A stretch of DNA of 61,896 nucleotides from Candidatus Altimarinota bacterium (GTDB lineage Bacteria > Patescibacteriota > Gracilibacteria > BD1-5 > JAGOOR01): the NCBI GenBank assembly GCA_023268615.1, contig JALQUC010000015.1:1-61896 (forward strand), read 5' to 3'. This document shows, piece by piece, positions 1 to 61,896 of the stretch. The position numbers were made by a program, and so were the translations under genes. Below the pieces are notes generated by a model. It searched no databases. It had not been told where the DNA came from and was given only the letters and a program-made list of their open reading frames with translations. Position 1 is the stretch's first letter, and the number at the start of each line of letters is the position of its first letter.

Positions 1-699
1 CGGTTCATCAACTATCATAAATGGTTGAGTTGCAGCAATAGCATCAAATGGTACAGAATATTTATCAAAAAGGGATTGATCATAGCTCTTCCCGAGGGTG
101 TATATGGTTTCACCTGTATTTTTATCTTTTGAAGATGCAGTAATCATGCCTGCATTTATTACGAGTACTTGAATATGATTTTTTTCGAAATTTCCCGCAT
201 TAACAAAGCTGTTGACCGAAGGCGGCAAGTATGACTTTTTATTTTTTCCTCCTTTTTGGCTTTCTACAATGTGAAGGTTAAGGGTTTTTCCATATTGTTC
301 CTTGAAATGTTCACGACTACTGTCAGATTTGAGAAAATCAATTGTTCCTGCTTTGATAGGCAATGTTGGTACTACTATTACAAATTTGAAAATCCCATAG
401 AGCTTATTTAATTCAAAAATAGTCTTGGCATATGTGTAGGTCTTACCTGTGCCTGTCTCCATTCTTATATCAACAATATTACTATTTCTTTTTATAACTC
501 CATCTTTTATACCAAACTCTTCACGAGTCTTACGAATATTTCCTGCATAATTTCCAGCAGCTTTATCTAATTTCGGATTTATAAATTGTTTTTCTGATGC
601 GTTTACTTCTTGCGCTTCGAGTCAATCAAAAACAGCAATAGTTGCCAATACTGCCTGAGATTGATGTTCGAGGTTCTTCTCAAAATTAAAGCCCACCAT
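1..699 (-). CDS. Type III restriction enzyme Res subunit (helicase/nuclease), C-terminus beyond the window edge
   Basis: Minus-strand reading from ATG at 697-699: MVGFNFEKNLEHQSQAVLATIAVFD[G]LEAQEVN...NIVDIRMETGTGKTYTYAKTIFEL...(Walker A TGTGKT)...IVDEP; directly downstream of mod; one in-frame TGA. Confidence 0.85.
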
Positions 700-700
700 A

Positions 701-2587
701 TTAATATCTCGTTATAAAATCTATATCTATGCTTTTTTTATTCGCATACAAAGAGATATTTTCAGAAATTTCCCGAAGTGATTTGCTCTCAAAATGATAA
801 CCAAAGACAATAATAATTGTTGGATTAAAAACTGGATTATTATCAATCTCTTCCAGGAGTTTTTTTAAGTTTCCTGTATTAAATCCCACATCCATCAAAT
901 ACAGTTTTTCATTACCATAATAGCCGGAATATCCTCCAAAATCTATCTCTTGTAAATCTTGAGTTAGAGGAATATTATCAAAAGTTTTCCAAGTGGTGAG
1001 AAGTGTTTTTACACCCTCTGCACTTAATTTTGATTCATCGAAAAGAGTTGCTTGTGAATTAAATTCCTCTGCTTCAAATTCATAATCTTCCCAAATTGGT
1101 TGCGTCTCAAAAATCTTGAATCCACTTGTATCAGCGATTTTCTTTCCTGCTTTCACTAGTCTTTCTTTAGTGATTTCAAAAATAGTCGGCTCTGCAATCC
1201 CAAGTTCATTTTTTACATAATCATATGCAGTTTTATTTTTTATCGGATCAATAGTTTCTGGCAGTTGCACAAGGATATACTTTCTTTTCCCTCCTTTCCC
1301 ATTTGCTGCATCTTCCGCATTAAGCTGCATCACTGCATCGCCTGTTGTTCCACTTCCTGCGAAAAAGTCGAGAATGAGGTCATTTGTGGTTGCAGAATGA
1401 AATACAAGTCTTTTTATTAAATTAGTTGGTTTTACTGTCTCAAAACCATGCTTATTGTTTTCAAGCACAGTGGAAAGTTCCTTTTTTGCACTTTCTGCTG
1501 TCCCAATTTCTTTATTCAACAATCACCAAAATGGTTCTGTTAATTCTGATTTTTCATCGTCAGGTCTCATTTTAAGAACAATTTTTCCATCACGAACAAA
1601 TAAATCTCCACGACTTTTGTATATTGAAATTGTATCTTGTCCAAGTTTCCATTGTTTTCCTTGAGGTGGTGATATCCCCTCAATCTCAAAAATCATAGAT
1701 TCCCTACCTCTCATTCCGTCCGCATTCATTACCTCCAATGGATAATCTCTGTATTCGCCTCTGTCATCATTAAGTGGATATTGTTTTTCTCCTTTTTGAA
1801 TTAAATTGAATCTTCTCTGATCCTTTTTTGTGTACAGTAAGATATATTCAACTTTAGGTTGGAGCTTATTGAAGGAATCCTTTGTATTTTGTGATTTGGT
1901 TTTAGATTCCCACGCAATATTTCCTACAAAACTCTCTTCTCCAAAAATCTCATCCATCAATATTCTTAATTGAGCCACTTCGTTATCATCAATACTCACA
2001 AAAATCACCCCATCATCTCGCAGGAGTTGTTTAGCGATATAAATCCTCGGATACATAAAAGTGAGCCAAGCACTATGTGAGTTACTTTTGCTATTTATAA
2101 AACTCAAAATTTTTTTTGCTTTTTCTTCATCTACACCGGCAAGTTTCTGAAATTCTTCGACTGTAAATTTGCGGTCATCCTGATATACAAATCCATCACT
2201 TCCTGTGTTGTAGGGTGGGTCTATGTATATCATCTTTACCTGCTCGTGGTAGGCATTGGAGAGATGCTTGAGGACCTCGAGATTATCACCTTTTATGAGG
2301 AGATTGTCAGAATTTTTATTTTCTGGCTTTTTGTTCCATTCTTTGTCTTCTTTGAGCAGTGTTCTCGCAGGATCACTCGCCAGTAGTCGAGCGTAGCTCT
2401 TACCGAGCCAGTCCATACCGTACCCCTCTTTTGAAAAATTTATCTCGTGTGTTGCAAGCTCTTTTTTGAATTTTTCAAAATCAAAATCTCCATTTTTATC
2501 AAAACAGTGTGAAAAATGTTTTCTAAGAACTTCGAGATTATGATTTGGAACTGATATATTCTGAGTCGCATTTTGTGTTTTTGTCAT
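701..2587 (-). CDS. Type III R-M system DNA methyltransferase (Mod)
   Basis: Two ORFs joined through TGA at 1523-1525 (EPFW[G]LLNKEIGTAESAKKEL); motifs MIYIDPPYNTGSDGF and DLILDFFAGSGTTGDAVMQLN. Confidence 0.93.
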
Positions 2588-2647
2588 AAGTGTAACTATT
2601 TATACACTTGATTATATCCATTCCCCGCTTTTCTCAACGCAGAAATT

Positions 2648-4126
2648 TTATTCCTTCACTGCTGGCCCTACCGCTGGCTCTGTACTGTAGATGATGGGGT
2701 CCATAGGTCCTATCTGTACTTTTTGGACGAATGATTCTATGAGAGGGATGATGATAGTGCTAGGAGCGTAGCCTTCTTTTGGAGGGTTTTTGACTGGGAA
2801 GATGTAGGCTGGGACGAGGTATTCTGTTGTCTTACCATTTTTCCATTCACCAAATATGTGAGCGTAGCCGAGGGTTGGCTCTCCGAGTGAGATATTTACG
2901 ACTTTTCGACCTGCATTGGCACTCGTGTCAGTGTTGATATATCGACCACCATTTTTTATCATATCCTGGATGAGGGTGAGGTCTTGGATAGTCTTGTAGG
3001 ATGAGCGATTGAGAGTGGATTTCTCGATACCATACAGTCCTGTGATGCGCTTGGTGCGGATATGGTAGTTGAGAGTGAGTCCCCTGTAGCTGCCACCTTC
3101 TTGGTAGATCGTTTTGCCATCGAGGAGGAGGGGATAGGTGACGGTATACATATCTGGGATCATCTGTTCTCCGCCCATCTCTGCGCTGCGAGCGTACCAT
3201 ATACGCCATGAGCTATCGACCTGTGGTGCTCCGTAGGCACTCATATCTATGCGGTATTTCTGGATAAATTTCTGGCTCTCGGCGATGATGACGCTGTCCG
3301 CGGGGATGTCTGATTCTGTGAGTTTTGGGAGAGGAGTACAGCCGTTCTGATCACAGACGGGCTGAGGCCATTTGAGATAATTCTGGTACATGTTGATCGT
3401 CCCATTGAGAAAATCGATATTGAGCATATAGCCGTAGTCTCTGTCCTCTGTCAGGGTGAGATTGGAGAGTCCGAGATTTTCAAATGCTCCTGTATCAATG
3501 TCTCGGAGAGCGAGATTTCGGACGATAGAGCGAGTGTCACTGCTATTGAAGGGGATATTTTCTTTTCTGTAGACCGGGAGCTCGGATTCAGGGAGCTCTA
3601 TTTTTCCTTCGTAGGTGTAGTTATAGACTGGCATATCTATCGGAGGATAGATCATGGCATCTGGTGCCATCATCTTTGACGAGACGGCATCGGCATTGCC
3701 CAGTGAACCACCTCCACCACCACTCTGTGGTCGTGCGGCTGTCTGTGCCTGTGGAGCGAGCTCTATAGTTCCGAGTCATTCTTGACCGACTTCTCGGACA
3801 GTGTTTTGAAATGAGAGGAGTGTTGCTGAGTTTGCACTTTCTCTACCGTTTATGATCCAGACACCGGCTATCAGACAGAGGCTGAGAGCTCCTGCGACGG
3901 GCATCCAGCTCCACCAGTATTTTGGTGCGTTTTGTCGACTCATCTCGCGTTCAATCTCGAGCATGATTTTGTGTCTGAGCTCGTTGCGAAATGATTCATC
4001 TATCTGGATTTCTGGACGATTTTTGATCATCCGTTCGATGATTTTCTGGATTTCTGATTCCTTTTGACGGAGATCAGGGTCGAGAGCATAGAGCTCCTGG
4101 AGGATGTCGTTAATATTGACTGACAT
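2648..4126 (-). CDS. Membrane anti-sigma-factor-like protein (short cytosolic N-term, one TM helix, long extracytoplasmic domain)
   Basis: ORFs 3776..4225 and 2648..3673 joined through TGA (REVGQE[G]LGTIEL...SGGGGGSLGNADAVSSKMMAPD); TM WMPVAGALSLCLIAGVWII; start overlaps the end of the upstream sigma factor gene. Confidence 0.72.
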
Positions 4127-4670
4127 AGGAGAGAAGAAGTGAAAAAATAAAGATATAGGTAATATTTGCGGATATTTTTGCCATAGTGCGGGAGACGATT
4201 TTCTTTGCATTGGCGACGCTCTCACCGGTGATCTCGCTGATCTCCGCGTAGGAGAGTCCGTCCCAGACGCGCATCGTGAGGAGAGTCCGCTCTCGCTCCG
4301 TGAGGGTCTGGAGGAAATTCATGACTTCTGCGAGCTTGGTACTCGTGTCTATCTCATGTCCTAGATCGCGGCTATACCCGAGAGTATCATCGAGCTCCTC
4401 TGTCGGACGAGCGGAGCGAGTATCATCGATGAGGGTCGTATAGGCGATACGGTAGATCCAGGAGAAAAATTCTCCCTCATGATTGCCGCGGAAACTGCGG
4501 ATGCGACGAAGTGCCTTCATATAGGTATCGGCGACGATGTCCTCAGTTTTCTCATGGTCACCTGTTCGGTGATAGATAAATCCGTACACGCGGTCATAGC
4601 TCATATCATAGAGTGCTGAGAAAGCATCGAGCTGACCGTTGCGGATTTTTGCGAGTTGCGATGCAAACAT
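4110..4670 (-). CDS. ECF-type RNA polymerase sigma factor (sigma-70 family)
   Basis: DAFSALYDMSYDRVYGFIYHRTGDHEKTEDIVADTYMKALRRIRSF...LTERERTLLTMRVWDGLSYAEISEITGESVANAKKIVSR: sigma2 and sigma4 regions. Confidence 0.9.
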   Translation of the reverse strand: MFASQLAKIRNGQLDAFSALYDMSYDRVYGFIYHRTGDHEKTEDIVADTYMKALRRIRSFRGNHEGEFFSWIYRIAYTTLIDDTRSARPTEELDDTLGYSRDLGHEIDTSTKLAEVMNFLQTLTERERTLLTMRVWDGLSYAEISEITGESVANAKKIVSRTMAKISANITYIFIFSLLLSYVSQY

Positions 4671-4825
4671 AAATTGAGAAATATTTCCTACAGAGTGTAG
4701 GACGAAATTGTATGCAAAAGGTGACAAAAAAATATCTTTTTTCCAGATGCGACTTCTCGTGATGAAAAATGTTCCCTTTTTCCGTTTTGATGATATACTT
4801 CTGCCAATACTAAAATTTTTCTCTC

Positions 4826-5782
4826 ATGTTTGATTTTTGAATCCTCGGAATGAACGCGAGGAATCTCCTCTACATCAAAAAATTTAATCACAAAAAATCC
4901 ATCTCTCTCGCGGATAGTAAAATAAAGACAAAGACCTATCTCTCTGCTCGAGGTGTGCCATTTGCTGAGACATTTGCTGTTATAAATTCCAAATCTGAAC
5001 TCCAGGAGTGGAATATGGACAGTCTGCCTCGTCGATTTGTCGTGAAGCCAAACGAGGGGAGCAAGGGGAATGGTATTCTCGTGCTCGAGCGGAGAGGGGA
5101 TGTATTTGTCTCACAGGATCGTGAGTATTCTGAGTGGGATCTCAGAGCGCATATGGTCGACATATTGGACGGAGCGTTTTCTATCTCAGGGGGGTATGAT
5201 ACAGTACTTATTGAGGAGCAGCTTCTCCCAGATGAAGGATTTCGCCACTTTTGTCAGCATGGACTCGCAGATATCCGTGTCATAGTATTTAATCTCGTAC
5301 CCGTGGCAGCCATGGTCCGTATGCCGACCGCTCTGTCTGGTGGTAAAGCCAATCTCGCACAGGGTGGAGCAGGATTTGGTATCGATGTGACGACGGGGGA
5401 AGTGCATTCGTTTTTCCAGCACAAGATCCTGCATCACGATATATTTCCTGAGAAGTATCGATTTCTCCGTGGGAAAAAAATAGGCTACTGGAATGATATC
5501 CTCCTCTACTCCTCACAGATTCAGATATTTGCCAATCTCGGCTACCTCGCCCTCGACTGGGTCATCACACCGACGGGTCCGAAGCTCCTCGAAATCAATG
5601 CTCGTGCAGGCCTCGAAGTACAAAATGTAAACGGTATTGCTCTGCGTTCCAGACTTCGGAAAGTCGAAAATATCCGCATCACTGATCCTGTGAAGGGTGT
5701 GGAGATAGCGCGTTCGCTGTTTCATGAGCATCCACTTTTTCAGATCCAAGAAGACAAAATCCTCTATCAAAAACAAAAGTGA
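4826..5782 (+). CDS. Alpha-L-glutamate ligase-like ATP-grasp protein
   Basis: MFDF[G]ILGMNARNLLYIKKFNHKKSISLADSKIKTKTYLSARGVPFAET...RRFVVKPNEGSKGNGILVLERRG...LEINARAGLEVQNVNG; ATP-grasp pattern; TGA at codon 5. Confidence 0.82.
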
Positions 5783-5800
5783 TGTGTCCGCACGGAGACT

Positions 5801-7159
5801 ATGCGTCATGAAAATATCGACATCATCGTCGACCTCGAGTCTCCCTCGACACGCGGAAGTGCTGACTATCTCGGTGAATCTGGTCCATTTTCTGTCGTCA
5901 CCTACGATGGAGCCCAGATGACATTACCGACGATTTCTATTGATGAGACACTGCCCCCACAGACACTTCTTCTCTCAGGGCAGGATATACCTGATCACTT
6001 CGTGAAGCCTTCTGTCTCACCACAGTACGATGTCGTCTATCGATATACGAAATCCAAGTGGCCTCAGACTATTATCGATATTGATGAGACACTCTACAAG
6101 ATGGCAAAAAAAGTGAATCTGTCGTATTTCCTCAAGCCTACTAATTACTACCAAGAGCTCGATACATTTATTTCTGCTCAGGGACTCTATAATCCTGTTT
6201 TTCAGTATGATTTTCCAGAGAGAGTCGCTTTTGAAAAATTCACACAGGATGCCGCTATCCTCCGTGACACCATCGCGTCTATCGGTTCCGGGTATACTGC
6301 TGTCGCTCAATTATTCTACGAAAAACTCGATGAACTCGAGTACAAATCAGAGCTCCTCAGAGGCTATGCTCGTGAAAATCCTGTTGCTATCCGTGATGCC
6401 AATATCGCTCTCTTTGGTGACATCGATGATACACTCTTTGCTCTCGCAAAGGACAAACTCACGACCCTGAGTGATGTCCAGAAATCACAAAAGAAAGTCC
6501 GAGGCAAACTCCTCACCCCCGATGAAGTCCTCGAGGCCGCGACTGCCTATTGTCAGGAACATCAACTGTCTGATATACCTGTCGCCATTCGTGATAGAAA
6601 TTTCTCGCGTATATCCATCACCTACGGTAAAAATATCCGTATCAATATCTCCAAAAATGCTCGCATCTACGCTCAAGAATTGCCAGCTATCCTCGCTCAT
6701 GAGATAGGGGTCCATCTCCAGCGTCATCTCTCTGGTCAGTCTCTCGGACTCAAAATATTTCAGCACGGGACGGGATACTATATCCGTGATGAGGAAGGTC
6801 TCGCTATCTATGAATCGCTCAAGCATCTGCCAGAGGAATATGAAAAAAATGCCATGTATATCAAGTACTATCTCTCTTATATGGCAAAGACAATGAATTT
6901 CTCAGATCTCGCTCGACTCATCCAGTCACTCTATCCTGAGAAGGCGCAGGAGCAGATTTTTTCTGATACTTGTCGTGTGAAGCGTGGCATCAAGCATACC
7001 CAGAGAACCGGCATACTTGGCTATATGAAAGACTCAATTTACCTGCCAGGATATCTCAATATGAAACAGTGGATTGAGTCGGGAGGCGATCCGTATATGC
7101 TCTTTCAGGCAAAGATAAAAATTACTGATATTCCTCTTATGAAATCCTTCTTTACATAG
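5801..7159 (+). CDS. DUF1704 (QEGLA-motif / MATCAP-like) metallopeptidase family protein
   Basis: LPAILAHEIGVHLQRHLSGQSLGLKIFQHGTGYYIRDEEGLAIYESL: HEIGVH plus EEGLA motif typical of DUF1704; no internal TGA. Confidence 0.8.
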   Translation: MRHENIDIIVDLESPSTRGSADYLGESGPFSVVTYDGAQMTLPTISIDETLPPQTLLLSGQDIPDHFVKPSVSPQYDVVYRYTKSKWPQTIIDIDETLYKMAKKVNLSYFLKPTNYYQELDTFISAQGLYNPVFQYDFPERVAFEKFTQDAAILRDTIASIGSGYTAVAQLFYEKLDELEYKSELLRGYARENPVAIRDANIALFGDIDDTLFALAKDKLTTLSDVQKSQKKVRGKLLTPDEVLEAATAYCQEHQLSDIPVAIRDRNFSRISITYGKNIRINISKNARIYAQELPAILAHEIGVHLQRHLSGQSLGLKIFQHGTGYYIRDEEGLAIYESLKHLPEEYEKNAMYIKYYLSYMAKTMNFSDLARLIQSLYPEKAQEQIFSDTCRVKRGIKHTQRTGILGYMKDSIYLPGYLNMKQWIESGGDPYMLFQAKIKITDIPLMKSFFT

Positions 7160-7284
7160 GAAACGCGGAAAAACTTCGTCTGACTTTGTCAATTCGTTTT
7201 TTCGACTTAGTCACTTACATATCAGTAAGCTCCCGTCGTCTCAAAAACTCTTTCCTCGCCATACTTGTTTTTACACATTTCCTC
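7159..7284. repeat. Dispersed ~126-bp intergenic repeat, copy 1, with complementary ends
   Basis: Same length as and highly similar to 11167..11292 (shared CACTTACATATCAGTAAGCTCCC, GCCATACTTGTTTTT); ends GGAAACGCGGAAAAAC / GTTTTTACACATTTCC are nearly complementary. Confidence 0.85.
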
Positions 7285-7307
7285 TTATCCTTTATTTCCC
7301 TCAATTT

Positions 7308-8840
7308 ATGAAAAAACTCTTCACCATCTTTTCTTTTTTCTTTTTTCTTTTTTCTTTTTTAGTAACTTTTGCTCAGACACCTGGAGATATAGTTCTCAAT
7401 GCGGGCGAATGTTCGCTCCCAATTGTCCTCAGATGAAACACACAGGTCCGTATCGAGACGACACAGGATTATCTCGTCGGATTGGCTGACACTGCGTCAG
7501 TTGATGTTCCCAAAAATATCACCTATACACTGCAACAGTGAACAAAAAATATCGAAACAGTCGTCCGTGATAAATATTCTATTTATTTTGAGGAGGCGGG
7601 TGAATATACGCTGACAGCTCGTGTCCGATATGGTGAATCATGTGATGTCTCTCTCACAAAGCAAATTCAGGTTTTCCCATTTTCTATTGCCTATATCGGA
7701 GATATTGAGACGGTAAAAATCCCTTCAAAAGATTCGTCAACTTCATTTGTTTCTGATGCCCTCCGTGAGAGAGATATTCTCTTCTCTGGTCTCACGCCTC
7801 CACCATCTCAGGGGTCTATCTCATTCCAAGAATTTGATGACTTCATCACCAAAAATATCGACACTATCGAAGACAGCGATGTTCTCATCATCAATTCTGT
7901 CAATTTCCTCTCACTGTTTGATTCACTCAGCAAGATTGTCAAAAATTCTGATATCAAATCTCTCTCCTCGAAACATATATTTGTTGTCTCAGATACCAAT
8001 GCTTCATTTCTCGCAAAAATCCTCGGGCAGTCTATTGGTCGACTGGGTATCACTGAGGTTTCTCTGGTAGAGCCTTCATGACTCTTTGAACTCCTCTTGC
8101 AGATTACTCCAGAAAATCTCTCTTTTGGACAATCAGTTTCGTATTCAACGGAGACATCTTCTTATTCTCTCTCACGGTTTCTCGAGTACCTCCTCTATTT
8201 CGGATTCTGATATAGCTTTCTCGGGTTTCTCCTCAAGGTCGCAATAGTCTTGCTCGTGCTCAATTTTCTCAAACAAGCTGTCGGAGTGCATATATTTGCG
8301 ATTTACAATCCACTCTTTCTCGCATTGTGTTTTGCGGTATTTGGTATCGGATTGACCTCGATATTTCTGGGTATAGCGTTTCTCTCGACTCGTGTCATCA
8401 ATCTCATATCATCCTACATACCCCTGCTCTACAATACTCGTCGATCACTCCTCATCACCCTCTATATTCTCCTCTCGCTCATCTTCCTCGGTCTCGATAT
8501 CATCCTCGGTTGGCAGCTCGTAGATTATGTCATATTTTCAAATCTCTTTACGATTTTCCCATTCCTCTTCCTCATCATGGTCGCGGACAAGATATTTCAC
8601 GAAGACATCAATATATGGAGTCGGGCAGGTGCTGTATCATTTGTTCAATTTATTGTGATATCACTTGTCACCTACCTCCTCCTCTCCTCGACCACACTTC
8701 AGCAATTTTTGATATCGTACCCTGATTCACTCTTTTTTATCTTGATTCTCAATTTCATTATTGGTCGCTATACAGGCCTCCAACTCTTCGAATATATCAG
8801 ATTTACCCCGCTCATAAAGAAGCTCCAGGAAGAGGAATAA
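7308..8840 (+). CDS. Secreted/multi-pass membrane protein, possibly related to 7TM proteins of ATP-grasp/inactive-transglutaminase operons
   Basis: Signal peptide MKKLFTIFSFFFFLFSFLVTFAQTPGD, several in-frame TGAs, then 6-7 hydrophobic helices (LVLNFLKQAVGVHIFAIYNPLFLALCFAVFGIGLTSIFLGIAF...) ending IGRYTGLQLFEYIRFTPL. Confidence 0.65.
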
Positions 8841-8856
8841 AATTATCAACGGGAGT

Positions 8857-8910
8857 TAACTCCCCCTTAAAACATCTCTCATGAGTGTTTTGAGGGGGTT
8901 GGGGGGTGAT
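8857..8910. repeat. Left inverted repeat of the DUF559 unit (also self-complementary)
   Basis: taactcccccttaaaacatctctcatgagtgttttgagggggttggggggtga; matches reverse complement of 9341..9390. Confidence 0.8.
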
Positions 8911-8948
8911 GTATTTGAAATGGTATCATTTTGAATACACTCTTTCAT

Positions 8949-9338
8949 ATGACCTCTATTACTTATAAAGCCAATGAGAAAACCAGAAGCTATGCAGATA
9001 AAAATAAACAGAGTATGAATGTTTCAGAGATACGAATGTGGATGGTGCTCAAATGATCTTCCTATAATTTCCGCAGACAGAAGACACTAGGCAACTTCAT
9101 AGTAGACTTTGCTAGTCTCAAAAAAAAGTTAGTGATAGAGGTTGATGGTATTACACATGAAGAGAAGAAGGGTTACGATGAAGCACGAGAAAAATGGATA
9201 GTGCAGCATGGGTACAAAATACTCAGATTTGTTGGTATGATACCTTTCCCAGATGATAGAATTTATGAGTATATTTGGGGAAAAATATCAGAAATAGAAG
9301 CTGGAAATGTTCCTATTATAGTAGTTATGCTAGATTAA
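8949..9338 (+). CDS. DUF559 domain protein (Vsr-like endonuclease fold)
   Basis: NVSEIRMWMVLK[G]SSYNFRRQKTLGNFIVDFASLKKKLVIEVDGITHEEKKGYDEAREKWIVQHGYKILRF: FRRQ..G.FIVDF...LVIEVDG..H..D..R motif string of DUF559. Confidence 0.88.
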
Positions 9339-9340
9339 TT

Positions 9341-9390
9341 TCACCCCCTGCCCCCTCTAAAATTCTGGTGAATTTTTAAGGGGGAGTATT
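9341..9390. repeat. Right inverted repeat of the DUF559 unit
   Basis: tcaccccctgccccctctaaaattctggtgaatttttaagggggagtatt; reverse complement matches 8857..8910. Confidence 0.8.
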
Positions 9391-9682
9391 ACAAATCTAC
9401 TTTAAATTTGCTATTTGAGATTTTATTGTTATATTGAGTCCAAGTCACAGTATTTACGATTATTACTGGAATTGAGCATTTTGCCGCTATACGCCGCATA
9501 AATATAATACAAACAAGAGTTTAACTCTTCTGGACCTGCCTATTGGCAGACAGGTTGCTTCGTTCCTCGCAATGACAGATACCATCGTGTCTTTCGCCTG
9601 AGCAAGTCTTTCCTTAAAAAATTAATTCATTAAGTTAAAAATAGGACCAGCCTCACGCGGTTCTATTTTTTTCTTTTTTTAT

Positions 9683-11167
9683 ATGTTCGATTTTTCGAAA
9701 CGGTTAGAAGATTTTGAAACTGGTAAGCCTACCGGTGGTCGTGGTGCGCGTGGGAAGTACAATCGTGAAGAGCGTGCTCCGAGATCTGGGAATTTCTCAG
9801 GTAGTCGTGGTGGTGAGCGAAGGGGCTTTGGTCCTGGTCATACATCGAGTCGTGATGGTGGTAGTGCTACTACTGATCGTCCTGCTTTTGGTGGTGAACG
9901 GAAGAGTTTTGGTGGAGCTTCACGCGGATGATTTGGCCGTACTACATTCTGAGCTGGTGCTCCAGGTCGTACGAGCTATAACGGTGGTGCTCGTGGCAAA
10001 TTTGGTGCTCGTGGTGGTCGTCCTGCTGGTCGCCGACTTCCTCCTCAACCATCATACAAACAGTACATGTTTACACCGACAGATGATTCTGGTGAGCTCA
10101 AATTCACTCCCTACGAAGTGACAAAAAAGTTTCATGATTTTGCTCTCGATGATTTCATCCTCAAAAACATTGATAAAAAGGGCTATGAAAAGCCAACAGA
10201 GATCCAAGAAAAAACACTCCAAGCTATCATGGATGGATCTGATATGCTCGGTCTCGCAAATACTGGTTCTGGTAAAACAGCGGCATTTCTCATCCCAATT
10301 CTCCATCGTATGCTCTCAGGTGTCAAACAGCGACTCCTCGTCATGACGCCTACTCGTGAACTCGCTGATCAGATTCAGACAGAATTCAGATGGATTGCAG
10401 CAGGGACATTTCTCCGCTCGACTGTTGTCGTCGGTGGTGCCAATGCTCGTAACCAGATTATGGACATCAAACGAGGTGTTCACTGTATCGTCGCGACTCC
10501 TGGTCGTCTCAAGGATCTCTACGATCGTGGTGTGATAGATTTCTCTGACTATGGTCATGTCGTCCTCGACGAATTTGATCGTATGCTCGACATGGGTTTT
10601 ATCAACGATATTCGTGAGATCATGTCTCTCCTCCCAGCTGAGAGGCAAACTGTTCTCTTCTCTGCGACCATGTCTCGAGATATAGAGAAGCATGTTCACT
10701 CTTTCCTCCGAGAACCAGTACAGGTGACCATCAAATCAGAACCAGTTGGTTCTCGAATTGCCCAAGAAGTTGTATTTTATACAACTGGTGTCGACAAGAA
10801 GAAGAAACTCCATGATCTCCTCCAGAAAGATAAAGAAGGAAAATACCTCATATTCACTCGTACAAAACGAGAAGCAGATCGAGTCAGTGATGATCTCCGT
10901 GATATCGGTGCTTCTGTTGATGCACTCCACGGTGATAAATCTCAGAATCTCCGTCAGAGAATTACCAACAATTTCCGTACGAATAAAATCCGTATCCTCA
11001 TCGCGACTGATGTCGCTGCTCGAGGTCTCGATATCCCTGATGTCTCTCATGTTATCAATTTCGACGAACCGGCTACTCGTGAGGACTATGTCCACCGAAT
11101 CGGTCGTACAGCTCGTGCTGGTAAACAGGGGACTGCATACACCTTTGTCAAAGGCGGAGAATACTAG
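9683..11167 (+). CDS. DEAD-box RNA helicase (RhlE-like) with Gly/Arg-rich N-terminal extension
   Basis: GGRGARGKYNREER...SRG[G]FGRTTF[G]AGAPG then ANTGSGKTAAF, PTRELADQ, VLDEFDRMLDMGF, FSATM, ATDVAARGLDIP, HRIGRTARAG. Confidence 0.95.
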
Positions 11168-11292
11168 AAAATGTGGAAAAACTTCGTCTGGCTTTGTCAC
11201 TTCACTTTCTCACCTCGGTCACTTACATATCAGTAAGCTCCCTTCGGCTCGAAAGCTTGTTCCTTGCCATACTTGTTTTTGCACATTTTCTC
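11167..11292. repeat. Dispersed ~126-bp intergenic repeat, copy 2
   Basis: See 7159..7284; ends GAAAATGTGGAAAAAC / GTTTTTGCACATTTTC complementary at 15 of 16 positions. Confidence 0.85.
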
Positions 11293-11332
11293 AACAAGAT
11301 ATGAAATATTTCTATTCGTAATTTGATGACCC

Positions 11333-12490
11333 ATGTTTCATTTTAAGGTTGAAAATACTGACTGATTCGCTCGTGCGGGAGTACTCGAAACTCCTCACGG
11401 GAGTATTCAGACGCCTGTATTTATGCCGGTTGGTACTGCTGCGACGATCAAGTGAATCACACGAGAGGGGATCTCTCAGATGAAGACACAGATCATGCTC
11501 AGTAACACCTATCATCTCATGCTCCGACCTGGGGCTGATGTGGTCGAGAAAATGGGCGGACTGCACCAGTTCATGAATGTCGACCTCCCTATCCTCACGG
11601 ATAGTGGGGGATTTCAGGTATTTTCTCTCGGTAATCCTCGCAATGGTGGACCTTCACTCGTGAAGACTGATGACGAGGGGGTTGAATTCCAATCGCATCT
11701 CAATGGTGATAAATACTACATGACTCCAGAAAAAGCAATGGATATCCAGTCTCAATTGGGAGCTGATATTATCATGGCTTTTGATGATGTCGCGGCGGGA
11801 GGTTCATCAAAATCTCGAGCCCGTGAAGCCCTCACGCGGACTCATATGTGGGCAGAGCGGTGCGTCTCACAGTGGCAAAAAAACGAAACCATTCGTGCAG
11901 AGAAATGACTGCATCCACAGACACTTTTTCCCATTATTCAGGGTGTCACTTACGATGACCTACGACTCGAGTCTGTTCGCTTCTTGCGAGACCTACCGAC
12001 ACTCGGAATCGCTATTGGTGGACTCTCTGTCGGTGAAGGAAAAGAATCTATGCTCTCAACACTTGATCTCCTCGCTCCTGAGCTTCCTCCAGAAAAACCG
12101 CATTATCTCATGGGTGTAGGAACACCAGAAGATCTGATTGAAGCAATAGCTCGCGGAGTTGATATGTTTGATTGTGTCCTCCCCACACGACTCGGTCGTC
12201 ATGGCGAAGCATTCACTTCCAATGGCTACCTCAGGGTCGATCGGAGCTCGCTCGATGGCTCGATGGACCGAATCCCGGTCGTACCAGGACTTGAGACCTC
12301 TGTGAGTGAAAACTATACACTCGGATATCTCCGCCATCTGTGTCATGCTGAGGAGATGCTGGGACAGATACTTCTCTCGATGCACAATGTCGAATTTCTC
12401 ATGCGTCTCTGTGACCGATCGCGTGAAGCAATTCAGGCAGGACAGTACGAAAATTTTCGAAAAAACTTCTGGGAATCGTACCGGGTGTAG
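11333..12490 (+). CDS. tgt: tRNA-guanine transglycosylase family protein, divergent (Zn-site cysteines absent)
   Basis: MFHFKVENTD[G]FARAGVLETPHGSIQTPVFMPVGTAATIK[G]ITREGISQM..LSNTYHLMLRPG...LTDSGGFQVFSL...IAIGGLSVGE...FDCVLPTR; joined across TGAs. Confidence 0.9.
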
Positions 12491-12562
12491 CCTTCTCGAG
12501 TATCTCCTTGACACTGTACCTTTTTCTATACAATACCATCATTATTTCAAGCTATCGCTCGA

Positions 12563-12652
12563 AATAAAATGAATAATGAATAATGTACAATGAATAATGA
12601 TGGATGTAAAAATCCTCCATTTTTAATTATTCATTTTTAATTTTTAATTAAA
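12563..12652. repeat. AT-rich period-7 repeat with partly palindromic arms, upstream of fusA
   Basis: aaaatgaataatgaataatgtacaatgaataatgatggatgtaaaaatcctccatttttaattattcatttttaatttttaatta; heptamer periodicity on both arms around GGATG...CATCC/CTCC core. Confidence 0.75.
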
Positions 12653-12656
12653 TGTT

Positions 12657-14801
12657 ATGTCTGCAACTGATGACAAGAAACGCAATATCCGCAATATCGG
12701 TATTATTGCCCATATTGATGCTGGTAAAACTACTACCACTGAGCGTATCCTCTTCTACTCTGGTAAAACTCATAAAATCGGTGAAGTACATGATGGTGCT
12801 GCGACGATGGACTGGATGGAACAAGAACAAGAGCGAGGTATCACTATTACTGCTGCTGCGACTCGCACATCATGGAAGGGTACTGATATCAATATCATCG
12901 ATACTCCAGGACATGTGGATTTCACTATCGAGGTTGAGCGCTCAATGCGTGTTCTCGATGGAGGTGTCGTCGTCTTCGACGGTTCACAGGGTGTAGAGCC
13001 TCAATCAGAAACTGTCTGGAAACAGGCTGACAAATATGGTGTTCCACGCATCGCATTTGCAAACAAGATGGACAAAACTGGTGGTGACTATGAGATGACC
13101 TACGCGTCTATCCAAAAGAGACTCGCCGGAAACAAAGTCGTCCGAGCTCAGCTCCCTATTGGTCGTGAAAATGAATTTGCTGGAGTTCTCGACCTCGTCG
13201 AGATGAAGGCCTATGGCTTTAGGGGGAATATGGGCGTCGAACAATACGAACTTCCTTTCCCAGAAGATATGCGCGCACGAGCAGAGGCAGCTCGTCTCGA
13301 GCTCATCGAAAAAGCTGCAGAACAAGATGATGCCCTCATGAACAAATATCTCGGTGGAGAAGAGCTCACCGTCGAAGAAATCAAATCTGGTATCCGCAAG
13401 GGTGTTATCTCTGGAAATGTATTTCCACTTTTCTGTGGTTCTGCTCTCGCAAATGTCGGTGTACAGAGAGTTCTCGATGCTGTCGTAGATTACCTCCCAT
13501 CACCACTTGATGTCAATGATGGAAAAATCTCAGGAACTGATGTTGATGATGAGACAAAAGTAATCGAATTCAAACAACTCGATACTGAGCCTCTCTCAGC
13601 TCTCGCGTTCAAGATCATGACTGATCCATTTGTTGGTCGTCTGACCTTCGTACGAGTCTATTCTGGTGTTCTCAAGTCAGGAACTGCTGTCTATAACGCG
13701 AACAATGGTGAGACTGAGCGAATCGGTCGTATCGTCGAGATGCACGCAAATAATCGTAAAGAAGTCACTGAGATTACTGCAGGTAATATCGCTGCGGTTA
13801 TCGGTCTCAAGGAGACAAAGACAGGTCATACACTCTGTGACAAGGCTCATCCTATCAAACTCCTCTCTCTCGAATTCCCAGAGCCAGTTATCTCTGTCTC
13901 TGTAGAACCAAAATCAAAAGCTGATCAAGAAAAAATGGGTGTCGCTCTTGGTAAGCTCGCCGAAGAAGATCCTTCTTTCCGTGTAAAATCTGATGGCGAA
14001 ACTGGTCAGACTATTATTCAGGGCATGGGTGAGCTTCATCTCGACATCATCGTCGATCGTATGCGTCGTGAGTTCAAGGTCGAGTGTAATGTCGGTGCTC
14101 CTCAGGTAGCCTACCGAGAGACTATCACTCAGGGAGTCAAAGATCAAGAATATCAATACAAGAAACAAACAGGTGGTCGTGGTCAATTTGGTCATGTCGT
14201 TATCACATTTGAGCCTATCACTGAGGAAATGCGAAAAGCTGATCCAGAGAACTACAAAGATGAGAACCGATTTATCAATGAAATCTCAGGATGAGTCATC
14301 CCACGAGAATTTATCCCAGGTGTTGAAAAAGGTCTCAATGCTTCTTATGCTCGAGGTGTTATCGCAGGATACCCACTCGTCAATGTCCAGGCAACTCTCA
14401 CATTTGGTTCATACCATGATGTCGACTCAAATGAGCTCTCATTCCGTATCGCTGCTTCTAAATGTTTCCGTGAAGCATCAAAGAAAGCAAAACCAATCCT
14501 CCTCGAACCTATCATGAAGGTTGAAATCAATACCCCAGAAGAATACATGGGTGATATCCTCGGTGATGTCAATGGTAAGCGAGGTCAGATCAATGAGATG
14601 GGTGACCGTGGTATGGCAAAAATCATCCAGGCTCACATTCCTCTCTCAGAGATGTTTGGATACTCTACCGCTCTCCGATCAAATTCTCAGGGGCGTGCTA
14701 CCTATGCGATGGAATTTTCTCACTACGCTCCAGTTCCTACAAATATCACAGAAAAAATTCGTGCAGAACGAGGTGTGAAGTTCGAAGAAGACGACGAATA
14801 G
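12657..14801 (+). CDS. fusA: Elongation factor G
   Basis: [27 protein letters not shown] at 14292 gives FINEISG[G][10 protein letters not shown]; ends [14 protein letters not shown]. Confidence 0.98.
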
Positions 14802-14816
14802 AAAAAATATACAACC

Positions 14817-14848
14817 AAAATCCCTGACCGAGAGGTTGGGGATTTTTT
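14817..14848 (+). terminator. Rho-independent terminator of fusA
   Basis: AAAATCCCtgaccgagaggttGGGGATTTTTT hairpin plus T tract. Confidence 0.8.
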
Positions 14849-14886
14849 GTTTGATTTTCTCTGTCTGAGACTACAATAGTCACACT

Positions 14887-15633
14887 ATGAAAAAAACATT
14901 CCTCTTTTCTTCTTTCTTCTTTCTTCTTTCTTCTTTTGGAATAGCCCATGGCTATTCCTCTGATGATATGGCTCGAGCAAACCTCATTGCTCAGGCTGGC
15001 CTTATCGTCTCACATGAGGCAGTCGAGCTCTATAGACTCGATGATCCTATGCTCCGTCAGGAGCTCATCGGTACAGCACTCCGGCTCGCTGGTGTCGATC
15101 TGCCAAAGGAGTATGCTTGTCGAGGATATTTCACTGATGCCAATTTTGCTCCTTCTTCTACTGATGCGTGGGTCTGTCGAGCGTTTGAGCTCGGTGCAGA
15201 CAACTCATTTGTCACGAGAGCTAATAAGACTACTCGTCCACGGGATAAGGTCACTCGTGCTGAAGCACTCGCCATTATCGTTCAAGCAGGAAAAGTGCCC
15301 CTTGCTCCAGATAATTATTCTACGAATTGGCTCAAAGCTCAGGGGTATGCTGATTGGCAGACGAAACTCCTCTCTTCTCTCACAGATTGTCGCATATTCA
15401 ATCATGGAGTAAGCTGTGAAGATGGGAAGGATGGTAATATCGCTATGGGCAATTTCCGACCCAATGAACCTGCTACCCGTGCAGATGTATTTGAGTTTAT
15501 GATGTACACACAGAAGATGCAGGATGAGCAGTCTCGTATCTGTTCTGAGTACTTTGACATATTTCTCGACGGTAATATAGAGACTTCTATTCTGGCTTGG
15601 GAGACTATCGCTGTCCAGTGCCCTAATCTTTAA
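14887..15633 (+). CDS. Secreted SLH-like domain protein
   Basis: Signal peptide MKKTFLFSSFFFLLSSFGIAHG; SLH-like units (TRPRDKVTRAEALAIIVQAGKV, FRPNEPATRADVFEFMMY). Confidence 0.7.
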   Translation: MKKTFLFSSFFFLLSSFGIAHGYSSDDMARANLIAQAGLIVSHEAVELYRLDDPMLRQELIGTALRLAGVDLPKEYACRGYFTDANFAPSSTDAWVCRAFELGADNSFVTRANKTTRPRDKVTRAEALAIIVQAGKVPLAPDNYSTNWLKAQGYADWQTKLLSSLTDCRIFNHGVSCEDGKDGNIAMGNFRPNEPATRADVFEFMMYTQKMQDEQSRICSEYFDIFLDGNIETSILAWETIAVQCPNL

Positions 15634-15717
15634 ACATCAGAATTTGAGTAAAAGAAAAAGTAAAACACAGGCTTTATGATAATCCGCCGAAACAGTCAAT
15701 TACATCTCACTTTATTT

Positions 15718-18288
15718 ATGAAAAAACTTTTCCTCCTTTCTTCTTTTTTATTTCTTCTTTCTTCTTTGGCTATGGCTTTGCCATCGCCCGTCGTCCAGGT
15801 TATTTCTTACAAAGAACCACTTGGTATGTATTTCTCTCTCCAGGGATGGGGGAGCGGATCTATCATTGATTCCTCTGGTCGTATACTGACTAATAGCCAT
15901 GTGGTGGATGATGGATTTGGGGGTATATCAGATGATTTTTCTGTGTGTGTGACTGAGAATCCGAGTCTGCCTCCGAAGTGTCACTATACTGCCTCTGTCA
16001 TAGCGAGAAATACGACCAAGGATATCGCACTCCTCCAGATAGATGCGACTGATATATTTGGCCGTGCAGTGAATTTTAGTAGTTTTGCGACACTTCCTCT
16101 CGATTATTCGTACCTTCCCAATGCAGGAGATGCTGTTATAGCTCGAGGATATCCATGGGTAGGAGCTAATACTATCACTGAGACGCAGGGAATTGTTTCA
16201 GGGACTTATTCCTATAACAATAATACCTATATCAAGACGGATACGCTTATTGCTGGTGGCAATTCTGGTGGTCCATTGATTCGTGATAGTCGGGTCGTCG
16301 GTGTCAATACTTTCCTCATTGGTGGCTCTTCTGATCCTGCTCTGGGGTATTCACTTTCTATTCGAGAGGCTCAGGATTTTATACAGTCTTCACTTGTTTC
16401 TCCGACAAAAATTCAGACAAATAGTCCTAAATTTCCGAGCTTTCTCCAGTCTGTCAATGGATTTACTGAACAGAAGAAAATCACGGACTCACTTATCACG
16501 ATCAATCTCCCTCAGAAATATAATATCACGACCTATATCCCGGGTACTTCTATCGAGGGACAGATTTCTGAAGAAAATTCGACTGCCGTGTATGCATTTT
16601 CTTTTATGCATTTTGTGACTCCTAGACTTCAGACACCTGAGGAAATACGCTACTTCCTCGCGAGTCAGTCATTTTTTCCATTTTCAGAGGATATCAAATT
16701 TCGAACGGTCACTATAGGAGGGCAATCATTTTATGCTGTGGATACTCTTGGGAACACTGGAGGTGATAAGACAAAAACACAGTATGTCTATTTCAAGATT
16801 GTAGATGAAAGGCATCTCATCCTGCTGCAGCTCTCGACACCATTCTCTACTGAGACGACCTATCCAGATATTCAAAAAAATATTAGCGCTTTCCTTGCTG
16901 GAATTTCATTTCCATCGCAGTTTATCTTCCCATCAAATGCTTCTCTTGATATACATGATGCGGATATATCTGTTCGTCCTGGCATATCTTCTCTGGTCGA
17001 TTTCCGATCAAATTTCTTTCCATATAACGGTATCATATCTGAACTCATGGTGACCTATGATGACCTCTTCACTATGCGTACCTACCTCGGAAATCTCTGG
17101 AGTTATGCACAGGTGAGCGTCGTCCCCAATTCTTTCTATACCGCTGATACGAGTGCCAGTGAGCTCTTGGACAAGCTCAACGAAGTGTCCTATTTTTCTG
17201 AAAATACAGAGTCGAGGCTCATTACCTATCGTGGACATGAAGGCTTCATCGTCTGTGATAATAATAATTGGTCTTCTGTGACAGATGAGAAGAAATCGAC
17301 ACATGCTACCATCATCTGTGAGGCTATTTTCATAGTCGGCAAGGGGGATTCACATTTTGTCTCACTCATATTCCTCACCGATAAAAATAAAAAATCAGAT
17401 ATTTCTCGTCTGATGCAAGACCATCTCGATACATATGTGATAGTCTCTGATGATGGTGAGACAGATTTTGGGACATCACCACAGCAGATCGCCTATACAG
17501 ATACCCAGAACCAATCACCTGAATTTCAGGACACACTCAGACATCTCATCAAGTACGGTATTCTCACACCTCGTACACTCTTTGACGGTGATCATCCACT
17601 GACCTGGGAAGAGTATGCGAGACTCCATATCTGGGCTATATATCACAAGAGACTCACGGACAGGACTATTCCAGGAGATCCTCAGAGTCCGACATTTGAA
17701 TCAATTCTTCGTAGCCTCCCAATTGACCGTAATGCCTATGTCAATAGTGATCAGAGAGATAATTTTGAGCTCATGCTCAGGATGCGTCTAGCAGGTGTCA
17801 AATTACCGAGCTACACAGAAGAGTCTCTCTACCAATTCAAGACACACAAAGACACAAAATATCGTGCTGAATGGCAACAGATAGAAGACTTTGAATATCT
17901 CTATTTCCTCGGGCAAAAGATGGGTCCAAATGGCGGGAAATACTACAATAGTGGATACTACACTCCGACATTGCGTGTCTCCTATAATCCTGTGACAGGA
18001 CTCTCTCGAGAGCCGGTTTTGAGTAGTAGCCCTCTCCGATTTGGAGCGACTTCTGATTCCAAGCTCACTCAATATCTCAGTGGTGAGCTCGATTGTACAC
18101 GCACTTCTGCGAAGTATTTCTCAGCGTCGTGTTTCCAGAAGCGTCAAGAGTATATCTGGTCACTCCTCAGTTATCCTGTCCTCACAAAAGGTGAAGCTAT
18201 CAACTCCCTTGTTTCCTCGATTGATTTTGCTGTTTGGGATGAGGCTCTCGCACGCAAGAAAATGGTACAAATAGAAGAACAGAGCTAG
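15718..18288 (+). CDS. Secreted trypsin-like (HtrA-type) serine protease with long C-terminal extension
   Basis: Signal peptide MKKLFLLSSFLFLLSSLAMA; WGSGSIIDSSGRILTNSHVV, KDIALLQID, TDTLIAGGNSGGPLIRDSRVVGVNTF. Confidence 0.87.
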   Translation: MKKLFLLSSFLFLLSSLAMALPSPVVQVISYKEPLGMYFSLQGWGSGSIIDSSGRILTNSHVVDDGFGGISDDFSVCVTENPSLPPKCHYTASVIARNTTKDIALLQIDATDIFGRAVNFSSFATLPLDYSYLPNAGDAVIARGYPWVGANTITETQGIVSGTYSYNNNTYIKTDTLIAGGNSGGPLIRDSRVVGVNTFLIGGSSDPALGYSLSIREAQDFIQSSLVSPTKIQTNSPKFPSFLQSVNGFTEQKKITDSLITINLPQKYNITTYIPGTSIEGQISEENSTAVYAFSFMHFVTPRLQTPEEIRYFLASQSFFPFSEDIKFRTVTIGGQSFYAVDTLGNTGGDKTKTQYVYFKIVDERHLILLQLSTPFSTETTYPDIQKNISAFLAGISFPSQFIFPSNASLDIHDADISVRPGISSLVDFRSNFFPYNGIISELMVTYDDLFTMRTYLGNLWSYAQVSVVPNSFYTADTSASELLDKLNEVSYFSENTESRLITYRGHEGFIVCDNNNWSSVTDEKKSTHATIICEAIFIVGKGDSHFVSLIFLTDKNKKSDISRLMQDHLDTYVIVSDDGETDFGTSPQQIAYTDTQNQSPEFQDTLRHLIKYGILTPRTLFDGDHPLTWEEYARLHIWAIYHKRLTDRTIPGDPQSPTFESILRSLPIDRNAYVNSDQRDNFELMLRMRLAGVKLPSYTEESLYQFKTHKDTKYRAEWQQIEDFEYLYFLGQKMGPNGGKYYNSGYYTPTLRVSYNPVTGLSREPVLSSSPLRFGATSDSKLTQYLSGELDCTRTSAKYFSASCFQKRQEYIWSLLSYPVLTKGEAINSLVSSIDFAVWDEALARKKMVQIEEQS

Positions 18289-18399
18289 ATTCTTTCGCAG
18301 AAAAGAGTCTATTTTCTATTTTTCTCGTCAAGTCATTTTCCCTTTGACGACTCCCTGATAAGTATATACTTATAGTACTTATTCTATAACCATTCTCTT

Positions 18400-18705
18400 A
18401 TGCAACCACAAGTAATTCTGCAGATAGATAGCTCTGCTGAGTATGATCGTGAGGTGATAGAACGCCTCGTCAATGAGAGTATGGGCAAGGTAGATGCCTA
18501 CCTGCGAAAATATGATGACAAACCAGATGCTGTCGTGCGTATCGAGGTGACTATCAAGAAAAATAGCGATGATTCATTTCAGGGTAAGCTCCATGCTAAT
18601 CTCGATGGTGAACTGATTCTCTTCGAACGAGAAAAATTCTTCAAACTCGATGACCTCATCCATCATGCATTTCAGCACATGAAGGAACAGATGGCTGCTA
18701 AATAA
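18400..18705 (+). CDS. HPF/RaiA-like ribosome-associated protein
   Basis: 101 aa; VIERLVNESMGKVDAYLRKYDDKPDAVVRIEVTIKK...FQGKLHANLDGELILFEREKFFKLDDLIHHAFQHMKEQM. Confidence 0.65.
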   Translation: MQPQVILQIDSSAEYDREVIERLVNESMGKVDAYLRKYDDKPDAVVRIEVTIKKNSDDSFQGKLHANLDGELILFEREKFFKLDDLIHHAFQHMKEQMAAK

Positions 18706-18756
18706 TTTTCGTGAAGATTATTTAGTAAATTCAGAATTAAAAATGAAAAATTAATA

Positions 18757-20400
18757 ATGGAGGATCTCTCAAAAACTATTAAAGGTAAGCGAGTAGAATT
18801 GCTGCACAATACACATCCTGAAGATCTCACAGAACTCCTCCTCTCTCTCAGAAAAGTTGAGAGGGATTTTCTCACGACTGAAGTCATCCATAACCCACTC
18901 CTGCTGCCTGATATACAGCATGCTATGGAGAGGATAGCGCGAGCTCGTGAAAAATGAGAGAGAGTCATGATATTCTGAGATTATGATGTGGACGGTATTT
19001 CCTCTACTGCGGCACTTTTTCTCTTTCTCCGGGATGAGCTCGGGATGGATGTCTCGTATCGACTGCCACATCGCGTCCACGATGGTTATGGTATCAAGTC
19101 CTATCATATGGATGAGATTGCAAAAACGGGTACCAAGCTCATCATCACGGTCGACTGCGGCACCAAGGATAGAGAGCCTATAGAACACGCACATACCCTC
19201 TGAATGGATGTCATCGTCACAGATCATCACTCATGTCCAGATGTCCTCCCAAATTGTATTGCACTAGTAAATCCTCGTCGGAACGATTCTCTCTATCCTT
19301 TTCCAGCTCTCTCTGGCTCGGGCGTTGTTTGGAAAGTAATTCATGCTCTCTCTGATTTCTTTTTCCTAGAAAAAACTGACTCCATACTTCAGAAATATGT
19401 CGATATAGTGTCTCTCGGGACTGTCGCTGACTGCATGCCTATGCAGGATGAGAATCGTACGATTGTTCGTCGCGGAATACTTCAATCCCAGCAATCTCAT
19501 CATCCATTTTTTCAGACCTTTTCTGGCGCACTCAATCGTCCCATACTCACAGAAGAAGATATAGGATTTTTTGTCTGACCTCTCCTCAATGCTGGAGGCC
19601 GCATCACCACGCCACACCAGAGTCTGAGCACGCTTCTCGCTTCTTCGCTTGATTCGTTTTCTCGTATTCAGGAACTCATCGCTGTCAATGAAATACGAAA
19701 AGGGAAGTCTCGTGATGCCTATGAAAAAGCACTCGAAATGATTGATTCATCCTCTTCCATACTGACCTATATTGATCCAGATCTCGAGCACGGTATACTC
19801 GGTCTCGTCGCTGCAAAAATCACAGAACTCTATCATAAACCAAGTGCTATTTTTACGCTTCATGATGGATATTTTGTTGGTTCTCTTCGAGCACCTCCTG
19901 GTATCGATCTCGTGCAAATATTGGAAAAATCTCGAGACCATCTCGCACGATTCGGATGACATGCGTGAGCTGCGGGCTGTAGTATAGCAGAATCAGACAT
20001 AGATTCAGCGCTTGTCAGTCTCAGAAACTCTACCCACGAGCTCTACAGTGGTCACGATAGTATTCCTACCATCACGGTCGATACTCTTCTTGATCCTTCA
20101 TATATAGATCTACACACACTTCGTGACATAGAGATACTGCGACCATTTGGTATGTGATTTTCGGCACCACTTTTCCTCCTCTCTGGTATTTCTGCTCCGA
20201 TAGTTTCTCTTGGTCAGTCAGGCGAGCATATCCGTTGGGATTATCCGGGGAAACTGGAGATTCTCTGATTCCGATTTGGGGAATATCAGGAGAGACTTAC
20301 TGGCAAGACGGTTAGTCTCATCTGAACATTGAAAGCCCATACATGGCGAGATGTTATCACACCTCAGTTCCATGTCATGGATGTTATCTGTGATGATTAG
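18757..20400 (+). CDS. recJ: Single-stranded-DNA-specific exonuclease RecJ
   Basis: Joined through multiple TGAs: VMIF[G]DYDVDGISSTAAL, TL[G]MDVIVTDHH, FFV[G]PLLNAGGRI, ARFG[G]HA[G]AAG; TAG stop. Confidence 0.95.
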
Positions 20401-20764
20401 CTATTGTTTGTAGCTCCTCTGGTGTGGGGACCCTGTCCTCTGCTTTAGATATTTCTTCTCAAAACGCCGTTTGCATATCTCGCGCATAGGCTTCACTTCC
20501 GAGAATGAGTCTCGTTATGATATCAGCAGGACCCATTTCACCTGCCAATATTTCTTGGGCTTTTTCTCAGTGATATTTTTCCCACTCTAGTGATCCAGGA
20601 CTCATTTTCGGTCCATGAGTAGCGATTTGATGGGCGAGAATTCCTCCAATAAGTAATGAGACCCCTCCTACGATTTTTAGACCTTTTCCAGTGTTATTTT
20701 CTAAGCCGCTCATCAGTGTACTCATCCATGTAACTCCAGGTGCTGTGCACTGTGTTCTTCTCAT
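20384..20764 (-). CDS. Hypothetical protein with one TM segment
   Basis: Frame open to TAA at 20384 when TGA=Gly; MRRTQCTAPGVTWMSTLMSGLENNTGKGLKIVGGVSLLIGGILAHQIATHGPK...; tail-to-tail overlap with recJ. Confidence 0.6.
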
Positions 20765-20833
20765 AAAAATAAGGTTAAAAAATAATTTCGCTCAGATTAT
20801 ATAGAAATTATTTTTTTGTCAATCCCTTCCTTT

Positions 20834-21988
20834 TTATGTTTTTGGAGTGTTTCTCTGCATCTTCTCTATCCAGTTTCCAATTGAGCCAAAGAGTTCGACA
20901 ATGAGCAGATAGAGCGGTACACCAATGAAAAATCCCATAATACCCATGAAATGTTCTGCAATAAAGAGTATCAAGAATACGATTGGAGTTGGCAGCTTGA
21001 GGGACTGTCCGACAATACGAGGATTCAGAAAATATCATTCAAATGCATGGATGATAAAGAGCATAGTGATAATAGTGACGACGATACTCCAGCCAGGGTA
21101 CTCGACTATTCCAGCGAAGAGAATAGGGATTCCACCGATAAAGACTCAGAGAATAGGGACAAAACTCGAGAGAAAGGTGATACATCCAAGCGCGAGGATA
21201 TAGGGGAATACAAAGCTCCCATCGAGACTCAGCTGTCCATAAAAAAGGCCTATAACAAAGAGACCGAGAAGGGTGAGGATGGTATTTGCAATCGCTATTT
21301 TTCCCTGAGCACGAAATACGAGACCAAAGCTTTTTTGTATCTTTTCGAGTAACACCTGGATATCCCTGTAGAAAAATGCAAATGGTCATTTCTTTATCTG
21401 AGAAAAATATCCCTGTATTTTATCTGATTCGAGGAGCCAGATAAAGCTGAGTATGTAGGCAAAGAATATCTGGAAAAATATCCCACTGATGCGGAGGAAT
21501 TCACTCAAAATAGTATTACTATCAGTGCTTGGAGATATGATATTCATAAAATCACCTACTTGATATGAGAGTGATCGCCATTGGCTGAGGGTGTCCTGGA
21601 GTCCAGATATGCCGAGGTCAACAGAGAATTTCTGAGAGAGTGATTGGAGGAGATTGATCATATCGCTCGTCAGTGTCGGTCCTATATCTCGTATAGCAAA
21701 CACGAGAACTCATGCAAAGAGTATATAGAGTACTGAGAGGAGGACTTTTTCTTCTGAGAGGACCATTAATATCGACCGAAGTTGTTTTGGACTTTTTTCT
21801 GAGAGCTTCTGAAGATGATTCTGAGACCATTCCATTGCGAGACGGAAGAGATACGCACAGAGAAACGCTGTGAGGAAAAATACAACGAAATCTTTTATGA
21901 CGAGGACGATGATGATGATTGCCACAATAGAGACTATTCTCTCGGCAAATATCCGAGTCATGATGTATTGTTTTACAAAATCGCGCAT
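20834..21988 (-). CDS. AI-2E/PerM (UPF0118) family transporter
   Basis: Joined ORFs, 8 hydrophobic helices; FLSSFVPIL[G]VFIGGIPILFAGI..., IHAFE[G]YFLNPRIVGQSLKLPTPIVFLILFIAEHFMGIMGFFIGVPLYLLI. Confidence 0.85.
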
Positions 21989-21997
21989 AGTGAATGG

Positions 21998-23539
21998 TTA
22001 TTCAAATAGAGAACGAGCGAGATCTTCTGCTCGTGGTTCGTCTGGTGATGTCTCGGGCTGCAGTTCATTTGGCACTATGATGTTGATGGTCTGAGCGCCA
22101 AATGACTGAGCAACACTCTCCAGTACTTGATAGTAGGAGGCTTCGACGCATTTTGATTTACAGAATCCTGTTGTCTGTATCTCGAGCGTATTTCCATCAA
22201 GATGTATATTTGCGGTTTTGAGAAGAGGAATAATCGTACTCTTTATGCCTGCTTTCTCGAGTCGCCTCAGGAATTCTTCAGGGCTGAAAACACCGTCATC
22301 TATTTTTTCAACTGTTTCCATCATTGGAGCTGCCCCTGCTGGTATTTCATCTACGACAGGTGTCACTTCTTGAATTATCTCGGGTACTTCAGTTGGTTCT
22401 TTTTGTTCTATAGCTTCAGATACAATTTCTTCAATCGGAATTGGAGAATGAGCAGGAGTTTCTGCAATAGGAGCCTCATCTGGAATTGCCTTGAGGGTGT
22501 TAGTGTCTCGTTTTTCTGTGACAGGAGGGAGACTTCACTTCACTCGCTCGTAGAGCGCCATGCGGAGTATATCCATGGGTACTGATACTTGTCGGCTCTG
22601 GACAAATACACGCGTAAAGAGATCAAATATTTCCTTGTAGAGAGGAAATGCATTTTTATTGAAGGCTTCGTTGATATGGTCTACGATCCATTCTGTCATC
22701 TGAGTCGCAAATTGACGCACATCAATTGCTTCGTCGTCGATAGTATTGATGATATGAGCAATAGCAGCTCCGTCACCACTCATACAGGCATCAAATGTCT
22801 CGCGGAGAAATCCAGTATTGACGAGATGGAGAGCATCGATGACATTTTTTTCTGTGACAGATGCATCGATGATACACTTTTCTAGCATGGTGAGAGAATC
22901 ACGGATACTTCCGCGCGCTCTGTGAGTAATCATTCGGAGGGCATTTTCTTCGTATGCTATTTTTTCTTGACCACAGATTTTGACGAGCAGGTCGTAGATG
23001 TCTTTTTCACCGAGCTTGGTCAGATCAAAACGGATAACACGAGAGAGCACTGTGTCGGGCACTTTGTGGATTTCGGTCGTTGCGAGCAGGAATATGACAT
23101 GTGCTGGTGGTTCTTCGAGGGTTTTCAAGAGAGCATTAAATGCATTTTTAGAGAGCATGTGGACTTCGTCGATGATATAGACCTTGTATTTGCCTTGAGT
23201 GGGTGTGAATTTGGCATGTTCAATAATTTCACGAATATCATCAACACCAGTATAGCTCGCTGCATCTATCTCGATAACATCGATCATTTTTCCATTATCA
23301 AATGCGACACAATTGTCACATGCATGACAGGGGTTCCCATCTGGCGTGATGGCAGTACAGTTGACTGCTTCAGCAAATATTCGTGCAAGTGTCGTCTTCC
23401 CAATACCATGGAATCAGAAGAATATGTATCCATGATGAAAAGTCTGAGTTTTGCATGAATTCGCGAGGATTTTCTTCACAAAATCCTGACCGACAACATC
23501 GGAGAATTTTCTTGGACGATAGGACTGGTAGAGGGACAT
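21998..23539 (-). CDS. dnaX: DNA polymerase III gamma/tau subunit
   Basis: HHGYIFF[G]FHGIGKTTLARIFAEAVNC...CHACDNC..., VYIIDEVHMLSKNAFNALLKTLEEPPAHVIFLLATTE. Confidence 0.95.
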
Positions 23540-23678
23540 TCTAATAAAATACAAAGGACAAAATACAAAAGAAAAATGAGGAATTTCTTTTGTTTATGCT
23601 TATTTTATGCAGATATTTGTGGTTGCAACTTTATTATTTGCTTTATTGACAAATTATAAAATTAAATATAATAGTAAT

Positions 23679-24329
23679 ATGAAAATAATTGCATTGAGGC
23701 ATGGAGAAAAAGATAAAGAGGGAAATTTGACTTCACATGGAAGAGAAATGAGTCAAAATTTAGGTGCAAGAATAGCACTTCTTCATAATCCAGTAGCTGT
23801 CTCTTCGTCTACTCCCCGTGTACGAGACACCGTCTCAGCACTCCTTGAATGAAATAAACATCCTTCTATTCCTGTCCGATTACGAAAGTACCTCAGTATT
23901 GATGGTTTTTCTGAAGAATTCAACATTCGATGGGAATCTGAATCAAAAAATAAAAAACAAGAAGATGTTATGCAGGATTTTCTTGACGGAAAATGGTGAG
24001 ATATTACACCTCAAAAAGAAGCTCAGAAATTTATTCGAAAACTAATCCACATTGTTGGTCATTTTGATAGAAATAATGGTAAGAGGATGTCTGATGTTGC
24101 CTCCGGATTTCATGGAACAGCAATTGAATCAATTCTTTTAACTCTTTTCTGAGATGATGCTCCAGATAATTGGAAAACACCAATTAATTTTTCAGAACAT
24201 GCTTTTCTCGAGGTGCAGAATGGAGAAAAATGAAATCCTATTCTCGTTGTTTTTTATCGTGATACTATAAAAACAATTACACTCACAAAAATGAGAGAAC
24301 TTTATCAGGCATTATATAATCAGCGTTAG
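23679..24329 (+). CDS. Histidine phosphatase (phosphoglycerate mutase-like) family protein
   Basis: MKIIALRHGEKDKEGNLTSHGREMSQNLGARI...SSTPRVRDT; RHG motif; several TGAs; ends TAG. Confidence 0.7.
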
Positions 24330-24336
24330 TGAGCTA

Positions 24337-27300
24337 TTAGGATAGTAAATCTACAATTCCTCTTTCTCCATCTAGACAAATAATATCTCCTGTTTTGATG
24401 GCTTGTGTGGCTACCTTCGTACCTATGATGCAAGGTTTTTTGATCTCACGAGCCAGTATAGCCGCATGCGACAGTACACCTCCTTCGTTTGTTATAAAAC
24501 CTCATATATCTTGCATAAAAGGCAGATAGTCTGGTCGTGTGGTACTAGAAATCATTATTTCTCATTTTTTGAGTTTCTTTAGATCTTTATGGGAATTGAT
24601 GATGTGAGCTTTTCCTGTGACTTTTCACGGATAGGCGGTAACCCCGGTGATGCTATTTTTGTGAATAGAGGTCTGCTTGTCTAATTCTTCTAATTTTGAT
24701 ATATCAGTAATATTTTCTTCTCTATTTCTCAGGAATAATAGTGCACTATTTTCTTTTCGTCTCAGTATATCTTTTTTAGATGGCCATTTATTTTTTTCTA
24801 TACCTGTCAATATCTCATCTTCTCTCATATAATAGAGCATTTCCTCTTCCAATAAAGGATATTTTTCTGCTATTTCACTATAAACTTCTCATATTTGATA
24901 AGAACTTCTTTCTCGATGAAAGTTTTTCCAGTCTTTGAAATTTGCATAGAGGCGATAGAGTTTTAAGAGTGATTTTTCGTCTTTGTTCCATTTTATATTT
25001 TTTATTTTTTCTAGTTCCTTTTTTTGTTGTTTATATTTTTTTTCTATATTTTTTAGAATTTGCTTCGCAGATTCCTGTGTTGTCTCCTTTACTTTTTTCT
25101 CTATGTCTTTTTGGCTTTTTCCATGAAACATCACATCATACATTCAATAGCTCCTGTATTTGAGAGCAAGTTTTTCTATTCTTCCTAGTTGTTTTTCTTT
25201 TGCTAGGATAGCCGTTTGAACTACATCATATTCCCACTCATCACTTGGCAACATCTGATCTGGCTGAGAAAGTGTATGAAATATTTCTTTCCAATTTCTT
25301 ATTCACTTCTGTTGGATTATTTCTTGAAACACATCGGAGAGAATCTCCTCTATGTAGGAATAGAGAAGCCAGGTGGAGAGACTGATTTTTCTATTGTGTT
25401 TCATATATTCTCTGAGTGTGTGTGAGGGTTTATTTTTGAGGTGTTTTCTCTCTCCTTTATCTAGAAAACTTATAAATTCTCTGTAATCTTGTGTGATTGT
25501 TTTGTATATTTTTTTGTACCATTCTGCTCTTTCTTCTCCTGTGAGCAAATTGCGTATTTTTTCAAATGCTTTTTTGTGTCAAGGTTCGTCATAAAAAACA
25601 GACACAAGTCAGTCTTTTATTCGGTAGAGTTCATTTTCTATCTTCACATCAAAATATTGAGATAATCTCTCACAGTATCCATAATGGAAGAGATTAATTC
25701 TCTGGTAGGACATTTGTCTATCGTAGGTGAATGCCCAGCTTATATTTTCCTTTCTTTCAAGTATTTTCACTACACCATTCTCCGCGTCCACTTCGACTAG
25801 ATCACCATCATCAATAATACTTGTCACTTGTTTGATGCCAACAACACTTGGTATTCCAAATTCTCGTGAAACCACAGATACATGACCTGTTATACCTCAT
25901 TCCTCAGCAACTATTGCGGCAGCTTTTCTCATTATTGGTACAAAATCAGGAGAAGTATTCATGACGACAAGTATGTCTCCTTCCTCCATTTTACTGAAGT
26001 CTCGTGTACCTAGTATTATTTTTGCCTTACCCACTCATCGTCACTTACAGGCTATTCTTCCAGAGAAACAATTTTGTTTATTATTTGTTGCGAGATATCT
26101 TTTTGAGAATTTCTTTGCCTCTTCGCCTATTACTAATTGTGATTCATTCTGGTGATTACAGATATAGGCGTGATAAGCTATCCTCTTATCTATTTCTTCT
26201 TTATTTATTTTATTTTTTAAGAGAAGGTCATGTATTTCTTCTGGTGTCATATCACGGATAAGTCCCTCATCATATCCCGTCAAATTGCTTATGCTTTTAA
26301 AGAGTCATTCTGCATAATGTTGCACTTTGTTGACTTGAAATTTATAATGATCCTTAAGGTAAACAATGAAACCCGCTATATCAATTACTGATGCTTTCCC
26401 AGGAAATGATTTTTTCAGTTTTATCTTCTTTTCCTGCATCTCTTTTTCTTCTCGGATTATCTTTTTGAGATGGTTTTCCGCTTGAGATTTTGGAAATCAT
26501 AGGAGCATGTCATAATAATCTTTCTTGGCCTTTACTGTTTCCTCGAAGTATCCTAGGCTCGCTGTGTAGTATTGCTTGTATATTTCATCAATTTTTTTCT
26601 CAATTTCAACTGTGATTTTATCTTCAAATTTAGTACGCAATTCTAGAATCAAGACCTCTTCTTGTCGCTGGTATGTTCTTTTTGTCGGGTATGTAGCTAT
26701 GGCAAAATCCTCTTCCGATAGCTTACTCTGATGTAGGGAACGAACTACAGCTCTATCTAGCTGTCTCATAAAAGTCGGCACAATTCATATTTCTTCATAT
26801 ATTTTTATGAAATTCCTATACCCATTCCATGCATCTTGACGGTTTTTGTATTCTTTTTTGAAAGTCCTTTTTGCCTTTTCTACGACTTTATTTATTTCTT
26901 TTTCTCCTTCTTGGAGCATACTATTTTTTGCTAGAACTCGCTCAAGAGTGTAATCAAATTCGCTCTCATCTTGTACAGCGAAATACCAGTTTACTTTATG
27001 ATTTTCGGAAGTAGATATGACTGTTATATCATTCTCCCAGAGAGGATGTGGTATTTTTGCCCGAGTACAAAATATTCTATTTGGGTACAGATAACATGCC
27101 CTTCATCATTCTGAGAGAAATTGTTTACCTTCTAGAGAGTATTTACTTCTTGATAAAATTTTTACCACTCCATTCTCTGCATCTACTTCGACGAGGTCAC
27201 CATCTTTGAGTATTTTTGTTGCGTTTTTTGTGCCGATGATGCAGGGTTTTTTGAGCTCTCGTGCTATGATTGCCGCATGACAGGTTATGCCACCCTCATC

Positions 27301-29394
27301 TGTTACAAAAGCACTTGCACGATGCATAGCTGAGATAAAAGATGGAAATGTCATCTGGGTGACAAGAATATCACCAACATTCACCTTATCAAGTTGACTC
27401 GTATGAGTTACAATCTTTACTTTTCACTGTATTTTACCTCGATATGCTGTAACTCACCGAATAGGGGTACCGTCATCGAGAGTGTTTCAAGAAGGTTCAA
27501 TCAGAATTGGCATTTCTTGAAATATTGATTCTCAATGAAAATATCAGAAACTCACCTTGTCAGAATATTTTTCAGGTACACCGTCAAGAAAACTTGTAGC
27601 CCTGTAATATTTCATTTCTTGAAAGGAGATTCAATACTGGAAACCCATTTGCTCAACAATTGGACGAGCAAGAAAAAAAAGGTAGTAAAAAACATCTGTT
27701 CGTTCCGTGCGAAAGAAGACAAGTTCTTGTATCTGTTCAAAGAGAGCTTTCAAAGGTTCCGGGATAGTAATTTTCTTATTGTTTTGTAAAGGAGAGATAT
27801 GTCGTCTCATTTCATCTATTTCTTGTACAGTATATGGAGCAGAAAAACCATCTCGCACCTTGACCCAACCAGCTTTATCTACAATTTCCTGATTTGTTTT
27901 GCCATCTCGTATCATATCATCGAGCATCATATGAAGATTAGGCTTGATCGGAAAACTCGCATCACCAATAAAAGTATCAATATCAGTTGTAATATATTTA
28001 GGAACTTCTATTTGAAGTTTTTTATTGTAATATGATTCTATACTATGAGTAATCCATATGAAGGTCATGGCGACTGACATTATATTATACACTTCTTCAA
28101 ATTTTTGGTGGAGAGAGGTATTTGAGACAATAAGCTGTTTAATCCTCATTTCGCTCTGATACATAAAGTGAGAAAGTGATAGAGTGAGGTCAAATATTGA
28201 ATGCGACACAAAATACCTTTCCAGATCAGCATCCATACTATCAAAGACCTCTTGACTATAATACCACATACCCTCTTGGAAAAGCATTGCCTCCATTGAG
28301 AGAGATTCAAATCAAGCCCTTTGAATATTGGTTGGCGTGAACGATTGTTCTGAAAAGGATAACATAAATGCCCCCCATAAACGCTCGAGCCAAGGTTCCC
28401 AAGTAAATGTGCGTATCCCCCCGGGAATAGATATTTTCTCATAAAATGAAAAATCTCGTGATAAAGTTGTAATTGGTCTCGCCTGCAGAATGTATATTTT
28501 ACCGTCGGCATAAGCCCACTCTATATCGCAAGGAAACCCGTAGTGATTTTCTATTTTTATAATGAGCTGCGATAGTACTGATAATTCCTTTTTTGTGAGA
28601 ATTGGTTTTTCTTGTACGCGATTTTCTATATCTCTCCATTCGTTTTCTCCATTCGTATTTCTAAATATTCCTTTCTTCTTTTCTGCTATGTGTTCAGAAA
28701 TTATTTCTCAGGATGATTTACTGATTACAAATGAATCTGGAGTTACTTCGCCTGATACAACAGCCTCTCCGAGTCACCATGATCACTCTATGACGATCTC
28801 ATCTGTATTTTCGGTGACAGGATGTACTGAAAATGCGACTCCCGCTGATTCTGCATCGACCATGCTCTGCACCACGACGGCTACTGAGATATGTAAGTCT
28901 CCGAGTCATTTCTCGCTTCGGTAGAAGAGTGCCCGTGGGGTAAAGAGCGACGCCCAGCAGGATTGAATCTTTGTGATTATGTCCGTTTTTGGCACATTCA
29001 GATAGGTGTCCAGTTGTCATGCCCATGCGTGCTCTGCTCAGTCTTCAGCAGTTGCGGAAGAGCGAACAGCGACAAAATCTGTCTTGATTGTTTTGGTGTA
29101 TTTTTGTATTTCTTTTTGAATTTTTTCTGAGATGATTCCTCCGCGTATGAGTTCTTGTATTTCCTCTGATGCATGCTCTATTGAACCGACATTGTTATGG
29201 TCGAGCTTTCCTAGTATTGTCTGTATTTCTGCTCGCAGATTATTGCTGTCTATGAAGTTTTCAAATGTCTCTGCAAGAACGACAAATCCTGGAGGAATTG
29301 CTATGCCTGCTTGAGTCATCTCACCGAGAGAAGCTCACTTTCCACCTGCTTTGCCGGCATCATTTTTGGATATTTTATCAAATGAGAGAATCAT
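24337..29394 (-). CDS. Giant (~1685 aa) PEP synthase-like phosphotransferase: PPDK N-terminal ATP-binding domain plus three PEP-utiliser swivel (phospho-His) domains
   Basis: One frame from ATG 29394 to TAA 24337 with only TGA interruptions: GGK[G][29 protein letters not shown][G]AEHAWA[G][18 protein letters not shown]; swivel 1 [24 protein letters not shown], swivel 2 EE[G][20 protein letters not shown], swivel 3 [24 protein letters not shown]. Confidence 0.85.
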
Positions 29395-29475
29395 ATGGCT
29401 CTATTATATCGCTATTTTGGAATTGTGTAGAGTATTATAGACTATCGATTTTTGGAAAATATATATACTTTTGCT

Positions 29476-30633
29476 ATGTCTCACGAACCACCTATCTATC
29501 TCGACTATGCCTCTACTTATCCTCGCCGTGAGGAAGTCATGGCTGCTCGCCGTCAATTTGAAGAGTCTTCTTATGCCAATGTCGGACGAGCCAATTATGA
29601 TCTCGCTGAAGCAGCTCTGGTTGCATATCAGGACTCTAAGAAAACTGTTGCAGCTTGGATAGGATGTGAACCTGTAGAGGTTCTCTATACTTATTCGGCG
29701 ACTTATGCTATAAATCTCCTCGCTCTCACCATGGAGCATAATGGAGTCATACAAAAAGGGGATACTATCCTCCTCTCTCTCTCTGAACATCATGCAAATA
29801 TTGTTCCCTGGCAGATGCTCGCTGAGCGAGTGGGTGCAGTTGTGAAATTTGTCTGATTAGATGAGCATTATTGTATCGACTTGGATGACCTCAAAAATAA
29901 ACTCGATAATACTGTCAAAGTTGTGAGCTTGCAATATGCGAGTAATGTTACTGGGGCGATTCATCCTCTTGAAAAGGTGAGAGATATTATCGGTTCTGAG
30001 AGACTTTTTATCGTTGACGCATCGCAGATGGGCCTTCATTGACCTCTTTCTATGTCTGATATACATTGTGATGCTATGGTTCTGTCATGACACAAGATGA
30101 TGGCAGATACGGGTATTGGTGTGCTCGCTCTCTGGAAAGTCCTTCAAAAAGCATGGCAATCACCCGTGAGTGGTGGCTGAGCGATTAATTTTGTCCATAC
30201 TGATGGATATGAGCAGGCAGGGATACCAGAGCGATGGGAGCCTGGCACACCTCATATCACTGGAGCTGTCACGCTCTGAGCTGCTGTCGGATATCTCCAA
30301 AAAATCTCTCCAGAGCAGAAGAAAGATTATGCTCACCTTATCGAGCTTATAGATGCTCGATTTGAGTCATATATCGCAAGAGGACTTCAAGTTTTTCATT
30401 CGAGAAAAACAGGATCTATCGGTGTATGGTCATTTGCTCTCTCAGGAAAACACCCCAGCGATATTGCTGATGTATTTGCAGATCAGGGTATATGTCTGCG
30501 CTCAGGGCATCACTGTTGTGAGCCTCTTCATGAGCATCTCTGAGTCGCGTGAACTGTTCGTATGAGTATCGGATATGATACGACACAGGCAGAAATAGAG
30601 AGATTTTTTGCGGTTCTCGAGTCTTTATTATAA
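29476..30633 (+). CDS. Cysteine desulfurase (SufS/NifS-like aminotransferase class V)
   Basis: PIYLDYASTYPRREEV, LSEHHANIVPWQMLAE, VDASQMGLH...MVLS[G]HKMMADTGIGVL, CLRSGHHCCEPLHEHL. Confidence 0.88.
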
Positions 30634-30642
30634 TGAGTCTAT

Positions 30643-31917
30643 ATGCACAAAATTCGCTTCCTCTTTTTGCAGGCTATTTTTCTCATGACACCGCTTATCT
30701 ACGCGTGGCTCTATATACCAGGTATTGGTTTTGATCTCGCTCGAGTGGTGAAATTCATGTTGCCAAGTGTTTCATGGTCAGGATTTGAATCCGTGAAAGT
30801 GAGCTTTTTCCTCGTCTGTACTGCGGGAGCTCTCATTGCTCATCTTATTCATGTTTTCTTGTCTAAAAAAGCCGTCTACCTCTCTCGTTGCTTTTTGATT
30901 TGTCTTGGAGTAGTCTTTCTATGGACGATTATATCACTCTGAATCAATTATGATATTAATCCTTATTTTACCTCTGGAAATCCTGAAAAACGACACGGAT
31001 GGTTTTTCTATATGGCCCTCTTTGTCCTCTTTTTCCTCCTCAAATCTGTCTCATCAGAAGAGCGTCGCAGGCTCTTCTATACGAGCTTTGTAGCGTTTCT
31101 ATGAGTCCTCATTTATGCAGTCTTTCAGAAGATAGGTCTAGATCCACTTGCACCATTTTATGAGACGCGTCTCGATATGAGGAGAGCTTTTGCAAATCTC
31201 GGTAATCCGAATTATCTTGCTGGATTTGTTCTTATCATGTTACCACTTCTTCACGAGACAATATTTGTACACAAGGGTGAACACAAGGCCTTCTGGGATA
31301 TCATTCTCTGGGTCGTTGGCGGAGTTGTCATCTACTGGACAGGGAGCTATCTCGCTTGGATTATTTTTGCAGGATATGTCCTCGTCATATTATTGACACA
31401 CATTGTGCCCAAAAAGAAGCACCGCGATACTTTTTGGATTTCTCTCGTTGTGATTGCATTTTTGGTAGGTATTTTATTCTGGCAAGAATATGGTCGTGAG
31501 ATTCTCGAGATGCAAAAGATGAAGTGATTTATTGCACGATGGTATCTCTGGAAAACGGGTGTGGCAGGATTGATGCACGACCCGTGGCATTTCCTCTTCT
31601 GATATGGTCCAGATGGTTTCCTCGCTGTATCTGAGTATTTCCGTCATCCACTTCTCTCAGTTTACGAAGATCCAGCTTATCGTATAGACAGGAGTCATAA
31701 TGTCTTTATCGATTCTGCTCTGCATTTTGGTGTGCCAATTGTAGTAGCTCTTCTCATCCTCATTGCGAGACAAATTCCTCATATTTCACATGGAAAGAGA
31801 GTCGCTCTTCTTCTGTTTGCGCTGTATTTTTCTTTTAATATACCTGTCCTGATACATTTCCTCATCGTTTTACAGATTCTTACTTATCCTCAGACACAAA
31901 AGGTTCACCACTGATAA
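30643..31917 (+). CDS. O-antigen ligase-like (WaaL/Wzy) polytopic membrane protein
   Basis: Many TM helices; NLGNPNYLAGFVLIMLPL and DRSHNVFIDSALHFGVP motifs; TGA then TAA at the end. Confidence 0.72.
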
Positions 31918-33772
31918 GTCCGTGATTTTGGAGTGCTTCTGCGACTTTTTTTCAGAAAGATCTCTGGCTTTTCTCAAATGTCCAAGTCGATAATTCTTCT
32001 ATTTTTGAGACAGCTTTGAGTATCTTTTGTCGTGCTATCGGACCAATACCAGGTATCTCATCGAGGAGTGTTTTCGTGTAGGATTTTTCTCGAGAATTTC
32101 TGTTATAATTGATAGCGAATCTGTGTGCTTCATCACGAATTTTCTGGAGTATCATGAGCTCGGGTGATCATTTTTCCAGGAGAATGGCATCTGATTTTTT
32201 TGGGAGAAATACTTCCTCAATTCGTTTTGCGAGGGAAATAATTGGAGGAATTCATCGTTCATCGTTCATCGTTCATCGTTTTTTATCTTCACTTTCTTCA
32301 TTTTGCATTTTGTATTTTGCATTTTGTATTGCGAGTACTGCTCGCCCGAGTTGTCCTTTTCCACCATCGATGATGATGAGGTCTGGCCATGAGTCTTCGC
32401 CACGTATTGCTCCTAGACTGCGTCTCGTGAGTATTTCTTCCATAGATGCAAAATCATCTATTTTCCCTGTTTCGAGTGTCTTTATACGGTATTTTTTGTA
32501 GCGCTTGGTATCTGGTTTTCCATTGACGAGGACTGATTTACTCGCTACCGTGTGTTCGCCGTGGCTGTGTGATATATCAAAACATTCAAATACAATTTCT
32601 TTCTTCTTTTGGAGTGTTTTATTTTCTATTCAGAGCTTCTCTAGGAGATCAATCATTGTTTTTTTGGAGAGAGTGGCATTTTTGAGTCATGACATTTCTT
32701 CTTGGTATGCGAAGTTGAGGAGATTTGTGTGAGCGAATTCTAGAATACGGACTTTTTCTCCACGACTTGGTTGTCTCACGGATATTTTTTCTTTTTTTGC
32801 CAATTCTGTGAGATCAGAGAGGTTTTCTAGGGGTATATCTGTATAGAGATTTTTTACTCCTTCCTGGATGATGTATTGTATCATGGCTTGCTCAACGAGC
32901 ACTCGTGCTTCCTCTTGAAGAGGATTTTTGAGCTCATATTCGTGAATACCGACTATCATGCCATTTTTTACCTCTACACAGCTCATAAAGATGCGATTGT
33001 ATTTCTCGAGCATGACTACCACAGTTGCATCTCATTCTATAGCATCGCGTACTATCTGAGTATTTCAGATAGTCTCTATTTGTGTTATGAGATTTTTATA
33101 CTCATTCGCTTCTTCATATTTTCTCTCGAGGGCTGCTTTTTTCATCTTTTCTTTGAGGTTTTCTACGACATTTTCCTGTTTTCCCATGAGGAAATTTCTC
33201 GCCTCAGAGAGTCTCTCTAGATAGGTATCTATTTTTGCTCTATCACCGGTACAGTGCCCAGGACAGAGTCCTATGTAGGTATCTATACATGGTGGTCAGA
33301 ATTTCTCTATTTTTTCGTGATTTCCGAGCTTGAAAAGCTTCCGAATGAATCGTACAAAGCTGTAGGTATCAAAGTACTGACTATAGGGTCAGAAATACTG
33401 TCCAGTTTTTGTTTTTATTCTGGTGCGAATGAGACAAGGGATTTCTTCATCTGTGATCTTGATGTAGGAGAGATTTTTTCCGTCTTTCATGAGCACATTG
33501 TATTTTGGCTGATTTGTTTTTATGAGATTGGTCTCGAGCATGAGCGCCTCCACATCTGTTTTTGTCTCTATATAGTCAATTTTTTCGACAATTTTTACCA
33601 TTTTCTTTTTGGCAAAATTGAGTTCAGCTCCAGGCACAAAGTATGATCTCACTCGTGCCTTGAGATTGTTTGATTTTCCTATATAGATGATGACTCATTC
33701 GCTATTTCTCATCAGATATACCCCGGGGCAAGAGGGGATGTGACTATAGATTTTTATTTCTTTTTCGGGCAT
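31880..33772 (-). CDS. uvrC: UvrABC system protein C
   Basis: IPSCPGVYLMRNSE[G]VIIYIGKSNNLKARVRSYF; DGGKGQLGRA; C-terminal IPGIGPIARQKIL HhH. Confidence 0.93.
32243..32336. repeat. Period-7 repeat tracts inside uvrC
   Basis: plus strand ttcatcgttcatcgttcatcgttcatcgtttttt and cattttgcattttgtattttgcattttgtattg; in-frame, coding NAKYKMQNEESEDKKR[G]TMNDER[G]. Confidence 0.8.
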
Positions 33773-33821
33773 GCGTGTATATTAAATACAAAGTGCAAAG
33801 TTCAAAATACAAAATAGCTCA

Positions 33822-33860
33822 ATAAAAAACCTCTCGAGAAATCGGGAGGTTTTTTATTGA
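33822..33860. terminator. Intergenic hairpin terminator between uvrC and the dsbA-like gene
   Basis: AATAAAAAACCTCtcgagaaatcgGGAGGTTTTTTATT. Confidence 0.75.
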
Positions 33861-33873
33861 GAGTGCAGCTGAA

Positions 33874-34701
33874 TTATTCTGCCATGAGACGAGTAATAGC
33901 AGCATCAAAGTTTGCTTCTGGTTGAGCACCTGAGACGACCTCGTATTTACCAGTCTTGGTATTGATGAGGACATTTCCAGGAGTACCATTAACGCCGAAC
34001 TTTGTAGAACCTTCTGCCATGTGTGTATCAACTCGAGCTTTGAATTTGCCACTATCGACACATTTTTTGATAGTTGCAGCATTGAGACCTACTTCTTTCA
34101 CCGCTGCATCTATGACATCTTGAGAAGGTGTTCCTTTTGTGAAGATGCTTTCAACAAATGCAAAGTATTTCGCACTGCCTCCTGCTTCTCCGACACATTC
34201 AGCTGCCTGAGCTGCTGGCATAGCCTGTGGGTGGAATGGAAGAGGATAGTGCTTGAATGCGAGAGCGAGCTTGCTACCATATTTTGCTTCGAGATTTTTG
34301 ATAGCACCTGAGTCGTGAAGTCTCTTACAGAAAGGACATTCGAGATCAGAGTACTCAATCCAGAGAATCTGAGCTGCTTTGTCACCCTTTACATAGGTAT
34401 CAGCTGTGAGTTTTGCGATATCATCCTGAGTGAGAGAGCCTGTTGCTTGTGGATCAGCTGCAGGAGGAGTATCAGCAGATGGTTGTTCACCATTGAGCGT
34501 CCCTGTTTGTGATTCGAGAGATTGTTTTACATTTTGAGCGTATTGAGAGCTATTGACCATCTCTTTGTAGAGCTTGTAGTTCTCTCGTCCGCCAACCTGA
34601 TCTATTTGTGGCATTTGTACGAGGAAATAGTTTGCAACAATTGTTATAATAGTGCTAGCAGCAATAGCGGCATAGATACGAGAATGATTATGATTGTCCA
34701 T
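33874..34701 (-). CDS. DsbA-like membrane-anchored thiol-disulfide oxidoreductase
   Basis: N-terminal TM; ILWIEYSDLECPFCKRLHDSGAIKNLEAKYGSKLALAFKHYPLPFHPQAMPAAQAAECVGEAG...GVNGTPGNVLINTKTG. Confidence 0.88.
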   Translation of the reverse strand: MDNHNHSRIYAAIAASTIITIVANYFLVQMPQIDQVGGRENYKLYKEMVNSSQYAQNVKQSLESQTGTLNGEQPSADTPPAADPQATGSLTQDDIAKLTADTYVKGDKAAQILWIEYSDLECPFCKRLHDSGAIKNLEAKYGSKLALAFKHYPLPFHPQAMPAAQAAECVGEAGGSAKYFAFVESIFTKGTPSQDVIDAAVKEVGLNAATIKKCVDSGKFKARVDTHMAEGSTKFGVNGTPGNVLINTKTGKYEVVSGAQPEANFDAAITRLMAE

Positions 34702-34886
34702 AGTTTGGATTGTATTTAGGAATTAGAAGGACGAGCCTAGTATATATTTGGGAGGCATATTCGCAAGGTACGATTTGGTGTTTGGTCTTTACTTTCTGGG
34801 AGCGCATTGTACACTCACTTTTACTCTCTTTGGAAATATTTCTTTGACAGTTGTGGACTTTTTTTTAGAATGCACGCACATTATAC

Positions 34887-34974
34887 GGAGGGATGGCAGA
34901 GCGGTTTAATGCAACAGTCTTGAAAACTGTCGTGGCGCAAGTCACCCTGAGTTCGAATCTCAGTCCCTCCGCCA
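34887..34974 (+). tRNA. tRNA-Ser(TGA anticodon), encoded CCA
   Basis: ggaggga...acagt-ctTGAaa-actgt...gttcgaatc...tccctccgCCA; cloverleaf with long variable arm. Confidence 0.93.
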
Positions 34975-35080
34975 TGAATTATTCATAAATTCCAGCTTGC
35001 TGGGATTTTTTATTCTTGTTTGCAAATATGAGTAAATCCCAATAATTCTTGTATTGTTTTATCTTTATTACCGTCTTGTT

Positions 35081-35953
35081 ATGTCTGATGTTCTGGTTGG
35101 TTTTATTGGTCAGGGCTTTATTGGTCGCAATCTCGCTGATGATTTTGAGCGCAGATGATACCGTATTTTTCGTTATTCAAAGAGACTTGATACACCAGAA
35201 AATCGTCAAAAACTCTCAGAATGTGATATTGTTTTTATTGGTGTGCCAACCCCGACCACTCCAGAGGGATTTAATTGCGATACGCTCCGTGAAGTGCTCT
35301 GACTCGTGGGAGTCGGTAAAACAGCCGTTATCAAATCCACCATGATGCCCGGGACTTGTGAGTTTCTCCAGGCTCTCTATCCTGACCGTTTTGTGTTTCA
35401 TTCGCCTGAGTTTCTCGCTGAAAAGACAGCTGCCTATGATGTAGCCAATCCTACCAGAAATATCATAGGTTATCCTCTCGATACCCCAGAATATCGTGAT
35501 CGAGCTCAGACTATCATGGATATACTGCCAGATGCGCCTGTGAACATCATCTGTACGGCCAGAGAAGCAGAATTTATCAAATACGGGAGCAATTCCTTCC
35601 TCTATCTCAAGGTTGTTTATGCAAATATCCTCGCTGATTTGGCAAAAAATGTCGGTGCGAATTGGGATGTCATCGCCCAGGGTATAGGTTCTGATCCGCG
35701 TATATGACCGAGTCATCTGCAAATCGTCCACACTTCATGAGTCGAGGGGGATATTCCAGGCAGATGAGCAGGAGGGCATTGTTTTATCAAGGATTTCGCA
35801 GGACTTGTCGAATATATCAAAAAATCTGGGACAGATCCTCTTGGCGAAGCGTTTCTCGCTGCAGCAGAACAAAAAAATATCAGACTTCTGATGGATTCCC
35901 ACAAAGACCCCAACCTTTTGACAGGGGTCTATGGTGAGCTCTCAAATTCATAG
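35081..35953 (+). CDS. UDP-glucose/GDP-mannose dehydrogenase family protein
   Basis: VGFIGQGFIGRNLADDF, DIVFIGVPTPTTPEGFN, FHSPEFLAEKTAAYD, PGR[G]AGGHCFIKDFAGL; recoded TGAs. Confidence 0.8.
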
Positions 35954-35995
35954 CTTTTTCTTGCAAAAATAGACGGAATAGGGTAGTATGATGGT

Positions 35996-37360
35996 ATGTC
36001 TTTTACCAATCACTCACCCTGGATAGAACAGATAGATCAGACGATTGAATTTCCTTCACTACAGAGCAATAAACGGTCTGAGGTCGTCGTTGTAGGAGGG
36101 GGTATCTCTGGTATTTCAACAGCATTTCAGATTTTGACTCACACAGAGCTCTCTGTGAGCCTGATTGAAGCCAAGAAAATCGCTCGTTGAGCCACTGGCC
36201 ATAATGCTGGACAGGTGGTCCTCTATTTCGAAAAACCATTTCAGGAAATAGTGAGAGAATATGGCCTAGAAAAGGCTATAGATGGTCAAAAAGCTCTTTT
36301 CCGAGGATTTGATATTCTCCAGGAAATGATGGAGAAGGTAGATATCCTCGAGCACCTAGAAATGTGTGAGGGTTTTATGGGTGTCAGATCTATGCATCAG
36401 CTCTCACTTCACCTCGAAAATAAATATCTGCGTGATACGGGTTGAGCCCAATTTGATGCTTTATTTGTCGATCAAAACTGGGAATACCGAGCAGATATAC
36501 CAGCGCGATTTCAGGATCTGATAACTTTTGTTGATGCAGCGTATATTTCTGAAAAACTCCAAACAAAAGAGTATTTTCCAGTTTTACTGACTTCAAAGAA
36601 GGCTTGTACCAACTCTGCATTTTTCTGCCAAAAAGCCGTGCAATACCTCCTCGCTGAATTTCCACATCGTTTCAATATCTATGAAAATTCACCAGTGACT
36701 GAGATTCGTTTTTGCCCTGATGCTGACAATCAGGTCTGGTCTGGATCCTCTAAAATAGATACTCAGGATGTTATCTTGTGTACAAATGGTTTTGAGCATT
36801 TTCATATTGTCGACCTGTGTAATCCTGACTCTCGTGAGCGTGATCGTGAATTTCATAAAAATGTTCATGGACTCGTGGGATATATGGCATGATTTTATGC
36901 TGATCATGGTCGTCCGAGCGCGATTAGTTATTACCCTGATCCAGCACCAATTGACTGGCAATCTGAACAGTATTTCTATGTCACTCGCAGGACAACCGTT
37001 GTAGATGATAGTAAAAAAAGTCTCGTGTGTGTCGGAGGTCCAGACAGTCTCGTCCCACATGATGTTCCCTATGATGAGACAACACACGACCCCAAGGAAG
37101 CATACCAGGAAATCCGCACTTTTCTCAAGCAATATCGCACTGAGAAAATCCCCAAAGAATTCGATTATAAATGGCACGGACTCATGGGATACACACATAC
37201 GGGAATCAGGTATATAGGGCAAGACCCAAACACACATCACCTCTGGTATAATCTCGGATGTAATGGTGTAGGTATCGTATGATCTGCGTATGGTGGATGG
37301 AAAATAGCAAAAATTCTCTCAGGAACTTCTTTTGCAGCGAGCATATTTGATCCTCGGTAG
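35996..37360 (+). CDS. FAD-dependent oxidoreductase (DAO family)
   Basis: EVVVVGGGISGISTAFQIL...LIEAKKIAR[G]ATGHNAGQV...LGCNGVGIV[G]SAYGGWKIAKILSG. Confidence 0.82.
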
Positions 37361-37452
37361 AGCATTCTCAGAAACATACAAAAAACAGAAACAGAGAATA
37401 GAAACACAGAGGATTTATTTGTCCGGATATTAGAAATGAGTATTATCTCTTT

Positions 37453-38547
37453 ATGTCTCAGAAAAAAGTTCTTGTCTGACTCTCTGGTGGAGTGGATTCC
37501 GCTGTTTCTGCCTATCTCCTCAAGGAACAGGGGTATGAGGTAAGTGCTGGATTTATGATTAATTATCTGACAGAGGATGACAGCTGTCCGACACGAGTCG
37601 ATATGGCTGTTGCAAGAGAAGTCGCAGCGTATCTGGATATACCGTTTTTTACTTTTGATTTCATAGAGGAATATGAGAAAAGAGTCTTGAACTATATATT
37701 TGAATGATATAAACAATGACTCACGCCCAATCCTGATGTATTTTGTAATACTTGGGTCAAATTTGATCTCTTTCGAGAAGAAGCGATTTCTTATGGGTAT
37801 GATTTTGTTGCAACCGGGCACTATGCACAAATAAGAATGAATAATGAAGAATGAATAATGAATAATGGTGGATTGCAATTATTACGGGGAGTTGATCCAG
37901 AAAAAGATCAGAGCTATTTCCTCTCTGCGCTCTCTCGTGAACAACTCTCTCAAGCTATGTTTCCGATTGGTCATCTGCCAAAGTCAGAAGTGAGAGATAT
38001 TGCGAGAAAAGCAGGCCTTCCAAATGCTGAGAGGAAAGATTCACAGGGATTGTGTTTTGTTGGAAAAGTGAATTTCTGAGATTTTCTCAAGGCGCATATT
38101 CCTGCTCAAAAAGGTGAAATACGAGACACTTCAGGTCGTGTGATTGGTGAACACGATGGAGCATTTCAATATACCATTGGTCAGCGAAAGGGGATAGCTG
38201 TTGGTGGTGGTCCTGCCCTTTTTGTCCTCGAAAAAGATGTCGTCAATAATATCATCATTGTCTGAACCGAAGACGATGAGCGACTCTTTAGAAAATCGTG
38301 TACCCTCGCTCAGATGAACTGGCTCACTGATGTCCCACTTCCTCTCGAGTGTGAAGCTCAAATACGGTACCGACAGGCTCCGCAGAGCTGCCTGATAACA
38401 ATGAATAATGACGAATGAATAATGACGAATGAAGGAATTGATCTTCATGTCGCTTTTGATACACCACAACGAGCCATTACTCCGGGGCAAGTGTGTGCTC
38501 TCTATGATGGTGATAGAGTTCTCGGGAGTGGAATAATCACCCTATAG
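37453..38547 (+). CDS. mnmA: tRNA-specific 2-thiouridylase MnmA
   Basis: MSQKKVLV[G][48 protein letters not shown][G][27 protein letters not shown]. Confidence 0.95.
37834..37873. repeat. Period-7 repeat inside mnmA (site 1)
   Basis: AAGAATGAATAATGAAGAATGAATAATGAATAATGGTGGA, coding RMNNEE[G]IMNNGG. Confidence 0.85.
38398..38436. repeat. Period-7 repeat inside mnmA (site 2)
   Basis: ACAATGAATAATGACGAATGAATAATGACGAATGAAGGAA, coding TMNNDE[G]IMTNEG. Confidence 0.85.
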
Positions 38548-38907
38548 TTTTGTATTTTTCTCTACCCTGCAAGTCCTCCTAGAAGACACAAGCCGATATA
38601 TTATATTTCCTATAGTTCTCAGGGGTGGTATGTTTCCTATATATCAGTACCACGAAAATAATTGTGATTGTTTCATGCATTCTACAAAACCTGCATATCC
38701 AATGAAGTTTTTCTTATCACGAGATATGATCCATGCATTTTCCTCTTGTGAGAGTTGTTGGATTTTTTCTGGTGCACTTGGGAGTCACTGATAATTTGTA
38801 TTTTGAAGTGCTCCATATTTCTGGAGAAAACCTATCCAGCGACGACAGAGAGTACACTCATCATCATAGTAGATGATGATAGAATCAGAGAGTTTTTCTT
38901 TTGGCAT
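38542..38907 (-). CDS. DCC-family (DUF393) thiol-disulfide oxidoreductase-like protein
   Basis: [40 protein letters not shown][G][12 protein letters not shown] at 38542. Confidence 0.75.
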
Positions 38908-39007
38908 ACTGAGAGCATATATGGAGAGGTATCAATGTCCAAGGGCACTTACTTGTATTTTGTTATTCTTTTGCTATGATTTCTCTATATTTCTTAGTAT
39001 TTTTCAT

Positions 39008-39418
39008 ATGTCATTTATTGATGAATTCAAATCATTTGCTATGCGTGGTAATGTCGTCGACCTCGCTGTTTGAGTCGTTATTGGAAGTGCTTTTGGCAAG
39101 ATTGTGAGCTCACTCGTTGCTGATGTGATCATGCCTGTGATATCGTTTTTGACAGGAGGCATCGATTTTACGAATTATAAATTTGTTATCAAAGAAGCCG
39201 TTGAAGAAGTCCCAGGACTTCAAAAAGCTGTTCCATGAATATCTCTCAATTGGGGGAGCTTCGTCCAGGCATCTATAGATTTCTTTATTATCGCATTTTG
39301 TATTTTTCTCGTGGTCAAGGCTATGGCAAAGATAAAAAAACCAGAACCAGAAGATCCAAAAGGTCCTACGCAAGAACAATTACTTGCGGAGATTCGGGAT
39401 TTGTTGAAGAAAAACTAA
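39008..39418 (+). CDS. mscL: Large-conductance mechanosensitive channel
   Basis: [21 protein letters not shown][G][32 protein letters not shown]. Confidence 0.95.
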
Positions 39419-40614
39419 ATTACAAATTCTCCACCACGGTAAATCACGACTTCACTTCCATCCTGGAGTGTGGCAGTGACTGTGCGATCCGTCGTGCTCA
39501 TCATATCTGTATGGATGACACTGTCATTGTAGCCGAGACGAGTCCACTCCTCATCTGTCGTATTTGCCACATCACCGGTGTAGGCGTCTTTGTATGCCAT
39601 TCCGAGAGCGATATGAGTATTACCAAATGGTCCTCCGACATTTTCATCATACAGTGTTTCTCCCATAAATTTTGTAATACGAGACAGTCTCCTGTCTGTG
39701 AGAGAAAATTCACCAGCCTTATCTGCATCTTTCTGGGCAATCATTTCTTTGAGCAGTGATTCGTTTTCAGTCGCTGTTGCATTGACCACGAGTCCGTCTT
39801 TGAATTCTAGTTTGATTCATCGGATGATGTTACTCTGGTAGGAGAGCGGCATATTGTAGCGTATCCAGCCATCTGTTCCTCTCCAATCTGGACTGGTGAA
39901 GACTTCAAAGCTTGGGATATTTCTCCCACTTCCTCCGAGCCATTTTCTCTTTTCTCCGATTTTTACTTTCAGATCAACATCTTCACCCACAACATGCACC
40001 CATTCTATATTCATAGCAGTGAGTTTACCCGTGAGTGTGGTGAGCATGGCTTCTGTTTCTTGCCATCGCTTGATTGGCTCGTCATTATCGAGATAGCAGG
40101 CATTGATGATTTCTCCCCAGTATTCCTCGAGAGACATACCGGCAAATGATGCCATAGCCTCAGTGCCATAGAGCCCGAGAGTCCAGGTAAATTTTCCTTC
40201 ATTTTCCTTTTTCTGCATCGCTTCACGATATGGCTTTATCGTCTTGAATCGGTTCATCACTTTTGTTCCATCGATACCTGCGAGTTCGTATTTCTCGTGT
40301 TCTGCTATCATGTAGAGTCGATGATCACAGTCCTCGACAGTGCCGAGAAGTCGTCTCATCGGACGGTAGTCTATCTGCTCATCATTTGCGAGGTGAAAAA
40401 AACTTCTCTGCAAACCGTCAGGAATGATATCGACGATAGGATGTCCACCAGACTTCAATACAGCATCGTGGAGAGGCTGGAGCATTGGTCGTGCACATTC
40501 TGGTACACAGAGGAGGACGACTTCTCCTGGCTTGATACCTGCACCGCCACCGAGGGCGAAATTGATGAGGACATCGGCGTAGCGTTCTAATATTTTGGTA
40601 TTTGGTGTAAACAT
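39415..40614 (-). CDS. M29-family (thermophilic) aminopeptidase
   Basis: TNTKILERYADVLINFALGGGAGIKPGEVVLL...NIEWVHVVGEDVDLKVKIGEKRKWLGGSGRNIPSFEVFTSPDWRGTDGWIRYNMPL...GGPFGNTHIALGMAYKDAY; TGA joins IIR[G]IKLEFKDG. Confidence 0.87.
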
Positions 40615-40646
40615 AATGAAAAATTAATAATGAATAATTGATGAAT

Positions 40647-41399
40647 TTATCAGATTTTTTCTAGGAGCTCAGGGGCTACTTTATTTTTTCCAGGAAGCGT
40701 ATTGTAGATGGAATAATTTTTTCATTCTTCACGAGGGATTTTATCGAGCTTCGTTTTGCTGATTCTTTTCGATTCCTCTATTATTTCCTTGAGCCCACAA
40801 TCGTCTGAGAGGAGCATAGCATTTGCGAGTATATTTGTAATTGGGCGACTGAGAAATATTTTTCCCTCACGCATTCTGTATGCGGGTAATACGCCTAGAT
40901 GATAGACACCTTCTTTGTAGTCTGTGTATTCTTCTGTGTCTTCTTCTCCGTCAAAACTATAGGCATAATCTGTCGCTGTTTTTTTTGTCTGCGAGCGAAG
41001 TCTTGTGACTTTTTCACGCTGGTAGAGGAGTATGTCTTTGTATGTTTTTTCATCCCAAAAATGACACTCAACCGTTATTCACTTGACGAGAAATGAGATA
41101 CTGAATTGTTGAAATACTGCGTCTGTGAATCATTTTGCTATCCTATCAGTATTATATTTCTGGAAGTATTTCGAGGAGAAAAGTTTTGGGAAAAAAGTTG
41201 GTGTCACGAGGAATTGGAGGTCAATATCTGAGTCAGGAGTGATGCTATAATCCTGACCGTATGACATAGATCCAGTGAGTATGACAGCACTCCCAAACTG
41301 TGTGATTTCTGGAATCAGTCACTCTATGATTTTGATTCTTTTTGTCGTTTCGGTTTGTGCGATTCGCGGTTTCGGAGGTGTGAAATCTTTATCGAGCAT
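40647..41399 (-). CDS. Nucleotidyltransferase-fold protein
   Basis: ITQFGSAVILTGSMSYGQDYSITPDSDIDLQFLVTPTFF: GS...D.D(I)D motif; 3'-terminal TGA then TAA. Confidence 0.65.
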
Positions 41400-41500
41400 G
41401 GCTTGATTATAGAACAAAATACAAAATTCAAAGCCTAAAATTGGGGATTTACACCCGATTTTTTTTTGACTTACGAAAGTGTTTGCCTAGTATTTCATCT

Positions 41501-42067
41501 ATGATAAAAACAAAAACTACTACAAAAAAGAGCCCTGCTAAAAAGGCTCCAAAAACATCTGCTCCAAAAAAGATAGCAGAGAAAAAGACTACTCCAGTCT
41601 CTCAGAAGGCTGCAACAACTCCAAAGAAAACAGCTCCAAAAAAATCTCCAGTCAAAAAAGTAGCTGCTAAAGTCGTAGAGCCAGTGGTAGAAAAAACCAC
41701 ACCTGTTGTCAAAAAATCTACACCATCTGGAGGGAAAGAAGGAGTCAAAATGCTTGGTATACTCCACCTCGCAGGAAATCTCCTCTCAGGTGGAACACTT
41801 GGTCTCATCCTTGTCGTTCTCTACTATTTCATTCAGAAAAATAAGCTCTCGACACTCGAAAAAGAAACTTGTTTTGAGATTATTAATTTCAATCTGAGCT
41901 TTATTATTTACGCATTTACAGCGTCAATCCTCATCATACTCATCATCGGTATCCTCTTGGTTCCTATCGTTTTGATTACCTGGCTCGTCCTCATGATAGT
42001 CGGATTTATCAAGCATCTCTCAGGTGAAAATTATAAATATCCATTTATAATTCGCTTCGTGTCATAA
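41501..42067 (+). CDS. Lys/Ala/Pro-rich (histone H1-like) tail fused to a DUF4870-like membrane domain
   Basis: MIKTKTTTKKSPAKKAPKTSAPKKIAEKKTTPVSQKAATTPKKTAPKKSPVKKVAAK... then LGLILVVLYYFIQKNK...CFEIINFNLSFIIYAF...LITWLVLMIVGFIKHLSGENYKYPF. Confidence 0.75.
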   Translation: MIKTKTTTKKSPAKKAPKTSAPKKIAEKKTTPVSQKAATTPKKTAPKKSPVKKVAAKVVEPVVEKTTPVVKKSTPSGGKEGVKMLGILHLAGNLLSGGTLGLILVVLYYFIQKNKLSTLEKETCFEIINFNLSFIIYAFTASILIILIIGILLVPIVLITWLVLMIVGFIKHLSGENYKYPFIIRFVS

Positions 42068-42110
42068 TTTAGGGTTGCCTTTTTCGGAAAATCTCTACTA
42101 TTCCTCTCGT

Positions 42111-42185
42111 GCCAATGTAGCTCAGCGGTAGAGCACAGGACTCATAACCCTGTGGTCGGCGGTTCGACTCCACCCATTGGCACCA
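42111..42185 (+). tRNA. tRNA-CAT (elongator Met or Ile2)
   Basis: gccaatg-ta-gctc...ctCATaa...ggcggttcgactccacc cattggc a CCA. Confidence 0.9.
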
Positions 42186-42288
42186 TTTTCGTAAACGAAA
42201 ATAGAAGAAGAAAAAGTAAAAGAAAAACAGAGGATTTTTTCTTAGAAAATTGACTTTGTCTAATTTTTCATACAGTATAAGGACATAT

Positions 42289-42363
42289 CGCGGGGTAGAG
42301 CAGTGGTAGCTCGTCAGGCTCATAATCTGAAGGTCGGTGGTTCGATCCCACCCCCCGCCACCA
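42289..42363 (+). tRNA. Initiator tRNA-fMet (CAT)
   Basis: cgcgggg...ctCATaa...ccccgcc a CCA; unpaired position 1:72 (C.C) typical of bacterial initiators. Confidence 0.9.
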
Positions 42364-42373
42364 AAGAAACATA

Positions 42374-42404
42374 AAAAAGACTTCCAAAAAAGGAGTCTTT
42401 TTAT
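42374..42404 (+). terminator. Terminator after the tRNA pair
   Basis: AAAAAGACTTCCaaaaaaGGAGTCTTTTTATTTT. Confidence 0.75.
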
Positions 42405-42437
42405 TTTAATTCGTAAGAAAATACCTAGAATTACTTT

Positions 42438-44738
42438 ATGACTTTTCAAGAACAATTAGATGTTGTCGTTCGAGACTATTGATATTTAAATGAAAAAGCT
42501 TCTTATTACGAAGATTTTCAGGCTTCTTTTGTAGCAAATGTAAGAGAAAATACACCTATCTTGCTTTCTAAAATTACTGAATTAAAAGATCAGATGTGAA
42601 TGTGGTCTTTTGTTGATTTTGTGCAAGAAAAACTTGAATCAAAGGTTATTTCTGATGAGTTTTATTCTGTTATTCGTGACTGGTCTCACAATATTCTTCT
42701 TGACCCAGCAACGGGGAAAGAAGTTAGAACTCATATTATTGATGTATTTTTCTTTATAGAATCAGATAAAAGAGTTATAAAGGAGGCAGTATGAATTATC
42801 TTAAAAAATTACCAGAGGTATGTTATTTTGGAACGATTAACAGTACGCTTAAAGGAAAAAGAACACCTTTTCCCTGAAGAGTTTGTAAAAAGTTTACTTG
42901 AGACGCTCAATGTTGATAGGGAGCGTTTTATAGGCATTACTTGGCTAAAAGAGTTATTTTGACTCCTGGCCAAGTCCGAATACTTATCTTTATTTATTGA
43001 AAAAATACAAAAACCAGAGTATAAAACGGCTTTAGAAGAATTTGTAGATATGTGAGAGACTTCCTCAAATGAGTTTTTCTCTTCTGTTCCAAAAGATTCT
43101 CGAAATATTGTTTTGGACTTTTTACTCAACCTTTTTCAGCCATATTCATCTGATGATATGCGCTCTATACTCTTTGATTCTTTGGTTGGTCATTCAATTT
43201 GAGAGTTTCGAAATCGGGCACTTGAATTTATCGTGGAAAATACTGATTCGTTAGTTGATTTTTTGTGAGAAGTTTTGAGTCATTATATTTGGGATTTATA
43301 TCCCTTTGTATCAAAATATATATCTCCATCAGATGTAGCAAAGCTACCGAAGTATATTGAAATGCAAAAGATTTTTTGGCTCTATGAGGCATCTCTTCAG
43401 CAGACACAGAGAGAAGATCTTCAAATACTTAAAATTGCCTTTTTTGAGCTCCCTGGATTTGAAGAAAAGATGATAGAGATAGAGCAAGCTCGGAAAGAAA
43501 ATGATGAAAAGTTCAAAGAATCCCAGAGACAGAGAGACAAGGAAATAAAAGCTCAAATTGAACATGCATCTACAAATATACCAGAGAACCAGATTAATCC
43601 TGGATTGATAGACCTCTTTGAGCGGTATAAAAATTCTAATGATGTTGACTGAAATCCATATTTTTCTGAGCAAAAGAAGCAAGTTGTAAAACAATTTTTA
43701 GATACATTTTTTTCGTGGAATCTCTTTCCTGTAAATTCTCTTGAAGTCGAAGAAATACAAAACCAAGATGGAAATAAGCAACACAGAGGATGACCTTGGT
43801 ATGCTCATGGCTTTTTCTCCCTAGCTGTTCGTATATCAAAAGAAGATTTTTGATTTGACCCTATACCTCAGATAAAAAAAGAGTCACTTATTAATGCTCT
43901 CCCTCTCTTGTATTCTGATGATTTAGATAAATTCATTTTCCCACACCTCAAGACTATTACTGCTAAACAAGCCAATATAATTTTAAGCTTTTATGATGGA
44001 AGCAGAAAAGATGATTTGATGTATTTCTGGTCTGGTCAGAATTTCTTTCCAATTATTGAAAAATACAAAAAAACTCTCGTCTCTAAAACAGTAATAGATC
44101 ATTTTCGTAGGACCCTTCAGTACTGGATTGAAAACGATAGGCTGTATGAATGGAATCGTTCAGAGGCAGTGCGTAAAATAGGCGAAAAAGATACTGTAAA
44201 TGAGGAAATTCTTAATTATCTTGCTGATTTATTCGAAAGAGAAAAGCATATTTTGCCAGAAAATGTTTTGGCAAATTTTTCTCGGGAATTATCATACCTT
44301 ATTGCTGTCAATCAGGTGCTCATAGAGCACGGTGACAATAAAGCTATTCGGTGGCGTATAAATCAGATAAAAGATGCCAAGATTGCTATGCGTGATCCGT
44401 GGGCTAATTTTAGCTGAAAATATGCTCGTTCTATAGGAGATTTGGAGGATGAGCTCACGCACTCAGAGAGATCTTTTATTAACGCCTTAAAGAATATAAA
44501 TCTAGAAAAATATAAGACAGAAATAATCGAATTAGTTGATGTAGTTTTTATGCTTATTGATAAAGATGAAGAGCTTTATTCGATATTTTGAAGATATGTT
44601 TTGGCATGAATTAAGAATATTATTGAAAATAGTTCTCACAATAAAGAAATATTAGAAACTTTAAAAAAATTGATGAGTCATTATCCAGACAAAGTAAAAC
44701 ATGTAGGGAGCTATTATTTATTTAATACAAATAGATAG
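42438..44738 (+). CDS. Large alpha-helical protein of unknown function (~766 aa), first gene of TOPRIM cassette
   Basis: Single frame from ATG 42438 to TAG 44738 interrupted only by TGAs (e.g. EEFVDM[G]ETSS, QHRG[G]PWYAHGFFSLAVRISKEDF[G]FDPI); HEAT-like helical composition; no Walker A seen. Confidence 0.75.
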
Positions 44739-44739
44739 T

Positions 44740-45594
44740 ATGCACTCTAAAAAACTAATGCCAAAAAGAAAAATTGTTTCTCCAGATTCTTCTTGAGCAT
44801 CTGAAATTAAAGAGCTCAAAGAGAAACTTAACTTAGCACAAGAAGAAATAAAGAGATTAGAAAAATATAAAAAATATAGATGTATACTTTGCGTTGAAGG
44901 AAAAAATGACCTTAGACATATTTCTGAAGCTTGGAATTCTTTGAGACCAGGTCAAGATATGCCATTTTTTATTAAAGAGTGAAGAAGGGAATGAGGTGGA
45001 GCGAAGCAGGTTTATGAGAATGTTGTTGAATATAGTGATATAAATGATCCGTGTATTGCATTGTTTGACTTCGACCCAGAGTGATTTGAGCAATTTAATC
45101 ATCTAGTGACAACTTGGTCAAAAAAAGAAAAGATTGATTTGCTCAGAGATTATATGGAGATAGAAGGAGTATCATATCAACTTTTTTGGATTAGAAGTGG
45201 AAATAGGTATGCTTTTCTCTTGCCAGTTTTTCCGGAAATTAAGAGTCAAGTTATTAATGACTTAACTGACCCTAATAATCCTAGTGGTTTTGTTTGAGAA
45301 GAGTCTTTAGCTCCGTCAGTTGTGAGCAATGATTTAAAAAAAATTTCATTTGATGGTCGTCCTCAATTTATGATGGAGCATATGTATTTTGGTATTTCAG
45401 ATGTAATAAATTGATTTTATAAAGAAGTTAAAATATATAACTGAGGAACCTACTTTGGCCTTCCAGAGGGTAAATCAACTTTTTTATCAAAAATAATGGA
45501 AGTATTAGGTGAAGATCCGCAAGACAGAAAACGCTTGTTTAGAAATTTTGAACCGTTATTTCAAAAAATAGAAGAGATATTATCTTTATCTTAA
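44740..45594 (+). CDS. TOPRIM-domain protein (OLD-like), second gene of cassette
   Basis: RCILCVEGKNDLRHISEAW...CIALFDFDPE[G]FEQF: E...D and DxDxxG TOPRIM motifs; starts 1 nt after the preceding stop. Confidence 0.72.
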
Positions 45595-45639
45595 AAATTC
45601 TAATATATTTCTCTTCTATTTGTTGTTTTTTTGGTTTGA

Positions 45640-46980
45640 CTATAACCCTCTAAAATAATCGAGTATCCATGTTCCACCGCCTGGTGATTGCCATCCACCG
45701 CCTGTCGGCCAACTGTGTGGATCTCCGCCGTAGCCTGTGTATCATTCGCACCAGACGACTTCATTGCCAGATGAACAACTATTGTACTTCGTACAGGTGA
45801 GAGGCCCTATTTGGATACTTTCTGTCGACGATTCGCTACATTCATTGACCTTGAGACGGATATTTCTCGCCTGGACTCCAGAGGCGTAGGAGGAGAGATG
45901 GTCATCGACATTTTGGAAGAATATACTCGGTGCTGGTCCAGAGCATGCACCTGTAAATGGTCCAGAACCGACGACTGCGAGTCCACTCATGAATTCACCT
46001 CGCAGACAGGCGATTCTCTGTGCCATCCAACCACCGAGGGAGTGTCCTATGGCGTAGACCTTGTCTCGGTTGATACAATAATTCTCTGATACTTGCTTGA
46101 GGATTGCGTCGACGAATGTCATATTTTCCTTTTCACTCCATGAGAACGATCGACCGCTACTGCTCGCGAGTCCAGCAGGGTAGGCGACGATAAAATCACT
46201 CTGTTTTTCGAGCTTCATATAGTCCTGTACTTGATCTTTGCTATTCGTACGACCGTGTGTCGCGATAGCAAAAGAATATTCCTTATCTTTCGAATAATTT
46301 GACGGGATATAGAGATTATATTTTCTCTCTTTTCATTCTATGGTGATAGTATTTTCTCCCGAGAGTATTCCTCATGCTTGGCATCCTGCACTTTTATACG
46401 AGAGGGGAGACTTTGTCCGTGAATATTCTTGTAATCGTATGATGAGGTCGGCTGATTTTCCACGAGATATCTGTGTCCCGAGAGTGTAGCCGCGTGTAGT
46501 CATGATGTTATTGGTCTCAGCGAATTGCTGGAGAGCCTCATACCATTTTTCTCCTGTTGTTGCTATACCGAGAGCAAATGCTTTATTCCCAAATGCGAGT
46601 GCTTCGAGAGTCGTCACCGAATCGTTGGGTTTGAAATTCCCATCTGCAAATCCGTTGGCTATACCGAGTGTATGAGCTGTACAGATGTATCGGTGGTACC
46701 ACATTGCTGTATCGACATCAGGGAAACATTTTTCAGCGACTGTTTCCGGGATTGGCGTATTGCTGGCTCGGAGCAGTATCGTGAGGAGCTCTGCTCTGGT
46801 AATATTATTCTCTGTTCCATATCGTCCATCACCATATCAGTTTGTGAGTCATTGTGTTTGGAGATTGAGGATTGCATCTTTGTACCACGAGTATTCTATA
46901 TCGGTGAAATCAGCAAAAACTGCGTTAAAAGCAAAGAGCAAAGAGCAAAGAGCAAAGAGAAGGATTTTTGTAGATTTCAT
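45640..46980 (-). CDS. Secreted SLH-like protein with PHB-depolymerase/LpqC-type esterase domain
   Basis: Signal peptide MKSTKILLFALCSLLFAFNAVFA; SLH units (YGDGRYGTENNITRAELLTILLRAS, GIANGFADGNFKPNDSVTTLEALAF); DKVYAIGHSLGGWMAQRIAC (GxSxGG). Confidence 0.82.
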
Positions 46981-47043
46981 GACCGTACTGTACCTATTTT
47001 TCTCACCATACAACCCCTCTGTGTGAAAGTTGTGTGAGAAAGA

Positions 47044-47967
47044 CTAGACTTTTTTTTGGGATTTTGTGGGTGTTTTGATCGTCTTTTTTTGTTTTCCAAA
47101 TATCTTTGATGAGACAACGGATGGTTTTTCTGGTTTTTGGATAGTACCTTCTATTTTTTTAATTCTTTTCATAATCTCATCTTGTTCTTTTACCTCTTCT
47201 TCCATGGCATCGGCGAGTTGTGATATCTTTTTCTCACTTCTCAGAGCTCTGATAAATCAACTCGTGAGGATACCTGTAGGGAGGGCGACGAGTCCAACTC
47301 CGACGAGAGCTAGGACTATACCTACTATTCGCCCTCAAAATGTCACAGGGACCACATCACCGTAGCCTATTGTTGTGACTGTCACAACCGCCCACCATAT
47401 ACCATCAAATATATTATCTACATAGGTGTTTCGTTCATTTTCCAGTGCGTAGAAGAGCACCCCAGAAATGAGTATACACTGAATCGAGATTATAAAAATC
47501 ACCATCATTTCAAACCATATCTCGCGCGACATATCCCTGAGGAGACGGAGCACACGAGATGATCGATAAAAATGAAACATGTTGAGTATGCTCGTGAATC
47601 GGAGTACTCGGAGTATGACCGTATCAGCATTATGCAAGTCGTGTGTCCATATCATCACAAATAGAGGAGCTATGACTATGATATCTATTATAGTGAGCGG
47701 ATGAATGAGAAATTTGAGCGTTGCTTTGACTGCAGAGTTTCCTGTATAATTCTGTGATGCATTCCAGAGTCTGTAGAGAAATTCTGCGAGAAATGCTCCG
47801 AGTATTGCTATATGAACTGAGAGAAAGAGATTTTTGAGTTCTGGCGTCATGACACTCTCGACTGATTCTATGATGGTCAGAGTGATACTAATGACGACCA
47901 ATACGACCATCAAGAGATTGATAGTCATGGCGAGTTTTTCTTCGGATTTGAGCTCTGCAGGAAACAT
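47044..47967 (-). CDS. Voltage-gated-like potassium ion channel
   Basis: Six TM helices, S4-like RVLRFTSILNMFHFYRSSRVLRLLR, filter VTTIGYGDVVPVTF[G]RIVGIVLALVGVGLVALPTGILTS[G]F. Confidence 0.9.
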
Positions 47968-48050
47968 ACGCGAGAATTGTATGATAATTATTTCTGCAAC
48001 CTAGTATTTAGAGTGGAAAAATAGAAAAATGTTTCGTAGATGAGGAATAT

Positions 48051-49118
48051 TTAATTTGTGTACACAAAATAATTAGCGTGGATGACTACTTGTGACTTTT
48101 CATTTGTTTTATATTTCTTGAATTCCTTATTTGATATGCGAGCGAGTCATTTTCCGAGGATTTCCCCCTCTGAATCACATACCTCTAGGAGATCTCCTGT
48201 TTCAAACTCGCCCGTAGCCTCTACAATACCAATTTCGAGTATGGAAATTCGTTTTTTTTGTTGGAGCAGATCGCTCAAACAGGCATTAACGATTATTTTT
48301 CCTTTTAGTAGTGCTCCTGCTTGAATCCAGGACTCCATTTGTGTCTTTTTACGAGAAATGGGATTTTTATAAAAAACTGTTCCTATTTTTTTATCGTCAA
48401 CAATATTTCGTATGATATGTCGCTTCTTTCCTTCTCCAAGTACGACATCAACACCTGCATATGTCGCTGTTTGTGCACTAATAAGCTTGCTATACATTCA
48501 TCCGCGCCCAAAGCTGGACTTCTTTTTTGATACATACTCGAATATCTTATCATCAATTTTTTCTACATTATGGATAATTTTACCTCCTTCGTCAGGATGA
48601 CTTGTATATAATCATGTTATATTTGACAGGAGGATGAGTTTTTTTGCTCAGAGCATAATAGCCACAAATGCAGCGAGTTGATCATTATCTGAAAAGATTA
48701 TCTCATCGTTAGCAACAACATCATTTTCATTAATGATGGGTACGATACCGAGCTCACACTGTTTTTGCAGAACGGATTGTATGGATCCGTAGGTGGATTT
48801 GTTTGAGAAATCAAATCTCGTTAATAGCGCCTGAGAAACAGTTATATCATACTGTGCAAATATTTCTTGATAGACTTTCATGAGAAAAGGTTGACCAATG
48901 CTTGCAGTTACTTGATTGGTGAGTGTTGATTGATCATGGTGTTTGAGGAGATTTTTACCCAGAGCACATGCACCAGAGCTCACCACGAGACAGTAATATC
49001 AATTTTTCCGGAGAAAATCTATATCTTCTGCCACCTGTTGTATGACTTTTGAGTCAAACTGTCATTTTTCGTCCATAAGAACCTGGGATCCGATTTTGAT
49101 AACAAGTATATTTTTCAT
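48051..49118 (-). CDS. proB: Glutamate 5-kinase (with C-terminal PUA-like region)
   Basis: MKNILVIKIGSQVLMDEK[G]QFDSKV...VVSSGACALGKNLL...VPIINENDVVANDEIIFSDNDQLAAFVAIML[G]AKKLILLSNIT[G]LYTSHP. Confidence 0.92.
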
Positions 49119-49122
49119 AGTA

Positions 49123-50370
49123 TTATTTTCTAATAGAATAATCTGAATGAGAGTAATATTTGTAGGTAGTTAGTGCCCGACAACCCATGGGACCACGGGC
49201 ATGTATTTTCTGTGTAGATATACCCACTTCCGCACCAAAACCAAAACACCCACCGTCTGAAAAACGGGTAGAAGTATTGTGATAAACAACCGCAGAATCT
49301 ACCTGATTTTGGAATTTTTCCGCTGACTCGTTATTATCAGTTAAGATGCATTCTGAGTGATGAGAGGAGTATTTATCTATATGAATAATCGCTTCTTTGA
49401 GTGATGACACAACCTTAATTACACAAGCTAGAGAAAGCCATTCTGTGTAAAAATCTTCTACAGAAATATCTGTCGCGAATGATATATCAAGAGCTTCTTT
49501 TTCCTCTGAGAGCATCTTAATTTCCACTCCGGCGTTTTTCAGGCTTTCGAGAATATTATGAATAAGTTCGACAGGTGTGTCTTTGTGTAAAAGGATCGTA
49601 TCTAGTGCATTACACACAGAAGGGCGGGATACTTTTGTATTGATTATGATATCACATACTTTTTGAAAATTTTCAGATCTTATTTCATGGTCAATGTAGA
49701 TATGAACAACCCCCGCTCCTGTTTCGATTGTTGGTACGAGAGAATTTTTTCGCACAAAATCGATGAGAGATTTGCCTCATCGTGGTATGATCACATCTAC
49801 ACATTCTGTTGCAGTCAGCAGATGTGTGAGATCTTCTCTATTTTCTGAATATCCAAAGAGGCAATCTCTTGAAAATCATTGTTTCTCAAAAACATCCTGG
49901 ATGAGACTTCGAAGATAGGCGTTTGTTTCTGACGCCTGAGATCCTCACTTTAGCACGCATACATTTCCTGATTTGATACAAAGTATCGCCAGATCAACTG
50001 TGACATTTGGGCGTGCTTCATAAATACAGGCGACGACTCCGAAGGGTACTGGCTTTGAGATAAGCTCGATAGGGGATTCAGTATCAAATTTTTGAATGTA
50101 TTTATCGCTCAGAGGATCTTCTATAATAGTTAGCTCATGGCACGCTGTCGACATGTCTTCTATTCGCTTTTCTGAGAGAGCGACTCGATCATAGAGCGGA
50201 TCATTTTTATCCATTTTTTCGAGATCACTAGAGTTGGCTTTGAGTATCTCTGTTTTGTTTATAAGAAGACTCTCAGCAATACTGGTGATGAGGTTATTTC
50301 TCTCGTCATGAGTCGCTAGAGAAAAGTCGCGCGCGATGCCGCGAAGATGTGTAAGTTCGGTATTTTTCAT
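49123..50370 (-). CDS. proA: Gamma-glutamyl phosphate reductase
   Basis: PVPFGVVACIYEARPNVTVDLAILCIKSGNVCVLK[G]GSQASETNAYL, DVIIPR[G]GKSLIDFV, SRPSVCNALDTILLHK, GAEVGISTQKIHARGPMGCRALTTYKY. Confidence 0.93.
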
Positions 50371-50372
50371 AT

Positions 50373-51137
50373 TTATGCAGACTCAGAGAGTGTGTTTCAG
50401 TGATTGTAAGCCTCTATAATTCAGGCGTTTATAATATCCTTTAATCCCTTTTCTGCAAATGTATCGAGGGCTTTTTGAGTGATGCCTCATTTCGAAGCGA
50501 CGGTACTGATTGATTCAGTAAAAGTTTTCTTTCCTTCTGTAATATAGAGTGCAGAGCCCATGAGGAGATTTTCGAGCGTTTTTTGCCCTGATTCTATGTC
50601 TCCACCATGTTTTCCCCAGAGTTCTTTTATAGCCTCTGCAAAAGCAAAAAAGTATGCCGGACCACAGCCACTTATTGTTGCGAGACGATTCAATTCGTCT
50701 TCTGTTTTGCAATCGACGACATTGCCTTTCTGAGTGAGTATTTCTAGAAACCAATTTAGAGTCTCTGATTCCGTATTTTTGTATACCAGTGTTGTGCCAT
50801 GATTATACTGTAGGAGAATATTTGGCATAATACGGCAGACTAGTGCGTTTGTTTTGAATTTGTCACTTTTTACTCCAGCCAGAGGGGAGATGATGAGAGT
50901 ATTTTCATCATATATTCAGATATCAACTTCATTCAGCTGTTGCGGTTTGATTCAGAGGAAAACAAGAGAGGGGCTCTCTATCTTCCCGACTTGTACACCA
51001 TATTCGTGTTCGAGCTGTTGCGATCTTTCCGTGCTGCCCGTCACTACGGATATATTTTCTTTTTCTATCCCTGATGCGAGAAATAATTCGAGAAAGATTT
51101 TCCCGAGTTTTCAGCATCAGATAAATTGAATAGTCAT
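50373..51137 (-). CDS. proC: Pyrroline-5-carboxylate reductase
   Basis: MTIQFI[G]C[G]KLGKIF..., RLATISGCGPAYFFAFAEAI, ISTVASK[G]GITQKALDTF. Confidence 0.88.
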
Positions 51138-51161
51138 AATTATTAAGTTTCTAAGTTTAAA

Positions 51162-51190
51162 AAAAGAGTGTAGCTATACTACACTCTCTC
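51162..51190 (-). terminator. Hairpin terminator between the small ORF at 51212..51716 and proC
   Basis: GAGTGTAGctataCTACACTC followed by low-complexity flank. Confidence 0.6.
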
Positions 51191-51211
51191 GGGTTTTTAT
51201 CAAGAGCTTTG

Positions 51212-51716
51212 TTAGGCTACAAGTCTCACTAATCCTGCGGGGATTCCTCTGACAGGTTCATCGTTTATGCTTCCTGGTAGGATAACTCCATCCCTTGCTC
51301 GTACCCAAGCGTATCTATCGTCATTTTCGTTACCACTAAGGACATTTCCGTAGACAAAAAGATATGTATCTCCATTTGTGTCTTGACCTGCTTCCAGTAC
51401 TTTCTTCACGGGTGATCCAGTCATGGTTTTACTTTTTCCATCAAAAATATAAAATCCCGCTTCTTCATTACCTCGTATTTGTACATCTCCATATGAAGCC
51501 TGTAGTGGCCAAAGTGCCTCTATGAGTCAATCTCCTGTTGTTTCATTGTAGGTTGTTGTAATACTTCGGCTTGCTACATCTGGAAGTGCTCGGGGATATT
51601 CTCTTATATATTTCTTGGACTACTTGTTCTCAGGCACTTGTAGGTCTGGTAGCCTCAGGGTGACGACTAATCTCAATGATTTTGTCAATTTCAGGGACCT
51701 GTGTAGACGTAGGCAT
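51212..51716 (-). CDS. Small hypothetical protein with apparent +1 frame change near 51600-51620
   Basis: Frame A MPTSTQVPEIDKIIEISRHPEATRPTSA[G]EQVVQ then coherent frame B KYIREYPRALPDVASRSITTTYNETTGD[G]LIEALWPLQASYGDVQIRGNEAGFYIFDGKSKTMTGSPVKKV...LVA. Confidence 0.5.
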
Positions 51717-51779
51717 AAAAAGAGAATTAAAAATAGGATATAGTTATCCTATATCCTATTTACGGTTTGTCAAATTGAC

Positions 51780-52295
51780 TTATGCTGCTAATGCAGGTAC
51801 TATCAGTTCTTCATCTACTTTTTGACCTCATCGTGTACCGCTTACTTTTATACGGTTAAATGTATCTCAGCCTTCCTGTACTTCTGTCATTTCTCAAACT
51901 TGAGGCATTTCATCGTATGGTTTGATGAATATTCTGCTTGGAATACCCGATGGAAACAAAAATACTTTACCTGATACTGCATGTTGTCTGGCAGAGATAC
52001 CATTTCCCAAATCTCTAGAAGGTGTCAATAGAGCGTTGATACCATTTAATGGAACAAAGCTTTCAGCTGTCATTCTATTTATAACTTCGAGTCCAATAAA
52101 CTTATCATGTACTTCTGGCAGTCACGCATCTAGTATAGCCTTTACATCTTTATCGCTAGATAATTCTTTAGGTAAACTATCTCTGTTATTTTGTATAGGA
52201 GCTGCCACCGCTATTAATGCTTCAGCTGCAACAGAGGGGTCCTCTAGATTTGCAAAATTAGTCTCAAATGTATTGCTATAATTAGGAGTAGTCAT
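51780..52295 (-). CDS. Hypothetical protein
   Basis: Open frame with TGA=Gly: MTTPNYSNTFETNFANLEDPSVAAEALIAVAAPIQNNRDSLPKELSSDKDVKAILDA[G]LPEVHDKFIGLEVI... Confidence 0.55.
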
Positions 52296-52360
52296 AAAAA
52301 TAGGGGATCAAGAATTAACTACCAGCATATAATATCATATAAAAATTATATGTCAAATAT

Positions 52361-53845
52361 TTAGAATGCTCGTGCAAATATAGCACGGACATGTCATTTC
52401 TTAACCTGAGGCATGAGAGTGTCTGTGAACTGTCCATCAAAAGGGAGACATCGAATAGTGGCCTTGTAGAGTGACTTGATATGTTCTTCAAATTTTTCGT
52501 CACCATCCCAAGCATAGAGTGCAAATTTGCCAGACTCGACTGCTTTTGCTATATCTGCCTCTGTTTCACAGGCCACCGTATTGCCCTGGAGACGATTACG
52601 ACTTTTTTCAAACAGTGTCTTTTGTCCTTCTTCGAGTCCAGATATGACAGCATCTGCGATTTCAGCCAGTGCTACAGGATGTTTCTCTCCTGATATTCGA
52701 TTTCCGAGGATGACCATTTTTTCTGCTATATCACGCGCACCATATTCTATGCGGAGAGGGTAGCCTGAGAGTTCGAAATCATTGATTTTTTCTCCGAGTC
52801 GTACATCGCGATTGTCGATGAGTATTTTTTCACCTTTGTTATTGATTCTTGCTCGGAAATATTGCCCCTGTACTGGTATTTCTGTATTTTTACCGAGAAG
52901 CAGCATAGCGATTTCATCTGTGTATTTTTTTACATCTTCTGGCTGCTCACCATAGAGAGGAAGAAGTACTGCTTTGTATTCAGACATCTTTGGAGGAATG
53001 ACGAGACCTCTCTCATCGCTATGACTTGATATGAGAGCTCCTATGAGTCGTGTACTTGCCCCCCATGATGTATAAAAAGGGTAGCTTTGTTGATCGTTCT
53101 CATCTTGATAGGAGACTTCAAAATCTCGCATGAAGTTTTGAGATAAGAGATGAGAAGTACATGACTGGAGAGCCCAGCCGTTGCTCATCATTGATTCATA
53201 TGTATATGTATGTATAGCGCCTGGAAATCTCTCACTTGGTGATTTTTCTCCTTCTATACCATCAATAGCCAGAAATTCTCTGATAGTTGTGATATAGACA
53301 TTGTTCAAAATATTCATGAGGAACTCATGTGCATCAGCTTCTGTTGCGTGAAGTGTGTGTCCTTCTTGCCAGTGGAATTCACTCGTACGGAGAAAAGGAC
53401 GAGGTCTTTTTTCCCAGCGGATAATGTTTGCCCACTGGTTATAGAGCATTGGTAAATCCTTGTAACTCTGGAGCTGTTTCTTGAAAAAATCACAAAAAAG
53501 CGTCTCAGAGGTTGGACGAAGAGCATAATGTTCGGGAAGCTCTTTCCCACCAACATGAGTCACTGTTGCAAATTCAGGTGCAAAGCCTGCGATATGTTCT
53601 TTTTCTTTTTCAAAGAAAGAAACTGGTATCAGCATAGGGAGCATGATATCCCTAACCCCTAGCGCTACTATTTTATCGCTCATCTTCATGCGTATGCTGT
53701 TCCAGAGTGTGACTGATTTTGGGAGAAATGTTATACATCCAGTAACCGGGGCATATTCAAACATCTTGCTGCTATGAGCTACATCTAAATACCACTGAGA
53801 ATAATTTTCATTCTGAGCAGTTATGTTAATTTTGTTTTTCGCCAT
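52361..53845 (-). CDS. proS: Prolyl-tRNA synthetase (short archaeal/eukaryote-like form)
   Basis: MLPMLIPVSFFEKEKEHIAGFAPEFATVTHVGGKELPEHYALRPTSETLF, RPFLRTSEFHWQEGHTLHATEADA, TSWGASTRLIGALISSHSDERGLVIPP; TGA then VKK[G]HVRAIFARAF-TAA. Confidence 0.94.
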
Positions 53846-53921
53846 TTTTTTATTATAGAAAAAACCACTGAAGCGCAAAATTTCTTTTGAAATTTATGGT
53901 ATTATGTTATAATTCCTCCAT

Positions 53922-54176
53922 ATGAAAAAACTCTTTCTCACACTTGGACTCCTGTCATTTCTCGGAGGAGGATATTATCTCAAGCAAAATTATACTTTTG
54001 TGCAGCTCTCGTCTGAGCAGCTTGCACAGGTTGGTTCTACCACTCTCCAGTCATCTGTCCTCAACCCTATTTCTGGCGAGAACGAGACACACCACTCTGA
54101 TGTGCTTTTGCGCGTGGGCTCTTTTGCGATCGTGAAGAACTCTTCAGAATTGATCGGAGCTGATCAGGGGGAGTAG
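53922..54176 (+). CDS. Small secreted/anchored protein
   Basis: MKKLFLTLGLLSFLGGGYYLKQNYTFVQLSSEQLAQVGS; signal-anchor like. Confidence 0.55.
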   Translation: MKKLFLTLGLLSFLGGGYYLKQNYTFVQLSSEQLAQVGSTTLQSSVLNPISGENETHHSDVLLRVGSFAIVKNSSELIGADQGE

Positions 54177-54540
54177 GATGACCTATAGCTATTTTTATCT
54201 CTCGGGTGTCTGTTTCATAGTTTCTCTCAGGATTTGTCAGAAATTCTCGTGTTTCTTGTTCCCATTTTTTGAACGCAATAATAGCATTCTGGTGAGCAGA
54301 TCGCTGATCTATAGAGCGAATTGTTCTATTTTCTAGCATGATAAATTTCTTTGGCTCATAGAAATACTGACTGTAGTCAGTTATGTCTATTATTTGGCAT
54401 CATGTTCCGCCTTTTGATGCAGTTTTTCCTGCAGCATGAGCTATGCTATGGAGATAGTGGACGCTGATATTTTTTCGTGCATCAGTCAGTATATCTTCTA
54501 TACTGTATCGCAGATGGTATGGTGTTTTCTCAAATCGCAT
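54067..54540 (-). CDS. Hypothetical protein overlapping 53922..54176 antisense
   Basis: MRFEKTPYHLRYSIEDILTDARKNISVHYLHSIAHAAGKTASKGGT[G]CQIIDITDYSQYF...; TAG at 54067. Confidence 0.5.
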
Positions 54541-54677
54541 AAATATATATATATTGAGAACATGATTCTATAAATAATCAATAAATTGCAAGAAAAAGAT
54601 AAAATGAGATTTTTCTCGTTGCAAAAATATGACTTTTTTATACCCTGTTTTGGTATTTTATTTCTATCTATCTTCTC

Positions 54678-55607
54678 ATGTATCACATTATCTGACACAA
54701 AAACCCTGACACCGACGCTATCCTCTCTGCTCTCGTAGCAAAGGAGTATTTCCTCGCTATGGGTATGGACGCAGAGGCCTACAGACTTGGCGAGCTCAAC
54801 AAAGAAACTGAGTATTTACTCAAAGTCATCTGAGTTGAAGCACCACAGTTAATCTCATCTCTCGAGGCTGGTTCTGAAGTGGTCCTCGTTGATCACAATG
54901 CTCGAGGGCAGGCTATTGATGGCCTCGAGAATTTGAAAGTAAAATGTATTATAGATCATCATTCTGTTGAGAGTTTGTCTACGAGCGAGCCGATTCAGCT
55001 CCGTTTTGACCCAGTTTGCTCGACTTGTTCTATCCTTTTCCTCATGTTTGCAGAGCAGGATCTCGAGATACCAGATCCTGTCGCCAAGATGATTCTCGCT
55101 GGTATACTCTCTGATAGTCTCGCATTCCGCTCTCCAACAACGACAGATGAAGATAGGGAAATAGCGGAATATCTCGCAGAAGATCTCGGTATTGATGATA
55201 TCCAAGCCTTTGCAAAAGCTATGTTTGACGCAAAATCTGATCTCGGTGATATGCCGATTCGTAAAATTGTTGAGCTTGATTACAAAGTATTTACTGGTGG
55301 TGCCAAGAAATTTGGTTATGGTGTCATGGAGACAACCAATCCTGCCTATGCTCTGGGCCGAAAAAATGAAATTATCACTGATATGAGAGCCCTCAAGGAA
55401 GAGACAGGATTGGATGCTATTTTCTTTTCTGTTGTTGATATATTGCAGGAGAAAAATACGACATTTGTTGTTGGTGATATCGAGAAGGCCGCTATTCTAG
55501 AAGCATTTTGAGCCGAAACTGTTGATATGGTAGCTGATTTAGGAAAACGATTGAGCCGCAAAAAAGAACTCGAACCACCAGTCAGAGCCTATTTCGAGAA
55601 AAATTAG
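54678..55607 (+). CDS. ppaC: Manganese-dependent (family II) inorganic pyrophosphatase, DHH family
   Basis: MYHII[G]HKNPDTDAILSALVAKEYF..., VLVDHNARGQA, CIIDHHSVESLSTSEPIQLRFDPVCSTCSILF. Confidence 0.93.
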
Positions 55608-56092
55608 AGTATCATTGATCTCACTGCTGCACACAGCTTATCTCGGAAAGCTCGTATAGTTTCACCGATATTTCATTGGGATTCTGCTAGATTTTCCCAG
55701 ACATAGAATTTTCTATAATGTGCAGATGCGCGCGCATCTATAGTTGTGAGTAATGATATTCTTGGTCAAATTTCATCATCATTTTCTCGTCTCAATGCGG
55801 CATAATTATTATGTCTTCAAACTTGTAATATGTGTAGTGCAATTGCTATCCTAAGAAATAATATCCTCGGATGACCGCAACAGAGATTCAAACTCCTCTT
55901 TAAACATCTTTCGAAAAGTAATCATTTTGCTGGGTCTTCATGTTCGAATCAACAAATAATGATAGCCATCTGCTCGAAATCTTCTACAAATTTTGCTACT
56001 GTTTTACTGAGCTCTACCTTGATTTCTTCCTTTTTTCTTCATCTCTTATCGTTATTCCTCAAATTGGTTCACTTAACCAAGAAATCTCTCAT
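55604..56092 (-). CDS. Hypothetical helical protein
   Basis: Open frame with TGA=Gly: MRDFLVKGTNLRNNDKRGRKKEEIKVELSKTVAKFVEDFEQMAIIIC[G]FEHEDPAK[G]LLFERCLKRSL... Confidence 0.5.
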
Positions 56093-56126
56093 GATGGTAC
56101 GATGTCGCGTATAATCCGATTCATAT

Positions 56127-56753
56127 TTATTTTGTGCTTGTAGTATTAAATACGCTTTCTACTTTTCGCTCATTTCTATCTGTGAATCATATAAAGTAAT
56201 TATCATCAGTAGTTATTCATATTTTACCTTGCATTCATCCTACTTTATCAAAAATTGCTCGTACATTTTCATCTCCACCGCCTCACATTCTTAGTCTTGA
56301 AATATTTGAGAGAGATCTGCCATGTTCTATAAATGTTTGTGCTATAGCTGTACCAATTCATCTCCTGCGTAATTCATCCGCTACTGCTATTGAAAAAAGA
56401 TGTAACTCATTTCCTGTCTTTTTCTTGTGTGCTTGAAAAAAAGCGTGCCCAATAATATGTCAATCAAATAAAGTAATTATCCCATCGTATCATTTCCAGA
56501 GCATCAATCGTACAATTATTGATTGAGGTATTAAATTTCGCCAATATTTTGTTTTTTTATCAAATGGACTTCCAGGATCAGGATTGAGAAACCACCTTAT
56601 TATATGGGATCTCACGGCTTCAGTTATTTCGTTTTTTTGATCCTTATTTTTACCTAAAATTTCTCCCACCCTTACATGAGAGATTGCAATTGTATTTGGA
56701 ATTGTAGTTTTTATCCGTAGGAATTTCCCCTCTCATTTGAGTAGCGTGTTCAT
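56127..56753 (-). CDS. GNAT-family N-acetyltransferase
   Basis: FFQAHKKKTGNELHLFSIAVADELRRR[G]IGTAIAQTFIEHGRSLSNISRLRM[G]GGGDENVRAIFDKVG: acetyl-CoA site RRxGIGTA. Confidence 0.72.
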
Positions 56754-56863
56754 ATTAATATCATAAATATATTTATCATAAGTCAATTTGCAAATGGGGA
56801 AATATTTTTATACTTCTCTCTACCACTCAATAACATGGTACGCCTTATTTTTCATACTACAAT

Positions 56864-58009
56864 ATGAAGCCAAAACAAGAGCAGTTTGAATTGCTCACAT
56901 TTTATCATTTTGTTGATATTCCAGAGAGTGAAGTCGAGGATGTCTGTGCCGAGCATTTACAGTTTTGCTCTGATATATGACTCCGTGGACGCATTTATAT
57001 AGGCACAGAGGGTATTAGCTCTACTGTTTCAGGAAATCTCTGACAGTGCAAGTCCTATCGCATGTATCTCGAATCAACTCCTTATTTCAAGAATATTGCT
57101 GACATAGAATCCAAGGCGACACTTGTCTCGGGCCATCAATTTCCAAAGCTCACGGTCAAAGTCCGCAATGAAATAGTCGTTCTCGGTGAAAAAGTAACAG
57201 AAGCAGAAGTCAAAAAATACAAAAAAGAGCTCACCCCAGAAGAATTCAAGAAAATTCTGGATGAAGGGAAGACGGATGACTACATCATCCTCGACATGCG
57301 TAATGACTACGAGTATCGTCTTGGTCACTTCAAGGGTGCTATTCCAGCGAGTACTGTGAATTTCCGAGAAGTACCACAGCTGCTCGAGCGTTATCGTGAA
57401 AAAGCACAAGGTAAGAAGATTATCTGGTATTGTACTGGAGGTATTCGCTGTGAAAAGGCAGCAGTTCTCGCCAACAAGGCAGGACTCGAAGATGTCTATG
57501 CTATCGAGGGGGGAGTGGTAAAATATGTGAATACTTACAATGATGGGAATTGGCTCGGAAATCTCTATACATTTGATGATCGAGTCAGTACTTTCGTCGG
57601 TGATGATTGTACTCATACAACTATTGGTAGCTGTCTCCATTCAGATAAGCTCACGGATCACTGTGATAATTGTCGCTATACAGCATGTAACGCCCGTCTC
57701 ATTGTTGACCTCTCTGAACACAAGAAACATATGTGATTCTGTTCACAAGAATGTTTCGATAAAGCAATGACAACGCTCCTCATCAAAGATGTGGATTGGG
57801 ACTCATTAAAAATGAATAATGAAAAATGAATAATGAAAAATTGAGGAAGACTTTTATCATACAAAGAGCTTCGTTCCATGATAAAGGCAGGAAAAATGGA
57901 TTTTGCTGAAGCACACAAAATAGTATCTACTCATCTCAAGAAAAAACTCTGAGAGACAACATTCAGACATCTAGAAAGCCAGAAAGAGGGCGTTATTCAG
58001 ATGGATTAG
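56864..58009 (+). CDS. trhO: Rhodanese-domain tRNA uridine hydroxylase-like protein (TrhO/YceA family)
   Basis: LRGRIYIGTEGISSTVSG, YIILDMRNDYEYRLGHFKGAIPASTVNFRE, IIWYCTGGIRCEKAAVL, IEGGVVKYVNTYNDGNWLGNLYTFDDRV. Confidence 0.88.
57806..57847. repeat. Period-7 repeat inside trhO
   Basis: AAAATGAATAATGAAAAATGAATAATGAAAAATTGAGGAA, coding KMNNEK[G]IMKN[G]G. Confidence 0.85.
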
Positions 58010-58051
58010 ACTGCAATGGAGTAAGCAGTATACTTAGTACTTTGAATCAGA

Positions 58052-59476
58052 TTATTTTCCGAGATATTCATTGATTGTCTCCGCCCAAGTGCCACCAGCA
58101 TCTATCACTTTGGCTTTCGTGAGGAGTGTTTTTGCTTTTTCTTTGTATCCAGCTTCGTGAGCCAGTATTCATCACTGGACGAGAGCAATAATATTATCAT
58201 TTTTGCTGAGAATATCATCAACGATACGCTGAGCTTCTGATGTTTTTCAATTAGTTCTGAGATACCATGCCTCCAGTGCAGCTATGTTGTCTGACGATTG
58301 AAATCTTTGTTTGCCTAAGGATATCCATTCTCCCGCATTTCGTAGTTCGTCATGGACGAGAGCGAGGTAGATAGCATTCACGATATCTGCTTCTGTTGCG
58401 TCTTTTTCTAATACGAGATATCAGAGTACCTGAAACATATTTTTGTAGAGTCCGAGAACATAGTAGTTGTATGCGAGTTTTCTCTCGACAACTGTTTTTG
58501 GTTTATATCCTCAGAGTACTGCTTTGTTGAAATAAATATTTGATGTCTCATAGTCTTGTTTTTCAAATTGTATGAGTCACAGTATGAAATCAGCTTCTGC
58601 GTCTTTTGGTTCCAATTTTTTGTATTTTGTGAGTGTTCACTGGGCTCTCTCATATTGATTTATCATAAAAGCTGAGAAGCCTACAATCTTTAATATAGGA
58701 CGATAATCGGGCTTTTGTCTGAGGAGGTTTTCTCAGATTTTCATAGCTGTTGTATAGTCTTTGTTCTTGTAAAATGCTCCTATCAGTAGTGCTTCTTTGT
58801 AGCTCGCATCATTATTTCCGAGAGCTTCGTAGTTCTTGAGAGCATTTTTGAGATCGACAACAGGTCCATAATTATGCGGATATTCACGGATGGCTTTTTC
58901 ACAGGAGATAAATTCGTTTTCACATATCCATGACACTTGGAAAGCCTGTTTGAGATGCTCAGGTATATCCATTTTTGCGAGTCTCTGCTGAAATTCTCCA
59001 TCACCTGTATATCTGAGTGCATAGAGGAATTCTTCGCGTTCGGATTGATACAAATCGTCTGCAAATTTTTTGTAGAGATCAGAGCTTCTCTGGAATTTTT
59101 TTGCCCGAAATGCTATGTGTGCGAGTTTCCTCTCTATTTCTTCTGAAGGTGTGAGCCGTAGTACTCGCTCATAGAGTCAGGCTGCTTCACTGTACTCATT
59201 GTTATTTGCCAGATATTCTGCTCGCTTTATGAGGATTGCTGCTCTTTCTTTTTTTTCACCATCTCGCAGCTCACTATCGAGCTGCATGGCATTTGTGGTC
59301 CCTATGGTCTGTCATTCTGTTTCGAGACCATTTGCTGTGCCCTGCATAATCTCTCATGACAGAGTGGGAATTGGCGTTTCTTTTGACCACGGCATTGAGC
59401 TCCACAGATTACAGCTCGAGAGCAGTACTATTGTACAGCAGGATATTGAATATTGTATGAGGTTTCTCGGGCGCAT
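58052..59476 (-). CDS. TPR-repeat lipoprotein
   Basis: Lipobox-like MRPRNLIQYSISCCTIVLLSSCNLW; TPR pattern AEYLANNNEYSEAAGLYERVLRLTPSEEIERKLAHIAF...; multiple TGAs; TAA at 58052. Confidence 0.75.
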
Positions 59477-59534
59477 CTTGCAAGTTAGGATAAGATTTAT
59501 ACACTTTGAGAGTTATAGTATAATTTTTCTCTTC

Positions 59535-61757
59535 ATGTACAAATTTTTCACTCTTGCACTTCTGTCACTCTCATTTTTTGGTTCTACTTTTGCTGCGATA
59601 GATGATACGCAGGTCATAGACCGAGAATGAGCAGCCCAAGAATCTATCAATCTCCAGCGATTTAGTTCTTGTGAGGCTATGGATACTGTACTGACGAAGT
59701 ATTTCAAATCAGCACTTCTCGAACAAATCACGATGCATGGTACTCCCGTCGCAGTTCCTGATTCTCCTGAATCATCAGGTTCTCCATCTAGTCCAGTTCC
59801 TATTGGTGAAAAAGGTGGCATGGGTGGTGGAGGTGGTGAGGGGTGATTTAGTCAGACAAATATACAGATTGATGGAGTTGATGAATCAGAGGTAGTAAAA
59901 ACTGATGGAAAATATATCTATTATGCCTCAAACCAACCTGAAGCTGATGGATTTAATTATGTGACTATTACCCGGGCAGTACCAGCCTCTGATATGTCTC
60001 TCGTCAAACGAATCAAGTTACCAAGTAATTATAGTAATATCCAGCTCTATGTCGCTGATGGTAGACTCACTATCCTCGCAAATCGTTGGAATAATAATTA
60101 TGTCTATAATCCTACACCTGTGAGTATAGGGAATGGTTCCGTGACAGTTGTTGTCATCTATGATATCGTCGATCCTACTGCTCCTCGATTAGATCGCATG
60201 TATACTGTTAATGGAGATCTTTCTCAGTCCCGTAGAGAGGGGAATTATCTCTATGTATTATCGCAGAATTATCTCTCTCTGAATACCTGGGGGCCTATAG
60301 GTATGTATGCCCGTGAAGATATCAACGCGTTTATGGATAAAAAGTTTGATGCAAAAACTCTATTACCTCAAACAATAGATATCAAATATAATACCACACA
60401 GCAGAATCAGATGATGCAGGGAAGTACAAAAATCCCATATTCTATGAATCGTGCTCAGGTAAAATGCAATGAAATAGAATATATACTGCCAGAGAAACCA
60501 CAAAATCTCAGCTTCCTCACCCTCTCGGTGATTCCGCTTTCTGGTAATGCTGATATAACGAGAAAGGTTATCTATGGTGATGCGGCACAATTCTTCATGT
60601 CTCGGGACAGCTTCTACATCGTCGGTAATTACTGGAAACAGGGTGGAAATTTCTCATGCCCACCAAATGCTCGCTGTATCATGCCAGTATTTCGATCTGA
60701 GCAAAACTCTCTCGTTCATCGATTTAGTGCCAAGCAAGGGAAAGTAGAGTATGCCTATAGCACTATTGTCCCGTGAATGCCTCTCTCTCAGTATGCGATG
60801 AATGAACGAGATGGTGTCCTCTTTATGGCTAATCAGAAGGACTGGACGACAAACGGGGTTGATATTTTTGCTCTCGATGCTACGGGAAAACTCCTCTCCA
60901 AGCTCGAAAATGTCTGAGCAAAAGAACGATTTCAGTCTGCACGGTATATAGGTAATCGTCTCTATCTCGTGACATTTGAACAAGTAGACCCTCTCTTTGT
61001 TATCGACACGACTTCTCCAAAAAATATGAAGATACTTGGTGAGCTCGTGATGCCGGGTTATTCTACCTATCTCCATCCGTATGATGAAAATCATCTCATC
61101 GGTATAGGCTATGATACAGAAGAAAATGAATCAGGAGGTACGGTCAATGCTGGTATAAAAGTAGATCTCTACGATGTGACAAATGTTTCGGCTCCTAAAC
61201 AGAAATATTCTCAAGTCTATGGTGGCAATGGTTCATCCTCTGACGCTCTCTGGAATCCTCGAGCTCTTGTATGGGATGCTTCTCGTCGTATACTTCTCCT
61301 CCCAGCTCAGCTCATGGATCAGAATATGAACACCTACCAATTCACCTCTGCTTGGCAAGGTCTCCTCGCAATTAAGATAGACAAAAATACAGGTATCAAC
61401 CAGGAAGCGAAAATCACTCATATTGATATGTCTGGTATAGCTGAAAAACGAAGAGAAGAATGTGCAAAATATGCTCAAAAAACAACAGAAGAAAAATGCT
61501 ACACACACATCGTGACGGGAGAAAAAATATGTATGAAGCCACAAGATAATCCAGCGAATCAATCTATACCACTCTACTGTTATTCAGAGTATGATGATTC
61601 GTCATACCTCGCAAATAAAATCTGGGAGCTCTATCCAGCATTTATACAGAGAGGTCTCTATATTGGTAATTCGCTCTATACTGTTTCACCAAACAATATT
61701 CAGGCAAATAATTATGGTGGCGGGTATGAGTTACAGAAGAAAATAGATAACAGATAA
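59535..61757 (+). CDS. Secreted beta-propeller domain protein (PF09826-like)
   Basis: Signal peptide MYKFFTLALLSLSFFGSTFA; FSQTNIQIDGVDESEVVKTDGKYIYYAS...; TGAs at glycines. Confidence 0.78.
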
Positions 61758-61767
61758 TCAGTGCTAG

Positions 61768-61799
61768 AAAAAACACTCATCGAACGATGAGTGTTTTTG
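61768..61799 (+). terminator. Rho-independent terminator
   Basis: AAAAACACTCATCGaaCGATGAGTGTTTTTGT. Confidence 0.85.
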
Positions 61800-61802
61800 T
61801 GG

Positions 61803-61896
61803 CACCAGGAAACCCCGTACGCCGGAAGCGACGGTATAATGACACTTAAAGCTCGTGGAGCTGACAGAGTACGGGGAGGAATGGTACAACTAGAAT
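61803..61896 (+). ncRNA. Possible structured RNA truncated by the window edge (identity unresolved)
   Basis: aggaaaCCCCGTACgcc...aAGCTCgtgGAGCTgacagaGTACGGGGagg: long-range 8-bp stem plus 5-bp hairpin, no ORF. Confidence 0.3.

What the first reader, a model, noticed from the sequence alone, without database searches (positions are those of the whole stretch)
42438..45594. Candidate unclassified defence/island cassette beside two Met tRNAs: giant helical protein + TOPRIM protein
Two coupled genes (1-nt gap, TAGtATG) start just downstream of the tRNA-Met/tRNA-fMet pair and their terminator. They use AT-rich codons (TTA, AAA, ATA), unlike the CTC/ATC-rich flanking genes. The second has TOPRIM motifs (CVEGKND, LFDFDPE[G]) like OLD/DUF4435-type nucleases; the first (~766 aa) looks like an alpha-solenoid with no ATPase motif, so it is not an obvious Gabija, PARIS or OLD ABC-ATPase pair. 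tRNA-adjacent, compositionally distinct and TOPRIM-bearing is the profile of an anti-phage or island module.
Basis: partly seen in the sequence, partly recalled or inferred. Interest (0 to 1): 0.72.

Follow-up and report, generated by a model that had tools for sequence, protein, structure and literature searches.

The report
HEAT-solenoid plus TOPRIM nuclease defence pair

Summary
Window 42438-44738 (766 aa) and 44740-45594 (284 aa), read with TGA=Gly, are one-nucleotide-spaced genes just after two Met tRNAs, with the lowest GC3 of the window's long ORFs. Searches gave three new points. (1) In seven relatives the two are one 1015-1116-aa protein with the same layout, so the window carries a split version. 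(2) The TOPRIM profile matches the retron Ec67/Eco2 effector over its full length (E=5e-7), with E53, D57, D110, D112 and E213 aligned to Eco2 residues needed for defence; the same TOPRIM also sits on an OLD-type ABC ATPase in a relative. (3) The helical protein is a HEAT-type solenoid whose C-terminal half occurs in other Patescibacteria on a NACHT-like NTPase with a nuclease-like end and on a TIR domain: sensor-with-exchangeable-effector logic. The family is patchy (7 of 78 genomes of the order) and is replaced by another gene at the same site in a congener; several relatives sit beside defence or recombinase genes. Best reading: an ATPase-free HEAT-sensor/TOPRIM-nuclease anti-phage system, working like DSR2 with an Eco2-type effector. 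It is not a member of OLD, Gabija, PARIS or retrons. Function is untested; trigger and substrate are inferred.

The parts
42438..44738 (+). ORF1, 766 aa HEAT-type alpha-solenoid (putative sensor), no Walker A
   Evidence: Table-25 ORF; AF2 mean pLDDT 78.5, almost all helix; Foldseek to CAND1/karyopherin/PP2A-A HEAT proteins, best E 2.6e-5 with low TM; homologous to N-terminal ~730 aa of fused relatives
43752..44696 (+). Conserved C-terminal half of the solenoid (about residues 439-753), the module shared with NACHT- and TIR-bearing proteins
   Evidence: BLASTP 3e-9 to L037, hhalign 98.3%, E 1.1e-14, hmmsearch to L037/L039/L038 2.6e-36/6.4e-24/7.4e-16 against 0.012 for the best of 120 shuffled controls
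43452..43578 (+). Long charged helix within ORF1 (about residues 339-380)
   Evidence: DSSP helix H341-379 in the model
44739..44739 (+). Single base between ORF1 stop TAG and ORF2 ATG; position of the inter-domain linker of the fused relatives
   Evidence: the ORF2 frame upstream is closed, so no coding homology runs through the gap
44740..45594 (+). ORF2, 284 aa: N-terminal coiled-coil-like helix (17-45) plus TOPRIM nuclease domain
44896..44910 (+). TOPRIM motif I E-G-K-N-D (E53...D57)
   Evidence: E and G invariant in 10 homologues, D in 9 of 10; equals Eco2 E374/D378
45067..45075 (+). TOPRIM DxD motif (D110, D112)
   Evidence: Invariant in 10 homologues; equals Eco2 D460/D462
45376..45378 (+). 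Third acidic residue E213
   Evidence: Invariant; equals Eco2 E515
45472..45474 (+). Invariant lysine K245 (candidate catalytic lysine)
   Evidence: Invariant; aligns with Eco2 K546
42111..42185 (+). tRNA-Met (CAT)
   Evidence: ARAGORN
42289..42363 (+). tRNA-Met (CAT), immediately upstream of the cassette
   Evidence: ARAGORN
42406..45640 (.). Variable segment: cassette here, about 1.04 kb with an unrelated 334-aa ORF at the same site in same-genus genome G001
   Evidence: blastn of flanks, about 77-90% identical on both sides

Best explanation
An intracellular immune sensor/effector pair. ORF1 is a HEAT-type solenoid that senses an invader component (inferred) and, at rest, holds the ORF2 TOPRIM nuclease inactive (inferred). 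On sensing, the TOPRIM enzyme cuts nucleic acid, most likely host or phage RNA including tRNA as its Eco2 and PARIS relatives do, so that the infected cell stops growing and the phage is not propagated. No ATPase is present in cis, unlike OLD, Gabija, PARIS and NACHT systems. Shown here: the domain make-up, catalytic residues, fusion of the two parts in relatives, reuse of the solenoid with other effectors, and patchy mobile-type distribution. Inferred: defence function, trigger, autoinhibition and substrate.
For: Seven relatives encode ORF1+ORF2 as one 1015-1116-aa protein, strong evidence that the two work together. TOPRIM profile to retron Ec67/Eco2 at E=5.2e-7 over the domain; E374, D378, D460, D462 and E515, which that paper reports as needed for defence, align with window E53, D57, D110, D112 and E213 (PMC12405507). 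The same TOPRIM (family hmmsearch 3.3e-47, TOPRIM identity 27%) is fused to an AAA_15 ABC ATPase in L028, and an E=4e-28 relative sits on another N-terminus in L029. The solenoid C-half is shared with L037 (Walker A GEPGVGKT, C-terminal EVK-type nuclease-like motif), L038 (TIR, Pfam 6e-7) and L039. Patchy: 7 of 78 genomes of the order, 7 genera; no match in same-genus G001, whose equivalent site holds another gene. Neighbours of relatives: GmrSD_N (L010), KAP NTPase/PifA-like (L025), Dam methylase and IrrE-type peptidase (L027), integrases (L028, L029), serine recombinase (L037). Mechanistic precedent for effector plus HEAT solenoid: DSR2 (PMC11263360).
Against: No experiment. Neither window protein reaches any Pfam, NCBIfam or PHROG family, and PADLOC matches are weak (mad4 0.021, GajB 0.045). 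Foldseek of the TOPRIM model finds nothing at E<=0.001. Several relatives (L009, L011, L012, L026) and the window itself have ordinary or uninformative neighbours. L009 lacks the D57 equivalent. TOPRIM nucleases also cut DNA (Gabija, Wadjet), so the RNA substrate is only favoured. An OLD-family enzyme (Cran1) turned out to act in the cell cycle rather than in defence (PMC12796447).
Confidence: 0.7

Rival explanations
1. An OLD/PARIS-like system: the TOPRIM subunit needs an ABC ATPase encoded elsewhere in the genome, and ORF1 is only a scaffold.
For: The same TOPRIM is fused to an AAA_15 ABC ATPase in L028; PARIS also exists as split and fused forms (PMC12409363).
Against: None of eight solenoid-TOPRIM members carries a Walker A, no ABC ATPase gene is consistently adjacent, and the partner fused or paired in all eight is the solenoid.
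Confidence: 0.1
2. A housekeeping RNA or DNA processing factor (RNase M5- or RecR-like use of TOPRIM).
For: Adjacent to tRNA genes in the window and in L011; TOPRIM enzymes include RNase M5.
Against: Present in only 7 of 78 genomes of its order and absent from a congener at the same site, with lowest GC3; solenoid shared with NACHT and TIR proteins.
Confidence: 0.05
3. A decaying gene: the split results from a frameshift (real or assembly error) in a once fused protein, so the window copy is inactive or in truth still fused.
For: All seven relatives are fused; the break lies in the variable linker and changes frame by one.
Against: ORF2 has its own ATG directly after the ORF1 stop, both halves keep the conserved residues, no other disruption is seen, and PARIS shows that split and fused forms can both occur.
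Confidence: 0.2
4. A toxin-antitoxin-type addiction module with ORF1 as the inhibitor of an ORF2 toxin, kept for maintenance of mobile DNA rather than for phage defence.
For: Two coupled genes, putative nuclease second, mobile-type distribution.
Against: Antitoxins are normally small, while ORF1 is 766 aa and is fused to the nuclease in relatives.
Confidence: 0.1

Closest known systems
Retron Ec67/Eco2 RT-TOPRIM (type I-C retron effector)
   Same: TOPRIM domain homologous over its whole length (E 5.2e-7) with aligned metal-binding residues; effector sits C-terminal to a larger regulatory part
   Different: No reverse transcriptase domain in either protein; regulator is a HEAT-type solenoid; Eco2 S513 is M211 here
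OLD family nucleases (class 1-4; Gabija GajA, PARIS AriA/AriB)
   Same: TOPRIM nuclease effector; one relative (L028) has this same TOPRIM on an ABC ATPase
   Different: No ABC ATPase; HEAT-type solenoid partner; no GajB-type helicase next door
DSR2 (SIR2-HEAT anti-phage protein)
   Same: Works-like: enzymatic effector plus a HEAT-containing helical region that contacts a phage protein directly, no STAND ATPase
   Different: Effector is TOPRIM, C-terminal and here on a separate chain; no homology to DSR2 was shown
Bacterial NACHT/STAND proteins (bNACHT, Avs)
   Same: Solenoid C-half is homologous to that of the L037 protein, which has a NACHT-like NTPase and a nuclease-like end; effectors vary
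   Different: NTPase module absent from the whole solenoid-TOPRIM family

Membership tests
OLD family | C-terminal TOPRIM nuclease with E, DxD and E/K residues | tested here: met
OLD family | N-terminal ABC ATPase (Walker A) | tested here: not met
   No Walker A in ORF1, ORF2 or seven fused relatives; no Pfam ATPase
PARIS | AriA ABC ATPase partner | tested here: not met
Gabija | GajA ATPase-TOPRIM with adjacent GajB helicase | tested here: not met
   No ATPase; the downstream gene is an SLH/esterase protein
Retron type I-C (Eco2) | Reverse transcriptase fused to TOPRIM, with ncRNA | tested here: not met
   No RT in ORF1 or ORF2 by Pfam/PADLOC; the ncRNA was not searched for
Retron type I-C (Eco2) | Eco2-type TOPRIM effector | tested here: met
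   full-domain profile match 5.2e-7
STAND/NACHT (Avs, bNACHT) | P-loop NTPase module | tested here: not met
STAND/NACHT (Avs, bNACHT) | Homologous C-terminal helical-repeat region | tested here: met
   Homology to L037
DSR2-like | SIR2 effector domain | tested here: not met
   No Pfam hit in ORF1 or ORF2
DSR2-like | HEAT-type helical sensor fused or coupled to an enzyme | tested here: met
   and fusion in relatives; architecture only, the sensor role is inferred
Any defence system | Protection from phage, dependent on the active site | not testable with these tools
   Needs an experiment

The most novel reading that the evidence does not exclude
A distinct class of NTPase-free, NLR-like immune receptors largely confined to Patescibacteria, in which one solenoid sensor module is recombined among TOPRIM RNase, TIR and nuclease effectors, with this window showing an evolutionary split of sensor and effector into two chains that assemble on infection.
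Probability: 0.35. Interest if true: 0.75.

Novelty: new variant of a known kind. Interest (0 to 1): 0.6.

Why it matters
Patescibacteria rarely carry CRISPR and how they resist phage is poorly known; recoding (TGA=Gly) hides their genes from standard annotation. This gives a defined, fused single-gene family (L011, L012, L025) that can be synthesised recoded and tested. It links NACHT-type receptors to ATPase-free receptors through a shared sensor module, and the Eco2 TOPRIM effector to a new regulator, so the question of whether the NTPase is dispensable in such receptors becomes directly testable.

Tried and rejected
Pfam, NCBIfam and PHROGs on ORF1/ORF2: none. Genome contigs and viral contigs pattern scans, plasmid and phage tblastn with family members: no relatives; only the NACHT-type L037 protein has plasmid relatives, in Arcobacter. 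att repeats: the tRNA 3' end occurs once in the window and once in its genome, and the direct repeats found are short and imperfect, so a tRNA-targeted integrative element is not supported in this genome. Foldseek of the TOPRIM model: not significant; AriB only at rank 19 with E 0.28, topoisomerase II and VI at ranks 6 and 10. PDB profile search with the whole-length alignments gave no convincing hit; only the TOPRIM-only alignment worked. The family HMM gave no usable match to the Arcobacter NACHT protein. TOPRIM tree: unresolved, long branches.

Full report
Observation. The two ORFs exist as described and are open only with TGA read as glycine. They follow two tRNA-Met genes and a terminator-like hairpin, are separated by one base, and have the lowest third-position GC of the long ORFs in the window. 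TGA as Gly is supported by alignment: window TGA codons fall in Gly-rich columns of the TOPRIM alignment.

What the parts are. ORF1 has no Walker A, is predicted as an almost purely helical solenoid (AF2 mean pLDDT 78.5, pTM 0.50) and is closest by Foldseek to HEAT proteins such as CAND1, karyopherins and PP2A-A (E 2.6e-5); TM-scores are low, so this is a fold-class statement, not kinship. ORF2 has a coiled-coil-like helix followed by a TOPRIM domain (pLDDT 74.7). Foldseek was not significant, but a ten-member TOPRIM profile matches the retron Ec67/Eco2 effector across the domain at 5.2e-7. The Eco2 paper (PMC12405507) lists E374, D460, D462, D378, S513, E515 and a lysine as metal-binding or catalytic, reports that alanine substitutions abolish defence, and shows RNase activity that is toxic unless restrained. 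Window E53, D57, D110, D112 and E213 align with the acidic ones; S513 is M211 here; invariant K245 aligns with K546 in our alignment, while the paper names K562, a discrepancy I could not resolve.

Fusion. In seven relatives (L009, L010, L011, L012, L025, L026, L027) one ORF of 1015-1116 aa contains both parts in the same order. The window is the only split case among the eight. The break lies in the variable linker, the upstream frame of ORF2 is closed, and ORF2 has an ATG right after the ORF1 stop. A frameshift or assembly error cannot be excluded without reads. The solenoid tree joins window and L009 with full support; the TOPRIM tree is unresolved.

Modularity. The same TOPRIM occurs on an OLD-type ABC ATPase (L028) and on another N-terminus (L029). 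The C-terminal half of the solenoid occurs in L037, which has a NACHT-like NTPase at the N-terminus (Walker A GEPGVGKT; Pfam NACHT only 0.0064, below cut-off) and a nuclease-like C-terminus (LEVKLGS motif, read by eye), in L038 with a TIR domain (Pfam 6.1e-7) and in L039. A family HMM gives 2.6e-36, 7.4e-16 and 6.4e-24 for these, against 0.012 for the best of 120 shuffled controls. Effector exchange on a common helical-repeat part is the pattern described for STAND anti-phage proteins (PMC9122126).

Distribution and context. The family is in 7 of 78 genomes of the order and rarely beyond it. In same-genus G001 the flanks on both sides are conserved at about 77-90% identity, but the cassette is replaced by an unrelated 334-aa ORF. 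Relatives lie beside GmrSD_N (L010), a KAP NTPase with PifA-like PADLOC match (L025), a Dam methylase, a large uncharacterised ORF and an IrrE-type peptidase (L027), tyrosine recombinases (L028, L029) and a serine recombinase (L037). L009, L011, L012, L026 and the window have ordinary or uninformative neighbours.

Mechanism. Sensor solenoid plus restrained nuclease, activated by an invader component, is the best-supported model. DSR2 is the works-like precedent for a HEAT-containing region that binds a phage protein and controls an enzyme without an ATPase (PMC11263360), Eco2 for the effector, and PARIS AriB for tRNA cleavage by TOPRIM (PMC12409363). The trigger, autoinhibition and substrate are inference.

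Novelty. It fails the defining ATPase test for OLD, Gabija, PARIS and STAND, and the RT test for retrons. Full-text searches of the open library found no description of this combination, but most subscription papers are not held, so prior description is possible. I rate it a new variant of a known kind.

Noticed in passing
L043:5179-5202 and 5320-5343 (same-genus genome G001): The 3' end of the tRNA-Met beside the variable site is duplicated exactly (24 bases) 141 bp apart, a possible trace of tRNA-targeted integration in the congener; the window has a single copy.
   Followed up: partly
L043:4101-5105 (+): The gene occupying the equivalent site in the congener is an unknown 334-aa ORF with a Walker-A-like GVGKNT stretch and no Pfam match.
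   Followed up: partly
window 24337-29394 (-): 1685-aa PEP synthase-like ORF with the PPDK N-domain and three separate matches to the PEP-utilising mobile domain, about twice the usual size as I recall it; 30 TGA codons and low GC.
   Followed up: no
window 4826-7159 (+): Fusion of an ATPgrasp_ST domain with a MATCAP (tyrosine carboxypeptidase-like) domain, next to a 7TM_transglut protein; the start of a similar ORF is seen at the edge of L025.
   Followed up: no
L037:4157-8239: NACHT-like protein with a C-terminal nuclease-like domain, GC 0.44 beside genes of about 0.30, next to a serine recombinase; relatives on Arcobacter plasmids near a dGTPase and an AAA_13 ATPase.
   Followed up: partly
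L040:5332-6618 (-): 428-aa TOPRIM protein with weak RT-Toprim and AriAB matches, a few kilobases from a serine recombinase, in another Patescibacteria genome.
   Followed up: no
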